Assembly (NCBI GenBank): GCA_944323335.1
Contig: CALUSB010000007.1
Coordinates: forward strand, 1 to 64,000
Direction: 5' to 3'
DNA from: Candidatus Gastranaerophilales bacterium
Lineage (GTDB): Bacteria; Cyanobacteriota; Vampirovibrionia; Gastranaerophilales; Gastranaerophilaceae
Length of the DNA stretch: 64,000 bases
Part shown: one piece after another, positions 1 to 64,000 of the stretch
How the letters are laid out: each line of letters opens with the position of its first letter
How positions within the stretch are numbered: position 1 is the first letter of the stretch
Made by a program: the position numbers and the translations under genes
The notes under the pieces: model-generated
What the model saw: only the letters and a program-made list of their open reading frames with translations
Databases searched by the model: none
Told to the model about the DNA's origin: nothing

Positions 1-117
1 GTGGCACTGTCCTCACGCTCACGCGCACTTGGCTTTCCCAAGCAACCTGCCTTTTTGGATGTCCGGACTTTCCTCACAAAGTCAAAAGACCTCGCGCGAT
101 TATCAGCCTGCTTTCCA
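1..117 (-). ncRNA. rnpB: RNase P RNA, 5' portion (cut by window edge)
   Basis: On the minus strand this stretch begins GGAAAGCAGGC and contains GAGGAAAGTCCGGAC, the hallmark 5' core of bacterial RNase P RNA. Further on come GCAGGTTGCTTGGGAAA and, at the window edge, GGACAGTGCCAC, matching the conserved GGACAGUGCCAC block. It is the catalytic RNA that matures tRNA 5' ends. Only the first third or so is inside the window. A TATAAT box lies just upstream, at the right distance for a start near 117. The gene is divergent from tatD. Confidence 0.93.
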
Positions 118-123
118 TAAAAT

Positions 124-129
124 ATTATA
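124..129 (-). promoter_or_regulatory. -10 box of the rnpB promoter
   Basis: Minus-strand TATAAT lies about 7 bases before the inferred 5' end of the RNase P RNA. No convincing -35 hexamer is visible at 16-18 bases spacing. The same GTGTATAATATTTT context recurs upstream of cobO. Confidence 0.55.
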
Positions 130-160
130 CACCAAATCCAATTTCTGATATTATATACCT

Positions 161-910
161 ATGATAATTGACACTCACGCACATCTTGATATGTTAGATG
201 ACCCAAAGCGCGCAATTGAAGAGGCGCTTGAGGCTAATGTTAAAAAAATAATCATTCCATCGGTTGAACCTGAAACTTTTAGCAAGGTTATTGACCTTGC
301 AAACACATATGAAAATGTCTATGCTCAAATCGGCGTACACCCAAGCGACGCTCAAAAATTCAACGATGACGTTGCAAAAGAGATGATAGAACTTGCAAAA
401 AACAAAAAAGTCGTAGCAGTAGGCGAAATAGGACTTGATTACTATTGGGACAAAACTTTTATCGATGTTCAAAAGAAAGTATTTAAAACGCAAATTGAAA
501 TTGCAAACATTCTAAATCTGCCCGTTGTTGTGCACGATAGAGAAGCACACGGCGATACTTACGAAATACTTGAGCAAATGGGTGCCAAAAAAGTCCTTAT
601 GCACTGTTTTTCAGGTTCTGTTGAATTTGCAAAAAGATGTATTGATAAAGGCTACTACATTGCTCTTGGCGGAGTTGTAACCTTTAAAAACGCTAAAAAA
701 GTACGCCAAGTGGCAAAAGAAATACCCCTTGATTATATAATGCTTGAAACGGACACCCCCTACCTTGCTCCGCACCCCTACAGAGGGCAGCAAAATGAGC
801 CTAAATACATTGTCTTTAGCGCAAAAGAAATAGCCGCCATCAAAGACACTGCGCTAAGTGAAGTTGAGAGCATTACAACAAAAAACGCACAGGAATTTTT
901 CAATATATAA
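161..910 (+). CDS. tatD: TatD-family metal-dependent hydrolase/DNase
   Basis: A 249-residue protein of normal TatD length. The metal ligands of the family are visible: DTHAHLD at the N-terminus (H6, H8), GEIGLDYY (E89), VVHDREAHGD (H125), LMHCFSG (H148) and LETDTPYLAP (D198). TatD proteins are TIM-barrel amidohydrolase-like phosphodiesterases, with 3'-5' exonuclease activity and roles in DNA repair in characterised members. It is the first gene of a plus-strand run with a small ORF and tlyA. Family assignment is secure; the in vivo substrate is not known from sequence. Confidence 0.95.
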   Translation: MIIDTHAHLDMLDDPKRAIEEALEANVKKIIIPSVEPETFSKVIDLANTYENVYAQIGVHPSDAQKFNDDVAKEMIELAKNKKVVAVGEIGLDYYWDKTFIDVQKKVFKTQIEIANILNLPVVVHDREAHGDTYEILEQMGAKKVLMHCFSGSVEFAKRCIDKGYYIALGGVVTFKNAKKVRQVAKEIPLDYIMLETDTPYLAPHPYRGQQNEPKYIVFSAKEIAAIKDTALSEVESITTKNAQEFFNI

Positions 911-923
911 AGGAGAAAAAAGG

Positions 924-1175
924 ATGACACAACAGTATAACGCTTCAAATATCAAAGTAAAAACTGCCGTGCTTGTTTTTTTAAAAAACTTAAGCGCACC
1001 TTTGGTTTTATACTTTGATAACCCGCAAGAAATATACAACGAACTTAAGGAAGTTGTAAACGCTCCGATAAATAAAGTTTATGAATTTGAACCAAACGGC
1101 CCTATTAAAAAAGTGTGCATTCAAGCCTCTCAAATCTCAGGAGTTGCACTTCAGGAAGAACAATACTTTGCATAA
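924..1175 (+). CDS. Small conserved-looking protein of unknown function
   Basis: An 83-residue protein beginning MTQQYNASNIKVKTAVLVF. A longer frame is open upstream but overlaps tatD. I chose ATG 924 because AGGAGAAAAAAGG sits directly before it. It is predicted soluble and mixed alpha/beta, with no signal peptide or motif I recognise. It lies 13 bases after tatD and 3 bases before tlyA, so it is probably co-translated with them. The good ribosome-binding site and tight spacing argue it is real; I give no function. Confidence 0.75.
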   Translation: MTQQYNASNIKVKTAVLVFLKNLSAPLVLYFDNPQEIYNELKEVVNAPINKVYEFEPNGPIKKVCIQASQISGVALQEEQYFA

Positions 1176-1178
1176 ACT

Positions 1179-1955
1179 ATGAAAAAACGCCTTGATTTAA
1201 TACTTTTTGAACATGGTTTTTTTGAAACCAAAAACTCCGCAAGCGCTGCTATTTTAGCAGGAAATGTTAAAATAAACGACACCCCCGTGACAAAAGCAGG
1301 GCAGATGTTTGATGAGAGTGTACTTTTTAATGAAGAAAAACCCGCAAAAATCGAGGTAAAAACTCTCCCTTACGTTTCTCGAGGCGGCTTAAAGCTAAAA
1401 GGGGCAATTGACGCATTTAAAATCGATTTAAAAGACAAAATCTGTATAGACATTGGCGCATCTACAGGCGGCTTTACCGACTGTATGCTAAAAGAAGGTG
1501 CAAAGAAAGTCTACTCCGTTGACTGCGGAACAAACCAGCTTGCCTGGAAACTAAGACAAGATGAAAGAGTTGTATCAAAAGAAAACGTAAATGTGAAATC
1601 CTGCGTATTTGAAGACATTTTCGAAGAAAATTTCAAAGGAGATTTGCCCGAGTTTTTGTGTATGGACTTATCTTTTATCTCAATTAAAAAAGTTCTTGAA
1701 AACTGCAAAAATTTTATTTCAAACAACAGTGAACTTGTAATACTCATTAAACCCCAGTTTGAAGCGCAAAGATGCGATATCTCAAAAGGAGGAGTAGTCA
1801 AAGACAAAAAAATTCACCAAAAAATAATTGATGACATTAAAGAATTTTCTACAAACCTTAACCTTATACCTCAAGGGGTCATTGAAAGCCCTATAACAGG
1901 CGCAAAACACGGAAATGTGGAGTATTTAATTTATTTAAAACGGGAGGAAAAATAA
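1179..1955 (+). CDS. tlyA: TlyA-family rRNA 2'-O-methyltransferase
   Basis: 258 residues with the TlyA/hemolysin-A layout: an N-terminal S4 RNA-binding domain (about 1-60, KKRLDLILFEHGFFETKNSA) then an FtsJ/RrmJ-type Rossmann methyltransferase (about 65-250). The FtsJ part shows YVSRGGLKLKGA, the SAM-binding DIGASTGGFTDCML and SVDCGTNQLAWKLR. Characterised TlyA enzymes 2'-O-methylate cytidines in 16S and/or 23S rRNA; the haemolysin name is historical. It starts 3 bases after the preceding small ORF, and its stop directly abuts the start of the SEC-C gene. Confidence 0.93.
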   Translation: MKKRLDLILFEHGFFETKNSASAAILAGNVKINDTPVTKAGQMFDESVLFNEEKPAKIEVKTLPYVSRGGLKLKGAIDAFKIDLKDKICIDIGASTGGFTDCMLKEGAKKVYSVDCGTNQLAWKLRQDERVVSKENVNVKSCVFEDIFEENFKGDLPEFLCMDLSFISIKKVLENCKNFISNNSELVILIKPQFEAQRCDISKGGVVKDKKIHQKIIDDIKEFSTNLNLIPQGVIESPITGAKHGNVEYLIYLKREEK

Positions 1956-3224
1956 ATGCCGCTTAATGTTGTGGATAAACTTAACGCACTGTCAAACGAA
2001 ATGGAATCTCTGCTCGATTTTATAGCAACAGATAGCGAACTTGGAGAGGATTTTCAAACTTGCGTAAGCGAAAACAACATCACAATAGAAAAACAATCCC
2101 AGCTTAATATAGCGCTTATTGAGTACTTGCTTGACGGCAAAATGCAAGATGGCACAAAGGTTTTAGATTATTATGTAAGTAAAAATGCCTATAAAAATAA
2201 AGACATTGTAAATTCTCTTAAAAATAGCACCACGTCGGTTTTTGAGATAAAAAAAGTATTAAAAAACGCCTATGATACCTATTCTCTAACCGCTGAGAGA
2301 GATTTTTGCCTCATTCCTCTTGTAAAAATGGTTAATTTAAGAGGGATTGCAAAAGGGGACTTTATCCGCGCAAGAGTGATTGAATCGGAAAATGAATTTT
2401 ACCTGCTTGAAATTTACGACGTTATATCCTCTCTTAACTTCTACCGCGCAGCTTCTGAGGCCGTTAAGTGCCTTATTTCAGATTCAAGATGTGCAGTATT
2501 TAAAAATGAAGAAAAAAACACCCTGCTAAACTCTTCTCTTGAAAGCTTTAAAGCTTCATTTGACCAGGCTTTTTGCGATTATAAACAAACAGGGGTAATA
2601 ACCACAAACAAACAGGTTGATGATTTAATTGAGGCGTTTAATGCAAATGAAGACGTCAAAAAATTCATCACAGAGCCTGACGAGTATAAATTTTTTAATG
2701 TAAAAGAATTTAGCAATAACGATGACTTTATTCAAAACGCCATAGGCGGTTTTTCGCGTCATAATTGCCTATACGATGTAGGTTTATACTTTGATGAAAA
2801 AGAGGGGCTCTATATAATCCCGTTTCTTGGCACGTTTTATAAAATCTTTGAAACCTATAGCGATAAAGAATTTAAAATCGAGGGTGCAAAAGAGTGTATA
2901 AGAGATTTTCTTAAAAACGACAAAGTGCCTTTAGGTATAATTGCCCACTGCGCAAAAAAATACACGAACTTCCTTGAAGTTATTAATGTTGCGCTTGATA
3001 CGGATTTTCAATCAACAGTTGAAATTTTTGAAAAATTTAAAGACCCTGATACCAAAAAGTTCAGCCCCGTGCACACGCTATACAATTCAAAAATATTTTC
3101 TGAAATTTTAGGTATAAAAGAAGAAGAAACAACACCTCAAAAAACATATGAAAACATAGGCAGAAACGACCCATGCCCCTGCGGCAGCGGTAAAAAATAC
3201 AAAAAATGCTGCGGGGCAAACTAG
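1956..3224 (+). CDS. SEC-C motif protein, otherwise unknown
   Basis: 422 residues. Only the last 25 or so are recognisable: a SEC-C zinc-binding tail with [16 protein letters not shown] (CxC...CC), as at the C-terminus of SecA and of many uncharacterised proteins. The rest is acidic and mostly helical with no motif I can name and no membrane segment. ATG immediately follows the tlyA TAA and has GGGAGGAAAA before it, so it is translationally coupled. The tail suggests a protein- or ribosome-contacting role, but this is family-level inference only. Confidence 0.85.
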
Positions 3225-3284
3225 TATTTGCCTCAAGATAATTTTATGTAGTAAAATGAAATTACAGTTACGGAGAGAAAAAAA

Positions 3285-3809
3285 ATGAGTGAAGAAAATA
3301 AAAAAGAAGAAAAATGTTATAAAAAACTGCTTATAGCAGGTGTTATATTATCCCTCGTGCTATCAGTTGTATCTTTTGCAATGTCAACTGTAACATTGCT
3401 TGCGCAAAACGGCCATATCCCGTCTTTAGCTGCGGGGCAGGATTTACCTATTTCAAAAAAATATGACAGAGGCCGTTCTCTTCAAAAAGCTCTAAAGAAA
3501 AACAAGCCCGTTATAGTTTGGTTTTACGTTGACTGGTGCGGATACTGCCAAAGATTTGCACCGACATTTGATGAAGTTACAAAAAACAAAGACATAAAGA
3601 AAAAATTTGCAATTGCTTTTGTTAACTGTGATGACCAAAAGAATCAGGCACTTGTTCAAGAGTACCAAATCCACGGTTTTCCAACGGTATATTTACTTAA
3701 CCCCAAAACAGGGGAAAAAGTTGTCGCAGATAACTACAAATTCTTTACACCAACCGCTAAAGAAGACCTGATAAGAGAGTTTAAAGAATTTCTAAGACCT
3801 AAAGAATAG
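3285..3809 (+). CDS. Membrane-anchored thioredoxin-like protein
   Basis: 174 residues: a short charged N-terminus, one hydrophobic segment (about 14-40) and a thioredoxin fold. The active site is VDWCGYCQRF (C85, C88), and the cis-proline loop GFPTVYLL follows about 50 residues later. The segment probably anchors the domain outside the cytoplasmic membrane, where it would handle disulfides of exported proteins. The CGYC dipeptide differs from the CGPC of housekeeping thioredoxins and is more like DsbD-C/thiol-disulfide interchange domains. GGAGAG precedes ATG 3285. The stop lies one base from the convergent radical SAM gene. Confidence 0.9.
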   Translation: MSEENKKEEKCYKKLLIAGVILSLVLSVVSFAMSTVTLLAQNGHIPSLAAGQDLPISKKYDRGRSLQKALKKNKPVIVWFYVDWCGYCQRFAPTFDEVTKNKDIKKKFAIAFVNCDDQKNQALVQEYQIHGFPTVYLLNPKTGEKVVADNYKFFTPTAKEDLIREFKEFLRPKE

Positions 3810-3810
3810 T

Positions 3811-4701
3811 CTAGCAAAAGTCATTTGCTTGGTTTTTGCTAAAGTGTTTAATGCACTTTGAACATTTTCTGGTGTCTAAAAATGTCCTTTTTGAATAATT
3901 GCTCATATCCAAGCCGCATCTTGCGCGAAAATCATTAGATAAAGCAGGGCAGGAGTAAACTCCGTTTATGCTCAATATTCTTGAGTTTGAACAGTCGAGT
4001 TTTGTTTTATCAAAATCAAAATCCTCGATGAACTCTTCCCTGTCATCCTTTTCAAAATAGGGCATAACTTTTAGGTTTATATCTTCAATTTCAAAACCGT
4101 GCTTTTTAAATAACTCATAAAAACCCTTAAAAAGCTCCTCTCTTGATTCACAAAAATAATTGCACACCGATATTATCGGGTTAAATTCATATTTTGCAAG
4201 GTTTAAAATAGCACTCATAGCTTTTCTAAAGCTGCCTCGGCCCCTTATTTCATCATTTTTTAACTCGTCGAAGTGGTCAAGACTAACTCTGTATATTGTT
4301 TCGTTAGTGTTTTCATCGTCAATTTTTCTTAAAAAACGGGCCTTTTTGTCGTTTATCATTACCCCGTTTGTCATAACCGTGACATTTGAGCATTTTAAAC
4401 ACATTCTCAAAATTGTATTAAAATCAGGGTGCATAAGAGGCTCACCGCCTGTAAGGTAGATAGAGCTTAAATTTTCACCCCTTGTTTGCAAAAGCGCATT
4501 TTTGATTTTATCAAGAGGTATAAAGTCTTTTTCCTGTTTGTAGGGATTTTTCTCTATATAACAATGCTTGCACTTAAGGTTACAAGCCTTGTAGCACAAT
4601 TCAAAAAACAAATTATTTAACTCTTTTAACTCCACCTGCGGAGCAGACATAAATTTAGACGCCAATAGTTTTTGCGATGCCTCATTTTGCGTATTTTGCA
4701 C
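3811..4701 (-). CDS. Radical SAM protein with Cys-rich (SPASM/twitch-like) C-terminus
   Basis: 296 residues. The 4Fe-4S binding motif CNLKCKHCY (C40, C44, C47; CxxxCxxC) opens a radical SAM barrel, with LTGGEPLMHP a little later. The last 60 residues add cysteines in GVYSCPAL, RARCGLD and RKCSKC, a pattern like SPASM/twitch auxiliary-cluster domains of peptide-modifying enzymes. The start is GTG 4701, with AAGGAG six bases upstream. The substrate is unknown. A candidate short Thr/Lys/Glu/Arg-rich peptide ORF lies 126 bases upstream on the same strand, beyond a terminator, which makes a peptide-maturase role worth considering but unproven. Confidence 0.85.
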   Translation of the reverse strand: MQNTQNEASQKLLASKFMSAPQVELKELNNLFFELCYKACNLKCKHCYIEKNPYKQEKDFIPLDKIKNALLQTRGENLSSIYLTGGEPLMHPDFNTILRMCLKCSNVTVMTNGVMINDKKARFLRKIDDENTNETIYRVSLDHFDELKNDEIRGRGSFRKAMSAILNLAKYEFNPIISVCNYFCESREELFKGFYELFKKHGFEIEDINLKVMPYFEKDDREEFIEDFDFDKTKLDCSNSRILSINGVYSCPALSNDFRARCGLDMSNYSKRTFLDTRKCSKCIKHFSKNQANDFC

Positions 4702-4785
4702 TTTTTTCTCCTTCTTAACTTTAATAAAATTTTAGAATTTAAATGCAAAATGAAAATTAGACATTCGGGTATATTTGTTTAAAAA

Positions 4786-4815
4786 TAAAAAACCCTTCCT
4801 TTTTTTTGGGAAGGG
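4786..4815 (-). terminator. Rho-independent terminator (minus strand)
   Basis: Minus strand reads CCCTTCC, a loop of As, GGAAGGG and then TTTTTTATTTTT. The T-tract is only on this strand. It would end transcription coming from the exonuclease gene and the small ORF upstream of the radical SAM gene. Confidence 0.8.
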
Positions 4816-4827
4816 GAAACTTGGTCA

Positions 4828-4947
4828 TTAATCCTCAAGTTCTTGTGTGGTGTTCTCTCTTTTTCTCTCGTGTGTGGTAGTGATTTTCTCTCGTGTGGTG
4901 GTTTTTATGGTTTTCTCTCTCGTACTTATATAAAAAATTACATGCAA
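4828..4947 (-). CDS. Candidate short repeat peptide ORF (39 aa), speculative
   Basis: Reading from TTG 4947 to TAA gives a 39-residue Thr/Lys/Glu/Arg-rich peptide built from imperfect repeats (STREKTIKT, TTREKITTT, THERKRENTT) and ending QELED. AAAAAGG lies nine bases before the TTG, and TTG starts are common in this window. No ATG is in frame. The DNA repeats itself (ACGAGAGAAAA three times), so the frame could be an accidental product of repeats. It sits between the exonuclease gene and a terminator, upstream of a radical SAM gene on the same strand. It could be a peptide precursor, an untranslated RNA tail, or nothing. Confidence 0.28.
   Translation of the reverse strand: MHVIFYISTREKTIKTTTREKITTTHERKRENTTQELED
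4833..4926. repeat. Imperfect short direct repeats, TTTTCTCTCGTGTGGT type
   Basis: Plus strand shows a pyrimidine-rich run in which TTCTCTCGTGTGGT-like units recur about every 22-28 bases (centres near 4868, 4890 and 4915, with a fourth diverged copy near 4845). They fill the 308-base gap between the radical SAM and exonuclease genes, together with the terminator. There is no palindromic character and no spacer pattern. Confidence 0.6.
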
Positions 4948-5009
4948 AAATTATTGCCTTTTTATATACTAAATAGACAAAAATTATTTACATTTCTTTA
5001 CAAAAAACT

Positions 5010-5933
5010 CTATTGAGCAGAGTTATCAGGCTTTTTAACTTGCAGAGTGCGATTTTCACTAATTGCAATTCTGGCTGATTTTATTTTGTCTTTTGTCTCT
5101 TCATCAAGCGCATTGCCCATAACAAGCCTGTCGACAAAAGCGTTATTTAACCTTACTGCCTTTGGAAGCGCGCCTATTTCATCCAATATATCTTTAATTT
5201 GGACAAAATCGTATGAAAAAGTTTTCTTTGAATTGTAAGATAATATCTCGCCTGAATTTGCTACTATATCTTCCCCGCCTTTTTCAAAATAAATTTTAAA
5301 AATAGACCTTAGGTCTTGAATTTCAGACTGCATAACGCTTATGGCATTTTGCAGCCTTAAATACCTTTCAAAAAGATAATCAACATTTTGAATTTGCGAG
5401 AGCTGCCAATCGTACTTTTGAAAATACATTTTCTTTAGAGCGGGATAGCAAAGCGCAAGCCCCTCGGCATCTGCCATTGCTCTGTGACGGGTTGAAAAAT
5501 CAACATTAAATGTATTCATAAGGCATTCTAAACCGCAAGATTCCATTTGAGGATAAACCTCTTTAAACATCTGTTGAGTATCTATGTAGCGATTTTCAAG
5601 AGGCTTTGAATAAAGCCTTTTTGATGTACGGTTTAAAAAACTAAAGTCAAAAATCGCATTGTGCGCAACAATGGGCGCATCTCCTATAAATTCAAAAATT
5701 TTAGGGAAAATTTCTTCTTCCTCAGGTGCGCCTTCAAGATTTTCCTCGGATATCCCATGGATTGCCTGAGATGACTTTCTTATGTGCTGATGAGGGTTTA
5801 CAAGAGTTTCAAAACGCTCTGTAATCTCACCGTTGACTAATTTTACACCTGCAAATTCTATAATTTTTTCTCTTGTATAATCAAGTCCTGTCGTTTCAAC
5901 GTCTACAACAACTTCAATTAAATTTTCTGACAT
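5010..5933 (-). CDS. DnaQ-like (DEDDh) 3'-5' exonuclease
   Basis: 307 residues; the first 165 or so are a DEDDh exonuclease domain: VVVDVETTGLD (D11, E13), VAHNAIFDFSF (D96) and HRAMADAEGLA (H150, D155). This is the fold of the DNA polymerase III epsilon proofreading subunit. The C-terminal 140 residues are helical and unfamiliar, so it may be a stand-alone exonuclease rather than the replicative epsilon. No polymerase gene is nearby. Transcription likely runs on to the terminator near 4790. Confidence 0.88.
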   Translation of the reverse strand: MSENLIEVVVDVETTGLDYTREKIIEFAGVKLVNGEITERFETLVNPHQHIRKSSQAIHGISEENLEGAPEEEEIFPKIFEFIGDAPIVAHNAIFDFSFLNRTSKRLYSKPLENRYIDTQQMFKEVYPQMESCGLECLMNTFNVDFSTRHRAMADAEGLALCYPALKKMYFQKYDWQLSQIQNVDYLFERYLRLQNAISVMQSEIQDLRSIFKIYFEKGGEDIVANSGEILSYNSKKTFSYDFVQIKDILDEIGALPKAVRLNNAFVDRLVMGNALDEETKDKIKSARIAISENRTLQVKKPDNSAQ

Positions 5934-5976
5934 CAGTTTTTATTTCTCCATTCGGGCAAAATAATATCATAAAAAC

Positions 5977-6681
5977 TCAGTTTTTTAAATAAGAGCCTAT
6001 TTTCTTAGCGTTTCTATTAGCTCTATCCAGAGTATTTTCAAGCTTTTTTTCGCTTTCTATGACATTTTGCATATTTTTTGTAAATTCTTCACATTTTATT
6101 TTGCTATCATCAAGCTGCTTATCTGCCTTATCTACGCTTTTTGAGGCACTTGAAACCGCACTAAAGACTTTAAGCACGGTATCTTGATTGATTGTATCGA
6201 CAAAATCTTTAAGAGAGGCAAAAACCTTGCCAATGTAGGCATATCCGTCAAATAAATCGGTAAGCCTTAAAGTATCTTTTGAAATAATGCCGATATCTGA
6301 TAAATTATCCTTTGGCGGCATAATTTCAATGGATTTTGACCCTGCAATACCTGAAAATTCAACTGCGGCAACTGAACCCTTCGGTATTTTCATGTTTTTC
6401 TTTGTAACTATTATTTGAACTTCAATATAGTCTTTATGGTAGGTAAGTTTTCTTACATGTCCGCTTACAAGCCCCATAAAGCGCACGGGAGAGCCCTCTA
6501 TAATGCCGTCAATGTCGCTAAAAACTATTGTATAGAGGTTTGGTTTTATAAATTTATAATAAAAAATCCCGTAACCTACCGTAACGACAGAGAAAATAAC
6601 AACTATCCAGAACACAATTTCTAAAAAAACAGCGTTCTTGAGTTTGCTTTTTAATTCCAGCCATCTTTTTTCTCTGCTCAA
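5977..6681 (-). CDS. MCE/MlaD-domain lipid-transport protein
   Basis: 234 residues from TTG 6681: one N-terminal membrane segment (about 13-35), one MCE domain (about 40-120; VFSDIDGIIEGSPVRFMGL, FSGIAGSKSIEIMPP) and a helical tail predicted to coil. MlaD-type proteins carry phospholipids between inner and outer membranes with an ABC transporter, so the cell should be diderm. A longer frame is open upstream inside cobO. I prefer TTG 6681 because it overlaps the cobO stop as TTGA and GAGGG lies nine bases before it. No mlaE/mlaF partner is in the window. Confidence 0.88.
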   Translation of the reverse strand: MSREKRWLELKSKLKNAVFLEIVFWIVVIFSVVTVGYGIFYYKFIKPNLYTIVFSDIDGIIEGSPVRFMGLVSGHVRKLTYHKDYIEVQIIVTKKNMKIPKGSVAAVEFSGIAGSKSIEIMPPKDNLSDIGIISKDTLRLTDLFDGYAYIGKVFASLKDFVDTINQDTVLKVFSAVSSASKSVDKADKQLDDSKIKCEEFTKNMQNVIESEKKLENTLDRANRNAKKIGSYLKN

Positions 6682-7244
6682 TATTCCATGCCCTCTCTTG
6701 CACTTACGCCAATGTCCCAATAGTGCTTAACAGGGACTATTTCAGATACCAGATGAGCTATGTCTATAACTTCTTTTTTTGCATTTCTGCCGGTTAAAAC
6801 AATCTCCATATCCTCAGGTTTATTTTTTAAAGCGTCCAAAAGTTCATCCAAATCTATAAGCCCCAAGTCAACGGCTATATTAATCTCATCCAGTATAACA
6901 AGCTGGTATTTGTTGTTTTTAATAGCATCAAGCGCTACATCCCAGCCTTTTTTTATTTCTTTTTTATCAATTTCATCTATATTATCTCTATAGACAATCC
7001 TGTCTGCGCCTGCATTAACTATTTTAAAGCACTTTTTAATCTCATCGCTTAAATTTGCAAAAGAATAAAGCTCACCGTAGTCTGAACCGCCTTTTGTAAA
7101 CATAACTATAAGCACGCACCAGCCGCGCCCAAGAGCCCTTAGCGCAAGCCCTAAAGAGGCTGTGGTCTTACCTTTGCCGTTACCCGTATAGACTTGAATA
7201 TAGCCGTGTTTATTAAATTTTGGATTATGCAGGTTATTTTCCAT
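6678..7244 (-). CDS. cobO: Cob(I)yrinic acid a,c-diamide adenosyltransferase
   Basis: 188 residues, full length for the CobO/BtuR family. The phosphate-binding loop is VYTGNGKGKTTASLGLALRA (residues 19-38) and the second conserved block is LVILDEINIAVDLGL. The enzyme transfers the adenosyl group of ATP to cobalt in corrinoids, giving the coenzyme B12 form. No other B12 synthesis genes are in the window, so it may serve corrinoid salvage. GTGTATAATATTTT lies just upstream and includes a good -10 box. No cobalamin riboswitch is seen in the short leader. It is coupled to mlaD by a 4-base overlap. Confidence 0.94.
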   Translation of the reverse strand: MENNLHNPKFNKHGYIQVYTGNGKGKTTASLGLALRALGRGWCVLIVMFTKGGSDYGELYSFANLSDEIKKCFKIVNAGADRIVYRDNIDEIDKKEIKKGWDVALDAIKNNKYQLVILDEINIAVDLGLIDLDELLDALKNKPEDMEIVLTGRNAKKEVIDIAHLVSEIVPVKHYWDIGVSAREGMEY

Positions 7245-7341
7245 AACAAAAAATATTATACACTACACAAGATTTTCACAAAACCCGTTATTTATTAGCT
7301 TAAGCGGGGAATTAAAAAAATATAAGGCAAAGGCAAGAACT

Positions 7342-7857
7342 ATGAGTATCTCCCCAATAAGTTCAATATCAACATTTACATATATATACAACATGAGCTC
7401 CGAAGAAGACAAAGTAAAGCAAAAAGACGAGCTTAATCTTTTGTTGCGTCAGTATAATTTAATACCCACGGATGACTACGACAAAGACGTAGAGCGCTTA
7501 AGACAGGCAATCATTGAAGAGCAGCTTGAAAGACAGGAACAGCAGCAGCAAATAAACGAAACAGAAGGCTTTGAAGAGCGCCCATGGTATGAGATTATGT
7601 GGGAGCTTGGTCTGCATCAAAATGATTCTGTTCAAGAGGACTATGATGATATCATGGACGAGCTTGACAGAAGAATTATGAGCGCTGAAAATGAAGAAGA
7701 ATTTGAAAAATATGACGATATGAGAGTCCGCGCTCAAGAATACTTTGACGAATATGCTCAGGGAACATCAATAAGCTTTAATAATTCACTGTCATCTTCC
7801 ATGGTAGGGCTATCTATGCTTGCTACAATGAACCTTGTAGATATAAGCTTTGCTTAG
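7342..7857 (+). CDS. Hypothetical acidic, coiled protein
   Basis: 171 residues, strongly acidic and glutamine/glutamate-rich in the middle (EEQLERQEQQQQ), probably helical or coiled, with a short hydrophobic stretch near the C-terminus (MVGLSMLATMNLVDI). The N-terminus is Ser/Ile/Thr-rich and not a classical signal peptide. AAGG lies about eight bases before ATG 7342. It overlaps the convergent secreted-protein gene by four bases. I do not recognise the family. Confidence 0.7.
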   Translation: MSISPISSISTFTYIYNMSSEEDKVKQKDELNLLLRQYNLIPTDDYDKDVERLRQAIIEEQLERQEQQQQINETEGFEERPWYEIMWELGLHQNDSVQEDYDDIMDELDRRIMSAENEEEFEKYDDMRVRAQEYFDEYAQGTSISFNNSLSSSMVGLSMLATMNLVDISFA

Positions 7858-8348
7858 TAAAACTCTTCGTCCTCTTCCTCTTCGTCTTCATCTGTTATAA
7901 GACGCTCGGGTTCTTTAATTACAATACCCATTTCGCTGAGCACTTCACGAGATTTTGGGCCGTATGCGGTGTCTGAGAAGTTCTCTACAACAGTTTTTAG
8001 GCAATCTATACACTCGGCTCTCATACCTCTTAATTTAAAAAGGTTGCCTAACTTGTAGTAAAGCGGAGCATACACAGGCTCGGGCGTTGTATTCATAATC
8101 TCATCGAGTTGTAATTTTAAATTTATAAGATTATCTGAATCCTCAGGAGAATAAAGCTCGCGAGTGTAGTATTTTCTTGTTAAGAGGTCTATTTTTTGTG
8201 TCATCTGGTTGAGCTGTTCCTCATCAACCTTTGGAGCTTCTTTTTTGTCTTTTACGTTTTTTCTTGCAGCATCAGCAGGCATTGCGTAGTTAATCACACA
8301 CAAAACCGAAAACATTACAAGACAAATCAGTGTTATTATTTTTCTCAA
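7854..8348 (-). CDS. Secreted, TPR-like hypothetical protein
   Basis: 164 residues from TTG 8348, which has GAGAGGAG seven bases before it; the longer frame upstream lacks a ribosome-binding site and runs into the likely promoter. The N-terminus is a signal peptide (hydrophobic ITLICLVMFSVLCVI, then MPADAA as likely cleavage region). The mature part is helical with a TPR-like segment around YYKLGNLFKLRGMRAECIDC and ends in a run of Asp/Glu. It is likely periplasmic. No specific function can be assigned. Confidence 0.72.
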   Translation of the reverse strand: MRKIITLICLVMFSVLCVINYAMPADAARKNVKDKKEAPKVDEEQLNQMTQKIDLLTRKYYTRELYSPEDSDNLINLKLQLDEIMNTTPEPVYAPLYYKLGNLFKLRGMRAECIDCLKTVVENFSDTAYGPKSREVLSEMGIVIKEPERLITDEDEEEEDEEFY

Positions 8349-8442
8349 AACTAAAACTCCTCTCTTATATAGTACAATAACGGATAAAATTCGCCTCAAT
8401 CCAAAGTATGATATTTGTAAAAAAATTATTATATTTTGATAT

Positions 8443-8934
8443 ATGAGAAAAATTTTTATTGCACTAATTTTATTGTTTACGATTAATTGCGCTCAGGCGG
8501 AGGTTCTTCGCGGCACAATTACCAAAGATGAAATCCCTCAGGGGTTTTTTGGCACATGGCATGTTACATCCAAAATCGCAGAAACTAACAACAGGGAACT
8601 TTTTAACCCCATAAGCGTCGATATATGGACACTGGGAGGTTACGGTAACACATTAATTTTAGAAAATGTGCAATCGGGAGCAAGTTCCTCCATTCAGGTT
8701 GAGTCACAAAAAAATCTTGACGGTAAGACCCTTAAATTTCAAAGGGTCAAAACAGACACGCGCGGAAATATGAAAATCGTGCAAAGAGAAAGTCCCGAAT
8801 TTAAGCTTGACGGTAATATTTTTACAGGCTATGACACATACATTATTGAGAGATATGTAAATAATCAACTAATTAAAAAAGATGTAGTAAAATATAAAGT
8901 AGTAGGACAGAAGATATCAGGAGAGGTAGGATAA
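8443..8934 (+). CDS. Secreted hypothetical protein
   Basis: 163 residues with a clear signal peptide (MRKIFIALILLFTINCAQA, cleavage after AQA). The mature part looks beta-rich and carries GFFGTWHVTSKI, resembling small lipocalin/beta-barrel-like exported proteins, though I cannot name the family. Its TAA shares bases with the trxB ATG (TAATG), so the two are translationally coupled. The link to thioredoxin reductase is by position only. Confidence 0.75.
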   Translation: MRKIFIALILLFTINCAQAEVLRGTITKDEIPQGFFGTWHVTSKIAETNNRELFNPISVDIWTLGGYGNTLILENVQSGASSSIQVESQKNLDGKTLKFQRVKTDTRGNMKIVQRESPEFKLDGNIFTGYDTYIIERYVNNQLIKKDVVKYKVVGQKISGEVG

Positions 8935-9872
8935 TGGAAAAGATTTATGACACAATAATCCTTGGCGGCGGCCCTGCAGGCATAAGTGCAGGCGTGTACT
9001 GCGCAAGAGGAAACATTGACTGTGCCATAATTGATACATCCCTTCTTGGCGGACAACCCACAAATTACCTTGAAATTGAAAATTATCTGGGTTTTTCATC
9101 TATCGAAGGCTGGGAATTGAGTGAAAAATTTGAACAACATCTGGATAAATTTAACGTAGAAAAATTCACTATGGAAGAAATTCAAAATGTTGATTTGATT
9201 TCTAATCCAAAAGTAATAAAAACCCTAAAGGGCGAGTATAAAGCGCACAGCATAATTATTGCAACAGGTGCAAAGTCAACTAAGCTTAATGTATCGGGTG
9301 AAAAAGAATACACAGGCAAAGGCGTGAGCTACTGCGCGGTTTGTGACGGAGCTTTTTATAAAGATAAAACCGTTGTAGTGGTAGGCGGAGGAAACGCAGC
9401 CGTTGAAGAGGGCATTTACCTGACTAAATTTGCCTCAAAGGTTTATATTGTTCACCGCCGTGATTCGCTAAGAGCCGATAAAATCGTTCAAGAACGAGCA
9501 TTTAAGAACGAAAAAATCGAGTTTGTGTGGGATAGTGTCGTTGAAGAAATAAAAGGCGACAGTAAGGTAGAAAGCGTTGTTTTAAAGAACGTAAAAACAA
9601 ATAAAACAACAGAAATGAAAACTGACGGAGTATTCCCCTACATCGGCTTTACACCTAACTGCGAGAGCTTTAACGGTCAACTAAAGCAGGATGAGAAAGG
9701 CTTTATTGTAACTGATGAATACATGCAAACATCAATCCAGGGAGTATTTGCGATAGGAGATGTCAGAGTAACGCCTCTAAGACAGGTGATTACAGCGGTT
9801 GCAGACGGTGCGGTTGCAGGCGTAAGCGCGGTAAAATATTTAGAAAAAGTAAAAGAGGAAGTAAGAGTATAG
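8934..9872 (+). CDS. trxB: Thioredoxin reductase
   Basis: 312 residues, normal for low-molecular-weight thioredoxin reductase. The FAD-binding loop is LGGGPAGISAG (9-19), the redox pair is CAVC (C134, C137) in YCAVCDGAF, the NADPH loop is VVVGGGNAAVEEG, and the FAD-closing motif is GVFAIGDVR near the C-terminus. It uses NADPH to reduce thioredoxin. The HRRDSLRADK loop contains the HRRxxxR pattern typical of NADPH-specific enzymes. It follows the secreted gene with a 1-base overlap. Confidence 0.96.
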   Translation: MEKIYDTIILGGGPAGISAGVYCARGNIDCAIIDTSLLGGQPTNYLEIENYLGFSSIEGWELSEKFEQHLDKFNVEKFTMEEIQNVDLISNPKVIKTLKGEYKAHSIIIATGAKSTKLNVSGEKEYTGKGVSYCAVCDGAFYKDKTVVVVGGGNAAVEEGIYLTKFASKVYIVHRRDSLRADKIVQERAFKNEKIEFVWDSVVEEIKGDSKVESVVLKNVKTNKTTEMKTDGVFPYIGFTPNCESFNGQLKQDEKGFIVTDEYMQTSIQGVFAIGDVRVTPLRQVITAVADGAVAGVSAVKYLEKVKEEVRV

Positions 9873-9890
9873 TAAGGAATTAAACGGCAG

Positions 9891-10859
9891 ATGAAAGCAG
9901 TAGTATTTGATGAAGAGTTAAAACTTGTTGAAGATTATAAAAAACCCGAACTAAAAAAAGGCGAAGTGCTTATAAAAACAAGAATGTCGGGCATTTGTAA
10001 TACAGATTTAGAAATTACCAAAGGCTATATGGGCTATAAAGGCGTCTTGGGTCATGAATTTGTAGGCGACGTTGTTGAAGTTTATGATGATTGCAATAAA
10101 AACTGGATAGGAAAAAGAGTCGTAGGCGAGATAAACTGCGGCTGCAACAGTGACTCATGGTGTGCTAAAGGTCTTGCGCGCCACTGTCCTAACCGTCAAA
10201 CGCTCGGTATTTGGCAAAAAGACGGCTGTTTTAGCGAGTATTTTACACTTCCTGTAGAAAATCTTCTTGAAGTGCCTCAAAACCTGAGTGATGAGGAGGC
10301 GACTTTTGTTGAACCTGTTGCCGCTGCAATGGAGATAACAGAGCAGCTTCATATCAAACCAAAAGATAAAGTCGCACTGCTTGGCGATGGCAAACTGGGG
10401 CTTTGTATAGCACTTGTGCTAAGTGCGCTGAATGTTGATTTAGTTCACATCGGCAAACACGAAAACAAGCTTGAAATCTCGCGCAAGGCGGGCGTTAAGA
10501 CAAAATTGCTTAAAGATTTAGAAGACTCTGATAATAAATCTTTTGATATAGTAATTGAGGCAACAGGCTCTACAGGCGGCTTTGAGACATCTTTAGCATT
10601 AACTAAGCCAAGAGGGGTATTGGTATTAAAAAGTACAATCGCCGCAAAAGAAGGGTTGAACCTCGCTCCTGTAGTTATTGATGAAATAACAGTCCTTGGC
10701 TCTCGCTGCGGTCAGTTTGAACCTGCTCTAAGGCTTATGGGCGCAAAAAAACTGGATATTAAGCCGCTTATAAGTGAAATTTATCCTATAGATAAAGCAC
10801 TTGAAGCTTTTGAAAAAAATAAACAAAAAGATATATTGAAAATTTTACTCAAGTTTTAA
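9891..10859 (+). CDS. Zinc-dependent medium-chain alcohol dehydrogenase
   Basis: 322 residues of the MDR superfamily. Catalytic zinc ligands are visible as GICNTD (C36) and GHEFVGDV (H55-E56). Cysteines C83, C85, C91 and C99 form the structural-zinc lobe. The nucleotide-binding loop is ALLGDGKLGLCIA, a variant of GxGxxG. It oxidises an alcohol or polyol with NAD(P)+; the exact substrate is not evident. It lies 18 bases after trxB and is followed by a strong terminator. Confidence 0.88.
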   Translation: MKAVVFDEELKLVEDYKKPELKKGEVLIKTRMSGICNTDLEITKGYMGYKGVLGHEFVGDVVEVYDDCNKNWIGKRVVGEINCGCNSDSWCAKGLARHCPNRQTLGIWQKDGCFSEYFTLPVENLLEVPQNLSDEEATFVEPVAAAMEITEQLHIKPKDKVALLGDGKLGLCIALVLSALNVDLVHIGKHENKLEISRKAGVKTKLLKDLEDSDNKSFDIVIEATGSTGGFETSLALTKPRGVLVLKSTIAAKEGLNLAPVVIDEITVLGSRCGQFEPALRLMGAKKLDIKPLISEIYPIDKALEAFEKNKQKDILKILLKF

Positions 10860-10865
10860 AATATT

Positions 10866-10899
10866 GATGCCCGATAACTTGCTATCGGGCATCTTTTTT
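10866..10899 (+). terminator. Strong rho-independent terminator
   Basis: Perfect 11-bp stem GATGCCCGATA / TATCGGGCATC with a 6-base loop, followed by TTTTTT. It ends the trxB/alcohol dehydrogenase transcript just before the convergent TRL-like genes. Confidence 0.92.
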
Positions 10900-10905
10900 C
10901 TGGAG

Positions 10906-11226
10906 TTATTCACCATAAACTGTTGTTGTAATTTTTTTGAAAAATATAAAAATAGTTTGTTCACGTACATCAATATAACTTATTTCTTTTATGCCTGCAT
11001 TTTTAGCAGCCTTATCAACACCTGCATCACCAACTTCAACAACCCACAGAACATTAATTGCATCCGACTCACCTTTTTTTAATCTTGATAAATCATCAAT
11101 TTTTACACCTGTTGCAGTAACGGGATAATTTGCATCCGTATAAAATAACCCCATAGAGTAACTTTTTGAATTTTGGAATATTAAAATTCCAATAATTAAC
11201 AAAAATAAAGCTAAAATTTTTTTCAT
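10906..11226 (-). CDS. TRL-like family secreted protein (copy 1)
   Basis: 106 residues with an N-terminal hydrophobic signal (ILALFLLIIGILIF). The mature part matches the TRL-like pattern: GLFYTDANYPVTATG near the front, VEVGDAGVDKAAKNAGIKEI in the middle and TTVYGE at the C-terminus. TRL proteins are small exported proteins of unknown function, first noted near tRNA loci. No lipobox cysteine is seen, unlike many relatives. It is a paralogue of the gene immediately upstream (11239-11628). Confidence 0.82.
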   Translation of the reverse strand: MKKILALFLLIIGILIFQNSKSYSMGLFYTDANYPVTATGVKIDDLSRLKKGESDAINVLWVVEVGDAGVDKAAKNAGIKEISYIDVREQTIFIFFKKITTTVYGE

Positions 11227-11238
11227 CTTCTTGCCTTT

Positions 11239-11628
11239 CTATTCACCATAAACTGTTGTTTCTAGCTTATCTACATAAATTGGTATAAATAACAACGGGA
11301 CGTAAACTTTCTGTTTTTTTGTTTCTACATAATGAATTTTTTTAATATTGCCATCTTTTGCAGCCGCCATAATTCCCGCATCTCCTATTTCAACCAGCTT
11401 TAGAATGTTTATTTTAGAAGATTTGCCTTGCCTGAGAGAAGAATAATTTAAGTTAGAAACATTAACAATATTATTCTCTTTAAACTTTGACGCACTTAAG
11501 GGAAGAGTTACATTTGTATAAATTAACCCTCCATCAGTATAGTTATAACCACTGCCAAAACCCTCTGCAAAAGCTTGAGTATTAAATAATAACAATGTTG
11601 CCATTAATAAAATTTTTAACTTCATCAC
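11239..11628 (-). CDS. TRL-like family secreted protein (copy 2)
   Basis: 129 residues with a signal peptide ending AFAEG. It has the same TRL-like landmarks as its neighbour: GGLIYTNVTLPL, VEIGDAGIMAAAKDGNIKKI and a final TTVYGE. It is longer than copy 1 in the loop before the GDAG motif. Twelve bases separate the two genes, consistent with tandem duplication and co-transcription with the Cys-rich peptide gene upstream. Function unknown. Confidence 0.82.
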   Translation of the reverse strand: MMKLKILLMATLLLFNTQAFAEGFGSGYNYTDGGLIYTNVTLPLSASKFKENNIVNVSNLNYSSLRQGKSSKINILKLVEIGDAGIMAAAKDGNIKKIHYVETKKQKVYVPLLFIPIYVDKLETTVYGE

Positions 11629-11634
11629 AAACTC

Positions 11635-11829
11635 CTAATAACAACCGCAGCTCGGGCTTAATGTGCCATCGCAACACATCGCTCTTCCGCCCGAGCAGCC
11701 GCATACTCCGCCATGATGAGAACAGCACCCGCTTCTTTGAATTTTATCTTGTGAAGCAAATACACTATAAATTGGAAAAATAAGAGATAAGCAAGCAATA
11801 AACAACGCTAACAAGACAATCTTTTTCAT
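11635..11829 (-). CDS. Small secreted Cys-rich peptide
   Basis: 64 residues: a signal peptide (about 1-26) and a 30-odd residue Gly/Cys-rich mature part with eight cysteines in four pairs or CxC groups (GCC, VCGC, MCC, SCGC) around SHHGGV. This arrangement suggests metal binding or several disulfides. I chose ATG 11829 because AAAGG lies six bases before it; a TTG six bases upstream is also open. The CSHHGGV piece resembles small secreted proteins I have seen elsewhere, but I cannot name a role. It heads the TRL pair, 6 bases away. Confidence 0.72.
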   Translation of the reverse strand: MKKIVLLALFIACLSLIFPIYSVFASQDKIQRSGCCSHHGGVCGCSGGRAMCCDGTLSPSCGCY

Positions 11830-11948
11830 AAACAACCTTTCATTTTTACTTTTTAAGTAATTAAATCAATAATTACTTTACCTAATACATAGCATGATTA
11901 TAATATAACATAAAAAATAGATTTCAAGCTAATTATCTAACCTTAAAC

Positions 11949-11982
11949 AATGTTCAATAATGCCAACATTACATTTAACATT
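11949..11982. promoter_or_regulatory. Candidate operator repeats before the XRE gene
   Basis: AATGTT at 11949-11954 and AACATT at 11965-11970 form an inverted pair, and a further TTTAACATT ends at 11982. The same TTAACATT core is repeated upstream of the Fic gene, so one regulator may bind both places. The repeats lie 17-50 bases before the XRE start. Confidence 0.4.
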
Positions 11983-11998
11983 GACAAAGAGGTTAAAA

Positions 11999-12316
11999 AT
12001 GGGTATTAAAGAACAACTTGGCTTGAGAATTAAAGAATTAAGATTGAAAAATAATTTAAAACAATCAGAACTTGCAGAAATGGTAAATATAGCCACAAAA
12101 CATCAAAGTTGTATTGAAACAGGCAAAAACTACCCTTCTGCAGATTTAATTGAAAAATACGCAAAAGCTTTTAAAATAGAACCGAGCGAACTTTTATATA
12201 TAGCGCACAAAAGGGAACTTGATGATATTTTAAATGAAATTAATTCAATATTAAAAAATGCTGATGAAGAGAAAATAAGATTAATTTATAAAATTATAAA
12301 AGCAGCTTGCGAATAA
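11999..12316 (+). CDS. XRE-family transcriptional regulator
   Basis: 105 residues from ATG 11999, preceded by GAGG at good spacing. The N-terminal 65 residues are a lambda-repressor-like helix-turn-helix (LRIKELRLKNNLKQSELAEM ... SCIETGKNYPSADLIEKYAK); the tail is a helical extension likely used to dimerise. The divergent intergenic region carries inverted AATGTT/AACATT repeats, suggesting autoregulation. Neighbours are the Cys-rich/TRL genes (divergent) and the Fic gene, so it may control either set. The stop abuts the convergent secreted protein gene. Confidence 0.88.
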   Translation: MGIKEQLGLRIKELRLKNNLKQSELAEMVNIATKHQSCIETGKNYPSADLIEKYAKAFKIEPSELLYIAHKRELDDILNEINSILKNADEEKIRLIYKIIKAACE

Positions 12317-12679
12317 TTACTTTTTTCTCACATAAGGCAGCTCCATAATGTAGGGGGCTGCTTTGTCTTGAGGCTTTTTCTCAATAATTGGCGCGCGGTT
12401 TTTAAATTTTATAAAATACTTGCCTTTATCAACTTCACCAAAAGTACACTCGCCGTTTTGCATAACTTGCGCTTTTTTTAGCTCCTTGCCGTCTTTATCG
12501 CACAAAATAAGCTCAAAATCACCGCTGCCCTTAACTACATCAAGATTGAGCGCAAAATCTTTGGCAGGAGTGTTTAAAACCACCTCTACCTTTGTATTTT
12601 CATCAGGATTAACAACACTAAAGGGCTCAAGCGCATAAGTTGGCAGGGCAATTAAAAATAAGGCAAGAAGTTTTTTCAT
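12317..12679 (-). CDS. Secreted hypothetical protein
   Basis: 120 residues with a signal peptide (MKKLLALFLIALPTYA). The mature part looks like a single beta-sandwich (SGDFELILCDKDGKELKKAQ, VDKGKYFIKFKNR), recalling small domains that give tension or binding structure to exported proteins, but no family is evident. It sits between the XRE and Fic genes on the opposite strand. Confidence 0.72.
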   Translation of the reverse strand: MKKLLALFLIALPTYALEPFSVVNPDENTKVEVVLNTPAKDFALNLDVVKGSGDFELILCDKDGKELKKAQVMQNGECTFGEVDKGKYFIKFKNRAPIIEKKPQDKAAPYIMELPYVRKK

Positions 12680-12785
12680 AAAGTTAATTTTACCTGATGA
12701 AAAAATAATAAAATTACCCGGACAGGTAGATGCTCAAAATCCGTATGAAAAATCAACAAAAAACTTTTTTATTAATTATAAATTT

Positions 12786-12886
12786 CATTATTAACATTTT
12801 TTTAAAAAAATGTTAATAATATATTGCATTATTAACATTTTTTTGGTATTTTATTAATAAGATGGATATTTGTTAACATTTTTAAG
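12786..12886. promoter_or_regulatory. 34-bp perfect palindrome and repeated TTAACATT operator-like sites
   Basis: 12787-12820 is a perfect 34-bp palindrome (ATTATTAACATTTTTTT and its complement). The left arm recurs as a direct repeat at 12826-12844 (CATTATTAACATTTTTTT), and a third TTAACATTTTT ends at 12884, next to the AAGGA ribosome-binding site. Four copies of the core in about 100 bases before the Fic gene suggest cooperative operator binding; the TTAACATT core also occurs before the nearby XRE gene. Confidence 0.55.
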
Positions 12887-12892
12887 GAAAAT

Positions 12893-14020
12893 ATGAAGTA
12901 TAATTCCGGGGTCTATAAGCAACAATATAAATATAAAAGTTTTTATCCGACATTAATTAATCAAATGTATAAATGGGAAGACCCCAAAATAAATGTTCTC
13001 CTTGAAGAGGCAAGAGGAGCACTTGGCGAGCTTAATGCATTTTCAAAATTAATTCCGGATATTGACTTCTTCATAACAATGCATATTACAAAAGAGGCAA
13101 CCGATTCAAGTAAAATTGAAGGCACACACACCGGAATTGATGAAGCAATGTTGCCTGTAGAAGATATTTTACCCGAACGAAAAGATGATTGGCAAGAAGT
13201 TCAAAATTATATTTATGCAATGCATGAGGCAATTGATACATTAAAAGAACTACCTATAAGCATGAGACTAATATGTAAAATACACAAATCCTTGTTGGAC
13301 GGTGTCAGAGGAGAAAATAAACTCCCCGGAGAAATAAGAAAAAGTCAAAACTGGGTCGGCGGTTCATCAATCATGGACGCCAAGTTTATACCGCCTCATC
13401 CGGATGATTTAGCTGAATTACTTTCCGATTTGGAAAAATTTATAAATAATCCAAATTTAGAAATGCCCGAATTAATTAAAATAGCAATGACTCATTATCA
13501 ATTTGAAACAATACATCCATTTTGTGACGGAAATGGAAGAATGGGGCGTCTATTGATAACATTACAACTGATAGAAAAGGGCTTTTTAGATAAACCGACA
13601 TTGTATATTTCCAATTTCTTTGCTAAAAACAAAGAACTTTATTATGGGACATTAAGCTCGGTAAGAGAAACAGGAGATATGGAACATTGGATTAAGTTTT
13701 TTCTTAACGGAGTTTTAGAAACTTCAAAATCTTCTATAGAAAAATTCAAACAAATAATTAGAATTAAGGAAGAATCGGAAAAAAAATTATTAAACCTAGG
13801 CGCAAGAGCAAAATTGGGGAAGGAAGTGCTTAATTTACTATACTCGAGTATAATAATTGATACAAACCTTGTTGCAAAAAAACTAAATCTGACTTATCCA
13901 AAAGCCAATCGTATCATTAACGACTTTTTGGAATTAAGTATTCTTGAAGAATTAAACAAAGAAAAATTAAGAAATAAGAAATATTTCTTTAAGGAGTACA
14001 TGACTTTATTTATTGATTAA
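12893..14020 (+). CDS. Class II Fic-domain AMP-transferase
   Basis: 375 residues. The catalytic motif HPFCDGNGRMGR (H208) matches HxFx(D/E)GNGRxxR. The N-terminal Fic_N region carries the self-inhibitory SSKIEG motif (S72, E76, G77), the (S/T)xxxE(G/N) signature of class II Fic proteins. The C-terminus is a winged-helix-like segment (TYPKANRIINDFLELSILEE). Fic enzymes transfer AMP (or related groups) to protein hydroxyls. AAGGA precedes ATG 12893. Upstream repeats imply tight control. No antitoxin gene is adjacent, as expected when inhibition is internal. Confidence 0.93.
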   Translation: MKYNSGVYKQQYKYKSFYPTLINQMYKWEDPKINVLLEEARGALGELNAFSKLIPDIDFFITMHITKEATDSSKIEGTHTGIDEAMLPVEDILPERKDDWQEVQNYIYAMHEAIDTLKELPISMRLICKIHKSLLDGVRGENKLPGEIRKSQNWVGGSSIMDAKFIPPHPDDLAELLSDLEKFINNPNLEMPELIKIAMTHYQFETIHPFCDGNGRMGRLLITLQLIEKGFLDKPTLYISNFFAKNKELYYGTLSSVRETGDMEHWIKFFLNGVLETSKSSIEKFKQIIRIKEESEKKLLNLGARAKLGKEVLNLLYSSIIIDTNLVAKKLNLTYPKANRIINDFLELSILEELNKEKLRNKKYFFKEYMTLFID

Positions 14021-14061
14021 TTACAAATAACACTTGGTCGCGGGGAGGGTATATTTTAGTT

Positions 14062-14134
14062 TGGGCAGTACTGGACTCGAACCAGCGACCCCCACAATGT
14101 CAATGTGATGCGCTACCAACTGCGCTAACCGCCC
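14062..14134 (-). tRNA. tRNA-Val (GAC)
   Basis: A 73-base cloverleaf on the minus strand: acceptor GGGCGGT/ACTGCCC, D-arm TAGCGCAGTTGGTAGCGC, anticodon loop TTGACAT (anticodon GAC, read as Val), T-arm GCTGGTTCGAGTCCAGT and discriminator A. CCA is not encoded. The 5' end abuts the first unit of a 92-bp tandem repeat array. Confidence 0.96.
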
Positions 14135-14410
14135 AAACTAACAAACCTATTCAATTTTCAACCGTTGGCAGCGCCGCGCTAAATATGAAATATCGCAAGC
14201 TTCGCTCACTCAGTGCGCCACCGCCCAAACTAACAAACCTATTCAATTTTCAACCGTTGGCAGCGCCGCGCTAAATATGAAATATCGCAAGCTTCGCTCA
14301 CTCAGTGCGCCACCGCCCAAACTAACAAACCTATTCAATTTTCAACCGTTGGCAGCGCCGCGCTAAATATGAAATATCGCAAGCTTCGCTCACTCAGTGC
14401 GCCACCGCCC
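14135..14410. repeat. Three tandem 92-bp repeats abutting the tRNA-Val 5' end
   Basis: Three near-identical 92-bp units start at 14135, 14227 and 14319, followed by the first bases of a fourth. On the minus (tRNA) strand each unit starts GGGCGGTGGCGCACTGAGTG, echoing the tRNA-Val head GGGCGGTTAGCGC, and ends in the AT-rich leader that precedes the tRNA (TTGAATAGGTTTGTTAGTTT). GGTGGCGC near its start can pair with GCGCTGCC further along (8 bp, two G-U), so a transcript would fold. The same unit occurs next to tRNA-Ala. It fills the gap between the Fic gene and the next ORF. Confidence 0.9.
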
Positions 14411-14512
14411 AAACTAACTATATTTAACAATAAAATAAGCGTAAACACAACCATGCAAAAAAATATTTTCACACTACTTATAGTAAAGCATACTTAAAGA
14501 AAGGTTGTTGAA

Positions 14513-14878
14513 ATGATTCAAAATAATATAAGCTTTGGTGCTTTAAAAATTTCCCCCGACAAAATTACAAAAAGAGCCGTTACTCAATATGTAGACTGTA
14601 TGGACACAGCAAGAGTTATGCGCAACTCTCTTGATAAAATAGACCTTGAAACAGGCCTTACACCGGTAATAATTAAAGGCGAAATAATACCCGATGCAAA
14701 AGATGCAACAGGCAAAAATTTCTCAATTTTATTTAAGGCTTTTAACGGCAAAGACGAACAAGACGCTCTAAGCAAAATTGCAGTAGAAAAAGGCGATTTT
14801 CAATCTTCAAGGGCAAATCTCTTTGAAAAATTTGCAGATGAAATCATCACAAAAATCAAAACCGTTATAAACCGCTAA
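14513..14878 (+). CDS. Hypothetical protein with N-terminal SFG motif
   Basis: 121 residues beginning MIQNNISFGALKIS. AAAGG lies ten bases before ATG 14513, in the same AAAGGTTGTTG context seen at two other small genes here (11829, 17838). There is no signal peptide or membrane segment. The short N-terminal Asn/Ile-rich leader ending in (S/N)FG resembles that of the debranching enzyme at 15255. It lies between the two tRNA/repeat loci. Unknown function. Confidence 0.72.
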   Translation: MIQNNISFGALKISPDKITKRAVTQYVDCMDTARVMRNSLDKIDLETGLTPVIIKGEIIPDAKDATGKNFSILFKAFNGKDEQDALSKIAVEKGDFQSSRANLFEKFADEIITKIKTVINR

Positions 14879-14942
14879 CTTTACATTTTGACATAAGCCA
14901 AAACTTGCATTATTGTTATATTGTTAGGTTTGTGGTGTAAAA

Positions 14943-15015
14943 TGGAGCGTACGGGAGTCGAACCCGTGACCTCAACACTGCCAGTGTTGCGCGCTACCAA
15001 CTGCGCTAACGCCCC
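14943..15015 (-). tRNA. tRNA-Ala (GGC)
   Basis: A 73-base cloverleaf on the minus strand: acceptor GGGGCGT/ACGCTCC, D-arm TAGCGCAGTTGGTAGCGC, anticodon arm CAACA-CTGGCAG-TGTTG (anticodon GGC, Ala), T-arm ACGGGTTCGACTCCCGT and discriminator A. CCA is not encoded. Its 5' end directly abuts the same 92-bp repeat found at tRNA-Val. Confidence 0.96.
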
Positions 15016-15199
15016 AAACTAACAAACCTATTCAATTTTCAACCGTTGACAGCGCCGCGCTAAATATGAAATATCGCAAGCTTCGCTCACTCAGTGCGCC
15101 ACCGCCCAAACTAACAAACCTATTCAATTTTCAACCGTTGGCAGCGCCGCGCTAAATATGAAATATCGCAAGCTTCGCTCACTCAGTGCGCCACCGCCC
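15016..15199. repeat. Two tandem 92-bp repeats abutting the tRNA-Ala 5' end
   Basis: Units start at 15016 and 15108, and a third breaks off after AAACTA. They match the array at 14135-14410 almost base for base; one visible difference is GTTGACAG for GTTGGCAG in the first unit. The units carry the tRNA-Val-like head (GGGCGGT) although this tRNA begins GGGGCGT, so the array cannot be a simple local duplication of tRNA-Ala. Confidence 0.9.
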
Positions 15200-15254
15200 A
15201 AACTAAAAGCATATTAAACCAAACACACAATATAATCAATATTAAAGGAGAATT

Positions 15255-17528
15255 ATGCCAATTGCCATCAAACCCGTCACTTACAGCTTCACATCGCCGA
15301 AAATAAACTCTAAAAAAAATTACTCATCAAATCCTATCTGCAAAAATGACATTAACTTCGGCTCGCTTGAAGCAGCGGGTGCTATTGAGGCACAGGCATT
15401 ATCAGGTGTAAGAAAAAACTTAATCTCTACGGATAAAACAAGGCTTGGCGCAAATTTCAACAAACAGACAAACTCTATCGATTTTAAGCTTGCTTCAATG
15501 AATGCTCAAAAGGTCTTTTTGAGCATTTTTGATGAACCTAAGGGAAAAGACGCCATTTTAAACATTCCAATGGCAAAACAAGAAGGCTCAAATATTTGGG
15601 AAACATCAATCCCGCTTGATAAATTAAACAATGGCGAAAAACCCGTCTACTACGGCTATAGAGTTTTTGGCCCGAACTGGCAATATAGCGAAGATTTTTT
15701 TAATGAAGAAGGAAAAATAAACAACCCATCAAGCGGTTTTTCCTCTCTTGTTGATGAAAAAGGCAACCGCTACAACCCAAATAAACTGGCTTTTGACCCT
15801 TATGCAAGAGAGTTAAGCCACCTGCCTTCAGACAATCCTCTTGGCGAAGAGGCATTTTTTACAAATGAAGACAACTACCTTGAAGATAATGCAAAATACG
15901 CACCAAAAAGCGTTTTTGTCATAAATAAAGATGACATTATCCCAAAAGCCAAACCAAGAGCACTGAGTGATGAAATTATAGGCGAAGTCCACATAAAAGA
16001 CCTAAGCATAAATGAAGATGTGGATGGCGCGGGCACTTATCTTGGCGCAAAAAACATGGCACAAAAGCTTAAAAACATGGGCTTTACAATGATTGAATTT
16101 TTGCCCTTAACAGAATTTGATGATAAAGAAAATAATGGTAATTACTGGGGTTATATGCCTCTTGGATACTTTGCTCCCGCAAAAAAATACTCAAACGATA
16201 AAAGCGCGGGCGGGGCATTAAAAGAATTCAGAGAAATGGTAAAAGCATTCCACAGGGAAAACCTTAAAGTATGCATGGATATTGTTTTTAACCACACCGG
16301 AGAAGCAGGGCTTAAAAACAACGACGTAAATAACGCCAAACAATCAGGGTTCTCTCTTATAGATAATCAAATGTATTACAAACAAAAAGCAGGCAAGTAC
16401 AACTCAAACTCAGGCTGCGGAAATGATATGAACGTAGCGCAAGACGAAGTTATGCAATTTGTGGCTGATTCTGTTGCCTACTGGGCACATCAGGGCGTTG
16501 ATGCTTTTCGTTTTGACCTTGCTGCAGGTCTTATGGATATTGACCCGACAGAAAAAGTCTACTATGACGCAAACAGAAGCTTAGTGGGCAAAATGAGCAC
16601 TCTTTTAAAAGAAAGAGGGGTAAAAGTTCTTGAACCTAATCAAAAAGGGGATGGAATTTATCTTATAGCAGAGCCTTGGACATGTGGCGGCGATAACTCC
16701 TATCAACTTGGCAGATTTCCTAAAGAATGGGCGCAGTGGAACGACATTGCAAGAGAGTCAATAAAGCGCGACTCAACATTTCCTTTCACTCTTACTCCAA
16801 GGGCGCTAAGAAATGTACTTGAAGGCTCATATGATGTACTTGGAGGCGGAGATAAATCCATTAACTACGCCTACTCTCACGACGGTTTTAACTTAAATGA
16901 CGCTAATTCATACCAATCACCGCCTGATTGCTGGCATTTTGCAACAAACTACGGCGGAAATACTCAACGCCAAGAAAGCGCAATGAAAAAACAAATCGCT
17001 CTGACACTACTTTCAAAAGGCACTCCCATGCTTCAGGTTGGAGATGTTATAGCACACTCAAAAGGCGGGGACGATAACAGCTACAACAAAGACGATGACA
17101 CAAATTACCTTGACTTTTCAAAAGTCAGAAACCTTGAAACAAGAAAAGGGCGCATTTACGACTTTTCAAAAAAAATGATTGAATTTAGAAAAGAACACCC
17201 CGAGCTTCGCTATGGGATATTCAACAAAGACATTCAATACTTTAAACCTGACGGCTCATATGCTCAAAACTGGGATAACAGCTACTGGGATAACGTAAAT
17301 TCTAACATTATGTGCTTTAAAATAAGCGATGGCAGCGATATATTCATATCAACTTCATCTGATGAGCACTTTATTGATGTTAAACTTCCAAAGCCAAAAC
17401 AAGGCAAAACCTGGCATCTTGTTTGTGACACATCAAGAGAGCACTCGTTTATCGAACATGAGGAAAAAATCCCGTCAAATGACTACAGGCAAGCACCGCA
17501 CTCTCTTTTGATTTTTGAAGAAAGATAA
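15255..17528 (+). CDS. Glycogen debranching enzyme / isoamylase-type GH13
   Basis: 757 residues. After a 50-residue leader (ending NDINFGSLEA) comes a CBM48-like sandwich and a GH13 barrel. The four conserved regions are visible: DIVFNHTGEAG (about 342), GVDAFRFDLAAG (D about 419), LIAEPWTCGG (E about 473) and SHDGFNLNDA (D about 541). The SHDGFNL form and N-terminal CBM48 place it with GlgX/TreX/isoamylase enzymes that hydrolyse alpha-1,6 branches of glycogen or starch. There is no signal peptide, so it is likely cytoplasmic glycogen turnover. AAAGGAG precedes ATG 15255. Confidence 0.9.
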   Translation: MPIAIKPVTYSFTSPKINSKKNYSSNPICKNDINFGSLEAAGAIEAQALSGVRKNLISTDKTRLGANFNKQTNSIDFKLASMNAQKVFLSIFDEPKGKDAILNIPMAKQEGSNIWETSIPLDKLNNGEKPVYYGYRVFGPNWQYSEDFFNEEGKINNPSSGFSSLVDEKGNRYNPNKLAFDPYARELSHLPSDNPLGEEAFFTNEDNYLEDNAKYAPKSVFVINKDDIIPKAKPRALSDEIIGEVHIKDLSINEDVDGAGTYLGAKNMAQKLKNMGFTMIEFLPLTEFDDKENNGNYWGYMPLGYFAPAKKYSNDKSAGGALKEFREMVKAFHRENLKVCMDIVFNHTGEAGLKNNDVNNAKQSGFSLIDNQMYYKQKAGKYNSNSGCGNDMNVAQDEVMQFVADSVAYWAHQGVDAFRFDLAAGLMDIDPTEKVYYDANRSLVGKMSTLLKERGVKVLEPNQKGDGIYLIAEPWTCGGDNSYQLGRFPKEWAQWNDIARESIKRDSTFPFTLTPRALRNVLEGSYDVLGGGDKSINYAYSHDGFNLNDANSYQSPPDCWHFATNYGGNTQRQESAMKKQIALTLLSKGTPMLQVGDVIAHSKGGDDNSYNKDDDTNYLDFSKVRNLETRKGRIYDFSKKMIEFRKEHPELRYGIFNKDIQYFKPDGSYAQNWDNSYWDNVNSNIMCFKISDGSDIFISTSSDEHFIDVKLPKPKQGKTWHLVCDTSREHSFIEHEEKIPSNDYRQAPHSLLIFEER

Positions 17529-17529
17529 T

Positions 17530-17838
17530 TTAAGAGTTTACTCTTTTGTGTCCCATGTTCATGATTTTTTCTAAAACATAAGCAAAAAAGACGTTCAAAG
17601 CACCATAGAACAACATCGCTGCGCCTAAATCAAAAGCAAGAGCACCGCCAATTTTTGCAAACGCCTTATTTTTGCCGATTTGTTCTGACATATCTTTAAA
17701 TTTCAATTTTATATTTTTATGCTGAAAAGCATCGTTTGCTATACTTAATGCCGCACCAATCATAGCGCCTGTTTTAAAACTTTTTTCGCGACGCTGAGCT
17801 TTTTGTGTGCTATAAGCGTCTACACGACTTACAATCAT
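17530..17838 (-). CDS. Small membrane protein, unknown
   Basis: 102 residues from ATG 17838 (AAGG six bases upstream; TTG codons further up are open). It has a short basic N-terminus, a Gly/Ala-rich segment (GAMIGAALSIAND), and one or two likely membrane segments near the C-terminus (AFDLGAAMLFYGALNVFFAYVL shortened here to its core LFYGALNVFFAYVL). The stop lies one base from the convergent debranching enzyme gene. I do not recognise a family. Confidence 0.65.
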   Translation of the reverse strand: MIVSRVDAYSTQKAQRREKSFKTGAMIGAALSIANDAFQHKNIKLKFKDMSEQIGKNKAFAKIGGALAFDLGAAMLFYGALNVFFAYVLEKIMNMGHKRVNS

Positions 17839-17994
17839 CAACAACCTTACCTTTTTAACTTATATAAACCTAACGCACGAGAAAAAAAATTTTTGCGCTA
17901 AATTATAACATAAATAAAAATTTTTTTCTACATTGTTACTATGTTGTAAAATAAAAAAAATCATGCAAAAATAACTTCTCAGGGAGGAAAAATT

Positions 17995-19077
17995 TTGGAT
18001 AAAGAATTTTCTAACAGAGTAGATATGCTAAAAGCACTTGCCATATTGCTTGTAGTATCGGGACATTTAGAGTTTTCGCTTTTAGGGATGTTTAGTCCTT
18101 ATTCGTTTCAGTTGGCTCTGTTTTTCTTTATTTCAGGATATCTTTTCAATGAAAAATATTTAAATGACATCTCAACTTTTATCAAAAGAAGGGTCAAAAG
18201 CCTTCTTGTGCCTTATTTTTTATACAACACTTTCTACCTTGGAGTGACCGTTTTAATAGCACACCTGACAGGAAAATTTTGGGGTATGCCGCTTAGTTTG
18301 AAAAACTTTTTTATAACTCCTTTTTTAAACGGGCACCAGTTTGACCTGTCTTGCCCTTTGTGGTTTGTGACACAACTTTTCATAACAATGATTGTATTTT
18401 TATTCCTCTTTAGAATATTGAAAAACTTCAAAGATAACAAGATTTTTCATCTGATATTCTTTGCAATTTTAGGCTTTGGAGCTATTCCTTTATCTAAAAT
18501 AATCACAATAGACCCTGTGACATTAATTATAATAAGGACAATGTTTTCACTGTTTTTTGTTTATCTTGGATACTATTACAGAAACTATATCGAAGATAAA
18601 ATTGATATTTTTACCCTTAAATGGGCAGGGGCAATTATAACTTTGCAGTCGATTCTTTGGTTATTTAACCGCGATTATGACCCTGAGCATGGCATTGGTT
18701 TAAGTTATGTACTTGTCTGGGCAAGGTTTGATGAGCAGCTTATAGTTCCACCAATAACGGCACTTACAGGCATATGGGCGTCTTTACTTGTTATGAAGCT
18801 TGTCTACCCCTATATTAAAGAGTCAAAATTCTTAAAACAAATGGGGCAAACTACCTATCACATCATGGCAAATCACCTGCTTGTTATGTATTTAATAACA
18901 GTAGTTTTCCTATGGATAAATAATATACCGATTCAAGAGCGCGCAAATCACGACATTTATTGGATTTATAACCCAATCCAGACAACGTATTTTTACTTTG
19001 TCCTTACTATGGTAATTTCAACCTACACGGGCGTTGCACTAAAATGGGCAAAAAAGAAATTTTTCCCTAATTTCTAA
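17995..19077 (+). CDS. Acyltransferase family 3 membrane protein
   Basis: 360 residues with about ten membrane segments. The N-terminus (SNRVDMLKALAILLVVSGH) has the R...H arrangement of acyltransferase-3 (OafA/NodX-like) proteins, and FFISGYLF follows. These enzymes O-acetylate or O-acylate sugars of surface polysaccharides. The start is TTG 17995, directly after GGGAGGAAAAATT. It is alone on its strand, with the 3' end overlapping the convergent cdd gene, so the sugar target cannot be inferred. Confidence 0.87.
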   Translation: MDKEFSNRVDMLKALAILLVVSGHLEFSLLGMFSPYSFQLALFFFISGYLFNEKYLNDISTFIKRRVKSLLVPYFLYNTFYLGVTVLIAHLTGKFWGMPLSLKNFFITPFLNGHQFDLSCPLWFVTQLFITMIVFLFLFRILKNFKDNKIFHLIFFAILGFGAIPLSKIITIDPVTLIIIRTMFSLFFVYLGYYYRNYIEDKIDIFTLKWAGAIITLQSILWLFNRDYDPEHGIGLSYVLVWARFDEQLIVPPITALTGIWASLLVMKLVYPYIKESKFLKQMGQTTYHIMANHLLVMYLITVVFLWINNIPIQERANHDIYWIYNPIQTTYFYFVLTMVISTYTGVALKWAKKKFFPNF

Positions 19078-19490
19078 GGCTCGCAATAGGTGAATTTAAA
19101 ACTGTCAGGGAAGATTTCATCCAATCCCCAGACGACACTTTCTCCCTTGCAGCCCTCAAGAACGATTTTTAGCTCATGTGAGTTCTCAGGTGCAAATTCT
19201 GCAAGCCACTGCCTGCAAGCTCCGCATGGGAGACAGTTTTTCTGATTTGGAGAATAAACGGCTATTGCCTTTATTTTTGTTTTTTCTCCGGCTGCAATAG
19301 CACTTGATATAGCGCACCTTTCGGCGCAAAGTGTAATGCCATAGCTGACATTTTCAACATTTACCCCGCAGTAAATATTTCCGCTCTCATATATAACAGC
19401 AGCCCCTACTTTAAATTTTGAATAAGGGGAGTATGAGTTTTTGCTTACTTCTTTTGCTTTGTCTAAAAGTTTATCGTAATTTACTTCCAT
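19074..19490 (-). CDS. cdd: Cytidine deaminase
   Basis: 138 residues, the size of tetrameric cytidine deaminases. The zinc/catalytic motifs are CAERCAIS (Cys-Ala-Glu) and PCGACRQWL (PCxxC), giving the three-cysteine zinc site of this class; FKVGAAV and NVENVSYG bind the substrate. It deaminates cytidine and deoxycytidine for pyrimidine salvage. The start directly follows the MBL hydrolase stop, so the two are likely one transcript. Confidence 0.96.
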   Translation of the reverse strand: MEVNYDKLLDKAKEVSKNSYSPYSKFKVGAAVIYESGNIYCGVNVENVSYGITLCAERCAISSAIAAGEKTKIKAIAVYSPNQKNCLPCGACRQWLAEFAPENSHELKIVLEGCKGESVVWGLDEIFPDSFKFTYCEP

Positions 19491-20129
19491 TTAATACCTC
19501 GAATTTTCTCCAAAATATGCATTATACTTTACTTCATGCTCTACTGTAGTGTCAGCACCGTGTCCCGGGTGAATGACAATATCTTTATCTAAAGTAAAGA
19601 TTTTATTTCTTATGCTTTTTTCTATCTCGCTGAAGCTTCCGCCAAAAAGGTCACATCTGCCTATTTCTTCATAAAAAACAGTGTCGCCTGAAAACAGGTC
19701 TTTTTCTATTAAATAGCACAATGAGCCTTTTGAGTGTCCGGGGGTATGTATGATTTGAATTTTTTTATCCCCCAAAGAAAGATTTGTATTTTCATCTATA
19801 TACTCATCGATTTTTGGTTTTTCTATCCCTGCTATTCCAAAATGCGCGCACTGCAAGGCGATATTTTGCGTCAGGACTTCATCTTCCTTGTGAATAAAAA
19901 CCTTAGCACAAGGGTAGAGTTTTCTTAAATCATTAACCCCAAAAACATGGTCAAAATGCCCGTGAGTTAATAAAACATATTTTAAATTAGCACCGAGCGC
20001 ATCAAGTTCTTTTTTTATAACTTCAGCATCACCCGATGTTTCAATTAAAACAGCATCTTTTGACACTTCATCAAAAACTATGTAAGTATTTGCCTCAATC
20101 GGTCCTAAAGGGAGTTTTTTTATAATCAT
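19491..20129 (-). CDS. Metallo-beta-lactamase-fold hydrolase (glyoxalase II-like)
   Basis: 212 residues. The metal motif THGHFDHVFG (HxHxDH) is followed by HTPGHSKGSLCY, FSGDTVF and a C-terminal HPGHG. This is the YcbL/glyoxalase II-like branch of the fold, which hydrolyses thioesters such as S-lactoylglutathione or related compounds. No glyoxalase I is nearby and the thiol substrate is uncertain. It is upstream of and abutting cdd. Confidence 0.9.
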   Translation of the reverse strand: MIIKKLPLGPIEANTYIVFDEVSKDAVLIETSGDAEVIKKELDALGANLKYVLLTHGHFDHVFGVNDLRKLYPCAKVFIHKEDEVLTQNIALQCAHFGIAGIEKPKIDEYIDENTNLSLGDKKIQIIHTPGHSKGSLCYLIEKDLFSGDTVFYEEIGRCDLFGGSFSEIEKSIRNKIFTLDKDIVIHPGHGADTTVEHEVKYNAYFGENSRY

Positions 20130-20145
20130 TTTTTTACTTTCATAA

Positions 20146-20355
20146 TTAGCGCAAAAATGATTTTATCACACTCATCCACCTCTGTACAATACTTTCTTTG
20201 TTTAATTCAAAGTATGAATTCCTCAAAATCTTTATAATATCGCTATCCTCAAGGTTGAAATGCAGCTTTAATTCGCCAAGATAGTGCATAAGGTACTCCT
20301 TGGCTTTTTGTTTTTTATTTTCTTGTATGTCTTTTTGCGCAATAAACTGTTCCAT
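20146..20355 (-). CDS. Small hypothetical protein
   Basis: 69 residues, Lys/Gln-rich and helical, with a pattern like LMHYLGELKLHFNLEDSDII. No signal peptide or membrane segment. It lies 54 bases after cdaA and 16 bases before the MBL hydrolase gene on the same strand, compatible with one operon. No family recognised. Confidence 0.6.
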   Translation of the reverse strand: MEQFIAQKDIQENKKQKAKEYLMHYLGELKLHFNLEDSDIIKILRNSYFELNKESIVQRWMSVIKSFLR

Positions 20356-20409
20356 ACAGTTTAATCATAAATAAATCGCCTAAAAACTTCATTAGACAAA
20401 AAGGGTAGT

Positions 20410-21330
20410 CTATTTTTTGTCTGAAAGTTTATTACCTGATAAAAACTTATCCAAGTTAAAAATAGCGGGTTTTTGCTCTTCAACTTCGGCTTCATAGCCC
20501 AAAATGCGCGACAAGTCTACTTTTAGCTGTCCTAAGTCTTCGTATTTTTTAAGCGAACCGTCAATAGCTATAGAAACATCGCCTGTTTCTTCAGAAACTA
20601 CAATGCAAGCACAGTCTGAAGTTTCTGTTATACCAATAGCCGCTCTGTGGCGTGTACCGTATCTCCAGCTTAATTTCGGGTCTTCGGTAAGCGGCAGCAA
20701 AACCCCTGCTGATATAATTTTTTCTCCCTCGATTATAACGGCACCGTCATGAAGAGGGGTTGAGGGATAAAAAATCGTAAGCAAAAGTTCTTGAGACACA
20801 TCAGCATCAAGCTTTGTACCAACGTCAGAGTGGTTTATAGGGGAATTGCACCTCTGCAATACAATAAGACCGCCTGTTTTAGACTTAGAGAGATATTTAA
20901 TCGTTTCAATAAGTTCTTTTACAACGTCAATTTTTTGCTTTTGAGCGTTAAAATGCTTTCTATTTAATATTACATTTTCAAAGAAATTTGACTGTCCGAT
21001 ATAGCCCAAAAAACGCCTTAGCTCAGGTTGGAATATGACAATTAAGCCAAATATCACAACGCTTACAAGTGTTTTTATAAACATACCGAAAATTTGCAGG
21101 TTGATTTTTATCAAAAATTCTGAAAAAATCCACATAAAAATGAGCACAAACATACCGCGCACAAGGTTTTCGCTCTGTGTGCCTTTTATGTACTTACGGT
21201 AAAAATACCAAAGGATAAATATTAAAACAATAATTTCAATTATATTAACGCTTGGTTTTACCACGCTCAAAGATTTTAGCAGTTCGTGAAATTGAGAAAA
21301 TATAAAGCTGTAAAAATCGCTAAAATCCAC
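20410..21330 (-). CDS. cdaA: Diadenylate cyclase (c-di-AMP synthase), membrane type
   Basis: 306 residues. Three membrane segments fill the first 90 or so residues, followed by a DAC domain with LHDGAVIIEG and WRYGTRHRAAIG, the DGA and RHR motifs that bind ATP. It joins two ATP into cyclic di-AMP, which governs potassium, osmotic and wall homeostasis. It lies 12 bases after lysA and is likely co-transcribed with it. In Firmicutes cdaA is followed by cdaR and glmM; neither is here. Confidence 0.95.
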   Translation of the reverse strand: MDFSDFYSFIFSQFHELLKSLSVVKPSVNIIEIIVLIFILWYFYRKYIKGTQSENLVRGMFVLIFMWIFSEFLIKINLQIFGMFIKTLVSVVIFGLIVIFQPELRRFLGYIGQSNFFENVILNRKHFNAQKQKIDVVKELIETIKYLSKSKTGGLIVLQRCNSPINHSDVGTKLDADVSQELLLTIFYPSTPLHDGAVIIEGEKIISAGVLLPLTEDPKLSWRYGTRHRAAIGITETSDCACIVVSEETGDVSIAIDGSLKKYEDLGQLKVDLSRILGYEAEVEEQKPAIFNLDKFLSGNKLSDKK

Positions 21331-21342
21331 TCTGTAAAATCC

Positions 21343-22662
21343 TTAAATTCTATCGGGTATCACGTCGTTTTGAATGAGCTGGTCGTAAGTTTGTCTTTTA
21401 ATTATAATATCAGATTGTGCAGAATTTACAAGTACCATGGCAGGTTTTAGCACGCAGTTATAATTTGAAGACATAGAATAACCGTAAGCGCCTGTGTTAT
21501 ATACACAGAGAATATCACCCTCTTGAGGGTTATTTAGTTCAATATCTTTTATCAAAATATCGCCTGATTCGCAAAATCTGCCCGCAACAGTGACTTTTTT
21601 CATCTCGTTTTCGTCTTTTTTGTTTGCAATTTGCGCATAGTATTTTGCCCCGTACATAGAGGGTCTGGGGTTATCAGCCATACCGCCGTCAACTGCTATA
21701 TATTTCCTGCCGTTTGGAACTTGCTTAGATGAACCAACCGTATATAAGCTCACACCTGCCGTTGCAACAATTGAACGTCCGGGTTCAATGTATAGCACGG
21801 GTTTTTTAAGGTTGTATTCGCTGCAGTGTTTTTCAATTGAGTCAATTATCACATTTGCGATTGTTTCAACGGATGGGGGGCAATCTTCATCAGTATATGT
21901 AACGCCAAGACCGCCGCCTGCGTTGATTTCTTGTAATTCTATGTTAAATTTATCTTTTATTCTTTTAATTTCTTTTAAAATAACGCCTATTTCATCATAA
22001 TACACTTGAGTTTCAAAAATCTGAGAACCGATGTGTGCGTGAAGTCCCATAAGTTCAAGGTTTTTATACTCATCTAAGATAAGCTCAATCGCTTCATCAA
22101 GCTGAGTTAAATCAAAACCGAACTTTGAATCCAAGTGCCCTGTTTGAATATACTCATGGGTATGGCATTCAATACCGGGGGTAATTCTTAAAAGAATTTT
22201 TTGTACAATATTTTTAGACTTTGCCATTTCATTTAAAAGCGCAAGCTCTAAAAAGTTATCTACACTGATTCTGCCAACATTAAGCTCAAGCGCCATGTTT
22301 ATTTCATCGGGAGTTTTGTTGTTGCCGTTAAAGGTAGTATTTTTCATATCAACGCCTGCGTTTTTAACGGTAAAAATTTCTCCGCCCGACACAACATCAA
22401 AACCAAAACCCTCTTGGGATAATATTTTTGCAATAGCGCTTGTCATTAGAGCCTTTGAGGCAAAAGTCATTTTAACATTTTCAAGTTTTGAAAAAGCTTT
22501 TTTGTACTCGCGTGCTATACCTCTTAAAGTTGCCTCATCAACTACATACAGAGGAGTTGAGTACTTATCTGCTAGCTCAACTAAGTCGCATCCGCCTATT
22601 TCAAGGTTGCCTTTTTCATTTACTTTTGTTGTTATAGGTTTAATGTTTTGGTTAATGCTCAT
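21343..22662 (-). CDS. lysA: Diaminopimelate decarboxylase
   Basis: 439 residues of fold-III PLP decarboxylase. ASKALMTSA holds the PLP lysine; HIGSQI, NAGGGLGVTY, EPGRSIVATAG and GRFCESGDIL are the usual LysA motifs. It converts meso-diaminopimelate to lysine. The frame is open to 22710, but ATG 22662 has AGGA seven bases upstream and gives the usual length. It heads a minus-strand unit with cdaA and is divergent from the PerM-like gene. Confidence 0.95.
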   Translation of the reverse strand: MSINQNIKPITTKVNEKGNLEIGGCDLVELADKYSTPLYVVDEATLRGIAREYKKAFSKLENVKMTFASKALMTSAIAKILSQEGFGFDVVSGGEIFTVKNAGVDMKNTTFNGNNKTPDEINMALELNVGRISVDNFLELALLNEMAKSKNIVQKILLRITPGIECHTHEYIQTGHLDSKFGFDLTQLDEAIELILDEYKNLELMGLHAHIGSQIFETQVYYDEIGVILKEIKRIKDKFNIELQEINAGGGLGVTYTDEDCPPSVETIANVIIDSIEKHCSEYNLKKPVLYIEPGRSIVATAGVSLYTVGSSKQVPNGRKYIAVDGGMADNPRPSMYGAKYYAQIANKKDENEMKKVTVAGRFCESGDILIKDIELNNPQEGDILCVYNTGAYGYSMSSNYNCVLKPAMVLVNSAQSDIIIKRQTYDQLIQNDVIPDRI

Positions 22663-22741
22663 AATACTATCCTGTTTCATCTTGCTAAATTGTGATAATA
22701 ATTGTAACATAAAAAAAGTTTATAAAAACGGAGAAAAACTA

Positions 22742-23770
22742 ATGTCATATCTTGAAAGATATCTAACTCTCAAAAACACTCTTGTGTTTTTTATATTGAT
22801 ACTTCTTGCGTTTTTGGCAGGCAGTATTGCAGACATATTACTTATGCTTTTTGCAGCGTATGTTCTAACATGTGCTATAAACCCGCTTGTCGCCAAGCTG
22901 CAAAAATACATGCCGCGCGTCCTTGCGGTAAGCCTTTTATTACTTCTGCTGTTAGTTGGTGTTTTAGGGTTTTTAATACCGCTTTTTGCAGTTACGGTAA
23001 AACAAATTGTTATAATAGTTGATAATTTTCCAAACTATATAGACAACATTCAAAATGTACTTAATTTTAATGTTTTTGGCTTTTCTTTGGCAAAAATAAT
23101 AAACACCGAAGCACTAAAGGTGGACACATCGGCCATTGTGGGAAATCTCTTCACTCACTCGATTGAAGCGGGCAAAATGGTTGCAAACTCTTTTACCACA
23201 ATACTTGCAGTGGCCATTATGATATTTTATCTTGCATATGATGAAACTCATATAAAAAACGCCTTTATAGCATTTTTTCCTCAAAAGTACAAAGCTCGCG
23301 CGGGAGAAATTGTTGATACTATCTCAAATCGTGTTGGGGGTTATGTTTTCGGGCAATTATTATCCATGGCTTTTGTCGGCTTTTTGACAATGATAGGGTT
23401 ATTGATAATAGGACACAAACACGCACTGATACTTGGTTTTATAACTTTTATACTTGATATAGTTCCCGTTATCGGGCCTACAATTGCCGTTGCAGCAGGT
23501 CTTATAAGCGCATCCGGCAGCGGATTTTTGTTTGTACTTTTAACTTTTGCAATTTTTATGGTCGTTCAATGGCTTGAAAATCAGGTACTTCGCCCTGTAA
23601 TCTTTGGCAAACTGATGGATATGCACCCGCTTACAATTATTATTTCACTTCTTGTAGGTGCAAGATTTTTAGGTTTCTGGGGCGTAGTCTTAGGCCCTGC
23701 AATTGCAAGTGTCATCTGTGTTTTAGTCGATGAACTTTATTTAAAAAGAATAGATAAACAGGCTGATTAA
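22742..23770 (+). CDS. AI-2E/PerM-family membrane exporter
   Basis: 342 residues with about eight membrane segments. The N-terminal pair, the soluble middle (VDTSAIVGNLFTHSIEAG) and the C-terminal block with LDIVPVIGPTIAVAAGL match the PF01594 family (TqsA, YdiK, PerM). Members move autoinducer-2 or act as ion exporters; the substrate is unclear here. I start at ATG 22742, with GGAG upstream; the open frame further up is antisense to lysA. The stop overlaps the next start as TAATG. Confidence 0.9.
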   Translation: MSYLERYLTLKNTLVFFILILLAFLAGSIADILLMLFAAYVLTCAINPLVAKLQKYMPRVLAVSLLLLLLLVGVLGFLIPLFAVTVKQIVIIVDNFPNYIDNIQNVLNFNVFGFSLAKIINTEALKVDTSAIVGNLFTHSIEAGKMVANSFTTILAVAIMIFYLAYDETHIKNAFIAFFPQKYKARAGEIVDTISNRVGGYVFGQLLSMAFVGFLTMIGLLIIGHKHALILGFITFILDIVPVIGPTIAVAAGLISASGSGFLFVLLTFAIFMVVQWLENQVLRPVIFGKLMDMHPLTIIISLLVGARFLGFWGVVLGPAIASVICVLVDELYLKRIDKQAD

Positions 23771-25311
23771 TGGAAAAATTTTTATACACACAAAAACTTG
23801 ATAAACACCCTGAAATAAACGTATGGTTTGCGTTTCCCGCTATAGAAAACTTTGCGCTCGCGTCTTTAGGGTATTTATCGATTTTTAAAATTATAGACTT
23901 AATGGACAATGTTTTTGTCGAAAGAATTTATGCAGACACCAAAACCACCCGCTGCAACCCTCAGGACGTATCAGTAATAGGCTTTTCAACAAGTTTTGAA
24001 ATAGACATTTTAACCGTAGTTAAAATGCTGAAAAAATATAATATCCCTCTAAAATCAAGTGATAGAGGAGAAAACGACCCTCTCATTTTTGCAGGAGGGC
24101 CTGCGGTTAATGCTAATCCGTTACCGTATCAGGAGTTTTATGATTTCATAAGCATAGGCGAAGGACAGCTCCTTGAGAGGGTTTTTAACTTTATAGCAAA
24201 AAATAAACACTTAAGCCGCAATGAACTTTTAGAAAAATTAAAAGATTTTGAGGGCATATGGGTGCCAAAATACGGCAAATACAGCGTAAAACTTGTAAGA
24301 GATAGCCTTGATGAACCCGTTGCAACACCAATTTTAAGCGAAAAGAGCTTTTTTAAAGACACTTTTGTAATAGAAATAGAGCGCGGCTGCCCTAAGATGT
24401 GCAACTTTTGCCTTGCAAGCTGGATGAACCTGCCGACAAGGTTTTTAGACACTAAAAAAATTATTGACTCAATAGATAACGCCCTTAAATACACAAATAA
24501 AATAGCGCTTTTAGGCGCATACGTTGCGGGTCATCCTGATTTTGAAAAAATTATCAACTTCATTCACGAAAAAAATCAAATCTCGCCCGTTGAGCTTTCA
24601 ATATCCTCTCTAAGAGCCGATTTAGCTGATGAAAAACTCTTTAAAACTCTTGTCGAATGCGGTCAAAAAACCGCCACAATAGCAATTGAGGCGGGCAGCG
24701 AGAGAATGAGAAAAATAATTAAAAAAGATTTAAACGACGAGCAGATTTTTAAAACCGTTTCAACCGCTAGAAAATCAGGCCTTAAGGGTCTTAAAATATA
24801 CACTATGATTGGTTTTCCAAAAGAAACAGATGAAGATATAAAGGCGCTTGTTGATTTGGCTAAAAAATTAAAAGACGAAAACAAAGGCTTTGAGCTTACT
24901 TTCTCTCTTGCAACGCTTATTCCAAAGGCACACACGCCTTTTGAGAATGTTATAAAAGAAGATTCAAAATCGTTAGAGAAAAAAATTAATTTCCTAAAAA
25001 AACAAATGCATAAAATCGGCGTCACTCTAAGAGTTTCAAGTGTTGAGTGGGATGCAATTCAAGCTATACTTTCCCGTTGCGACGTTTCGCTTGCGGACTA
25101 TATTATCGAAGTATGCGAAAAAGGCGGAAATTTAGGAGCTTTTAAGCAAGTATTCAGAGAGTTTCACAAGCGAAAAATATTCAAAAGTCTTGAGCAGAGC
25201 GCGCAAATGCCATATGACAACACAAATAATCAAATCCCGTGGGACTTTATAGACGCCGCACCTCGTGATGTGCTTTTAAAAAGACAGGAAGAATATTTAA
25301 AAATCGACTGA
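23770..25311 (+). CDS. B12-binding-type radical SAM protein
   Basis: 513 residues. Residues 1-140 resemble a degenerate cobalamin-binding Rossmann domain (VSVIGFSTSFEI, PLIFAGGPAVNANP). The radical SAM motif IERGCPKMCNFC (CxxxCxxC) starts near residue 204, with IAIEAGSER later. The layout matches TIGR03960-like radical SAM proteins; in some relatives a second domain follows, absent here. The reaction is unknown. It overlaps the PerM-like gene by one base. Confidence 0.85.
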   Translation: MEKFLYTQKLDKHPEINVWFAFPAIENFALASLGYLSIFKIIDLMDNVFVERIYADTKTTRCNPQDVSVIGFSTSFEIDILTVVKMLKKYNIPLKSSDRGENDPLIFAGGPAVNANPLPYQEFYDFISIGEGQLLERVFNFIAKNKHLSRNELLEKLKDFEGIWVPKYGKYSVKLVRDSLDEPVATPILSEKSFFKDTFVIEIERGCPKMCNFCLASWMNLPTRFLDTKKIIDSIDNALKYTNKIALLGAYVAGHPDFEKIINFIHEKNQISPVELSISSLRADLADEKLFKTLVECGQKTATIAIEAGSERMRKIIKKDLNDEQIFKTVSTARKSGLKGLKIYTMIGFPKETDEDIKALVDLAKKLKDENKGFELTFSLATLIPKAHTPFENVIKEDSKSLEKKINFLKKQMHKIGVTLRVSSVEWDAIQAILSRCDVSLADYIIEVCEKGGNLGAFKQVFREFHKRKIFKSLEQSAQMPYDNTNNQIPWDFIDAAPRDVLLKRQEEYLKID

Positions 25312-25377
25312 TTTTTCGCTAAATTTGTTTAATTGTTATATAATAGAGCATATCTTTATTTTTAATTTGAGGAAAGT

Positions 25378-26571
25378 ATGACACAAGACATTAAAATTGA
25401 ACAGAAATTTATCGAACAAGCACAAACTCTCTGCCGCGGGGCTGAAATATTGCCTGACGGGTATATGGGTCTTGCTTATAAATTACAAAAAGCACATAAC
25501 GAAAACCGCCCCTTGCGCGTTAAGTTGGGTCTTGACCCGACACGCCCCGATTTGCACTTAGGGCACAGTGTTGTAATGCGCAAACTAAAGCAGTTTCAAG
25601 ATTTAGGACATCAGGTAGTGTTAATCGTAGGCGGCGCAACTGCTATGGTAGGTGACCCCTCAGGAAAATCCGAAACCCGCCCTGCGCTTTCAAAAGAACA
25701 GGTAGCAGAAAATGCAAAAAGCTACTTTGAACAGATGTCAAATGTTGTGGATATCGAGCGCGCCGAAGTCACAAACAACGCGGACTGGCTGCATTCAATG
25801 AGTTTTGTTGAAATGCTCAAACTTGCAACATCAACAACGGTAGCAAAAATGCTTACCCGTGATGATTTTGCAAAAAGGTACGAAGACGGCCGCCCCATAA
25901 GCGTTGTAGAGTTTTTCTACCCTCTTATGCAAGCGTATGACTCTGTTGCGGTTAAAGCCGATATTGAACTTGGCGGAACAGACCAGCGTTTCAACCTTTT
26001 AATGGGTAGAGATGTTCAGGCGCACTACGGCTTTGAAGATTTTCAACTTGCAATGCTCTTACCTTTGATTGAGGGCACTGACGGTCAGGTGAAAATGTCA
26101 AAAACCTATCCGGAGCATTGTATTTCATTTACAGATAGCGCAAAAGATATGTACGGCAAGCTTATGAGCATACCTGATGAGCTTATGCCCAAGTACTATC
26201 TGCTTTTGACAGATTTAGATTACAACAAAGACAACAATCCGCGCGATGAAAAAATGCGCCTTGCTTATGAAATAACAAAAATGTACAAAGGCAAAGACGC
26301 AGCGGATGAGGCGCAAAACGAGTTTATTAACGTAGTTCAGAAAAAAGGCATACCCGATGATATTGAAAACATAAAACTCGATAGCGCGCAAAATGTTATT
26401 GATGTGCTTTTAAAACTCAATTTTACTCAAAGCAAAGGTGAAGCAAAAAGGCTCATTGCAGGCGGCGGCGTAAAATTTGACGGAGAAAAAGTCACATCAA
26501 ATGACTTTATAATTGATAAAACAGGCATTTTGCAAGGGGGCAAAAGAAAATATGCCAAAATTATACTCTAA
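25378..26571 (+). CDS. tyrS: Tyrosyl-tRNA synthetase
   Basis: 397 residues, class I synthetase of the TyrRS type. The HIGH region is LHLGHSVVMRKL and the KMSKS loop is VKMSKT. GGTDQRFNLLMGRD is the tyrosine-binding block, and an S4 RNA-binding domain closes the protein (SKGEAKRLIAGGGVKFDGE). It charges tRNA-Tyr. GAGG and AAAG precede ATG 25378. The 3' end overlaps cysK by 20 bases. Confidence 0.97.
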   Translation: MTQDIKIEQKFIEQAQTLCRGAEILPDGYMGLAYKLQKAHNENRPLRVKLGLDPTRPDLHLGHSVVMRKLKQFQDLGHQVVLIVGGATAMVGDPSGKSETRPALSKEQVAENAKSYFEQMSNVVDIERAEVTNNADWLHSMSFVEMLKLATSTTVAKMLTRDDFAKRYEDGRPISVVEFFYPLMQAYDSVAVKADIELGGTDQRFNLLMGRDVQAHYGFEDFQLAMLLPLIEGTDGQVKMSKTYPEHCISFTDSAKDMYGKLMSIPDELMPKYYLLLTDLDYNKDNNPRDEKMRLAYEITKMYKGKDAADEAQNEFINVVQKKGIPDDIENIKLDSAQNVIDVLLKLNFTQSKGEAKRLIAGGGVKFDGEKVTSNDFIIDKTGILQGGKRKYAKIIL

Positions 26572-27490
26572 TGTTCTTGATTTAATCGGAAACACGCCCA
26601 TAGTAAAGATTAACGGCACATACAACGGCTACAAACCAAAAAATCTCTATGTAAAGCTTGAATACTTTAACCCCGGAGGCTCTGTAAAAGACCGCGTAGC
26701 CTACAATATGATTAAAACCGCTCTTGATAACCTTGAAATAAGACCCGACAGCGTAATAATAGAGCCGACATCAGGTAACACCGGCGTTGGTTTAGCGCTT
26801 TGTGCAAGCATTTTAGGGCTGGAATTTATTGCAGTTATGCCTGAGAATATGTCAGATGAGAGGAAAAAACTAATCTCAGCTTATGGCGCAAAAATCGTCC
26901 TCACGCCAAAGAACTTAGGTATGCAGGGCTCTGTGGATAAAGCCGCACAAATTGCCCAAAAACTTCGCGAAGAGGGCAGAAATGTCTTTGAAACAAAACA
27001 GTTTGAAAACCCAAATAACCCGCTCTCGCACATAAAAACCGCCGATGAAATCTGGGAAGCAACGCAGGGCAAAGTTGAAGCGATAATTGCAGGGATTGGA
27101 ACAGGCGGAACAATTTCAGGCTGCGCTAAAAGATTAAAAGAATTAAACCCCAAAATAAAAGCCTACGGTGTTGAGGCTGCTGAAAGCCCGCTTTTAACCA
27201 AAGGTGTAGCGGCAGCACATGTTATACAGGGAATAAGTTCAAACTTTGTACCAAAAACTCTTGACCTTGATGTAATAGATAAAGTTGTCGATATTGAGGG
27301 TGATGAGGCTATTAAAATAACAAAAGATATGGCAAAAAAAGAAGGTCTGCTCCTTGGCGTTTCATCAGGTGCCGTTGTAGCGGCAGGCATCAGGCTTGAT
27401 AAAAAATACTCTTTTGAAGGCAAAGAAAAAATGATAGTGTGCATTTTGGCTGACAACGGCGAAAGATACCTCTCGGGGGGCATTTTTTAA
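26552..27490 (+). CDS. cysK: O-acetylserine sulfhydrylase (cysteine synthase)
   Basis: 312 residues of fold-II PLP enzyme. PGGSVKDRVAY holds the PLP lysine, EPTSGNTGVGLA the substrate loop, GIGTGGTISG the phosphate-binding turn. It makes cysteine from O-acetylserine and sulfide. I start at ATG 26552 (AAGGGGG upstream), inside the tail of tyrS. The stop overlaps the cysE start as TAATG, so the two enzymes of the pathway are coupled. Confidence 0.95.
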   Translation: MPKLYSNVLDLIGNTPIVKINGTYNGYKPKNLYVKLEYFNPGGSVKDRVAYNMIKTALDNLEIRPDSVIIEPTSGNTGVGLALCASILGLEFIAVMPENMSDERKKLISAYGAKIVLTPKNLGMQGSVDKAAQIAQKLREEGRNVFETKQFENPNNPLSHIKTADEIWEATQGKVEAIIAGIGTGGTISGCAKRLKELNPKIKAYGVEAAESPLLTKGVAAAHVIQGISSNFVPKTLDLDVIDKVVDIEGDEAIKITKDMAKKEGLLLGVSSGAVVAAGIRLDKKYSFEGKEKMIVCILADNGERYLSGGIF

Positions 27491-28155
27491 TGCAGGAAGA
27501 AAAGAAAAAAGGCTTGTCTATAGTAAGAGGGATTAAAACCGTCTGCAGCGACATAAAAACAATTTATGACAAAGACCCTGCGGCAAGAAACCTTTTTGAG
27601 ATTATTCTTCTCTACCCCGGTTTTCACGCGCTTTTGGCGTACAGACTGGCTCATAAGCTCACAAAATGGCACATTCCTTTTATTCCAAGGCTAATCTCGC
27701 AGATGGCAAGGTTTTTTACAGGCATTGAAATTCACCCGAGGGCAAAAATAGGCAAGAACTTTTTTATTGACCATGGTATGGGCGTTGTAATCGGCGAAAC
27801 GGCTATAATAGGCGATGATGTACTTATTTATCAGGGTGTAACTCTCGGCGGTACTGGCAAAGACACGGGAAAACGTCACCCGACAGTCGGAAACAACGTC
27901 ACAGTGGGCGCAGGCGCTAAAGTCCTTGGCAACATAACAATAGGCGACTATACAAACATAGGCGCAGGAAGTGTTGTAATTGATGATGTACCCGAGCACT
28001 CGACCGTTGTAGGTATACCGGGAAGAATTGTGCAGCAGAGGGTCTTTATTCAAGGGCAGCTTTTGCACAACAGAATACCCGACCCTGTTAAGTGCGAACT
28101 AAACAGGTTAAAATATGAACTTCAGGAACTGCGCGCTAAAGTTGAAGAAAATTAA
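27490..28155 (+). CDS. cysE: Serine O-acetyltransferase
   Basis: 221 residues. An N-terminal helical part (FHALLAYRLAHKL) is followed by a left-handed beta-helix of hexapeptide repeats with IDHGMGVVIGETAIIG and VTLGGTGKD. It acetylates serine using acetyl-CoA, feeding the adjacent cysK. Such proteins form the cysteine synthase complex through their C-terminal residues; the tail here (ELRAKVEEN) lacks the classic terminal isoleucine. It overlaps the convergent flagellar gene by four bases. Confidence 0.95.
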   Translation: MQEEKKKGLSIVRGIKTVCSDIKTIYDKDPAARNLFEIILLYPGFHALLAYRLAHKLTKWHIPFIPRLISQMARFFTGIEIHPRAKIGKNFFIDHGMGVVIGETAIIGDDVLIYQGVTLGGTGKDTGKRHPTVGNNVTVGAGAKVLGNITIGDYTNIGAGSVVIDDVPEHSTVVGIPGRIVQQRVFIQGQLLHNRIPDPVKCELNRLKYELQELRAKVEEN

Positions 28156-28985
28156 TCCAGCAACTGCAGCGCATTTTGCAATAGCTGCTTATAGCTTGAG
28201 ATAAGCTTATTTGAAAGCTCCATCTGCATTTTTGCTTCCTGATAGTAGGTTGCGTTTGCTTTAAAGTCGATGTTAGATAATTCGAGCATACCGCTTGTGA
28301 TTTCGGCTTTGCCAACTACGGGTCTGCCTGATTGAGCCGTTTCAACAAAATATCCGTCTTTATACTGGTAAAGTTCCTGCGGGTTGTGAAAGTTCATAAC
28401 GGCAATTTTGTACAAAGGAGTAGCCTCAGCGCCGCCGTTTGTTTTACCGTATAAAATACCGTCGCCTTTTATTTCATATTCATCATATTTGCCCAAAAAC
28501 TTACCGTTATCAGGGTCAATCCAGAGTTTAATTTCTGTTGTGGGAACACTGAGCGCTCCGCCATGGGCGGTTGTTTCATCAAATTCGGCACTTGTCAGCG
28601 ACTTTGTACCTGACATGATTTCGCCCCTGTCATTTAGAATATAACCTTGAACTTTTGAGCCGTCAGATGCTTTATAAACACCCTCAGAGTCAAATTTAAA
28701 CTCACCGAGGCGGGTGTAGGCAATTCTTCCCTCATCGTTTCTCACAACAAAGTAGCCGTTACCCTCAAGAAAGACGTTTTCCGTAGAAGTACCGGGGATT
28801 GCCTTACCTTGTCCCGTGTTTTTAAGATACCCGTCTAATTGAACCGCGTCCAAAAAGGTCTTGAAAGTAACCTGATTTTCCCTGTAGCCGGGGGTGTACA
28901 TATTAACCATATTTTCTGTTACCGCGTCCATCCAGTGTCTTGTTGCCGCTTGGATGTTTATGGCGTTAACGTAGGCATCTTTCAT
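28152..28985 (-). CDS. Flagellar hook/rod protein, FlgE/FlgF/FlgG family
   Basis: 277 residues. The N-terminal rod motif region (AATRHWMDAVTENMVNMYTPGYRENQVTFKTF shortened to ENMVNMYTPGYRENQVTF) parallels NNIANxNTxGYK of axial proteins; NGYFVVRND and YTRLGEFKFDSEG are the central beta domain; the end (GMLELSNIDFKA... then coiled helix) is the C-terminal axial segment. The N-terminus is more divergent than usual, so FlgE, FlgF and FlgG cannot be told apart by eye. ATGA overlap with the FliK-like gene marks a fliJ-fliK-hook operon. Confidence 0.85.
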   Translation of the reverse strand: MKDAYVNAINIQAATRHWMDAVTENMVNMYTPGYRENQVTFKTFLDAVQLDGYLKNTGQGKAIPGTSTENVFLEGNGYFVVRNDEGRIAYTRLGEFKFDSEGVYKASDGSKVQGYILNDRGEIMSGTKSLTSAEFDETTAHGGALSVPTTEIKLWIDPDNGKFLGKYDEYEIKGDGILYGKTNGGAEATPLYKIAVMNFHNPQELYQYKDGYFVETAQSGRPVVGKAEITSGMLELSNIDFKANATYYQEAKMQMELSNKLISSYKQLLQNALQLLD

Positions 28986-29617
28986 TGTTTATTCTCCTTT
29001 TGGTTTTGGTTGTTTTCTCTTTGGTCTTTGTATTGTCTGTAGCTTATGTTTGAGTATGAAATATTTTGCTCGTCAAATCGTTGTCTGAGGTATGGAATAT
29101 TATTTTTTAAATACTCTTCAACCGCTTTATCACCGGGGATAAAATGAGCATTGACCTTGCCCTTGTCATCGAGTTTTAAAATAACCGTGACGTTATTATC
29201 AAAGTCCATTCTTATGGGTTTTTTAGAGTCAACTGAGCTTTTTAGCATTGTCATAAGAGTGTTGGAGACTTCAATGTTTTTAGAGTTTTTTGTTGAAACT
29301 GATAACCCCTCATCACTCACTTGATAGTTTATAAGTCCGTTTTGATTAAGAAGATTAAGGAAAAACATAGCATCAGCCTGCCCAACTTTGGCCGCTTCAA
29401 TGTCATATTGAGAGTCAAAATCCAAATCCAAAAAGAGTTTATTTATCTCGTCGTCTTTGTTTAAAACCTTATCCTGAGAGAAATTGGACATAATTCTGTC
29501 CAGTTCGTTTTTAAACATAAGAGAAAAACCGCCCTTTTTGCTATAGGCTTCGCCAAAGTTTTCAACGGGTGGCATCTGTTCAATATTTTGAGTATTAGCT
29601 GTGTTTTCGATAATCAT
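28982..29617 (-). CDS. Divergent FliK-like hook-length control protein
   Basis: 211 residues from ATG 29617 (GGAG directly upstream). The first 90 residues are low-complexity; about 120-190 resembles the FliK C-terminal domain (IRMDFDNNVTVILKLDDKGK, HFIPGD, LRQRFDEQNISYSNISYR). It ends in a Gln/Asn/Lys-rich tail. FliK sets hook length and switches export specificity. Assignment rests on weak similarity plus position between fliJ and a hook/rod gene; it overlaps fliJ by 23 bases. It is shorter than most FliK. Confidence 0.6.
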   Translation of the reverse strand: MIIENTANTQNIEQMPPVENFGEAYSKKGGFSLMFKNELDRIMSNFSQDKVLNKDDEINKLFLDLDFDSQYDIEAAKVGQADAMFFLNLLNQNGLINYQVSDEGLSVSTKNSKNIEVSNTLMTMLKSSVDSKKPIRMDFDNNVTVILKLDDKGKVNAHFIPGDKAVEEYLKNNIPYLRQRFDEQNISYSNISYRQYKDQRENNQNQKENKQ

Positions 29618-30089
29618 TTTTCTCCTGCAAAAGTGCTTCAATTTCTTCTTCTTCCTTTGCTTCACGGGTTTTTGCAAAGTGTTTTTGTGCGCCTATTTCA
29701 TTCAGCTGCTTGAGCTCTAATGCTTTTTGTTCCTGTAAATACTCTTCACGCTTGTGTTCTTTGTGTTTTTCAAGTACGTTTACTTCCTTTTCGCGTTCCC
29801 TTAATTTTTCTTTTTCAACTTCCAATGCCTTTATGGCCTCGAGCCTTTGTTCTTCAAGCTTTTCACCTACTTCGTAAAGGTGCTTTAAAAACTTATCAAA
29901 ACCATCGTACATCATAGGGTCGGATTTTCTCATGTTGACTCTTGTATCTTGAATATCCTTATTATTCTTGATTATAAGGAGTTCTATCCTGTCAACTTCA
30001 GCCTGGGCTTTTATTACCTCTTGAAGCTGCTCTTCTTTCTTTCTTATTCTTATTTCAAGGAACTTTTGGAGTCTGTAGCGAAAAGGCAT
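29595..30089 (-). CDS. fliJ: FliJ-like flagellar export chaperone
   Basis: 164 residues, almost all coiled coil, starting MPFRYRLQKFLEIRIRKKEE, the typical FliJ start (hydrophobic-basic FRLQKVLEIR-like). FliJ is the stalk of the flagellar type III export ATPase and escorts export chaperones. It is first in the minus-strand flagellar operon, divergent from the motA side. Confidence 0.82.
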   Translation of the reverse strand: MPFRYRLQKFLEIRIRKKEEQLQEVIKAQAEVDRIELLIIKNNKDIQDTRVNMRKSDPMMYDGFDKFLKHLYEVGEKLEEQRLEAIKALEVEKEKLREREKEVNVLEKHKEHKREEYLQEQKALELKQLNEIGAQKHFAKTREAKEEEEIEALLQEKNDYRKHS

Positions 30090-30206
30090 TTTAGCGTCCG
30101 ACTATACTTATACAGTCTATTTTTCGGTATTTTTCAAATTAAATTTAATGATTTTTGAACCAATGTCAAAAATTTCATACGTATATATGATTTTCGTCCA
30201 AAAAAA

Positions 30207-31115
30207 ATGAATGATAATTTAATTACTATGACAAGGGGTATAATAAGGTTTTTATTGTTGGCATTTGTACTGTTAAGCTTTGCTTGCAGAGGTTCTTGCT
30301 ATGAGCGCATAGGGATAATATCTGACGCCATTTTAACTCAGATAAACCCTTATAACGCCTACTTTAAAACACCTGAATTTTTCTTACAGGATGTAAGGGC
30401 TGACCTTGTTAAATCAGGTATAAGTGTTGTAAGTGTTGATACAACACAAAGGCTGCTCTCTCAGCTTGGATTCAATCAATATGATGTTGAAGCGCTCGGT
30501 TCGCTGCAACAGGGTTATGACCTTGACTATGCGCTTTTAAAAAAAATTGCAAGAGCAACAGGTGTCAAAAAACTTGTCGTTATGACAAGCTCTGTTGACA
30601 TTCAAAGAGATTTTCTAAAAAATACTCTCTGGAATGTTGCAAACGTATCAGGTTTGGATGTAGTAAACCCGACACACAGAGTAAGCGTGTATGTAGCTTA
30701 TGTTGATGTGGAAAACGAAATTGTACTTTGGGAGCAGATTTACGCTAAAAACATAAGAAACAACAAGTTCAAAAACCTTGATACAACTATATCAAGCAAC
30801 TATGAGGGCATGTTAAGATTAAAAGAATACTCAAAATACATAAGCCCTGAAATAGCTAAAAACGTAAGAATGAGAACGATTGACCCGTCATATCAAACAC
30901 CGCCCGTTGAAATAAACAGAGGTAATGTAGCTAAATACTTTAAAGATATGAAAAATGTCGGCTCAAGAAAACGCCTGACTGATATTGATGCAAAAAAATG
31001 GGACACGGAAAAACTCAAAGAAGACACAAAAGAGAATATAAACACTAAAAAAGAGAATTTTACAAACTGGGTAAAAAGCCTAAGAAAAGGTACGGGTGAA
31101 AATGAATACCTCTAA
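30207..31115 (+). CDS. Exported protein at head of the motAB-fliLN operon
   Basis: 302 residues with a signal-like N-terminus (RFLLLAFVLLSFACRGSC; the C before R could be a lipobox-like cysteine). The body alternates beta and helix (VRADLVKSGISVVSVDTTQRL, RVSVYVAYVDVENEIVLWEQ), the look of CsgG/TolB-N-like periplasmic domains, though I cannot assign it. The C-terminal 60 residues are Lys-rich and polar. The 3' end overlaps motA by about 20 bases, implying a flagellar or envelope role by position. ATG 30228 is an alternative start. Confidence 0.72.
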   Translation: MNDNLITMTRGIIRFLLLAFVLLSFACRGSCYERIGIISDAILTQINPYNAYFKTPEFFLQDVRADLVKSGISVVSVDTTQRLLSQLGFNQYDVEALGSLQQGYDLDYALLKKIARATGVKKLVVMTSSVDIQRDFLKNTLWNVANVSGLDVVNPTHRVSVYVAYVDVENEIVLWEQIYAKNIRNNKFKNLDTTISSNYEGMLRLKEYSKYISPEIAKNVRMRTIDPSYQTPPVEINRGNVAKYFKDMKNVGSRKRLTDIDAKKWDTEKLKEDTKENINTKKENFTNWVKSLRKGTGENEYL

Positions 31116-31905
31116 AATTAAGCCGGAAATAATACTTGTAATGATTTTAGGGCTGCTGGCTATTTTTGCCCCCGTAATTATCAAAACAAAATCCATAAGC
31201 ACACTTATTGCACCCCATGCGCTTTTAATAGTCCTTGGCGGAACGCTTTGCGCAGGCTGCATAGCTTTTTCTACAAAAGAAATAATAAAAGCTTTCTGTT
31301 CGCTAAAATCGCTTTTTATAGCAAAAAACAACCAAGAGCTTCTCTATATAGCAGACGAGCTTGTTGAAATGGCTAAAATATCCCGCGCAAACGGCATTTT
31401 AGCCCTTAGAGAATACAGCGACTACATACAAAATCCTTTTTTATACAGTGCTCTAAAAACGGCGCTCGAGGAAACAGATATAAAAGCACTTGAAGAAAAT
31501 CTTCGTATGATGAGCTTTTATGAAAATAAAAACGATTTTAAAAACGTGGAAATATTTGAAGAACTTGGCGGATATGCGCCCACTTTTGGCATGTTAGGGG
31601 CGATTATCGGCCTTATTCAAATAAGTACGGTAAACACCAACCCCCAAGCGCTCCTATCGGGAATTGCAACAGCTTTTATTGCAACCATATACGGGGTAGG
31701 CGTTGCAAATTTAATTTTTCTGCCCATTGCAAAAAAATTGAAAAACAACCTTGATGATAAGTTATTTGAACAGGAGATAATAATATCAGGCATAATTGAC
31801 ATAGCAAATATGCAAAGTTCAATTGTAATAAGCGAAAAGCTGGATAAGATTTTAAGGGAAAGTGAAATATCAAAAAAAGGCAAAGTAATACCTTTTGCGG
31901 CATAG
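31096..31905 (+). CDS. motA: Flagellar motor stator protein MotA
   Basis: 269 residues with four membrane segments. GGYAPTFGMLGAIIGLIQI is the MotA/ExbB/TolQ signature with the conserved proline-glycine turn; IATAFIATIYGVGVANLIF is the fourth segment. It forms the proton- or sodium-driven stator with MotB. GTG 31096 with AAAGG five bases upstream is my start; ATG 31102 is possible. It overlaps the preceding gene by 20 bases and is followed three bases later by motB. Confidence 0.92.
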   Translation: MKMNTSKIKPEIILVMILGLLAIFAPVIIKTKSISTLIAPHALLIVLGGTLCAGCIAFSTKEIIKAFCSLKSLFIAKNNQELLYIADELVEMAKISRANGILALREYSDYIQNPFLYSALKTALEETDIKALEENLRMMSFYENKNDFKNVEIFEELGGYAPTFGMLGAIIGLIQISTVNTNPQALLSGIATAFIATIYGVGVANLIFLPIAKKLKNNLDDKLFEQEIIISGIIDIANMQSSIVISEKLDKILRESEISKKGKVIPFAA

Positions 31906-31908
31906 AAA

Positions 31909-32622
31909 ATGAACAATTTATACGAAAAATACAAAAATCTCTATAAAAAAACAGATACAAGCGAGAAAAAAAATCATCTAAACCGCTGGGTCGTATCTTA
32001 TGCGGATTTTGTAACCGTATTGCTTGCGATATTTATGGTTTTATGGATTAGCTCCAATTTGGACATAAAAAACGAAGCTCTTGCAAAAAATCCTGAACAA
32101 AAATATGAAAAAACATCACCCCAAACAGGTCCAAACCACCTGCTTGACGGTGTTCAAAATCCGTCAGATTCTAAAGAAATTAAAGTTATAGAATTTGAAA
32201 AAATGGCACAAAATATAAATAGCGGTCTTAGTGATAAAAATAAAGCGCAAATAATTAAAGAAAATACAAAAACTACAATACGTTTGTCCGATGGGGTGCT
32301 TTTTGACGAGGGTTCTGCTATAATAAAAGCAAGTTCCAAAAAGACGCTGGACGCTGTGGCAGGTGAACTTAAAAAGAGTAATAAAAATATAATAGTAGAG
32401 GGTCATAGCGACAATATGCCGATTATAGGCGGTAAATACTCTTCAAACTGGGAACTCTCAACGGCAAGAGCCACAAATATTGTAAGTTATCTTATAAATT
32501 CAGGTATCGAAAAAGAGCGCCTGAGCGCCTCAGGATATGCCGACAACAAGCCCGTTGCGAGCAATAACACAGATGAGGGCAGGGCAAAAAATCGAAGAGT
32601 AGATATAGTAATTGTTAATTAA
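31909..32622 (+). CDS. motB: Flagellar motor stator protein MotB (OmpA-like domain)
   Basis: 237 residues. A single membrane segment (about 30-48) begins with WVVSYADFVTVLLAIFMVLW, where the Asp is the ion-binding residue. An OmpA-type peptidoglycan-binding domain fills the C-terminus (VEGHSDNMPIIGGKYSSNWE, ATNIVSYL, GRAKNRRVDIVI). It anchors the stator to peptidoglycan. Three bases separate it from motA. Confidence 0.94.
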   Translation: MNNLYEKYKNLYKKTDTSEKKNHLNRWVVSYADFVTVLLAIFMVLWISSNLDIKNEALAKNPEQKYEKTSPQTGPNHLLDGVQNPSDSKEIKVIEFEKMAQNINSGLSDKNKAQIIKENTKTTIRLSDGVLFDEGSAIIKASSKKTLDAVAGELKKSNKNIIVEGHSDNMPIIGGKYSSNWELSTARATNIVSYLINSGIEKERLSASGYADNKPVASNNTDEGRAKNRRVDIVIVN

Positions 32623-32634
32623 CGGAGTTGAAAT

Positions 32635-33255
32635 ATGTCAAAACCAATACAGGCAAAAGATGCAAAACCAAAAGAAGAGGGAGCAAAAAAACCCCTTGGT
32701 AACATAAACACAAATGTGATGATTGTGGCAAATACCGTCGTTACAATAATAATCCTTGCGATATTTATGGTTATTATGTACTCACTTTTTGATACGATGA
32801 TTACAAATAAAATCTCAGCTTTCCACAGTGCTGATGAACAAATCGAAGAAACGGAACAGGTGGAAGATGAAAGAGGCATCTTGCTTGATTTGGGCGATTT
32901 TATCTTAAACCTTGCCGACATCACTCCAAGAAGGTATCTAAAAGTCAATGTTGCAATGGAATTATCAAAAACTCCAGAAGAAATTGAGCTCTTGAATACT
33001 CCCCAAAAAGCTTCAGGCGGCCATGGAGCAGCACCTGCTAATCCTATGGAATCTATCGCAGCTGAGATGGAACAGTACAAACCTGCCGTAAGAGATGCGA
33101 TAATTTCAGTTATGTCAAATAAAACATCTGACGAACTCTCAAGCGCAACAGGCAAAGAACTTGCTAAAGAAGAAATTAAAGAAATGGTAAACACAGTCTT
33201 TAACGGTCAAAGAGAAGTTTTAAGAGTAAGCTTCGGTCAATTTATTATCCAATAG
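32635..33255 (+). CDS. fliL: Flagellar basal body-associated protein FliL
   Basis: 206 residues: a polar N-terminus, one membrane segment (about 28-52), then the FliL periplasmic domain (FILNLADITPRRYLKVNVAM, RDAIISVMSNKTSDEL). FliL surrounds stators and supports motor torque. It carries a Gly/Ala/His/Pro-rich insert before the RDAII helix. GGAG precedes ATG 32635. It sits in the motA-motB-fliL-fliN operon. Confidence 0.92.
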   Translation: MSKPIQAKDAKPKEEGAKKPLGNINTNVMIVANTVVTIIILAIFMVIMYSLFDTMITNKISAFHSADEQIEETEQVEDERGILLDLGDFILNLADITPRRYLKVNVAMELSKTPEEIELLNTPQKASGGHGAAPANPMESIAAEMEQYKPAVRDAIISVMSNKTSDELSSATGKELAKEEIKEMVNTVFNGQREVLRVSFGQFIIQ

Positions 33256-33262
33256 AGGAAAA

Positions 33263-33766
33263 ATGGAAGAAGAGATAAAAAATACCGAATTAGAAAACAA
33301 TATTGAACCTGCTTTAGATGTTGAACAAACAGACACCAAGCCGGTTGAAACTCTTGAAATTCAAGAAGAAAAAGAGCAAGAGCTCGGCTATGAGCCTGTA
33401 AAAACTCCCGAGTATGAACAAAAACAACCAAAAGGCAGTATTGACCTTGTTACCGTTTCTCCCGTTGAGTTTGTTTCTTTTGAAGACAATGAAGAGCGCC
33501 TAAGTGACGACCCCAAGGCAAATCTTGACATTATGCAGGATGTAAAAATGCACATAACGGTTGAGCTTGGCAGAGCGCGCTCGTCTGTTAAGAAAATTCT
33601 TGATTTAAGCAAAGGCTCAATAGTTGAACTTAATAAAGTCGCAGGGGAGCAGGTTGAACTCTATGCCAACGGAAAGTTTATAGCATATGGCGAAGTAATT
33701 GTAATAGAGGACAAATTCGGGCTTCGCGTTACAAATGTTTCACAACAAAATCTGCACAATTTATAA
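33263..33766 (+). CDS. fliN: Flagellar motor switch protein FliN
   Basis: 167 residues: about 85 residues of acidic, Pro/Glu/Gln-rich N-terminus, then one SpoA domain (HITVELGRARSSVKKILDLS, VELYANGKFIAYGEVIVI, FGLRVTNV). FliN builds the lower C-ring that sets rotation direction and docks export cargo. The longer N-terminus is as in two-part FliN proteins. No fliM or fliG is in the window. It ends at a bidirectional terminator. Confidence 0.93.
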   Translation: MEEEIKNTELENNIEPALDVEQTDTKPVETLEIQEEKEQELGYEPVKTPEYEQKQPKGSIDLVTVSPVEFVSFEDNEERLSDDPKANLDIMQDVKMHITVELGRARSSVKKILDLSKGSIVELNKVAGEQVELYANGKFIAYGEVIVIEDKFGLRVTNVSQQNLHNL

Positions 33767-33799
33767 AAAAACCGCCCTTTAAAAGGGCGGTAATTTTTA
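33764..33799. terminator. Bidirectional terminator
   Basis: ACCGCCCTTT and AAAGGGCGGT form a GC-rich stem between the convergent fliN and rubrerythrin genes. T-tracts follow on both strands: TAATTTTT on plus, TTTTTTT on minus. Confidence 0.88.
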
Positions 33800-33809
33800 G
33801 AAGAGTTTT

Positions 33810-34352
33810 TTATGAAAAATATCTTTTCAATAAACCGTCAAAGCCTCTGCCGTGGCGAGCTTCGTCTTTAGCCATTTCATGAACCGTATCATGAATAGCA
33901 TCATAGCCGAGTTCTTTTGCTCTTTTTGCAATATCAAGTTTACCCTGACAAGCGCCATGTTCAGCGTCGGCTCTCATTTCAAGGTTTTTCTTAGTTGAAG
34001 AAGTTACAACTTCGCCCAATAATTCAGCAAATTTAGCAGCGTGTTCAGCTTCTTCAAATGCGTATCTTTTGAATGCTTCAGCAACTTCAGGATATCCTTC
34101 GCGCTCAGCTTGGCGGCTCATAGCAAGATACATACCAACTTCGGTACATTCACCTGCAAAGTTAGCTTTCAAACCTTCAACTACCATAGGGTCAAGTCCC
34201 TCAGTTGTTGCAATAGTGTGCTCGCAAGCATATACTTTATCTTCGCCTTCGCCTACAACATTGAAAGTTGTTGCGCCGCAAAGAGGACATTTTTCGGGTT
34301 GTTTATCAGCTTCTACAGACCATCCGCAAACGGTACATACAAATTTTTTCAT
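33810..34352 (-). CDS. Reverse rubrerythrin
   Basis: 180 residues with the domains in reverse of classical rubrerythrin: a rubredoxin ([22 protein letters not shown]; two CxxC) comes first, about 1-40, and a ferritin-like diiron four-helix bundle follows ([40 protein letters not shown]). Reverse rubrerythrins reduce hydrogen peroxide and oxygen in anaerobes. It follows the PerR-like gene by 6 bases and shares its promoter and Fur-type operator. Confidence 0.94.
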
Positions 34353-34358
34353 CTTTTT

Positions 34359-34742
34359 CTACCTTTCATTTTCGCTACATTCTCGGCATACGCCGCTAAA
34401 AACTATATCGTGACTTTCGATTTTAAACCCTGTGGATTTTTCTGTCTTATTGATAATTTCAGGAGCAACCTCACAAGGTATGTCATATATTTTACCGCAT
34501 TTTTTGCATATAAAATGATAATGCTCAAAAGTATTGTGGTCAAAATGCGCTCTATCCTCAAGCCCCTGTATTTTTTTAATTCTGCCGCTATGCGCCATTT
34601 TATTCAGGTTTCTGTATACCGTAGCCAAGGATATATTGCTGTTTGCCTCTTTTAAGATGTCATAAATATACTCAGCGGACGGGTGTACAATATTATTAGC
34701 TAAAGCTTCATATATTTGTTCTCTTTGTCTTGAGTAATTCAT
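34359..34742 (-). CDS. perR: PerR-like Fur-family regulator
   Basis: 127 residues. An N-terminal winged helix (NYSRQREQIYEALANN, ISLATVYRNLNKM) precedes a metal-binding dimerisation part (FDHNTFEHYHFICKKCGKIY, GVCREC), with two CxxC zinc pairs. It fits the PerR/Fur family; the neighbouring rubrerythrin and a TGATAACAATTATCA box at the promoter point to peroxide-responsive control. PerR rather than Fur or Zur is inferred mostly from context. Confidence 0.88.
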   Translation of the reverse strand: MNYSRQREQIYEALANNIVHPSAEYIYDILKEANSNISLATVYRNLNKMAHSGRIKKIQGLEDRAHFDHNTFEHYHFICKKCGKIYDIPCEVAPEIINKTEKSTGFKIESHDIVFSGVCRECSENER

Positions 34743-34771
34743 GCCAGTCTTTCTTGCGTTTCAACAAAATA

Positions 34772-34786
34772 TGATAACAATTATCA
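34772..34786. promoter_or_regulatory. Fur/Per-type operator
   Basis: TGATAACAATTATCA is a palindrome (TGATAA, 3 bases, TTATCA) close to the Per box TTATAATNATTATAA. It lies directly downstream of a minus-strand extended -10 (TGATATAAA, 34788-34796) with TTGACA at 34809-34814. It would autoregulate perR and rubrerythrin. Confidence 0.7.
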
Positions 34787-34900
34787 GTTTATATCATTTT
34801 TATTATTTTGTCAAGCATTTGAAAACATACACAATTTGTTGCATTGAAAAAGCCTGAAAAAATGTTATTATTAATAATGTAGCAGATTTGAGGTGTTAAA

Positions 34901-35476
34901 TTGCTGGAAGATATCAAGCACTACATCGAACATTCAATCGATGTAAAAACTGCAATCTTGAATAATGACAGATTGCTTATGAAAATTTATCAGGCAAGTC
35001 AGATTGTAATATCTTCACTCAGAAGAAAAGGTAAAATCCTGATAGCAGGCAACGGCGGCTCAGCGGCTGACGCTATGCATATGGCAACAGAGTTTTGTGC
35101 AAAATTCTACAGTGCAAGAAAAGCCCTTCCCGCCATAGCTCTTGGCGCAGATACTTGCGTTTTAACGGCTGTTGCAAATGATTTTAACTATGAGCATGTT
35201 TTCTCAAGACAAATTGAGGCGCTTGGTAATGAGCAGGATGTGTTTATTGCAATATCTACAAGCGGTAATTCAAGAAATATCTTAAGCGCTATTGACACCG
35301 CCAAACAAAAACGCATGCAGGTAATTTTCCTGACAAGTGAAATGCTCGGTACCGCTTATCTGCAAAAAGCGGATATACCGATATGTGTCCCCTCAAATGA
35401 TACACCCTTAATTCAAGAGGCCCATGAGATGATAGAACACCTTATATGCCTTGAAGTAGAAAAAGAATACAGATAA
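34901..35476 (+). CDS. gmhA: Phosphoheptose isomerase (SIS domain)
   Basis: 191 residues, one SIS domain. AGNGGSAADAMHMATEFCAK is the GmhA phosphosugar-binding block; ISTSGNSRNILSA is the second SIS loop. GmhA isomerises sedoheptulose-7-phosphate to D-glycero-D-manno-heptose-7-phosphate for LPS core or S-layer sugar. The start is TTG 34901 after TGAGGTG. It ends before a hairpin terminator shared with pgi. No other heptose genes are adjacent. Confidence 0.9.
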   Translation: MLEDIKHYIEHSIDVKTAILNNDRLLMKIYQASQIVISSLRRKGKILIAGNGGSAADAMHMATEFCAKFYSARKALPAIALGADTCVLTAVANDFNYEHVFSRQIEALGNEQDVFIAISTSGNSRNILSAIDTAKQKRMQVIFLTSEMLGTAYLQKADIPICVPSNDTPLIQEAHEMIEHLICLEVEKEYR

Positions 35477-35480
35477 TATA

Positions 35481-35505
35481 AAACCCGAGATTTCTCTCGG
35501 GTTTT
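35481..35505. terminator. Bidirectional terminator
   Basis: AACCCGAGA and TCTCGGGTT form a 9-bp stem with a 3-base loop, followed by TTTTAG on plus and TTTTAT on minus. It sits between the convergent gmhA and pgi genes. Confidence 0.85.
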
Positions 35506-35509
35506 AGAG

Positions 35510-36745
35510 TTATTTTGCCATTGCGGCTTTTACTTCTTTTTTGTATTTTTCAACATTTGGTTGAAGCACCTCAGCCATAGCTTCATCAGAAGGTGTAACA
35601 TTATCTTCCATACGTCTTAAAATATTACCCGTGTATAGAGTTTCAAAGTGTTTAAGTTCGATAAATCTTCCAAGAGTTTTGAAAGACAAGTCATTTAGGA
35701 CAATTTGAGATACAGGGTGTTGAGAAGAATAAGCTTTAACAACACCTTCAATAACTGCGCTAAAGACTTTATCTTCAGGTTTAACATATACAAAAGTAAA
35801 GAATGAATCTTTGTTGTTTTCATCCAAATCAGCCTCAGCGTTGTAGTGAAGATACCCGGGGCCTACGTTTGTATCTGTTGAAATTCTTGCTTTTAAAGAT
35901 TCATTTTTAAGTTGTTTTTCCCATAATGTTGTGCCCATAAAAGCATCACCAAAGTACTCGACAAAGTGTTTTGTTTTGCCGTTTTGTCTTGCTTCAACAT
36001 TGAAAATAGCAAGTCTTAGAGCGTCATTTTCTTCTATATTTTTGCACATAAATTCTTTTTGAGCTTCAAGAGAAGAATTTAGCATATCTATTACATCTTG
36101 TTTTTGAACACCTAAAAATGCAAGGGTGAAAATTGTTGCATCATCAAATACAGAAAATCTTCCGCCGACATCATCATGAACATAACCGCTCATTGAAAGC
36201 TCTTTTTTATCAACAAGGCGTCTTAGAGCGCTTTTTTCGCTTGAAGCGTCAGTCATTGCAATAAATCTTTCAGATACGTCTTCTTTTTTAAGGTAATCTT
36301 GCATTAACTTTTTAGCACTTTCATATGCTACTGTTGTTTCTAAAGTTCCGCCTGATTTAGAAACTACAAGGAACTGAGTTTTATCTAAATCTAAAGTTTT
36401 TGAAAAACGCTCAAAGCTTAGAGGGTCAACTGATGAATAAAAATGAGCGTGCGCGTCAATTCCAAGCATTTTAACCAAAGATTCGGTTGTATGACGAGAA
36501 CCGCCTATACCTAAAACTGCAATGTCTGTGTACTTGTCAGCTCGGGCTTTTTTTGCCATATCAAAAAGAGTGTCTATATTTTTGATTTGATTTTCGGGCA
36601 AAAATCCAATCCAATTTAGGAATTGTCCTTTTTTACCTGCACGAGATTTAATGTCGCACACTGCATCTGCTGCAAGAGCCGAGTATTTTGAAAATCCCGT
36701 GTCATTGAGCTTAACTGTCGTGTTTTTGAAAGTTGTTTCTGACAT
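35510..36745 (-). CDS. pgi: Glucose-6-phosphate isomerase
   Basis: 411 residues, a compact bacterial Pgi. VLGIGGSRHTTESLVKML and VVSKSGGTLET are the two phosphosugar loops; DVGGRFSVFD carries the conserved Gly-Arg-Phe/Tyr-Ser block, and LLVE-type QLKNESLK and LYTGNIL follow. It interconverts glucose-6-P and fructose-6-P. GGAAGGAATAAATT precedes the start. Some Pgi of this size group with archaeal-like or Firmicute forms; no other glycolytic gene is adjacent. Confidence 0.93.
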   Translation of the reverse strand: MSETTFKNTTVKLNDTGFSKYSALAADAVCDIKSRAGKKGQFLNWIGFLPENQIKNIDTLFDMAKKARADKYTDIAVLGIGGSRHTTESLVKMLGIDAHAHFYSSVDPLSFERFSKTLDLDKTQFLVVSKSGGTLETTVAYESAKKLMQDYLKKEDVSERFIAMTDASSEKSALRRLVDKKELSMSGYVHDDVGGRFSVFDDATIFTLAFLGVQKQDVIDMLNSSLEAQKEFMCKNIEENDALRLAIFNVEARQNGKTKHFVEYFGDAFMGTTLWEKQLKNESLKARISTDTNVGPGYLHYNAEADLDENNKDSFFTFVYVKPEDKVFSAVIEGVVKAYSSQHPVSQIVLNDLSFKTLGRFIELKHFETLYTGNILRRMEDNVTPSDEAMAEVLQPNVEKYKKEVKAAMAK

Positions 36746-36827
36746 AATTTATTCCTTCCGTAATTTTATTTACAATAATTATACTCTAAGCATGGCAATT
36801 TTTTAAAAGTTTTGTTTTAGAAAAAAT

Positions 36828-37583
36828 ATGAATTTGAATGTTTCCTCACTATCATATCTGTCAAAAATATCTTTTTGCGCCAATGACAGAGAAGTAAAAG
36901 ACAAAGACAACAGAGTTGTACACAGAAACACAACTTGGTTTTTCAGAAATGACTTAGTCTGGGACGAACTTGCAAAATACCTTGATGAAAACTTTAGCGA
37001 CTCAAGAAAAGTAAATGTCTACTCAATCGGCTGCTCGGACGGTTCGGAACCTTATTCCATGGCAGCAGCCATTAAAATAAACTCGAAAAATCCCGACAAA
37101 TTCTTACCAATCAGTGCGTCTGACTATGACGAAGAGATGATGAAAGTAATTAAAAAAGGAATTTATCCCATAACCTCGGGCGAGAGAAGCTCTATGGTAA
37201 AAAATACAAAAGGCAGGTGGGATGAATATTTTGAAAACGACGGGCCGAATTTTATAAAACCTAAAATTACACTTAAAAAAGAGGTAAATTTTAGTTTAAA
37301 CGACGCAATAAGTACTGTTAATGAGGTAAAATACGGGGATAACGTATTTATGTGCAGAAATTTTTGGCCATATCTGGAGGCCAAAGACAGAATTGAACTT
37401 GCGGGTAAATTAAGAGAAAAAATGAATAAAAATTCTCTTCTTATAATCGGCGCTTTTGACCGTCAAGCAATTATGCTTGAGAGAATGCTTATGGCCTGCG
37501 GTTTTATAAATATAGAGTACGCGCCTGAATATAGTTCAAATGACAGACACTACTACAGTGTATGGAAAAAAGATGAATTTTAA
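36828..37583 (+). CDS. CheR-like SAM-dependent methyltransferase
   Basis: 251 residues. The C-terminal CheR catalytic domain is recognisable: TTWFFRND, VYSIGCSDGSEPYSMAAAI (SAM site), SDYDEEMMKVIKKGIYPI and VFMCRNFWPYL. The N-terminal helical CheR domain is missing; instead there is a 20-residue leader ending KISFCAND. CheR enzymes methylate glutamates of chemoreceptors, but no chemotaxis gene is near, so the target is open. It overlaps the convergent antiporter gene by 4 bases. Confidence 0.82.
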   Translation: MNLNVSSLSYLSKISFCANDREVKDKDNRVVHRNTTWFFRNDLVWDELAKYLDENFSDSRKVNVYSIGCSDGSEPYSMAAAIKINSKNPDKFLPISASDYDEEMMKVIKKGIYPITSGERSSMVKNTKGRWDEYFENDGPNFIKPKITLKKEVNFSLNDAISTVNEVKYGDNVFMCRNFWPYLEAKDRIELAGKLREKMNKNSLLIIGAFDRQAIMLERMLMACGFINIEYAPEYSSNDRHYYSVWKKDEF

Positions 37584-38887
37584 AAAATATACACAGCTAT
37601 TATCGCAGCCAAAATAAGAGCAATATTAAAGTGCAAAAATGTAGGTATGCAAGTGTCTTTTATGTGATTGTGCTGATTATCGGCATTTAACCCCGCACTT
37701 GGCCCTAAAGTGGTATCAGAAGCGGGAGAACCCGCATCACCAAGTGCAGCGGACGCTGCAAGGACAATCACCGAAGCAGGCACACTAAGTCCTAACTTTG
37801 AGCACAGAGGAATAAATAAAACCGCTAAAATAGGTATTGTACCAAAAGATGTCCCTATGCCCATGGTAATTAACAAACCCACTAAAAGCATTAAAGTAAC
37901 AGATATGAGTTTTGAACTTTGCATGTAAGGTAAAATCATATTCAAAAGTGCCTCAACCCCGCCTGTTTCTTTAAGAACAAGGGCAAAACCCGCTGCTATT
38001 AACATAACAAAAGCAACATAGCCCATAAGCCCTATGCCTTCGTTTATTAACTTATCCATATGTCTTCTTCTGACTGCCTTTGCACCAAATATTATCCCCA
38101 AGCCCACAAGCGCACCTAAAGGTAAAGACCCGCTTATAAGTTGAACCGCAAGAGTTGCAAACGCTCCAAGCAAAGTAACATAGTGCTTGCGGCGAAGTCG
38201 AAGGGATTTTTTTGAGACATTACACTCATCTAAAATCGGGTCAATGTCTTTGTATTCTCTTGGTTTTCTATATGTTATAAATATAGCAATTAAAAGCCCT
38301 ATAAACATAGCTAAACCTAAAAACCAAGTGCTTTTATAAACATCCGTTTTTAAAACCTGCATGCCTGATTGTGTCATATTATCTGCAATTAAGCCTTGAA
38401 AAATAAGCCCAAAACCCGCAGGCAGAGCAATGTATGGAGCTTTTAAGCCAAAAGCAAGAGTACTTGCCACCGCTCTTCTATCAAGCTTTAATTTATTCAT
38501 AACACCTAAAAGAGGCGGTATTAAAATAGGGATAAAAGCAATGTGCACAGGGATTAAGTTCTGCGACATAACGGCAATTACACCTATTATAAAAAGCAGA
38601 AGATATTTATTGTTCCCTATAAAAAGGGCTATTCTTCGAGCTAAAATTTGCGCTAAACCGGTGTGTGTCATAGCAGCAGCAAAAGCGCCCAAGAGAATGT
38701 AACTTAGCGCGGTTTCAGAATTTGCACCCATGCCTTGTATAAAAGTATTCATTATTTTATCAATACTCATATGAGCACAAAGTCCGGCTGAAATTGCAGC
38801 AATAATAAGTGATAGCAGAACATTTACGCGCAAAAGGCAAAGCGCGCAAAGTAAAATAACCGAAACTATAACGGGATTTAATTCCAT
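37580..38887 (-). CDS. Na+/H+ antiporter family (YuiF-like) transporter
   Basis: 435 residues with about eleven membrane segments. GSYGxxLG-type GTSFGTIPILAVLFIPL and AASAALGDAGSPASDTTLGP, typical of PF03553/PF13726 antiporter-like proteins, are visible. Members exchange Na+ for H+ or carry amino acids such as histidine (YuiF). The substrate cannot be read from sequence. It ends tail to tail with the CheR-like gene and is divergent from pgk. Confidence 0.85.
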   Translation of the reverse strand: MELNPVIVSVILLCALCLLRVNVLLSLIIAAISAGLCAHMSIDKIMNTFIQGMGANSETALSYILLGAFAAAMTHTGLAQILARRIALFIGNNKYLLLFIIGVIAVMSQNLIPVHIAFIPILIPPLLGVMNKLKLDRRAVASTLAFGLKAPYIALPAGFGLIFQGLIADNMTQSGMQVLKTDVYKSTWFLGLAMFIGLLIAIFITYRKPREYKDIDPILDECNVSKKSLRLRRKHYVTLLGAFATLAVQLISGSLPLGALVGLGIIFGAKAVRRRHMDKLINEGIGLMGYVAFVMLIAAGFALVLKETGGVEALLNMILPYMQSSKLISVTLMLLVGLLITMGIGTSFGTIPILAVLFIPLCSKLGLSVPASVIVLAASAALGDAGSPASDTTLGPSAGLNADNQHNHIKDTCIPTFLHFNIALILAAIIAVYIF

Positions 38888-38974
38888 AACTTTTGAATTT
38901 TAACACAAAATCTTGTAAATATGGTTTTTTTGACATAAAATATAGCCGTTAGAAAGATTATAGGGGACAAATTT

Positions 38975-40174
38975 ATGAAAAAATCAATTAAAGATTTAGA
39001 AAATGTCCAAGGTAAACGCGCTCTTGTCAGAGTTGATGTTAATGTTCCTCTGGATGAAAACAAAAATGTAACTGATGACACAAGAATTAAAGCGATTTTA
39101 CCTACAGTTAAAATGCTTAAAGACAAAGGGGCTAAAATCATTCTTATGGCTCACTTAGGCCGTCCGAAAGGCGAATGGAAAGAAGAATTTTCTCTTGCTC
39201 CCGTTGCAAAATATATGTCAAAAGTTCTTGGCGAAGATGTTTTATTTGTATCTAAACCCGTTGGCAAAGGCGCAGATGAAGAACTTAAAGACTTAAAAGA
39301 CGGTCAGGTTGCGCTTTTAGAAAACATTCGTTTCTACAAAGAAGAAGAGGCAAAAGACGACGATATGACTTTTGCAAAAGAACTTGCAAAATTAGGTGAT
39401 TTCTATGTAAATGACGCATTTGGCGCAGCTCACAGAAAACACACTTCAACAGCTAAGCTTGCTCATGTTCTAAAACCCGCTGTTGCAGGTCTTTTAATGG
39501 AAAAAGAACTAAACGCTCTTGGCGGACTTTTAAACAACCCTCAAAGACCGTTTACGGCAGTTGTCGGCGGTGCAAAAATTTCATCTAAAATCGGCGTTTT
39601 AGAAAACCTTTTGGATAAAGTTGACAACTTAATCGTTGGCGGCGGTATGGCTTATACTTTTGTAAAAGCTAACGGCGGCAAAATCGGTAACTCTATCCAT
39701 GAAGATGACCAGATGGAAGTTGCAAAAGCAATTGAGAAAAAAGCAAAAGACAAAGGCGTTAACCTTATTATGGCAACAGATGTACTTGTTACCGATGATT
39801 TTTCAGGCAACGGCACAAATAAAGTTGTTCCCGTAAATGAAATTCCTGACGGTTTTGAAGGGGTTGATGCCGGCCCTAACACTCAAAAGGCTTTTGAAGA
39901 TGTTATTAAAAAATCAAAAACAATCCTTATGAACGGCCCTGTAGGCGCATTTGAAAATCCTCAATTCGCGCAAGGTACAAAAGCTGTTCTAAAAGCTATT
40001 GTTGAAGCAACAAAAGCAGGTGCGGTATCTGTTGTAGGCGGCGGTGACTCAGTTAGCGCAGCTAAAAAATTCTGCAACGGCGATGATTTCACTCACATCT
40101 CAACAGGCGGCGGAGCATCTTTAGAATTTATCGAAGGAAAAGTCCTCCCCGGTGTTGATGCACTGGACGACTAA
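38975..40174 (+). CDS. pgk: Phosphoglycerate kinase
   Basis: 399 residues. RVDVNVPLDENKNVTDDTRI is the pgk signature near the N-terminus, followed by AHLGRPKG, LLENIRFYKEE, VNDAFGAAHRKH and the nucleotide loop VVGGGDSVSAAKKF. It transfers phosphate from 1,3-bisphosphoglycerate to ADP. GGGG...AA precedes ATG 38975. It is a single-gene unit ending at a strong terminator. Confidence 0.97.
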   Translation: MKKSIKDLENVQGKRALVRVDVNVPLDENKNVTDDTRIKAILPTVKMLKDKGAKIILMAHLGRPKGEWKEEFSLAPVAKYMSKVLGEDVLFVSKPVGKGADEELKDLKDGQVALLENIRFYKEEEAKDDDMTFAKELAKLGDFYVNDAFGAAHRKHTSTAKLAHVLKPAVAGLLMEKELNALGGLLNNPQRPFTAVVGGAKISSKIGVLENLLDKVDNLIVGGGMAYTFVKANGGKIGNSIHEDDQMEVAKAIEKKAKDKGVNLIMATDVLVTDDFSGNGTNKVVPVNEIPDGFEGVDAGPNTQKAFEDVIKKSKTILMNGPVGAFENPQFAQGTKAVLKAIVEATKAGAVSVVGGGDSVSAAKKFCNGDDFTHISTGGGASLEFIEGKVLPGVDALDD

Positions 40175-40196
40175 AATCTTTTTTAAATAAAAAAAG

Positions 40197-40224
40197 TCCC
40201 GCAAGTTCTTTGCGGGATTTTTTT
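40197..40224 (+). terminator. Rho-independent terminator of pgk
   Basis: TCCCGCAA and TTGCGGGA form an 8-bp stem with a short loop, followed by TTTTTTTA. Confidence 0.9.
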
Positions 40225-40282
40225 AGGTTGTTGTTAATTGCTTTGTTTATTATGCTTGAATGAGGAAGTTTAAAATTTTGTT

Positions 40283-41020
40283 TTAACTGAAAATAAGTTT
40301 GCCGATTGAAGCTACACCACCTACTATACCGCCTACAATAGCACCGGGAACAGCACCTATACCGCCAAAGAAAGCTCCTATTCCTGCGCCTGCTGCAGCA
40401 CCGACACCAACACCTGAAGTCAATGCACCTAGAGCTTTTGCGGCTTCCGTACCTTTTGATTGGTTAACACCTGTAACTTCTGAAATCATATCGTCTTTTG
40501 AATTTCCTTGAGCAAATATTGTTCCTAAAATCGGCACACCTGCTTTTAAACCTTGTACAAATGAGCTTGATGCATAAGTTTCAATATCATCAACCAAGTT
40601 TGTGCCCATTGTTTGAGCGTACATTCTTTGAGCAAGGGCTTTTATTTGACTTTCGTCATAACCTTGATATTGTGATGCAGCAGACATAGATGTTGTTAAT
40701 TTTTTGTATTCGGCTATAGCATCATCTGTTCTGCCTTGTTGCAGAAGAGTTGAGATGTTTGCACATAACTGTGACCAATCAAGAGATTGAACACTTTGCT
40801 TGTTGCCGTAAGATTGTTGCAAAGTAGATAAGTCATAGCTGTTTTGTAAATTTTCTCTTGCGTCATCTACGTCCATACCGTAATAGTAGCCATACATGCC
40901 ACTGTAATTGTTAAATAGGGGAACTGAATAATTTGTACCTAATCCGCCATAGCTGCCTGAAATGCCATTTAGAGCAGAATAATTTGTGTAATTAGTCAGT
41001 CCTGTGAAACCAACTGTCAT
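40283..41020 (-). CDS. Glycine-zipper protein, unknown
   Basis: 245 residues in three parts: a Tyr/Gly/Ser/Asn-rich N-terminus (GSYGGLGTNYSVPLFNNYSG), a helical middle of about 110 residues (LTTSMSAASQYQGYDES), and a C-terminal glycine zipper (GVGAAAGAGIGAFFGG, AVPGAIVGGIVGGVASIG). Glycine zippers pack in membranes and are found in outer-membrane lipoproteins, bacteriocins and pore formers. No standard signal peptide is visible. GGAAGGAAG precedes its ATG. Related proteins or processing partners are not adjacent. Function unknown. Confidence 0.72.
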   Translation of the reverse strand: MTVGFTGLTNYTNYSALNGISGSYGGLGTNYSVPLFNNYSGMYGYYYGMDVDDARENLQNSYDLSTLQQSYGNKQSVQSLDWSQLCANISTLLQQGRTDDAIAEYKKLTTSMSAASQYQGYDESQIKALAQRMYAQTMGTNLVDDIETYASSSFVQGLKAGVPILGTIFAQGNSKDDMISEVTGVNQSKGTEAAKALGALTSGVGVGAAAGAGIGAFFGGIGAVPGAIVGGIVGGVASIGKLIFS

Positions 41021-41252
41021 AGTAAACTTCCTTCCAATAAACTTAATTTAAACTAACCTACTCTTTAATAAAAAATTTTTATTTTAAAAAATTGCCCATG
41101 GAATATTTTCCTTGTTACATTTCTTAATAATACTCATACAAAACAGCTCAAATTGCTTATATTTACTGTAAAAAAGATGAGTTTTAGTTTATAATTGTCT
41201 TAAAGGGCAAAACCGTATAAAATATAAATATTATCGGGCTATAGGAGGCATT

Positions 41253-42359
41253 TTGAGTTCCGAATTTGATTTAAAAGATTTTTTACTAAAAGCACACAAA
41301 GCTCATGCTTCGGATATTCACTTTAGAGAAGGCAAAGCACCGTCACTAAGGGTTGACGGTAAAATCTTAAGAACAGCCATGCCGCCTTTAGATGAAGAAG
41401 ACTTCGAAAATATCCTGACAACTATAGCAAGAAAAGACATCCTTGAAAGCATAAGAATGTCGAATAACATTGACTTTACCTATGAAATTCATAACCTCTC
41501 GAGGTATCGTGTCAATTACTGTAAAGATTTAGGTATGCCTAAATTAACTCTGAGGGTTATTCCATACAACATCCCTACACTTGAAGAGCTCTCTTTGCCT
41601 CCGTATTTAGGCGAACTTACAAAATTCAACAACGGCATCATACTTGTTACAGGGCCTACAGGTTCCGGTAAATCTACCACGCTTGCGGCTATGATGGATT
41701 TAATAAACAAAGAACAGCAAAAACACATAATAAGCATAGAAGACCCTGTTGAGTTTTTATATACGGATAGAAAATCTCTAATAACACAAAGAGGCCTTGG
41801 AACAGATACGGAAACTTTTGCCTCGGGCATTAAATACGCACTAAGGCAAGACCCTGATGTTATACTTGTAGGTGAAATAAGAGACAGAGAAACTCTTGAA
41901 GCAGCAATTGAAGCCTCTGAAACAGGTCACCTTGTGCTATCTACAATGCACACAAACTCTTGTATTCAAACTATAAACAGAATTTTAGGCTTTTTTGAGG
42001 ATAAGTCATCTTCCCTTATAGTTCAAAGGGTTATAAACACCCTAAGAGCGACCGTTTCACAGAAACTCTTACCAAAAGTAGGCGGCGGGCTTGCAGCCGC
42101 AGTTGAAATTTTAAGCGTAACACCTGCAATTTCAGATTATCTTTTAAAAAACAATTTTGAAGATGTATATTTGCTTATGCAAAAAAGCAAATTCCCAAAC
42201 TTAACAACAATGAACACTTCAATCTACAATCTCCTAAAGCACGGCATAATAACACAGGAAACAGCCATCGAGTACAGTGATAAGAAAACCGAACTTGAAC
42301 AAATGATAAGAGGAATCTATCACGGTGCGAAAAATATGGCAGATGACGATATAATCTAA
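41253..42359 (+). CDS. pilT: Type IV pilus retraction ATPase PilT
   Basis: 368 residues. N-terminal PAS-like part (about 1-110) then an AAA-like ATPase with Walker A GPTGSGKSTTLAAM, Asp box IISIEDPVEF, Walker B LRQDPDVILVGEIRDRET and His box TGHLVLSTMHTNS. AIRNLIRE of classical PilT is less clear. The start is TTG 41253 after AGGAGG. PilT drives pilus retraction and twitching; pilin-like genes at 57562 and 63885 are possible partners, though no pilB/C/M-Q genes are in the window. Confidence 0.93.
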   Translation: MSSEFDLKDFLLKAHKAHASDIHFREGKAPSLRVDGKILRTAMPPLDEEDFENILTTIARKDILESIRMSNNIDFTYEIHNLSRYRVNYCKDLGMPKLTLRVIPYNIPTLEELSLPPYLGELTKFNNGIILVTGPTGSGKSTTLAAMMDLINKEQQKHIISIEDPVEFLYTDRKSLITQRGLGTDTETFASGIKYALRQDPDVILVGEIRDRETLEAAIEASETGHLVLSTMHTNSCIQTINRILGFFEDKSSSLIVQRVINTLRATVSQKLLPKVGGGLAAAVEILSVTPAISDYLLKNNFEDVYLLMQKSKFPNLTTMNTSIYNLLKHGIITQETAIEYSDKKTELEQMIRGIYHGAKNMADDDII

Positions 42360-42368
42360 GGAGTAAAA

Positions 42369-43631
42369 ATGGCGCCATTCCCAGAATCAGAATCTATGAC
42401 AATAAAACGTCTTGAAGTTGCTATCAGAAAAAAAGATATGCATCTTCTAAAAGACGGAGCATACAAACTGCATGAAAAATTTCACACAGGGCACAAGTTT
42501 GAGTTTTTATCAGAACTTGAGCAGATACTTGAATATGTAAAAACAAGCGATATCCCGCTTGAAATAACAGAAATTTTATGCCCGACAATTGAAGAAATAC
42601 TTGATTTACCAAAAGAAAATACAGCCGCAGCTGCTCCTCAAGAGCAAATTCAGCCTGCTATAAAAGAAGAAGACATTAAACTTCAAGGGCAGGCATATGA
42701 AGAATATATGGCACAACAGGAAGCAAGCGAAGAAATAAAAGAATTTGAAGAAAATTTTATTGAAGATAATATTGCACCAAAAGAACCTGAAGAAAAAATT
42801 GTTGAACAGGTGCAAGTTATACAAACTACACCTAAAGAAACACCCGCAGCAGAAGATGTAGCCTTATTTTATGATGATAATGCAAGCGACATCGACTATT
42901 TAAAGATAAAAGAGTACAGAAATAAACTTAATTTTCTCTTTTCGTCGCACAATGACGGGGATTATAATCTCTTAAAAGATATAGCAATATTGAATAATCT
43001 GGTGAACATTAAAGTTTTTGACATAGATAAAGTTTTATCAATGCTAAAAACCTCAAAAGGCAAGGTTTCATTTATAACAACATCACAGAGCAGTGATTTA
43101 ACAAAAATTTTAAAAGAAAAAGAAATAAATTTTGAAATACCTTTTGTAAAAGGAACTGATACATCAGATTTTACCTTTATTCCTATGCTTGGTTTATCTG
43201 ACATCTTTGTATGCTCAAATTGCAACCTAAGGAGTCTAAAGAGCGATTTTTCAACAAAGACAATTTCAGTCCAATGTCCAAACTGCGACAGTGCGGCATT
43301 TCCTGATTTATATGCGGTTAATTCCTACAACCCTGACTGCAATCCGATTTTTTGGCACAGAGCATTTAGTTCGCTTGTAAAATCAAAAATCTGGATTTTC
43401 ATCAATCCTCCGCTTGATGAAAACAAAGAAGTGATTTTTGACTTTATAAAAACAGCCTCAGAGTGCTCTAATCCTGATAGAATTTATCTTTTTTCAAAAG
43501 AAAACGACAAGAGAGAGTTTTACAAAAATATGTTCTTAAAAGCCCTTCCAAACTGCGATGTAAGGTATAATTTCTACAACATTGAACAGTTGTGCGAAGA
43601 GTACATAAGAGCTAATTACCGGCAAAATTAA
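42369..43631 (+). CDS. Unknown protein with two-CxxC zinc ribbon
   Basis: 420 residues. The first 200 are acidic and Glu/Ala/Gln-rich, likely disordered or coiled. The C-terminal 220 are folded, with VCSNCNLRS and VQCPNCDSAAFPD forming a four-Cys zinc site, followed by a Rossmann-like block (VKSKIWIFINPPLDENKEVI). The order (alpha/beta, four-Cys ribbon, alpha/beta) recalls sirtuin-type deacylases, but no catalytic His or NAD motif is clear. It lies 9 bases after pilT and overlaps recO by 1 base, so it is translated with both. Confidence 0.7.
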   Translation: MAPFPESESMTIKRLEVAIRKKDMHLLKDGAYKLHEKFHTGHKFEFLSELEQILEYVKTSDIPLEITEILCPTIEEILDLPKENTAAAAPQEQIQPAIKEEDIKLQGQAYEEYMAQQEASEEIKEFEENFIEDNIAPKEPEEKIVEQVQVIQTTPKETPAAEDVALFYDDNASDIDYLKIKEYRNKLNFLFSSHNDGDYNLLKDIAILNNLVNIKVFDIDKVLSMLKTSKGKVSFITTSQSSDLTKILKEKEINFEIPFVKGTDTSDFTFIPMLGLSDIFVCSNCNLRSLKSDFSTKTISVQCPNCDSAAFPDLYAVNSYNPDCNPIFWHRAFSSLVKSKIWIFINPPLDENKEVIFDFIKTASECSNPDRIYLFSKENDKREFYKNMFLKALPNCDVRYNFYNIEQLCEEYIRANYRQN

Positions 43632-44410
43632 TGAGAAGTATTAAAGAGAGTTTTGTAACTGACGCTATTAATATAAAAACATACCCGCTAAGCGACTATG
43701 ATAACATTGTGGTTATGTTCTCGCGCGAGCGCGGGTTAATAAAAGGCATCGCAAAAGGTGTAAAACGCCCAAAATCAAAACTGGGCGCAAGAATGCAGAT
43801 GCTTGTCGCGAATAAAATCATGCTAAAAAACGGCAGAAATTTTGACACAATATGCGAAGCACAAGCACTTAATACCTTTAACAAACTGCGCGCTAACCTT
43901 GATAAACTCACTTATTCAATGTATTTAACAGAAATTATATCCTCTTTCTGCACGGATGGGGATGAGGATAATTCAAACAACGAAAAGATTTATGAGCTTT
44001 TCTATGGAATATTGGATAATATCGCAAATTCACAAAATAAAACAGAAATACTTTTAAACGTCATAAAATTTCAACTGAAATTTATGTCCCTTATAGGTCT
44101 TGGCGCAGAGCTTAAAGTATGCCTAAAATGCGGCTGCAAACTTGAAGACGGCGGGTATTTCAGCGTAGCTTCAGGCGGAGTAGTCTGCAAAGACTGCAAG
44201 GGCGGCTCTGATATTTACATTGGCCTGCACAAAAAAATAAGAGAGTTTTTAATAGCACAACAAAATTCCCAAATAAACTCAAAAACACAATACGACTCAC
44301 TTGTAGATGAGAACTTCTGTAACAAGTGCTTTTTACTTTTGAAAAAATACACAGACTCGCACTCTTCTCGCCCTGCAAGAGCACTTAGAGTGCTTGAGAA
44401 TATGACATAA
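43631..44410 (+). CDS. recO: DNA repair protein RecO
   Basis: 259 residues. The N-terminal OB fold (FVTDAINIKTYPLSDYDNIV, FSRERGLIKGIAKGVKRPKS) is followed by a helical part with a four-Cys zinc site (CLKCGCKLE, VVCKDC). RecO anneals ssDNA and loads RecA with RecR. It starts in a TAATG overlap with the preceding gene and is followed by a hairpin, then convergent clpB. Confidence 0.93.
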   Translation: MRSIKESFVTDAINIKTYPLSDYDNIVVMFSRERGLIKGIAKGVKRPKSKLGARMQMLVANKIMLKNGRNFDTICEAQALNTFNKLRANLDKLTYSMYLTEIISSFCTDGDEDNSNNEKIYELFYGILDNIANSQNKTEILLNVIKFQLKFMSLIGLGAELKVCLKCGCKLEDGGYFSVASGGVVCKDCKGGSDIYIGLHKKIREFLIAQQNSQINSKTQYDSLVDENFCNKCFLLLKKYTDSHSSRPARALRVLENMT

Positions 44411-44411
44411 A

Positions 44412-44436
44412 TAAGCCGCCCATTTTGAGCGGCTTA
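44412..44436. terminator. Hairpin between recO and clpB (weak terminator)
   Basis: TAAGCCGC and GCGGCTTA form an 8-bp stem with a 9-base loop. Tails are AT-rich (TAAATTATTT on plus, TTATTTATG on minus) but lack a long T-run. Probably a shared terminator for the convergent genes. Confidence 0.6.
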
Positions 44437-44440
44437 TAAA

Positions 44441-47047
44441 TTATTTAGAAAATACGATTTTTTCGTCTTTTTCATCTATTTTGATTTTGTCCCCGTCTTT
44501 AAATTCACCCTTTAAAAGCGCTTTAGACAAGGGGTTTTCTATACTTTGACGAATTTCACGTTTTAAGGGACGAGCACCGTATATCGGGTTAAATCCGTTT
44601 AGCGCAAGTCTTTCTTTGGCGTCTTCTGTTATTTCTATTTCTATTTTTCTTGCAGCAAGCAGATTTTTGAGGTATTGAACCTGAATATCTACAATGTGTT
44701 TTAAATCATCAAGACGAAGTGCGTCAAAGAACACTGTTTCATCAATCCTGTTTAAAAATTCAGGCTTAAAGAAATCGTGCAATTTTGCGCTTATTTCTTC
44801 TTTTGTATGTTCTTTATCAGTTTCTGATAGCAGCCCCTTAACGGCGTTATCAAGGATAATATCGGAGCCTATGTTTGATGTCATTATGATAATTGTGTTT
44901 TTAAAGTCTACCGTTCTGCCTTTTGAATCTGTCAAACGACCGTCATCAAATATTTGAAGCATTATATTAAAGACATCAGGGTGGGCTTTTTCAACTTCAT
45001 CAAACAATATGACAGAGTAGGGTTTTCTTCTTACTCTTTCTGTTAATTGACCGCCCTCATCGTATCCGACATACCCAGGAGGCGCACCTATAAGCCTTGA
45101 TACAGAGTGTTTTTCCATGTATTCTGTCATATCAATACGAATAAGAGCATCTTCATCCATAAACATAAACTCAGCCAGTGCCTTAGCAAGTTCTGTCTTA
45201 CCTACACCCGTCGGGCCAAGGAACAAAAACGTACCTATGGGGCGTTTAGGGTCTTTTAAGCCCGAGCGCGCACGGCGAATTGAGTCGCTTACAACTTCAA
45301 CGGCTTCATTTTGACCTACTACACGCTTGTGAATAAGGTTTTCCATCTCAATAAGTTTCTTGCTTTCAGACTCGACAAGTTTTGAAACAGGCACGCCTGT
45401 CCACTTTGAAACCACTTGAGCAATATCCTCATCGTCAATTTCTTCTTTTAAAAGCGTATTTTTCTTGCCTTGCGAACTTTTTGCTTCTTTTAATTGGCGC
45501 TCAAGCTCAGGCAGCTTGCCGTATTTTAATTTTGCAGCAACTTCAAGGTCAGCCTCACGCTCTGCGTTTTCTATATCATGGCGTACTTTTTCAATTTCAG
45601 CCTTAATGCCTGCTTCGCCTTTAATACTGTTTTTTTCAGCTTCCCATTGTTTTTTAAGAACGTCAGCTTTTGAGCTTACCTCATCTAGGGCCTTGTTAAC
45701 CGCTGCAATTTTGTCATTGTCCTGATTGTCATTATCAGACTTTAGCGACTGCAATTCAATTTGAAGCTGCAGCTTTTGACGCTCAAGCTTATCAAGCTCT
45801 TCGGGCATTGAATCTATTTCAATTCTAACGCTTGATGCCGCTTCATCCACAAGGTCTATTGCTTTATCAGGCAAAAACCTGTCTGTAATATAACGGTTAG
45901 AAAGCTCAGCTGCCGCAACAAGCGCAGAGTCTTTAATTCTTACACCATGGTGAACTTCATACTTATCTTTTAAACCTCTTAGGATAGAAATCGTATCTTC
46001 TACAGTTGGCTCATCCACAAGCACGGGTTGAAAACGACGCTCAAGTGCGGGGTCTTTTTCTATATATTTACGATATTCATTAACCGTTGTAGCGCCTATT
46101 GTCCTTATCTGGCCGCGTGCAAGCATAGGTTTTAAGAGGTTTCCGGCATCAGTTGAGCCCTCACTGGCGCCGGCGCCTACTACAGTGTGCAGTTCATCAA
46201 TGAACATAATTATCTGGCCGTTAGACTTTTCGACCTCGGAAATTACTTTTTTAAGTCTTTCTTCAAATTCGCCTCTAAACTTTGCACCTGCTACAAGAGC
46301 ACCGATATCAAGAGCTACAAGCTTAGTGTTTTTAAGTCCTTCAGGCACATCACCTCTTATAATCCTTTGAGCAAGGCCCTCTACAATAGCAGTTTTACCA
46401 ACACCCGCTTCACCTATTAAAACAGGGTTGTTTTTCGTTCTGCGGTTAAGTACCTGAATAATTCTCCTAACTTCCTCATCACGGCCGATTACAGGGTCAA
46501 GTTTGCCCTCTCTTGCGCGTTGAGTCAAATCTATGGAGAATTTTTCCATTATTTTATAATCTTCATCGGCATTATTTGTATCCACTTTTTTATCCCCCCT
46601 TATTTTTTTCATTGAGAGTAAAATCTTATCTTTTGTTATTGAAAATTTGTTGAAAATTCTTGTTATATCCGAATTTGCAGAGTTTTGAGCATTTTGGGAA
46701 AAATCAGCCAAACCAAGCAAAATATGCTCAGGTGAAATATATTTATCCTTAAGTGCTTTAGCCTCAGTGTTTGCAAGCTCAAAAACCGCTGCCGTGTCTT
46801 TTGAAAAATACAAATCAGAATTGCCTGAAACCTTTGGCAGATTATTAAGTGCGGCTTTTATATCTTCCTTAAAAAGAGAAGATGTAAGCTTTAAATCGCT
46901 CAAAAGCTCAACTGCCGAGCTTTCAGAACTCAAAGAGAGCGCGTACAAAATATGCAGCGGCTCAATGTAGGGGCTGTTGAATTCTTTTGCAATTTCTTGA
47001 GAGTTAATTACTATACTTTGTGATGAATTTGTCAAATTATCTAACAT
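44441..47047 (-). CDS. clpB: ClpB protein disaggregase (Hsp100)
   Basis: 868 residues. Two N-terminal Clp-N repeats (about 1-145), NBD1 with Walker [14 protein letters not shown], a coiled-coil middle domain with alternating charge (about 410-520), NBD2 with Walker [15 protein letters not shown] and a C-terminal D2 small domain. It pulls proteins out of aggregates with DnaK. It follows the SLH gene on the same strand. Its AAGGA ribosome-binding site is buried in an 18-bp hairpin directly upstream (47052-47093), a possible heat-sensing leader or the SLH terminator. Confidence 0.97.
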
Positions 47048-47051
47048 AACA

Positions 47052-47093
47052 AAAAATCCTTATCAATATATATACATATTAATAAGGATTTTT
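47052..47093 (-). promoter_or_regulatory. Hairpin sequestering the clpB ribosome-binding site
   Basis: On the minus strand AAAAATCCTTAT pairs with ATAAGGATTTTT (12 bp); a U-G pair and AATAT/ATATT (5 bp) continue the stem to a 6-base loop, 18 bp in all. The AAGGA Shine-Dalgarno of clpB, nine bases before its ATG, lies in the 3' arm. The stem is mostly A-U and could melt with heat. It also resembles a terminator for the SLH gene 38 bases upstream, its T-run being part of the stem. Confidence 0.6.
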
Positions 47094-47130
47094 ATAAAAC
47101 TTACAAAAATTAATCTTATTTTAATTTTCG

Positions 47131-48300
47131 TTATTGAATAAATTGGTTTTCAAGAATTTTTATTCTGATAGGTTCTTGAAGAACGAAATCTACCCTTTGA
47201 GATTTGTGAATCCACATTTTTTGAGTTCTTGTACCGTAGTAACGAACTTTTGTTAAGTGCGGACAACCTCTTATCAAGCGGATTTCAGGCTCTTTTTGAC
47301 CAAGTGTAGCTAAAGCAGGGCCTACAACATTGCCGTCTTTATCAAGAACAGATTCTGTTTGAAGTGCGATATAAGCGTTTTTAAAGAATCTTAAAGGCTT
47401 TTTGGTTTTAACAACTTTACCGCTGAATTGAGTTCCTATAGGAATCAAAAGCAATCTGTCTTTATCTACAAAGTTAACTAGCGCACGAGCTACAAAAGGG
47501 TCACCCGGTTTTGCTTTTTGAACATTGATACACTCCATTACACCCAAAGGTAAGATTGTTCCTGCAGGGATTACAATCTCATCACCGTCAAAATAAGCGT
47601 TTTCTACAACGTAGCCGTCTTTTATAACGGGTCTTTTCTTATCTGCAAGCTTTTCTGAAGGTCTGATGCTAACTTGCGCCATCATATTATAGATAAACAT
47701 TGCAACCTCGCCGCGTGTTGCAGGACGGTTAGGTTCAAGTGTGTGTTCATGACCGGGGGTATTATACATTAAACCGTTTTGGACGGCTTTAGCGGTTTTT
47801 ACAAGACCCCAGAGAGGAACTTCGTTTGCATCAGGGTATTTTGCAAGTATTGATAAAGCCTCATCCTGAGTCATATCATTTGTGGTAAGAGAATTTAGCA
47901 CAACAGATAAAACTTCAACACGAGAAACAGTGTTAGTAGGGAAGAAATACCCGTCCGGTGTACCTTTTACAAGGTCAAAGAACGATGCTAATTGGATGTC
48001 ATTATATGCCCAGTACCAATCTGCAACATCTTTAAATTCTCTTATAGAATCAATTGTTTTTTCTCTTAAGCGAAGAGCACTCACAACCATAGAGCAAAAC
48101 TCAGCCCTTGTGACATTGTTATCGGCCTTGTAGCTGCCATCAGGATAGCCTACGACAACGCCGTTTTCATACAAGTACTCAACTGCTTCATATGCCCAGT
48201 GCGAGGGGGGCAAATCGTTAAAAGTATCAGCAAAAGCAGTGTTGAAATTGAGCGCAAGTGCACAAATCAAAACTGCAAAAAACTTAAAAATCTTCTTCAT
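47131..48300 (-). CDS. SLH-domain surface/periplasmic protein
   Basis: 389 residues from ATG 48300 (GGAG upstream; a TTG 12 bases earlier is open). A signal peptide ending FADTFND is followed by three SLH modules, about 30-210: DLPPSHWAYEAVEYLYENG, FKDVADWYWAYNDIQLASF and a third ending RGEVAMFIYNMM. The remaining 180 residues are beta-rich. SLH modules anchor proteins to the wall or, in diderms with cyanobacterial ancestry, link peptidoglycan and outer membrane. It sits between clpX and clpB. Confidence 0.88.
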   Translation of the reverse strand: MKKIFKFFAVLICALALNFNTAFADTFNDLPPSHWAYEAVEYLYENGVVVGYPDGSYKADNNVTRAEFCSMVVSALRLREKTIDSIREFKDVADWYWAYNDIQLASFFDLVKGTPDGYFFPTNTVSRVEVLSVVLNSLTTNDMTQDEALSILAKYPDANEVPLWGLVKTAKAVQNGLMYNTPGHEHTLEPNRPATRGEVAMFIYNMMAQVSIRPSEKLADKKRPVIKDGYVVENAYFDGDEIVIPAGTILPLGVMECINVQKAKPGDPFVARALVNFVDKDRLLLIPIGTQFSGKVVKTKKPLRFFKNAYIALQTESVLDKDGNVVGPALATLGQKEPEIRLIRGCPHLTKVRYYGTRTQKMWIHKSQRVDFVLQEPIRIKILENQFIQ

Positions 48301-48370
48301 TTTTTTCTCCAAACCGGTTATAGCATTATTTTATTGTTATTTTTGTTAACTTGCAAGAAATTTACATCAA

Positions 48371-49678
48371 CTATGCGATATCTTCTTCAATTTTCGACAA
48401 ATTATTTTTTGTCGGGAGCTTGATGAGCTCCGCTACATTCTTTTTTTTGCTCACCATATCGGCCGTGACTGTAAATGTCTTTATGTCTGAGTTTGATGGA
48501 ACTTCATACATAACATCCAGCATAATCTCTTCAACAATTGAGCGAAGAGCACGGGCGCCTGTTTTTCTTTTTATGGCTTCTTTTGCGATGAGGTCAATTG
48601 CTTCATCGTCAAACTTGAGTTCAACACCGTCCATTTGCATTAAGCATTGATACTGCTTAACAATAGCGTTTTTAGGTTTCGTTAAAATCATTTTGAGAGT
48701 TTGCTCATCAAGCGGGTCAAGAACGGTATAAATTGGTATTCTGCCGACAAATTCAGGTATCAAACCAAACTTCAGTAAGTCGTCGGGTTGAAGTTTTTTA
48801 AGCATTTTTGCCGCTTGAAGTTCTTTCTCCGCTGCACTTACCGATTTTGAACCAAAGCCGACGGTTGAAGAGTCACCTGCACGTCTTTCAACAATTTTAT
48901 CCAAACCGACAAACGCACCGCCCACAATAAAGAGGATGTTTGATGTATCGATTTGAATAAACTCTTGATGAGGGTGCTTTCTTCCGCCTTGCGGAGGAAC
49001 ATTTGCAACCGTTCCTTCTATCATTTTTAACAGTGCCTGTTGAACACCCTCGCCTGAAACATCACGCGTGATGGAGGGGTTTTCGGATTTTCTTGCGATT
49101 TTGTCGATTTCATCGATATAGATTATACCGCGCTCAGCCTTTTGAGCGTTGTAGTCGGCACTTTGATAAAGTCTTAAGAGAATATTTTCAACGTCATCAC
49201 CAACATAGCCTGCCTCAGTTAGGGTTGTAGCATCAGCAACCGCAAAAGGAACATTTAAAAGTTTAGCTAATGTCTGCGCTAATAATGTTTTACCCGAACC
49301 TGTAGGCCCTACAAGGAGGATATTGCTCTTTTGAATTTCAACATCGGATTTTTCATTTTCCATGTTGTGAGCAATTCTTTTGTAGTGGTTATAAACTGCA
49401 ACCGAGAGAACTTTTTTGGCATCGTCCTGACCTACAATGTGCTCATCAAGATAAGCTTTAATCTCTTGAGGTTTTGGAATACCTTCGTACAAAAGTTCTG
49501 CCTCTTGGGCTTTTTCATCACCCTTGAGATTGAACAATTCCTCATCTAAAATCTCATTACACAGCTCAATACACTCATCGCATATGCAAACATCAGGCCC
49601 TGCGATTAGCTTTTTAACCTGGTCTTGCGTTTTACCGCAAAATGAACATTTTAAATTAGGTTCGTCAGTTTTAGACAT
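48371..49678 (-). CDS. clpX: ATP-dependent protease ATPase subunit ClpX
   Basis: 435 residues. The N-terminal zinc finger ([19 protein letters not shown]) is followed by an AAA+ domain with Walker [16 protein letters not shown], Walker [10 protein letters not shown], sensor EFVGRIP and RALR-type GARALRSI. ClpX unfolds substrates and feeds them to ClpP. Its start follows clpP by 14 bases, in the usual tig-clpP-clpX order. Confidence 0.97.
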
Positions 49679-49692
49679 TTAATATCTCCAAA

Positions 49693-50295
49693 TTAATTTT
49701 CTTTATTTTCAGCATTATCTAAAGTAATTACTCTGTCTATCATGCCGTATTCAACAGCCTCTTCAGGTGTCATAATATAGTCACGGTCAGTGTCTTTTTC
49801 AATCTTTTTAAGAGGCTGGCCTGTGTTATTTGCAAGGATATTGTTTAGAGATTTTTTAATTCTCAAAATTTCATTTGCCTGAATTTCAATATCCGTTGCC
49901 TGACCTTGCGCACCGCCTAAGGGTTGGTGGATTAAAATTCTTGAGTGAGGAAGCGCAAGACGTTTGCCTTTTGCACCTGATGACAAGAGGAATGCGCCCA
50001 TTGAAGCTGCCTGACCAAGACAGATTGTAGAAACATCAGCTCTTATGTGCTGCATTGTATCATATATTGCAAAACCTGCGGTAACTGAGCCGCCGGGGGA
50101 GTTAATGTAGAGCATAATGTCTTTTTCGGGGTTTTCACTGTCTAAAAGCAACATTTGCGCTACGATAAGATTTGCAACCATATCATCAATAGGAGTACCG
50201 AGGAAGATAATTCTTTCTCTTAAAAGTCTTGAAAATATGTCAAAAGACCTTTCGCCTCTGGATGATTGTTCAATAACAACAGGTACAAAACTCAT
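49693..50295 (-). CDS. clpP: ATP-dependent Clp protease proteolytic subunit
   Basis: 200 residues. The catalytic serine lies in [13 protein letters not shown] and the histidine in [14 protein letters not shown]; the Asp is in [13 protein letters not shown]. It forms the double-ring peptidase that pairs with ClpX. It lies between tig and clpX, 24 and 14 bases away. Confidence 0.97.
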
Positions 50296-50319
50296 ACTAT
50301 ATTTTCCTTTCGTAATTCA

Positions 50320-51615
50320 CTATGCTTTTGCCTTAAATTTGTTTGAACTTAAGAGCAATTCGTTGACTTTTCTTGTTGCAATTTGTTGAGATAAAAGAGC
50401 AAAAGAAGAGGGGTTCTTTTTCATCTCTTCAAATACTGAAGTTGCGTTAGCACCGTACATTCTTGCTATTTCTTGTATCTGCATTAACAAATCGCTTTGT
50501 TCAATTTTGATATTTTCTTCTTTAGTGATTCTTTCTATAATCAAAGAGTTTTTAATTCTCTTAATTGCTTCTTCGCGAAGTTTTTCATTAACAGAGTCTT
50601 TGCCCTCTGTTTCAACGATTTTATCCCAGTCTTGACCTTGGCGAAGTGCGTTTTGTTTGGTTTCTTCTTTAACCGCTTCAACCTCGCGCGCAATCATAGA
50701 GTCTTGAATGTCTATATTTGTATCGTTATAAACCTTGTTGAAAATAGCGTCTGATTTTCTCTTTTCGTTTTCAAAAGTTTGCGCATCGTCAAGATATTTT
50801 TGAATATCTTCTTTAAGAGCGTCAAGTGTTTCAAATTTGCCTGCTTTTTTTGCAAGTTCATCGTTAAGTTCAGGCAATTTGCGCTCTTTAACTTCATGAA
50901 GATTAATTTTAAACTGAGCGGGTGCGCCTTTTAGCTTTGGTTCGTGGTAGTTTTCAGGGAAAGTAACGTCTATAACAAACTCTTCGCCTGCGCTATGGCC
51001 GACAAGACCTTCGGCAAAGCCGGGGATAAAGTTTGAATGAGCCAAGTCAAGAGTGTGGTTTTTTGCACTGCCATGCTCAATAGGCTCGCCGTTAACACTT
51101 CCTTCAAAGTCAAAAACAACAACGTCTGTGTTGTTTGATGCTCTGTCAACTTTTTCTAAAGTTGCAAATCTGCTCTGAAGAGCCTGAAGTTCTTTTTCCA
51201 TAGCGTCAGAGTCGTTTTTGAACTCTTCATATTCAACCTCTACATCTTTGTAAGGTGCAAGGGTAAATTCAGGCTTTAATTCGGCTTTTACGTTAATTAC
51301 CAAATCTTTTCCCGTTTCATATTCAAAATTTTCAATCTGAGGCTGAGTTGCAAGGTCGAGTTTTTCTTCCTGAGCAACTTTAGAAAATTCCATAGGGAAT
51401 ACGCTCTCGATTGCTTCTATTTTAATTCTTTCTTTACCTACATATTTTTCAATAACATTGTTGGGTGCTTTTCCTTTTCTAAAGCCTGCAATGTTAATAT
51501 TTGAACCGATTCTTTTTAAGGTTCTGGCGTATAATTCGTCTGCCTGTTTTGCGTCAATGGTGATGGTAATTTTTGCAAGATTTCCTTCTTGTCTTTCAAT
51601 TGTACTTTTAGTCAT
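50320..51615 (-). CDS. tig: Trigger factor
   Basis: 431 residues. The ribosome-binding N-terminus has GFRKGKAPNNVIEK, the FxRxGxxP signature. A PPIase-type middle domain (FDFEGSVNGEPIEHGSAKNH, VDVTFPENYH) and a helical C-terminus follow. It folds nascent chains at the ribosome exit. It heads the tig-clpP-clpX run and is divergent from nanE. Confidence 0.95.
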   Translation of the reverse strand: MTKSTIERQEGNLAKITITIDAKQADELYARTLKRIGSNINIAGFRKGKAPNNVIEKYVGKERIKIEAIESVFPMEFSKVAQEEKLDLATQPQIENFEYETGKDLVINVKAELKPEFTLAPYKDVEVEYEEFKNDSDAMEKELQALQSRFATLEKVDRASNNTDVVVFDFEGSVNGEPIEHGSAKNHTLDLAHSNFIPGFAEGLVGHSAGEEFVIDVTFPENYHEPKLKGAPAQFKINLHEVKERKLPELNDELAKKAGKFETLDALKEDIQKYLDDAQTFENEKRKSDAIFNKVYNDTNIDIQDSMIAREVEAVKEETKQNALRQGQDWDKIVETEGKDSVNEKLREEAIKRIKNSLIIERITKEENIKIEQSDLLMQIQEIARMYGANATSVFEEMKKNPSSFALLSQQIATRKVNELLLSSNKFKAKA

Positions 51616-51690
51616 AGTTCCTCTTATTTTAAATTAAGTGTGTCTGTATAATAGTATAAATCAAAAACAAAAATCATGGTCAATTTGGTG

Positions 51691-51696
51691 TATAAT
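51691..51696 (+). promoter_or_regulatory. -10 box upstream of nanE
   Basis: TATAAT in the context TTGGTGTATAATTTATG, 22 bases before the nanE start. The same GGTGTATAAT context occurs at rnpB. No clear -35 is seen. Confidence 0.45.
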
Positions 51697-51718
51697 TTAT
51701 GCAAAAGGTAGTTCATAT

Positions 51719-52402
51719 ATGTTACAAAAGTTGAAAAATAAAATAGTGGTTTCCGTTCAGGCAATGCCTGATGAGCCTCTATACAATGAAATTGCACTTA
51801 ATGCCATGATTAAAAGCGTTGTTTTTGGCGGTGCTTCAGGATTAAGGCTCGCCGGTGTGCGGGATATAAAAAATGCAAAAGAAATGTACCCGCAAATTCC
51901 CGTTATAGGAATTACAAAACCCTCAAAAATACCCGATAATTTCTTGGATGTTGTCTATATTACCCCGACACTTAAGGACGCAGAAGGAATTATCAAGGCA
52001 GGCGCTGATATTGTGGCGCTTGATGCTACTATGCGAAAAAGACCAAACGATGAAAAGCTAAGTGATATTTTAGATTTTATAAAATCAAAAGGGAAACTTG
52101 CCATGGCTGACATTGCTACATATAAAGAGGCAAAAAACGCCATAGAGCTTGGCTTTGACATTGTTTCAACAACTCTGAGCGGATACACTCAGGAAACAAA
52201 AAACAACCCTGATACACCTGATTTTGAACTTTGCAGAGAAATTACAAAAAACTACAATATACCTGTCATTGTAGAGGGTAAAATATGGACACCAAAGCAG
52301 GTAAAAGAGGCATTTAACTGCGGGGCATTTTGTGTTGTAATAGGTTCGGCCATAACCCGTCCGCAGCTTATAACGAAGAGATTTACGGAGATATTAAAAT
52401 GA
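51719..52402 (+). CDS. nanE: N-acylglucosamine-6-phosphate 2-epimerase
   Basis: 227 residues of TIM-barrel NanE type. VSVQAMPDEPLY, ASGLRLAGVRDIK, GADIVALDATMRKRP, MADIATYKEAKNAIELGFDI and VEGKIWTPKQVKEA are the conserved blocks; the Lys of RKRP and Glu of VEGK belong to the active site. It converts ManNAc-6-P to GlcNAc-6-P. I start at ATG 51719 (AAAGG upstream); a longer frame is open. It overlaps nanK by four bases (ATGA), so the two form a pair. nanA and other sialic-acid genes are absent. Confidence 0.9.
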   Translation: MLQKLKNKIVVSVQAMPDEPLYNEIALNAMIKSVVFGGASGLRLAGVRDIKNAKEMYPQIPVIGITKPSKIPDNFLDVVYITPTLKDAEGIIKAGADIVALDATMRKRPNDEKLSDILDFIKSKGKLAMADIATYKEAKNAIELGFDIVSTTLSGYTQETKNNPDTPDFELCREITKNYNIPVIVEGKIWTPKQVKEAFNCGAFCVVIGSAITRPQLITKRFTEILK

Positions 52403-53277
52403 GAAAAGCGCTGAGTTTAGATATTGGCGGAACAAAAATCTACGCCGCACAAATTGATACAAACGGAGAAATAGTATCAGAAATTGAAAAACACCCTACG
52501 CCAAAAACGGCTCAGGAGATTGTAGTGCTTTTAAGGGATATTATTTCCCGTTTTGAAGATGAAATTGAACTTGTAGCGATTTCAACCGCAGGCGGAGTTA
52601 ACAGAGAAAATACAAAGGTAATCTGCTCCACTGCAAATCTTGCTTTCGGTTACCCTAAAACTGATTTTGAATCACTTTCAAAAAAACCCGTTTTTGTTGA
52701 AAATGACGCAAATTGCGCTGCCTGGGCGGAGTATAAAATAGGAAGCGCAAGAGGCATGGACAATAACATCACACTGACACTGGGCACGGGAGTAGGCGGA
52801 GGCATTATAGTTGACGGCAAACTCCTGAAAGGCAAATCAGGCGTAGCTGGAGAAATGCACTTTAAAATGTCTATGGACAAAAAACGCCGCTGCAGCTGCG
52901 AAGCGTACGATTGTTTTGAAATTTACGCCTCAGGTAACGGGCTTAGAATTACAGGCATTGATGTAACGGGAAATAAAGATATCACAACCTATGACATTAT
53001 AAGAGGGGTTGATGAGGGAGATGAAAAAATGCTTCGCGCGTATAACATCTGGCAAAATTACATCATATCAGGACTTATCGGGCTTGCAGACATATTTGAC
53101 CCTGACTGTATAGTATTATCGGGCTCTATGGGAAGATTTTGTGATGTAGAGTATATGGAGCGCGTGGTAAATGATGAAATAGTCACGCTGCCGACTAAAA
53201 TCCTCCATGCGACATCAGGCAACTACGCAGGTATGATAGGCGCAGCGCTTTTGGCTTTTGATAAGTTTAAAGCTTAA
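52399..53277 (+). CDS. ROK-family sugar kinase (likely ManNAc kinase)
   Basis: 292 residues. DIGGTKIYAA is the N-terminal phosphate motif, ENDANCAAWAEY and LGTGVGGGIIVDG are ROK blocks, and CSCEAYDCFEIYASG carries the ROK zinc cysteines. Coupling to nanE (ATGA overlap) suggests it phosphorylates ManNAc to ManNAc-6-P (NanK), though glucokinase is not excluded by sequence alone. GGAG precedes ATG 52399. Confidence 0.87.
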   Translation: MRKALSLDIGGTKIYAAQIDTNGEIVSEIEKHPTPKTAQEIVVLLRDIISRFEDEIELVAISTAGGVNRENTKVICSTANLAFGYPKTDFESLSKKPVFVENDANCAAWAEYKIGSARGMDNNITLTLGTGVGGGIIVDGKLLKGKSGVAGEMHFKMSMDKKRRCSCEAYDCFEIYASGNGLRITGIDVTGNKDITTYDIIRGVDEGDEKMLRAYNIWQNYIISGLIGLADIFDPDCIVLSGSMGRFCDVEYMERVVNDEIVTLPTKILHATSGNYAGMIGAALLAFDKFKA

Positions 53278-55357
53278 GCCAAAGAGCGTCATAGGGTTTT
53301 AAGCGCACGGTTATTTGCTTGTTTTGCGCTCTTGCTCTAATCATTTTATCGCTTAAGAGGTCTTTAAAGTACACGTCTTTTGCCTTTTTGCCAAAATTAT
53401 CGTTTATAAAGTTTACCGTGGCTCTTTCACGACTGTCAGAGAGGTTATTTATAACAACTATTCTTTCCCCGTTGTATTCTCTAACGTATGCAAAAACTTC
53501 AGGGGATTCTGTTTTTAATTCAACAAAGGTGCCATGAGAGAGCACGGGGGTTTGTTTTCTTACTTTGATAAGTTTTTTAACCCTTGAATAAACTCTGTGG
53601 TTAAAGCTTACGGAGTCTTTAATCGCATTATAAAATACGCTTTTTTTAATAGGGCCCCTGTTAATGTCGCGAGAGTCAAAGTAGCTTAGCATATTTACTT
53701 TTTCTTTTTGAGCTTTTTGCTTTGCCTCGCGGGCTTTAGCGCTTTTTCTTGCATTTGCAAAGTTATTCTGCACGCCTATTTCATCACCGTAATAAATTAT
53801 AGGTACACCGGGAAGTGAAAGCATAATCGAAAAAGCCATGGCAATTCTATCCGGGTCATTATCAAGGAAATTTGCAAGTCTGCCCGATATACCGTAACCT
53901 TTTCTGAAAGTTGCACCCTTTGGAGTTAAGCTCTCATACAAAAGTTCACGAGTCTGAGGGTCTACCATCTCAAGAGTTAATTCGTCATGAACTCTTAAAA
54001 ACATAGCCCAAGCAGCACTTTCAGGGATTTTTGGAGTTTGTTTGTAAGTCTCCCAGAAGTGCTTATTGTCAGCAGTTACCAAAGACGCCCAAATAGCAGG
54101 CATATAGGGGAAATGATAGCAAATCTGAACTTCTGAAGTCCTTTGTATTTCTTTTGTTTCACCTAAAATCTTATGTTCTACCTTTCTGTCCGTACCGAAG
54201 TAAGGCAGGATTTTTTTTGGCTGCTGGCAAGCTTCCGCCTGAATAATGGAGCGTGGTGCGGTTGTTTGTAAAAACGCACTTAAAAGTTGAATTATCTCAT
54301 GGGTTTTAGGCAAATTTTCTGCCGTTGTTCCTTCTTCTTTTGTGTAGTAAGGAATAGCGTCAAGCCTAAAAATATCAACCCCTAAATTTGCCCAGAAAGC
54401 AACTGTTTCAAGCACATAGTAGAGGACTTTGGGGTTTTCCCAGTTGATATCAAGCTGGAAAGGATAAAAAGTGTGATACAAATAATAATCTTTGCCCTCG
54501 ATAGTTACTTTTCGCCAGTGATTATCGGACACTTCGGGGAATATAATTCTCCTTTTCGTAACCGTGCCGTCTTTTTCTTTGTATTCTGCTATATAGCCTA
54601 CTTTTTCATCTTTGTAGACTTTATACTCAGGCTTATCTTCTCTTACGATAAAGTAATGAAGTTTGTCTAAATCGCCTTTAAGAGCGGATTGGAACCATTC
54701 ATGTTGGTCTGAAAAATGATTTAAGATTAAATCCGCTTTTATTTTAAAGCCTTTTTTCCTTGCGGCGTCTGCAAACTCTTTAAACTCGGGCATGCCGCCA
54801 AGGTCTTTTCTTACGTTTTTTGGATTTTTAACATCAAAACCCGAATCGTTCATCGGAGAATCGGCAAAAGGCATAATATATATGGTTGTGACCCCTAAGT
54901 CTTTGAGGTAGTCAAGCATACCGACCAAATCTTTAAAAGTATTTGGTTTACCGTCCTCACTAACTCCAAACTGGTCGGGGTAGAACATATAAATTACTTC
55001 GTCTTTATACCAGTCAGAGGGGCGCGATAAATCTTCTTTTAAAAGCTCGAGACTTCTTTTGTCTTTTGATTTTTTAATAATTTCATAGACATTAGCATAT
55101 ATTATATCTACATTTTCTCTGCCGTAAATGTGCGCTATTGAATTTTTCATCGATGTTTCAAGCTTTTTTGGAACAATAGCGTCATCAACCGTTCTTTTTA
55201 GGATATTATCGCTAAATTTTACACTCTTTGAACCTGTTTTAAATTCTTTTATAATGGATGTTTTTTCTTGCTTAGTATCCGATGTTTCAGCTGCCGCAAG
55301 AACACTTGGAAATATAAGTAAATTTATAAGCAGGGAAGATAATATTTTCTTGAACAT
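53267..55357 (-). CDS. Secreted GH13 alpha-amylase-family enzyme
   Basis: 696 residues. A signal peptide (to about 24, LIFPSVLAAA) and 100 residues of helical linker precede the barrel. The four GH13 regions are DLILNHFSDQHEW, GVDIFRLDAIPYY (Asp nucleophile), IIQAEACQQP (Glu acid) and LRVHDELTLE (HD). The YKDEVIYMFYPDQFGVSEDG start and the HFSDQHEWF block resemble trehalose synthase/amylosucrase-like GH13 groups. An exported enzyme would act on periplasmic or surface alpha-glucans. The exact reaction is undecided. Its end overlaps the ROK gene by 11 bases. Confidence 0.86.
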   Translation of the reverse strand: MFKKILSSLLINLLIFPSVLAAAETSDTKQEKTSIIKEFKTGSKSVKFSDNILKRTVDDAIVPKKLETSMKNSIAHIYGRENVDIIYANVYEIIKKSKDKRSLELLKEDLSRPSDWYKDEVIYMFYPDQFGVSEDGKPNTFKDLVGMLDYLKDLGVTTIYIMPFADSPMNDSGFDVKNPKNVRKDLGGMPEFKEFADAARKKGFKIKADLILNHFSDQHEWFQSALKGDLDKLHYFIVREDKPEYKVYKDEKVGYIAEYKEKDGTVTKRRIIFPEVSDNHWRKVTIEGKDYYLYHTFYPFQLDINWENPKVLYYVLETVAFWANLGVDIFRLDAIPYYTKEEGTTAENLPKTHEIIQLLSAFLQTTAPRSIIQAEACQQPKKILPYFGTDRKVEHKILGETKEIQRTSEVQICYHFPYMPAIWASLVTADNKHFWETYKQTPKIPESAAWAMFLRVHDELTLEMVDPQTRELLYESLTPKGATFRKGYGISGRLANFLDNDPDRIAMAFSIMLSLPGVPIIYYGDEIGVQNNFANARKSAKAREAKQKAQKEKVNMLSYFDSRDINRGPIKKSVFYNAIKDSVSFNHRVYSRVKKLIKVRKQTPVLSHGTFVELKTESPEVFAYVREYNGERIVVINNLSDSRERATVNFINDNFGKKAKDVYFKDLLSDKMIRARAQNKQITVRLKPYDALWLKL

Positions 55358-55447
55358 AAATAGTCTTTCATATTTTAATTAATATTTTTATTATCAAATC
55401 CACATATTTTGAAGTCAATAAGTCAAAGGATAATTGTTACACATGGG

Positions 55448-56998
55448 CTAATGAGCCGAGTTAGAGGTGTTTTTGTGGAATTTTCTCCAATGAAAATTCG
55501 GATAAGTACGTCTTATTCTTGACCAGTCGATGTGAGTTTTAGCGCCTGTCTTTTGCCTGTTTCTCTCCCAGCTTTGGATAAAATCTACACCCGCATGGTC
55601 CATAAAATACAACTTAGCAGCGCAAACGCTGACTTCTTTTGAGTCGTCAATTTCTTCAAAAATGCTCATAAGTTTCGGTAACTGCAAAAAAGTTATGTTC
55701 CCGCAAAGCATTATCAAAACGCTATTTTGCTCCTTGTTTTCTATAACTTTAAGATTTACTCTCATAACTTTGTAGACATTTTTTATAAGAGCGGCGCAAA
55801 GACCTAAAATTATACCCTCGAAAAGATTTGTAAAAAGTATTGCAAATAAAGTTATAAGATAAATTGCAAACTCGCCCCTGCTCACTGAAAGCAGATATTT
55901 TGCAGCTTTTATATCAACAAGTTTATAGCCTGTGTATACAAGTATTGAAGCAAGTGCAGATATAGGTATGTAGTTTAAAAGCGAGGGAAAAAGGCTCACA
56001 AAAACAAGTATCCACATTCCGTGTAATATGGCTGACATTCTTGTTTTTGCGCCTGCGTCAATGTTTGCGGCCGACCTTACAATTACTCCTGTTATGGGCA
56101 GCGCTCCAAACACGCCGCACAAAGAGTTTCCAACCCCTTGGGCTATTATTTCTTTGTTGTAATTCGTTCTTGAATCGTTACATATTTTATCTATGGCATT
56201 TGAAGTCAAAAGCGTCTCCGCACTTGCAATAAAAGTAACAACAAGCACTGCAACCGCTACATTTGCCCACCTTGCACCCTCAAGAGCCGTTTGAAAATTC
56301 AGAACATAAAAATCCGACCAAAAATTTTGACCTATATTTATGTAATTTATATCAAGGTGCATTAAATTTGCACAAAGAGATGAAATAACAACAGCCACAA
56401 GGGCAGCGGGGATTGCTTTAAGTTTTTTGTGAGCAAAAGTATCCCAGATGATGATTATAAAAATAGTTAAAAAGCCCACAAAGCAAGCCATGTGATGTCT
56501 TGAAAAGTCAAAAGGTAAAACGGAGTTATAAATTATGCTCCATAAATCGGATATATTTGAAAGAAAAGTACCTGACGCCTTTGAATCAAGCATTATATGA
56601 AATTGAGAAAGAAATATCGAAACCCCGATACCTGCCAGCATACCTTGAATTATGGCCGGAGTAATTGCCCTAAACCAGTTGCCTAAAGATAAAACACCAA
56701 ACACTATCTGCACAAGCCCCGCAAGAAATATTATCAAAAAGAGTTTTTCAACTCCTTGGGTTTGAATTATATCAATTACAACAAGGATAAGCCCTGCAGC
56801 AGGCCCTGAAACCTGCAGGGAACTGCCCGAAAGTGAACCTACAACAATCCCGCCTATAATGCCTGAAACAATACCTGAATATATGCTTAAATTACAGGCA
56901 ATTGAGATACCTATTGCAAGCGGAAGAGCTATCAAAAAAACAATAACTGATGCGGGGAAGTCTTTTTTTAAATGCTTAAAGGGGGCAAAGTCAATCAT
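55448..56998 (-). CDS. SulP-family anion transporter with STAS domain
   Basis: 516 residues with about eleven membrane segments. FLIALPLAIGISIACN, SLSGSSLQVSGPAAG and ITGVIVRSAANIDAGAKTR are SulP blocks; a short STAS-like domain (about 425-500; VSVCAAKLYFMDHAGVDFI) ends the protein. SulP proteins carry sulfate, bicarbonate or dicarboxylates. The substrate here is open; bicarbonate carriers of this family are common in cyanobacteria, which is only suggestive. Confidence 0.88.
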   Translation of the reverse strand: MIDFAPFKHLKKDFPASVIVFLIALPLAIGISIACNLSIYSGIVSGIIGGIVVGSLSGSSLQVSGPAAGLILVVIDIIQTQGVEKLFLIIFLAGLVQIVFGVLSLGNWFRAITPAIIQGMLAGIGVSIFLSQFHIMLDSKASGTFLSNISDLWSIIYNSVLPFDFSRHHMACFVGFLTIFIIIIWDTFAHKKLKAIPAALVAVVISSLCANLMHLDINYINIGQNFWSDFYVLNFQTALEGARWANVAVAVLVVTFIASAETLLTSNAIDKICNDSRTNYNKEIIAQGVGNSLCGVFGALPITGVIVRSAANIDAGAKTRMSAILHGMWILVFVSLFPSLLNYIPISALASILVYTGYKLVDIKAAKYLLSVSRGEFAIYLITLFAILFTNLFEGIILGLCAALIKNVYKVMRVNLKVIENKEQNSVLIMLCGNITFLQLPKLMSIFEEIDDSKEVSVCAAKLYFMDHAGVDFIQSWERNRQKTGAKTHIDWSRIRRTYPNFHWRKFHKNTSNSAH

Positions 56999-57058
56999 TT
57001 TTGTCTCCTTGTTGTTAATGTCAAAAAAATGATATCTTAAAAAAACTTCCTTGTAAAT

Positions 57059-57412
57059 TTACTTTGAGGATAATAATTTTTTATACACAGGATGAGAATA
57101 CAGTTTTTCAATAAGCTCAAGGATATTTTCATCCCTTTCTCTTAACAAGTCCTTACCTGCTTTGAATTTTGAAGACAAAATAATGCGTATTACAGGTATT
57201 GTAACACCCAATTTAATTAGTTCTCTTATAATCTCAAGCCACTCAATTTCTTCAAGGCTGAAGAGTCTTTTGCCGTCTTTTGTGTGACGCGCACGGTAGG
57301 GTTTTACAAGCCCCTCTTCTTCATATGTTCTTAGCCTGTCACTTGTTATGCCGAGTAATTTTGAAACCTGCGAAATTTGATAAAAAGGCACATCTTTAGC
57401 TAATATTGTCAT
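57059..57412 (-). CDS. MerR-family regulator
   Basis: 117 residues from ATG 57412 (AAAGGGG upstream). The winged helix-turn-helix is ISQVSKLLGITSDRLRTYEE followed by GLVKPYR and GKRLFSLEEIEWL. The C-terminal 45 residues are short and lack cysteines, so metal sensing is unlikely; HspR- and GlnR-like MerR proteins have this size. It is divergent from the large pilin-like gene and adjacent to the SulP gene. Its target is unknown. Confidence 0.85.
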   Translation of the reverse strand: MTILAKDVPFYQISQVSKLLGITSDRLRTYEEEGLVKPYRARHTKDGKRLFSLEEIEWLEIIRELIKLGVTIPVIRIILSSKFKAGKDLLRERDENILELIEKLYSHPVYKKLLSSK

Positions 57413-57561
57413 ATTTACCCCTTTTTGGTAATGATAAAACAACTTGTACGATATTAATATTTAGGTTTTATAAATTATATTCTTTTATGTTTTGTAGACA
57501 TTTATAAAGTTAGGTGTTAGAATATCTAATATATTAATTAACTACACTGGAGCTATAAGGT

Positions 57562-59997
57562 ATGAAAAAACTCATTCAGCCCTATTTTGTGCTGCTAAAA
57601 AAAGCACTTTGGGGGACTAAATTTAAAGCGTTTACACTGGCAGAGCTACTTACAGCCGTACTTGTAATATCAGTTATTATGGTGGCACTAGCTCCTGTTA
57701 TAACAAAAAGGATGAAAGATACCGTTAGCGTACAGACTGATAATAAAAAGGGGCTTGAAATTTATCCTAACCCCGGGACTTATACTTTTGATGTTCCCGT
57801 TGGTATCAATACTCTTTTCTTACAAGGTGCAGGAGGTGGCGGAGGTGGCGGAGGCGCAAGCTATATTGATAAAGATGCTGCTTTTTTAAGTTCAAGTACA
57901 TGGACTGTTCCAAAGGGAGTTAATCAGATAACCTTTACTCTCTACGGCGCAGGCGGCGGCGGAGGCGGCGGATACGGAAAAACAGGAAGCGAAAGCTGCC
58001 CCTCGCCATTTGTAAAGTTTTCTAACATGGCTGATAACGGACGGGATTTATGCTATTTCAGCAAAAGACAGGATTCGGTGGTTCCATATGGCAGCATCGG
58101 TACTAATTTACAAGTAATAAAACTTAATGAAGATATAAACAGAGATAGTGTTTGTTTTAGAGATAAACATATGGTTGGAAGTATCCAGTATCTTGCACCC
58201 GGAGGGCAAGATCCTAATACAATGATTTTATGTTCTCCAGCAGGTGCAAGACAGTATTGCGAATGTTATCTGCCTATACATCTTAACTGGGTTCCGCAAT
58301 GTCACTCGGCCTATGGAACCTTGCCAAGTTCGCATATAGGCAGAATTATAAGTACAACTGAATTAAAAAGAATTTTTGACGCAAGTCCCGCGCCTGAATA
58401 TAAATATCTTCAACCACAGTATTTGGATTTTGTAGGAGCTAAAAGTAAAGCTTATACGAACAAGATTTCAAGTGTTATTTTAAGCTCGCAAAGTTGTAAA
58501 TATACAGGTTCTACCTCAAATGCTTGTTATACAAGCATAATGTTTAGTGGCGGCGGGCAAATATTTTGGTATAACTGGAATCCATATGATCCTCAAGAAG
58601 TACCAGTGTACGAATTATCGAGAAGTGCAACAGCAGGCAGACCTGTCTGCGTCTACGAAATAAGGGATTGGACACCATATGGAGGAAGCGGCGGAGCATC
58701 AGGGGCTAAGTATACTCAGACAATAAGTGTTCTTCCTTCTGATACTTTAGAGATAACAATAGGTACAGGAGGTAACGGCGGTTCTGCGGGAAGTAACGGA
58801 AGTCAAGGAGGAGCTACAAAGATTGTTCATAAAAGAGGCGGAGTAGTTAAAGGAACATATTATGCTAACGGTGGTATAGGAGGCAACAGAGCTACAACAT
58901 CAGGTGTCGGTGCTCAGACATCTACCCTTGCAACATGTTCTTCTGCTTCAGGATGTTCTCAGGTTGTAAGTACTGAAAATGGTAAAGGATATGCAGGAAG
59001 CGAATCTGAGGGAGGAAAAGGAGCGGGAGAAGTAACAGGAGGTACACCTGATGTTAATCCTGTTGCTGCAGGTAATAATACAAGTTATGGAGGTGGGGGA
59101 GGATTTTGCCCGAGAGGGACTAAGTCTGCTTCTTCATGTCAAAAGGGAGCTAAAGGAGGCTCAGGTAAAGTTGAGATAAGTTACAGAGTAATGTTAGGAG
59201 GCTCGGGAGGAGGCTCGGGAGCTCGTGTAGGAGGAGTTGACAGCTCTACAAATAAAGATTATGAGATTAAGTATAAAGTAGCTGAGGGAGATAGGATTGT
59301 ATTTGAAGTAGGCTCGGGAGGCTCGGGAGGCTCAGCGGGTCAAGACGGTCTTAACGGTACAGCTACAATTATTGGAGATAACAAGATAGTATTTCTTGCA
59401 GGTGAGGGAGGTAAAGCTGCTACATTAGAGCAAAAAGAAGATTTAAGTAACTGTATTGGAAGTTCTACAAATTCAACCGTTGTAACAAACTGTGTTAATG
59501 ACACATCATACAGAGCTCAGGGAGGAAAGTCGGGAGTTATTAATCAAGACGGTAATATACAAACTACAACATTAGGACTTTTGATAAGTGAGTCAAATAA
59601 AGTAAGTTACAGTGTTTCAAGCAGTAGTTTTAAAGGAAGAAACGGTAATATGCCATCTCAGTTAAATGCTAATGTTATCCCATGGAATTATGGCTTTGAC
59701 GGGGGAGTGGGCGGAGCTCCTTTTGGTGTAAGAGCATCCTCTGCAGCAGCAGCTGTAACATGTGGCGGCGGTATGAGCGGTACATATGGAACACTGACTG
59801 ATGTTACAAGTTATCTTTGTACTTCAGGTAATGTTAACGGTAACTCGGGAAGAGTACATGATGTTGCAAACAATGAATTTGGAGGAAGTGGCGGAGGAGG
59901 AGCAGGTGCAGTAGGCGACTCCTTTGAACAAGGCTCCGGAGGCTCAGGAAGTAACGGTTACTTGAGGATAAGGTGGGACATGTCGGAGCAAGAGTGA
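57562..59997 (+). CDS. Very large glycine-rich type IV pilin-like protein
   Basis: 811 residues. A prepilin-type leader ends KFKA just before FTLAELLTAVLVISVIMVAL, the class III signal and hydrophobic spine (about 23-47), with Glu at position +5 of the mature protein. The rest is built from glycine-rich stretches (about 88-100, 128-140, and 370-810), mixed with VPKGVNQITFTLYGAGG-type Gly-rich beta domains and scattered cysteines. Normal pilins are 150-200 residues. It is likely an exported pseudopilin or pilus-tip adhesin. Glycine codon choice shifts from GGC/GGT to GGA in the C-terminal half, hinting at repeat expansion. Confidence 0.8.
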   Translation: MKKLIQPYFVLLKKALWGTKFKAFTLAELLTAVLVISVIMVALAPVITKRMKDTVSVQTDNKKGLEIYPNPGTYTFDVPVGINTLFLQGAGGGGGGGGASYIDKDAAFLSSSTWTVPKGVNQITFTLYGAGGGGGGGYGKTGSESCPSPFVKFSNMADNGRDLCYFSKRQDSVVPYGSIGTNLQVIKLNEDINRDSVCFRDKHMVGSIQYLAPGGQDPNTMILCSPAGARQYCECYLPIHLNWVPQCHSAYGTLPSSHIGRIISTTELKRIFDASPAPEYKYLQPQYLDFVGAKSKAYTNKISSVILSSQSCKYTGSTSNACYTSIMFSGGGQIFWYNWNPYDPQEVPVYELSRSATAGRPVCVYEIRDWTPYGGSGGASGAKYTQTISVLPSDTLEITIGTGGNGGSAGSNGSQGGATKIVHKRGGVVKGTYYANGGIGGNRATTSGVGAQTSTLATCSSASGCSQVVSTENGKGYAGSESEGGKGAGEVTGGTPDVNPVAAGNNTSYGGGGGFCPRGTKSASSCQKGAKGGSGKVEISYRVMLGGSGGGSGARVGGVDSSTNKDYEIKYKVAEGDRIVFEVGSGGSGGSAGQDGLNGTATIIGDNKIVFLAGEGGKAATLEQKEDLSNCIGSSTNSTVVTNCVNDTSYRAQGGKSGVINQDGNIQTTTLGLLISESNKVSYSVSSSSFKGRNGNMPSQLNANVIPWNYGFDGGVGGAPFGVRASSAAAAVTCGGGMSGTYGTLTDVTSYLCTSGNVNGNSGRVHDVANNEFGGSGGGGAGAVGDSFEQGSGGSGSNGYLRIRWDMSEQE

Positions 59998-60010
59998 AAA
60001 GCGTGAGCCG

Positions 60011-60229
60011 GAGTGAGCCTAAGGGCTTGCGAGGAGCAAGACCGCAGGCGCAACTGTCGATAGGCGACGTAGGATAATCGAGCGCAACGGCGCGAGATAC
60101 CCACAGGAGCAAAGCTAAGTCCAGTGTCGCCCTGTCCGCCAAAGCTCCTCGCTTTGCCGCCACGGGCTCACATCCTAAGGCTCGTTTGAAAATTTTAACG
60201 GGGCACAAGCCCCGTAGAAAATTTTCTAC
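60011..60229. repeat. GC-rich REP-like element and hairpins after the pilin gene
   Basis: The 345-base gap after the pilin gene contains a 45-base unit (60012-60056: GTGAGCCTAAGGGCTTGCGA, AGCAAGACCGCAGGCGCAAC) that recurs near pckA at 63382 and 63508. It is much more GC-rich than its surroundings. Further on, ACGGGGC/GCCCCGT (60198-60215) forms a 7-bp hairpin and GTAGAAAATTTTCTAC (60214-60229) is a perfect palindrome. No ORF of note is seen. It looks like inserted repeat sequence. Confidence 0.7.
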
Positions 60230-60253
60230 ACTAAGTTCGTATCTTAATTCTAT

Positions 60254-60291
60254 GAGGCGTACTCCAGATAAACAATTACGCCTCTTTTTTT
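60254..60291 (+). terminator. Rho-independent terminator
   Basis: GAGGCGTA and TACGCCTC form an 8-bp stem followed by TTTTTTT. It would terminate the pilin-like gene transcript about 280 bases past its stop. Confidence 0.85.
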
Positions 60292-60296
60292 AGAAT

Positions 60297-60322
60297 TAAA
60301 AAAGGCGCTCAAATGAGCGCCT
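60297..60322 (-). terminator. Terminator of ahcY
   Basis: On the minus strand AGGCGCTC and GAGCGCCT form an 8-bp stem followed by TTTTTT, 20 bases after the ahcY stop. Confidence 0.87.
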
Positions 60323-60341
60323 CAAATATAAAACATTTGTT

Positions 60342-61616
<1,275 letters not shown>

Positions 61617-61728
61617 TCATCCTCTTGTTGTAATTGATAAAAATAATAACACAAAAAAAATGTTTATGATAACATAGGAAGTAGAAATTTACGAGAGTAA
61701 ATAAAGTAGACAAAATAGGAGAAAATTT

Positions 61729-63378
61729 ATGTCAACAGTTGAGTACTTTACTAATTCAGAGGAGTTAAAAAAACTCTATTCTGCTGCACGTGCAACTATT
61801 ACCGCTCCTTTTTACGGTAACAATGTTGAACATGTTAAATCAGTTTCAGAAGCTTACAAATTAGCTAAAAACAGCCCCGGAACAGTTGAATTAACAGGTA
61901 TGCCTATTTATATGCCTGAAAAAATCGGTCTTCCTCAAGGCGCTAACCAATTGTTATTCAACGACGGTACAGTTGTCGGCCGTTGCGCTGCTGCAAGAAA
62001 AATCGTAGGCGAACCGAATTGCGATTTGGGTTATTTATTACCTATCATCCGTGAAGCAGTTTACAATACACGCGACAGATTAATGTACAGAACAGAAGCC
62101 GTTGTAGGTCTTGAAGAAGACTTCATGGTAAAAGCTCACCTTTTAATTCCTGAAGGTTTTGAAAATGTTATGTACTCTTGGATGTTAAACTTCCAATACA
62201 TTAACGAATGCTATGCTCAAATGTATGAAAATTCAAGAGCTATCCCCGACGGCGACATTTTCGTATTCTCAGACCCTGACTGGACACACCCTGACTTCCC
62301 GTACGGTTTAACTTTCTTTGACCCTGAACACAACTGTGCTGCAATTTTGGGTATGAGATACTTTGGTGAACACAAAAAAGGTACACTTACTCTTGCTTGG
62401 GGCTGCGCTGCTCGTAACGGTTATGCTTCATGCCACGGTGGTATGAAACGCTACAACCTTGACGGCGGAAAATCTTTCCAAGTAGCAGTATTTGGTCTTT
62501 CAGGTTCAGGTAAATCAACAATTACACACGCTAAACACAACAACAAATACGACATCACAGTACTTCACGATGACGCGTTTGTAATTAACGTACATGATAA
62601 ATACACAATCGCATTGGAACCTGCATACTTTGATAAAACAGCAGATTACCCGATGGGCTGCGAAGATAACAAATATATCTTAACTCAACAAAACGCAGGT
62701 GTTATTGAAGGAGCTGACGGCAAAACTTACTCAATCACTGAAGATATCAGAAACGGTAACGGCCGTGCAGTTAAATCAAAACTTTGGTCACCCAACAGAG
62801 TTGATAGAATTGATGAACCTATTAACGCTATCTTCTGGTTGATGAAAGACCCGACAATTCCTCCTGTACTTAAATTATCAGGTGCATCGCTAGGTTCTGC
62901 AATGGGTGCAACACTTGCTACAAAACGCTCAAGCGCAGAAAGACTTGCAAAAGGCGTTGACCCCAATGCTTTAGTTGTTGAACCTTACGCAAACCCATTC
63001 CGTGTATATCCTCTTGAAATGGATTACACAAGATTTAAACAACTTATCTTAGATGGCGTTGATTGCTACATCTTAAATACAGGTGAGTTTATGGGTACAA
63101 AAGTTCAACCTAAACACACTCTTGGCATTATCGAAGCAATTGTTGAAGGAAGCGCTAAATTCCACAAATGGGAAAACTTCTCAGACATAGAAATTATGGA
63201 TGTTGAAGGCTTTGATGCTTCTTTTGCAAATAAAGAATACGCTCAACAATTCATCGCTCGTATGAACGACAGAATCGAATTCGTTAAATCAAGAGAAACA
63301 GAAAAAGCAGGCTTGGATAAACTTCCTGCTGACGCTCTTGAAGCTCTTGAAGCTGTTGTTAAACAAGCTCAAGCATAA
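61729..63378 (+). CDS. pckA: Phosphoenolpyruvate carboxykinase (ATP)
   Basis: 549 residues. FGLSGSGKSTITHA is the P-loop, VLHDDAFVI a following metal/nucleotide block, and the N-terminal lobe holds GRCAAARKIVGEP. The P-loop form is the ATP-type enzyme rather than GTP-type. It interconverts oxaloacetate and PEP with ATP; in fermenters it often works towards oxaloacetate. Codon choice (AAC, TTC, GGT, CGT) looks tuned for high expression. GGAG precedes ATG 61729. The stop codon lies inside the repeat element that follows. Confidence 0.93.
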   Translation: MSTVEYFTNSEELKKLYSAARATITAPFYGNNVEHVKSVSEAYKLAKNSPGTVELTGMPIYMPEKIGLPQGANQLLFNDGTVVGRCAAARKIVGEPNCDLGYLLPIIREAVYNTRDRLMYRTEAVVGLEEDFMVKAHLLIPEGFENVMYSWMLNFQYINECYAQMYENSRAIPDGDIFVFSDPDWTHPDFPYGLTFFDPEHNCAAILGMRYFGEHKKGTLTLAWGCAARNGYASCHGGMKRYNLDGGKSFQVAVFGLSGSGKSTITHAKHNNKYDITVLHDDAFVINVHDKYTIALEPAYFDKTADYPMGCEDNKYILTQQNAGVIEGADGKTYSITEDIRNGNGRAVKSKLWSPNRVDRIDEPINAIFWLMKDPTIPPVLKLSGASLGSAMGATLATKRSSAERLAKGVDPNALVVEPYANPFRVYPLEMDYTRFKQLILDGVDCYILNTGEFMGTKVQPKHTLGIIEAIVEGSAKFHKWENFSDIEIMDVEGFDASFANKEYAQQFIARMNDRIEFVKSRETEKAGLDKLPADALEALEAVVKQAQA

Positions 63379-63552
63379 GTCAGAGTGAGCCTTGGGGCTT
63401 GCGATGAGCAAGACCGCAGGCGCAACTGTTGATGACCGCCGTTGTGAGCGTAGCGCAAGCGAAGTGAACGGAGCAATCTTTGATTGCACAGGCGGAAAGC
63501 ATAAGTCAGAGTGAGCCTTGGGGCTTGCGATGAGCAAGACCGCAGGCGCAAC
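63371..63552. repeat. Duplicated REP-like element at the pckA 3' end
   Basis: A 56-bp block at 63371-63426, whose first eight bases are the end of pckA with its stop, is repeated exactly at 63497-63552, 126 bases on. The core (GTGAGCCTTGGGGCTTGCGA, AGCAAGACCGCAGGCGCAAC) also occurs after the pilin gene. Between copies lies GTGAGCGTAGCGCAAGCGAAG and the hairpin GCAATCTTTGATTGC. GGCTTGC/GCAAGACC within the core can pair. It fills the gap between pckA and the terminator. Confidence 0.85.
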
Positions 63553-63564
63553 AAATATAAAATT

Positions 63565-63592
63565 GGCGCTATATTGATTTATAGCGCCTTTT
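63565..63592. terminator. Terminator between pckA and the XRE gene
   Basis: GGCGCTATA and TATAGCGCC form a 9-bp stem with a 6-base loop, followed by TTTTCTATTT on plus; minus tail is less T-rich. Confidence 0.78.
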
Positions 63593-63805
63593 CTATTTCA
63601 TAAAAAATTTATAAGGTTCAATATTTAAAACCTCAGCTATTGTAAAAATTGTTTTAACACTCGGGTAAAATTTTCCCCTCTCAATGCCTGATATATGGTC
63701 AACCGACAATGAGCACTTTATAGCAAGCTGAAGCTGCGTAAGGCCTTTTTCCTTGCGGTATTTTTTCAAATTTGTTTGAAGAATTTCTGAAGAGCAATTT
63801 GCCAT
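63593..63805 (-). CDS. Small XRE-family DNA-binding protein
   Basis: 70 residues, a single helix-turn-helix domain (NLKKYRKEKGLTQLQLAIKC, SVDHISGIERGKFYPSVKTI) with almost nothing else. Such Cro-like proteins bind operators as dimers. It is divergent from the partial pilin gene, and a palindrome (CGTAGTctcACTACG) overlaps the predicted start site of that gene, making it a candidate target. Confidence 0.87.
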   Translation of the reverse strand: MANCSSEILQTNLKKYRKEKGLTQLQLAIKCSLSVDHISGIERGKFYPSVKTIFTIAEVLNIEPYKFFMK

Positions 63806-63832
63806 AATTTAATTTTAGTGTTAATGTATTTC

Positions 63833-63854
63833 TATAATTCGTAGTCTCACTACG
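63833..63854 (+). promoter_or_regulatory. -10 box and overlapping palindrome before the second pilin gene
   Basis: TATAAT at 63833-63838 is followed by CGTAGTctcACTACG (63840-63854), a 6-bp inverted repeat at the expected transcript start. It could be an operator for the divergent XRE protein or a 5' stem on the RNA. Confidence 0.45.
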
Positions 63855-63884
63855 GATTTATATTACCTACCGGAGAAATTGAAT

Positions 63885-64000
63885 ATGAAAAAAAGAGCTT
63901 TTACACTGGCTGAACTTTTAACGGCTGTCCTTGTAATATCAGTTATTATGGTGGCACTAGCTCCCGTTATAACAAAAAGAATGAAAGAAAATATTACAGT
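63885..64000 (+). CDS. Second pilin-like gene, N-terminus only (cut by window edge)
   Basis: From ATG 63885 (CGGAGAAATT upstream) the frame reads MKKRAFTLAELLTAVLVISV and continues to the window edge, 38 complete codons. The leader is only 5 residues (MKKRA), then the class III pilin motif with Glu at +5. The first 30 residues of the mature part are identical to those of the large Gly-rich pilin at 57562. What follows is outside the window. Confidence 0.88.
   Translation, partial: MKKRAFTLAELLTAVLVISVIMVALAPVITKRMKENIT

What the first reader, a model, noticed from the sequence alone, without database searches (positions are those of the whole stretch)
14062..15199. Same 92-bp tandem repeat abuts the 5' ends of two different tRNA genes
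Seen: three copies start at the base next to the tRNA-Val 5' end and two at the base next to the tRNA-Ala 5' end. On the tRNA strand each unit begins with the tRNA-Val head GGGCGGT and ends with the tRNA leader, so it looks like a tRNA leader plus a truncated, replaced tRNA body. GGTGGCGC/GCGCTGCC can form a stem inside the unit. Inference: either a tRNA-derived mobile or satellite repeat, or a repeated leader RNA that is processed by RNase P with the tRNA. Junction precision at both tRNAs is hard to explain by chance.
Basis: partly seen in the sequence, partly recalled or inferred. Interest (0 to 1): 0.62.

Follow-up and report, generated by a model that had tools for sequence, protein, structure and literature searches.

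The report
Fold-back tandem repeats flanking tRNA genes
In a family of gut bacteria related to cyanobacteria, many tRNA genes are flanked by tandem repeats built from a partial copy of that same tRNA folded back on itself; the repeat in this window is one of them, and I know of no described element with this design.

Summary
In detail: three identical 92-bp units abut tRNA-Val(gac) and two (one with a single change) abut tRNA-Ala(ggc). There are no other copies of this unit in the genome. They are one case of a wider pattern. In this MAG (a Gastranaerophilales relative, G000), about 20 of 34 tRNA genes carry their own 90-110 bp unit at the 5' end, the 3' end or both. A 5' unit is a copy of tRNA nt 1-14, a hairpin insert in place of the D-loop, an antisense copy of the same tRNA's nt ~8-28, then a boxA-like leader. 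A 3' unit is the mirror image on the other strand. The leader core matches boxA upstream of this genome's own 16S gene. Tandem boxA pairs occur in 66 of 383 genomes of the order, with none for the reversed-pattern control. Mismatches between 5' antisense arms and the tRNA are 15 G.U against 0 A.C; 3' arms show no such bias. Best reading: DNA-born, self-derived palindromic satellites of tRNA genes, spread by duplication and conversion, whose transcribed 5' copies are kept foldable. The Ala copies are Val-type units transferred to the neighbour. A regulatory leader role is not excluded. No expression data were available.

The parts
14062..14134 (-). tRNA-Val(gac), intact
   Evidence: ARAGORN; Rfam RF00005 64.6 bits
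14135..14226 (-). 5' unit 1 beside tRNA-Val (92 bp)
14227..14318 (-). 5' unit 2 (92 bp)
14319..14410 (-). 5' unit 3, promoter-proximal (92 bp)
14214..14226 (-). tRNA head copy in unit 1 (GGGCGGTGGCGCA, like tRNA nt 1-14)
   Evidence: sequence; comparison with relatives
14179..14213 (-). hairpin body in unit 1 (CTGAGTGAGCGAAGCTTGCGATATTTCATATTTAG), an insert family shared with units at Ala, Arg and, more loosely, Trp and Pro tRNAs
14164..14174 (-). antisense arm in unit 1 (GCGCTGCCAAC, pairs with tRNA GTTGGTAGCGC with one G.U)
   Evidence: tracking of tRNA changes in relatives
14148..14161 (-). boxA-like core TTGAAAATTGAATA in unit 1
   Evidence: match to 16S leaders
14417..14445 (-). candidate promoter TTTACG-17-TATAGT whose second hexamer ends 7 nt before the first unit head
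   Evidence: consensus scan (not evidence of function)
14943..15015 (-). tRNA-Ala(ggc), intact
15016..15107 (-). Val-type 5' unit 1 beside tRNA-Ala (one substitution)
15108..15199 (-). Val-type 5' unit 2 beside tRNA-Ala

Best explanation
The units are self-derived palindromic satellites of tRNA genes. Shown: a unit is a partial copy of one end of the neighbouring tRNA gene, with a hairpin insert where the first arm's loop would be, followed by an inverted copy of that arm and by the gene's own flank (boxA leader at 5' ends, trailer or terminator at 3' ends). Inferred: they are born at DNA level by fold-back template switching at either end of the gene, sometimes joined by hairpin elements that are also dispersed elsewhere; they expand by tandem duplication, and conversion homogenises and moves them (Val units onto Ala here). 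Because 5' units lie between promoter and tRNA they are transcribed. They are kept self-complementary so that the copied tRNA head is locked in a closed hairpin, boxA stays single-stranded and the true tRNA can fold and be cut out. In this view the main effect is insulation of a largely selfish or neutral repeat, with extra boxA sites as a by-product.
For: Own-tRNA antisense of at least 10 nt upstream at 14 of 32 tRNAs in G000, 12 of 34 in G008 and 16 of 34 in G007, against a swapped-tRNA control of 17 of 891 pairs. Strand symmetry: 5' units on the tRNA strand, 3' units mirror-imaged; dispersed type-(a) hairpins 20 same-strand and 0 opposite at 5' ends, 7 opposite and 2 same at 3' ends. Snap-back junctions such as GTAGAGC-TT-GCTCTACCAAC. 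The same hairpin family also away from tRNAs, up to 86 per genome. 5' antisense mismatches 15 G.U against 0 A.C (p=0.0007) while 3' arms show 5 against 6. Copy number varies: Ala carries 2 units in G000, none in G008, and Ala-headed units in G003 and G013.
Against: No intermediate event or reverse-transcriptase/transposase link was seen; birth by template switching is inferred from end products. RNA-level constraint and antisense arms that follow tRNA changes (Val-gac nt 17, Arg-ccg nt 18, Leu-gag nt 12) could equally reflect a function. The G.U test is small and related sequences are not independent. Sense-strand stability is higher in only 14 of 22 isoacceptors (p=0.009).
Confidence: 0.48

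Rival explanations
1. Functional leader modules. Each hairpin + boxA is an rRNA-type (nut-like) antitermination or RNA-chaperone site, and the antisense arm, held next to boxA, pairs transiently with the emerging tRNA D-arm, giving a tRNA-specific bistable leader that tunes tRNA folding or output.
For: Core matches boxA of 16S leaders, including the own genome; it lies 0-14 nt before the tRNA; RNA-type mismatch bias on the 5' side only; antisense follows tRNA changes; the fold of last unit + tRNA-Val pairs the antisense with the tRNA D-arm and the unit head with the tRNA 3' end.
Against: Many tRNAs (Thr, Ser, Cys, Gln, Gly-gcc) and orthologues in sister genomes have none; 3' units behind terminators mirror the design but show no RNA constraint; the fold z-score is modest (-1.47).
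Confidence: 0.22
2. Enzyme-mobilised palindromic elements. A REP- or MITE-like hairpin, moved by a transposase or recombinase acting on single-stranded hairpin loops, inserts in the D- or T-loop of a tRNA copy, and the unit is the footprint of insertion.
For: Insert families shared between unlinked tRNAs; type-(a) hairpins dispersed and nested in other repeats; insertion in the loop of the first arm, in a nearly fixed orientation relative to the gene end.
Against: No target-site duplication seen; no transposase linked; each antisense arm is specific to its own tRNA, which a fixed element does not explain; absent from viral contigs, phages and plasmids.
Confidence: 0.2
3. Assembly artefact of short-read metagenome assemblies.
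For: Several contigs end in arrays.
Against: Arrays lie inside contigs of many independent assemblies, with diverged units and differing periods; the window's own units differ by one base.
Confidence: 0.03

Closest known systems
RtT RNA repeats of tRNA operons (E. coli tyrT; discussed in PMC4986893)
   Same: Repeats in a tRNA transcription unit, released with tRNA processing; from my own knowledge each contains a copy of a tRNA end
   Different: Known from a few operons; no antisense fold-back, no boxA; no RtT match in Rfam scans
REP/BIME and other short palindromic repeats
   Same: Dispersed hairpins with conserved ends and covarying stems (type-a insert)
   Different: The tRNA-specific head and antisense arms, tandem arrays and boxA are not part of REP; a transposase was not tested
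boxA/nut sites of rRNA leaders
   Same: Core sequence and place upstream of a stable RNA; hairpin before boxA
   Different: Tandem, one per unit, at tRNA genes, with a hairpin made from tRNA sequence
Repetitive hairpin-forming elements of sponge mitochondrial genomes (PMC2800124)
   Same: By title and abstract, invading hairpin-forming repeats in intergenic regions
   Different: Organellar; only title and abstract were seen, so tRNA-derived arms were not compared
Permuted or split tRNA genes (PMC3978253)
   Same: tRNA parts in unusual arrangement
   Different: Here the complete tRNA gene stands intact next to the parts

Membership tests
RtT repeat family | match to the Rfam RtT model | tested here: not met
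   only tRNA reaches the gathering score
rRNA-type boxA site | same sequence as boxA of the lineage's rRNA leaders | tested here: met
   TTGAAAATAGAATA before 16S in G000; ATGAAAATTAAATA in G039 and TTGAAAACTGAATA in G018/G029
rRNA-type boxA site | binding of NusB/S10 and antitermination | not testable with these tools
   needs binding and in vivo assays
CRISPR-like array | direct repeats separated by unique spacers | tested here: not met
   units are contiguous and identical, no spacers
MITE | terminal inverted repeats with target-site duplication | tested here: inconclusive
   type-(a) ends CTCT/AGAG are inverted but no duplication was apparent by eye
REP/RAYT | RAYT transposase in the genome | not tested
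Split or permuted tRNA gene | no contiguous intact tRNA gene | tested here: not met
   intact Val and Ala tRNA genes
T-box or other known riboswitch | Rfam model match | tested here: not met
   none reaches a gathering score
Phage- or plasmid-borne repeat | similar sequence in phage or plasmid collections | tested here: not met
   no match

The most novel reading that the evidence does not exclude
A bacterial family controls many of its tRNA genes with tRNA-specific leader modules built from the tRNA itself: a boxA-tethered antisense arm and a decoy tRNA head form a bistable switch or folding chaperone for each tRNA, repeated in tandem to set its strength.
Probability: 0.2. Interest if true: 0.92.

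Novelty: categorically new. Interest (0 to 1): 0.76.

Why it matters
tRNA genes are usually short, clean and highly constrained. Here many carry self-complementary copies of their own ends, at either end of the gene, with tandem boxA arrays of this spacing in 19 genera of one order. If DNA-born, this is a natural record of fold-back template switching at tRNA genes, traceable through many independent events. If functional, it would be a way of controlling individual tRNAs by antisense leaders joined to rRNA-type antitermination signals. Either way it helps explain why these MAGs break at tRNAs, and such arrays are easily overlooked by annotation.

Tried and rejected
Mobile element on phages or plasmids: no hits. 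Known RNA family: none besides tRNA. Chance hit of the unit at G000:C4:33766: lies in what reads as coding sequence without a tRNA nearby. No 16S model hit in the genus; the leader was found instead in a contig-end fragment. The automated table of antisense against tRNA changes is partly spoiled by tRNA start offsets of one base, so only clean columns are used. RNAalifold alignments of mixed unit types (Met, Phe) were uninformative. Literature searches found no description of such repeats, but only open-access papers were searched.

Full report
What is in the window. On the minus strand, tRNA-Val(gac) is preceded by three identical 92-bp units (14135-14410) and tRNA-Ala(ggc) by two (15016-15199), one with a single change. 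Whole-genome search finds no further copy of this unit in the 1.67-Mb, 49-contig assembly. The closest named records with the unit include a Candidatus Gastranaerophilales MAG.

The pattern is genome-wide. A 14-nt core, TTGAAAATTGAATA, recurs at other tRNAs, each with its own unit. I read the flanks of the 34 tRNAs found with Rfam RF00005. Many have units derived from themselves: 5' units at Leu-tag, Arg-cct, Asp, Val-tac, Met, Arg-ccg, Phe, Arg-tct, Asn, Pro, Trp, Gly-tcc, Lys-ttt and Leu-caa; 3' units at Leu-tag, Arg-cct, Asp, Phe, Trp, Glu, Leu-cag, Leu-caa and His. Thr, Ser, Cys, Gln, Lys-ctt and Gly-gcc have none.

Anatomy. A 5' unit reads: copy of tRNA nt 1-14; a hairpin insert; often tRNA nt ~20-28 in sense; an antisense copy of nt ~28-8; a boxA-like core; the leader. 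A 3' unit reads: antisense of the T-arm; hairpins; a copy of the tRNA 3' end; the trailer, often with its terminator. Exact antisense of 11-17 nt to the tRNA's own 5' half is common, and rare when tRNAs are swapped. In the window the antisense arm is GCGCTGCCAAC, which pairs with tRNA GTTGGTAGCGC through one G.U pair. Unit length is roughly one tRNA plus a spacer.

The core is boxA-like. The same sequence lies upstream of 16S: TTGAAAATAGAATA in this genome, ATGAAAATTAAATA in a genome of the same family, and TTGAAAACTGAATA in two other families. Before tRNAs it ends 0-14 nt from the gene in most cases; it was found in 127 of 206 loci, a sample enriched for the core, against 3/176, 12/180 and 5/176 in control windows. 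That it binds NusB/S10 is inferred.

Distribution. A tandem boxA pair spaced like one unit occurs in 66 of 383 genomes of the order (19 of 52 genera, including one in another family), with zero matches for the reversed control in all 383. A fold-back pattern for one D-arm type occurs in 17 of 383, control zero. A sampled near-complete genome of another genus (G015) and two other families had almost none among the tRNAs read.

Inserts. One family, CTCTGCCGA-stem-loop-stem-GAGAGG, has changing but complementary stems with constant ends. It has up to 86 copies per genome, both in tRNA units and elsewhere, where it is nested in other repeats. At tRNAs it points inward from either gene end: 20 same-strand and 0 opposite-strand at 5' ends, 7 opposite and 2 same at 3' ends. 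The window's insert belongs to another family, shared with units at Ala, Arg-ccg and, more loosely, Arg-cct, Trp and Pro-ggg.

Selection. In 61 distinct 5' antisense segments, mismatches to the tRNA include 15 of wobble type and none of A.C type (Fisher p=0.0007); in 43 3' segments the numbers are 5 and 6. Sense strands fold better than antisense strands in 14 of 22 isoacceptors (Wilcoxon p=0.009); for the window unit -26.8 against -12.6 kcal/mol, though it is not better than shuffles. Compensatory changes occur in stems, e.g. Val-tac TCGGC-GGA-GCCGA against TTGGC-GAA-GCCAA. The antisense follows tRNA substitutions at Val-gac nt 17 (6 of 6), Arg-ccg nt 18 (3 of 3) and Leu-gag nt 12 (8 of 8) (clean columns only). 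This fits constraint on the transcript, or re-derivation from the tRNA.

Dynamics. Copy number changes between species: Val has 3 units and Ala 2 in G000; Val 1 and Ala 0 in G008 (an empty site directly at the tRNA); Ala carries Ala-headed units in G003 and G013. The window's Val-headed units beside Ala are therefore best read as a local transfer. Units with another antisense register can sit closest to the tRNA (Phe in G002), some with snap-back junctions. Several contigs end inside arrays, so true copy numbers may be higher.

Interpretation. Strand symmetry, derivation from the local tRNA, snap-back junctions and dispersed hairpin inserts point to a DNA-level origin. RNA-type constraint only on the 5' side points to a need to fold harmlessly, or to a leader function. 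I favour the first, without excluding the second: in the predicted fold of unit + tRNA-Val, the antisense pairs with the tRNA D-arm and the unit head with the tRNA 3' end, so a bistable leader is physically possible. No expression data exist here, and the mechanism of birth is inferred. The novelty call rests on my own knowledge and open-access text searches only.

Noticed in passing
G113, G102, G296, G274 (e.g. L344, L345, L348): Dispersed CTCTGCCGA...GAGAGG hairpins, 35-86 per genome, nested inside longer repeats; they look like a palindromic mobile family of their own.
   Followed up: partly
G000 contig ends (C5, C11, C19, C25, C27, C29, C37, C39, C43, C46): Contigs end inside boxA/tRNA arrays, so array lengths in short-read MAGs are probably underestimated.
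   Followed up: partly
L364 (G000:C41:6000-7176), last 280 bases: What looks like a tRNA-Met-type 3' array with a type-(a) hairpin whose flanks are antisense to a Met T-arm.
   Followed up: no
window 12767-12860: A 41-bp AT-rich tandem repeat with the same consensus in relative G011 (L073), beside the same tRNA-Val locus.
   Followed up: no
L092 (G000:C8 end) and L230/L235 (G185): Thr-Tyr tRNA cluster: tRNA-Tyr and the spacers of the Thr/Tyr cluster carry larger, more complex inserts that I did not dissect.
   Followed up: no
window 13400-14020: A gene with a Fic-like HPFxDGNGR motif lies directly behind tRNA-Val; seen in the raw sequence only.
   Followed up: no
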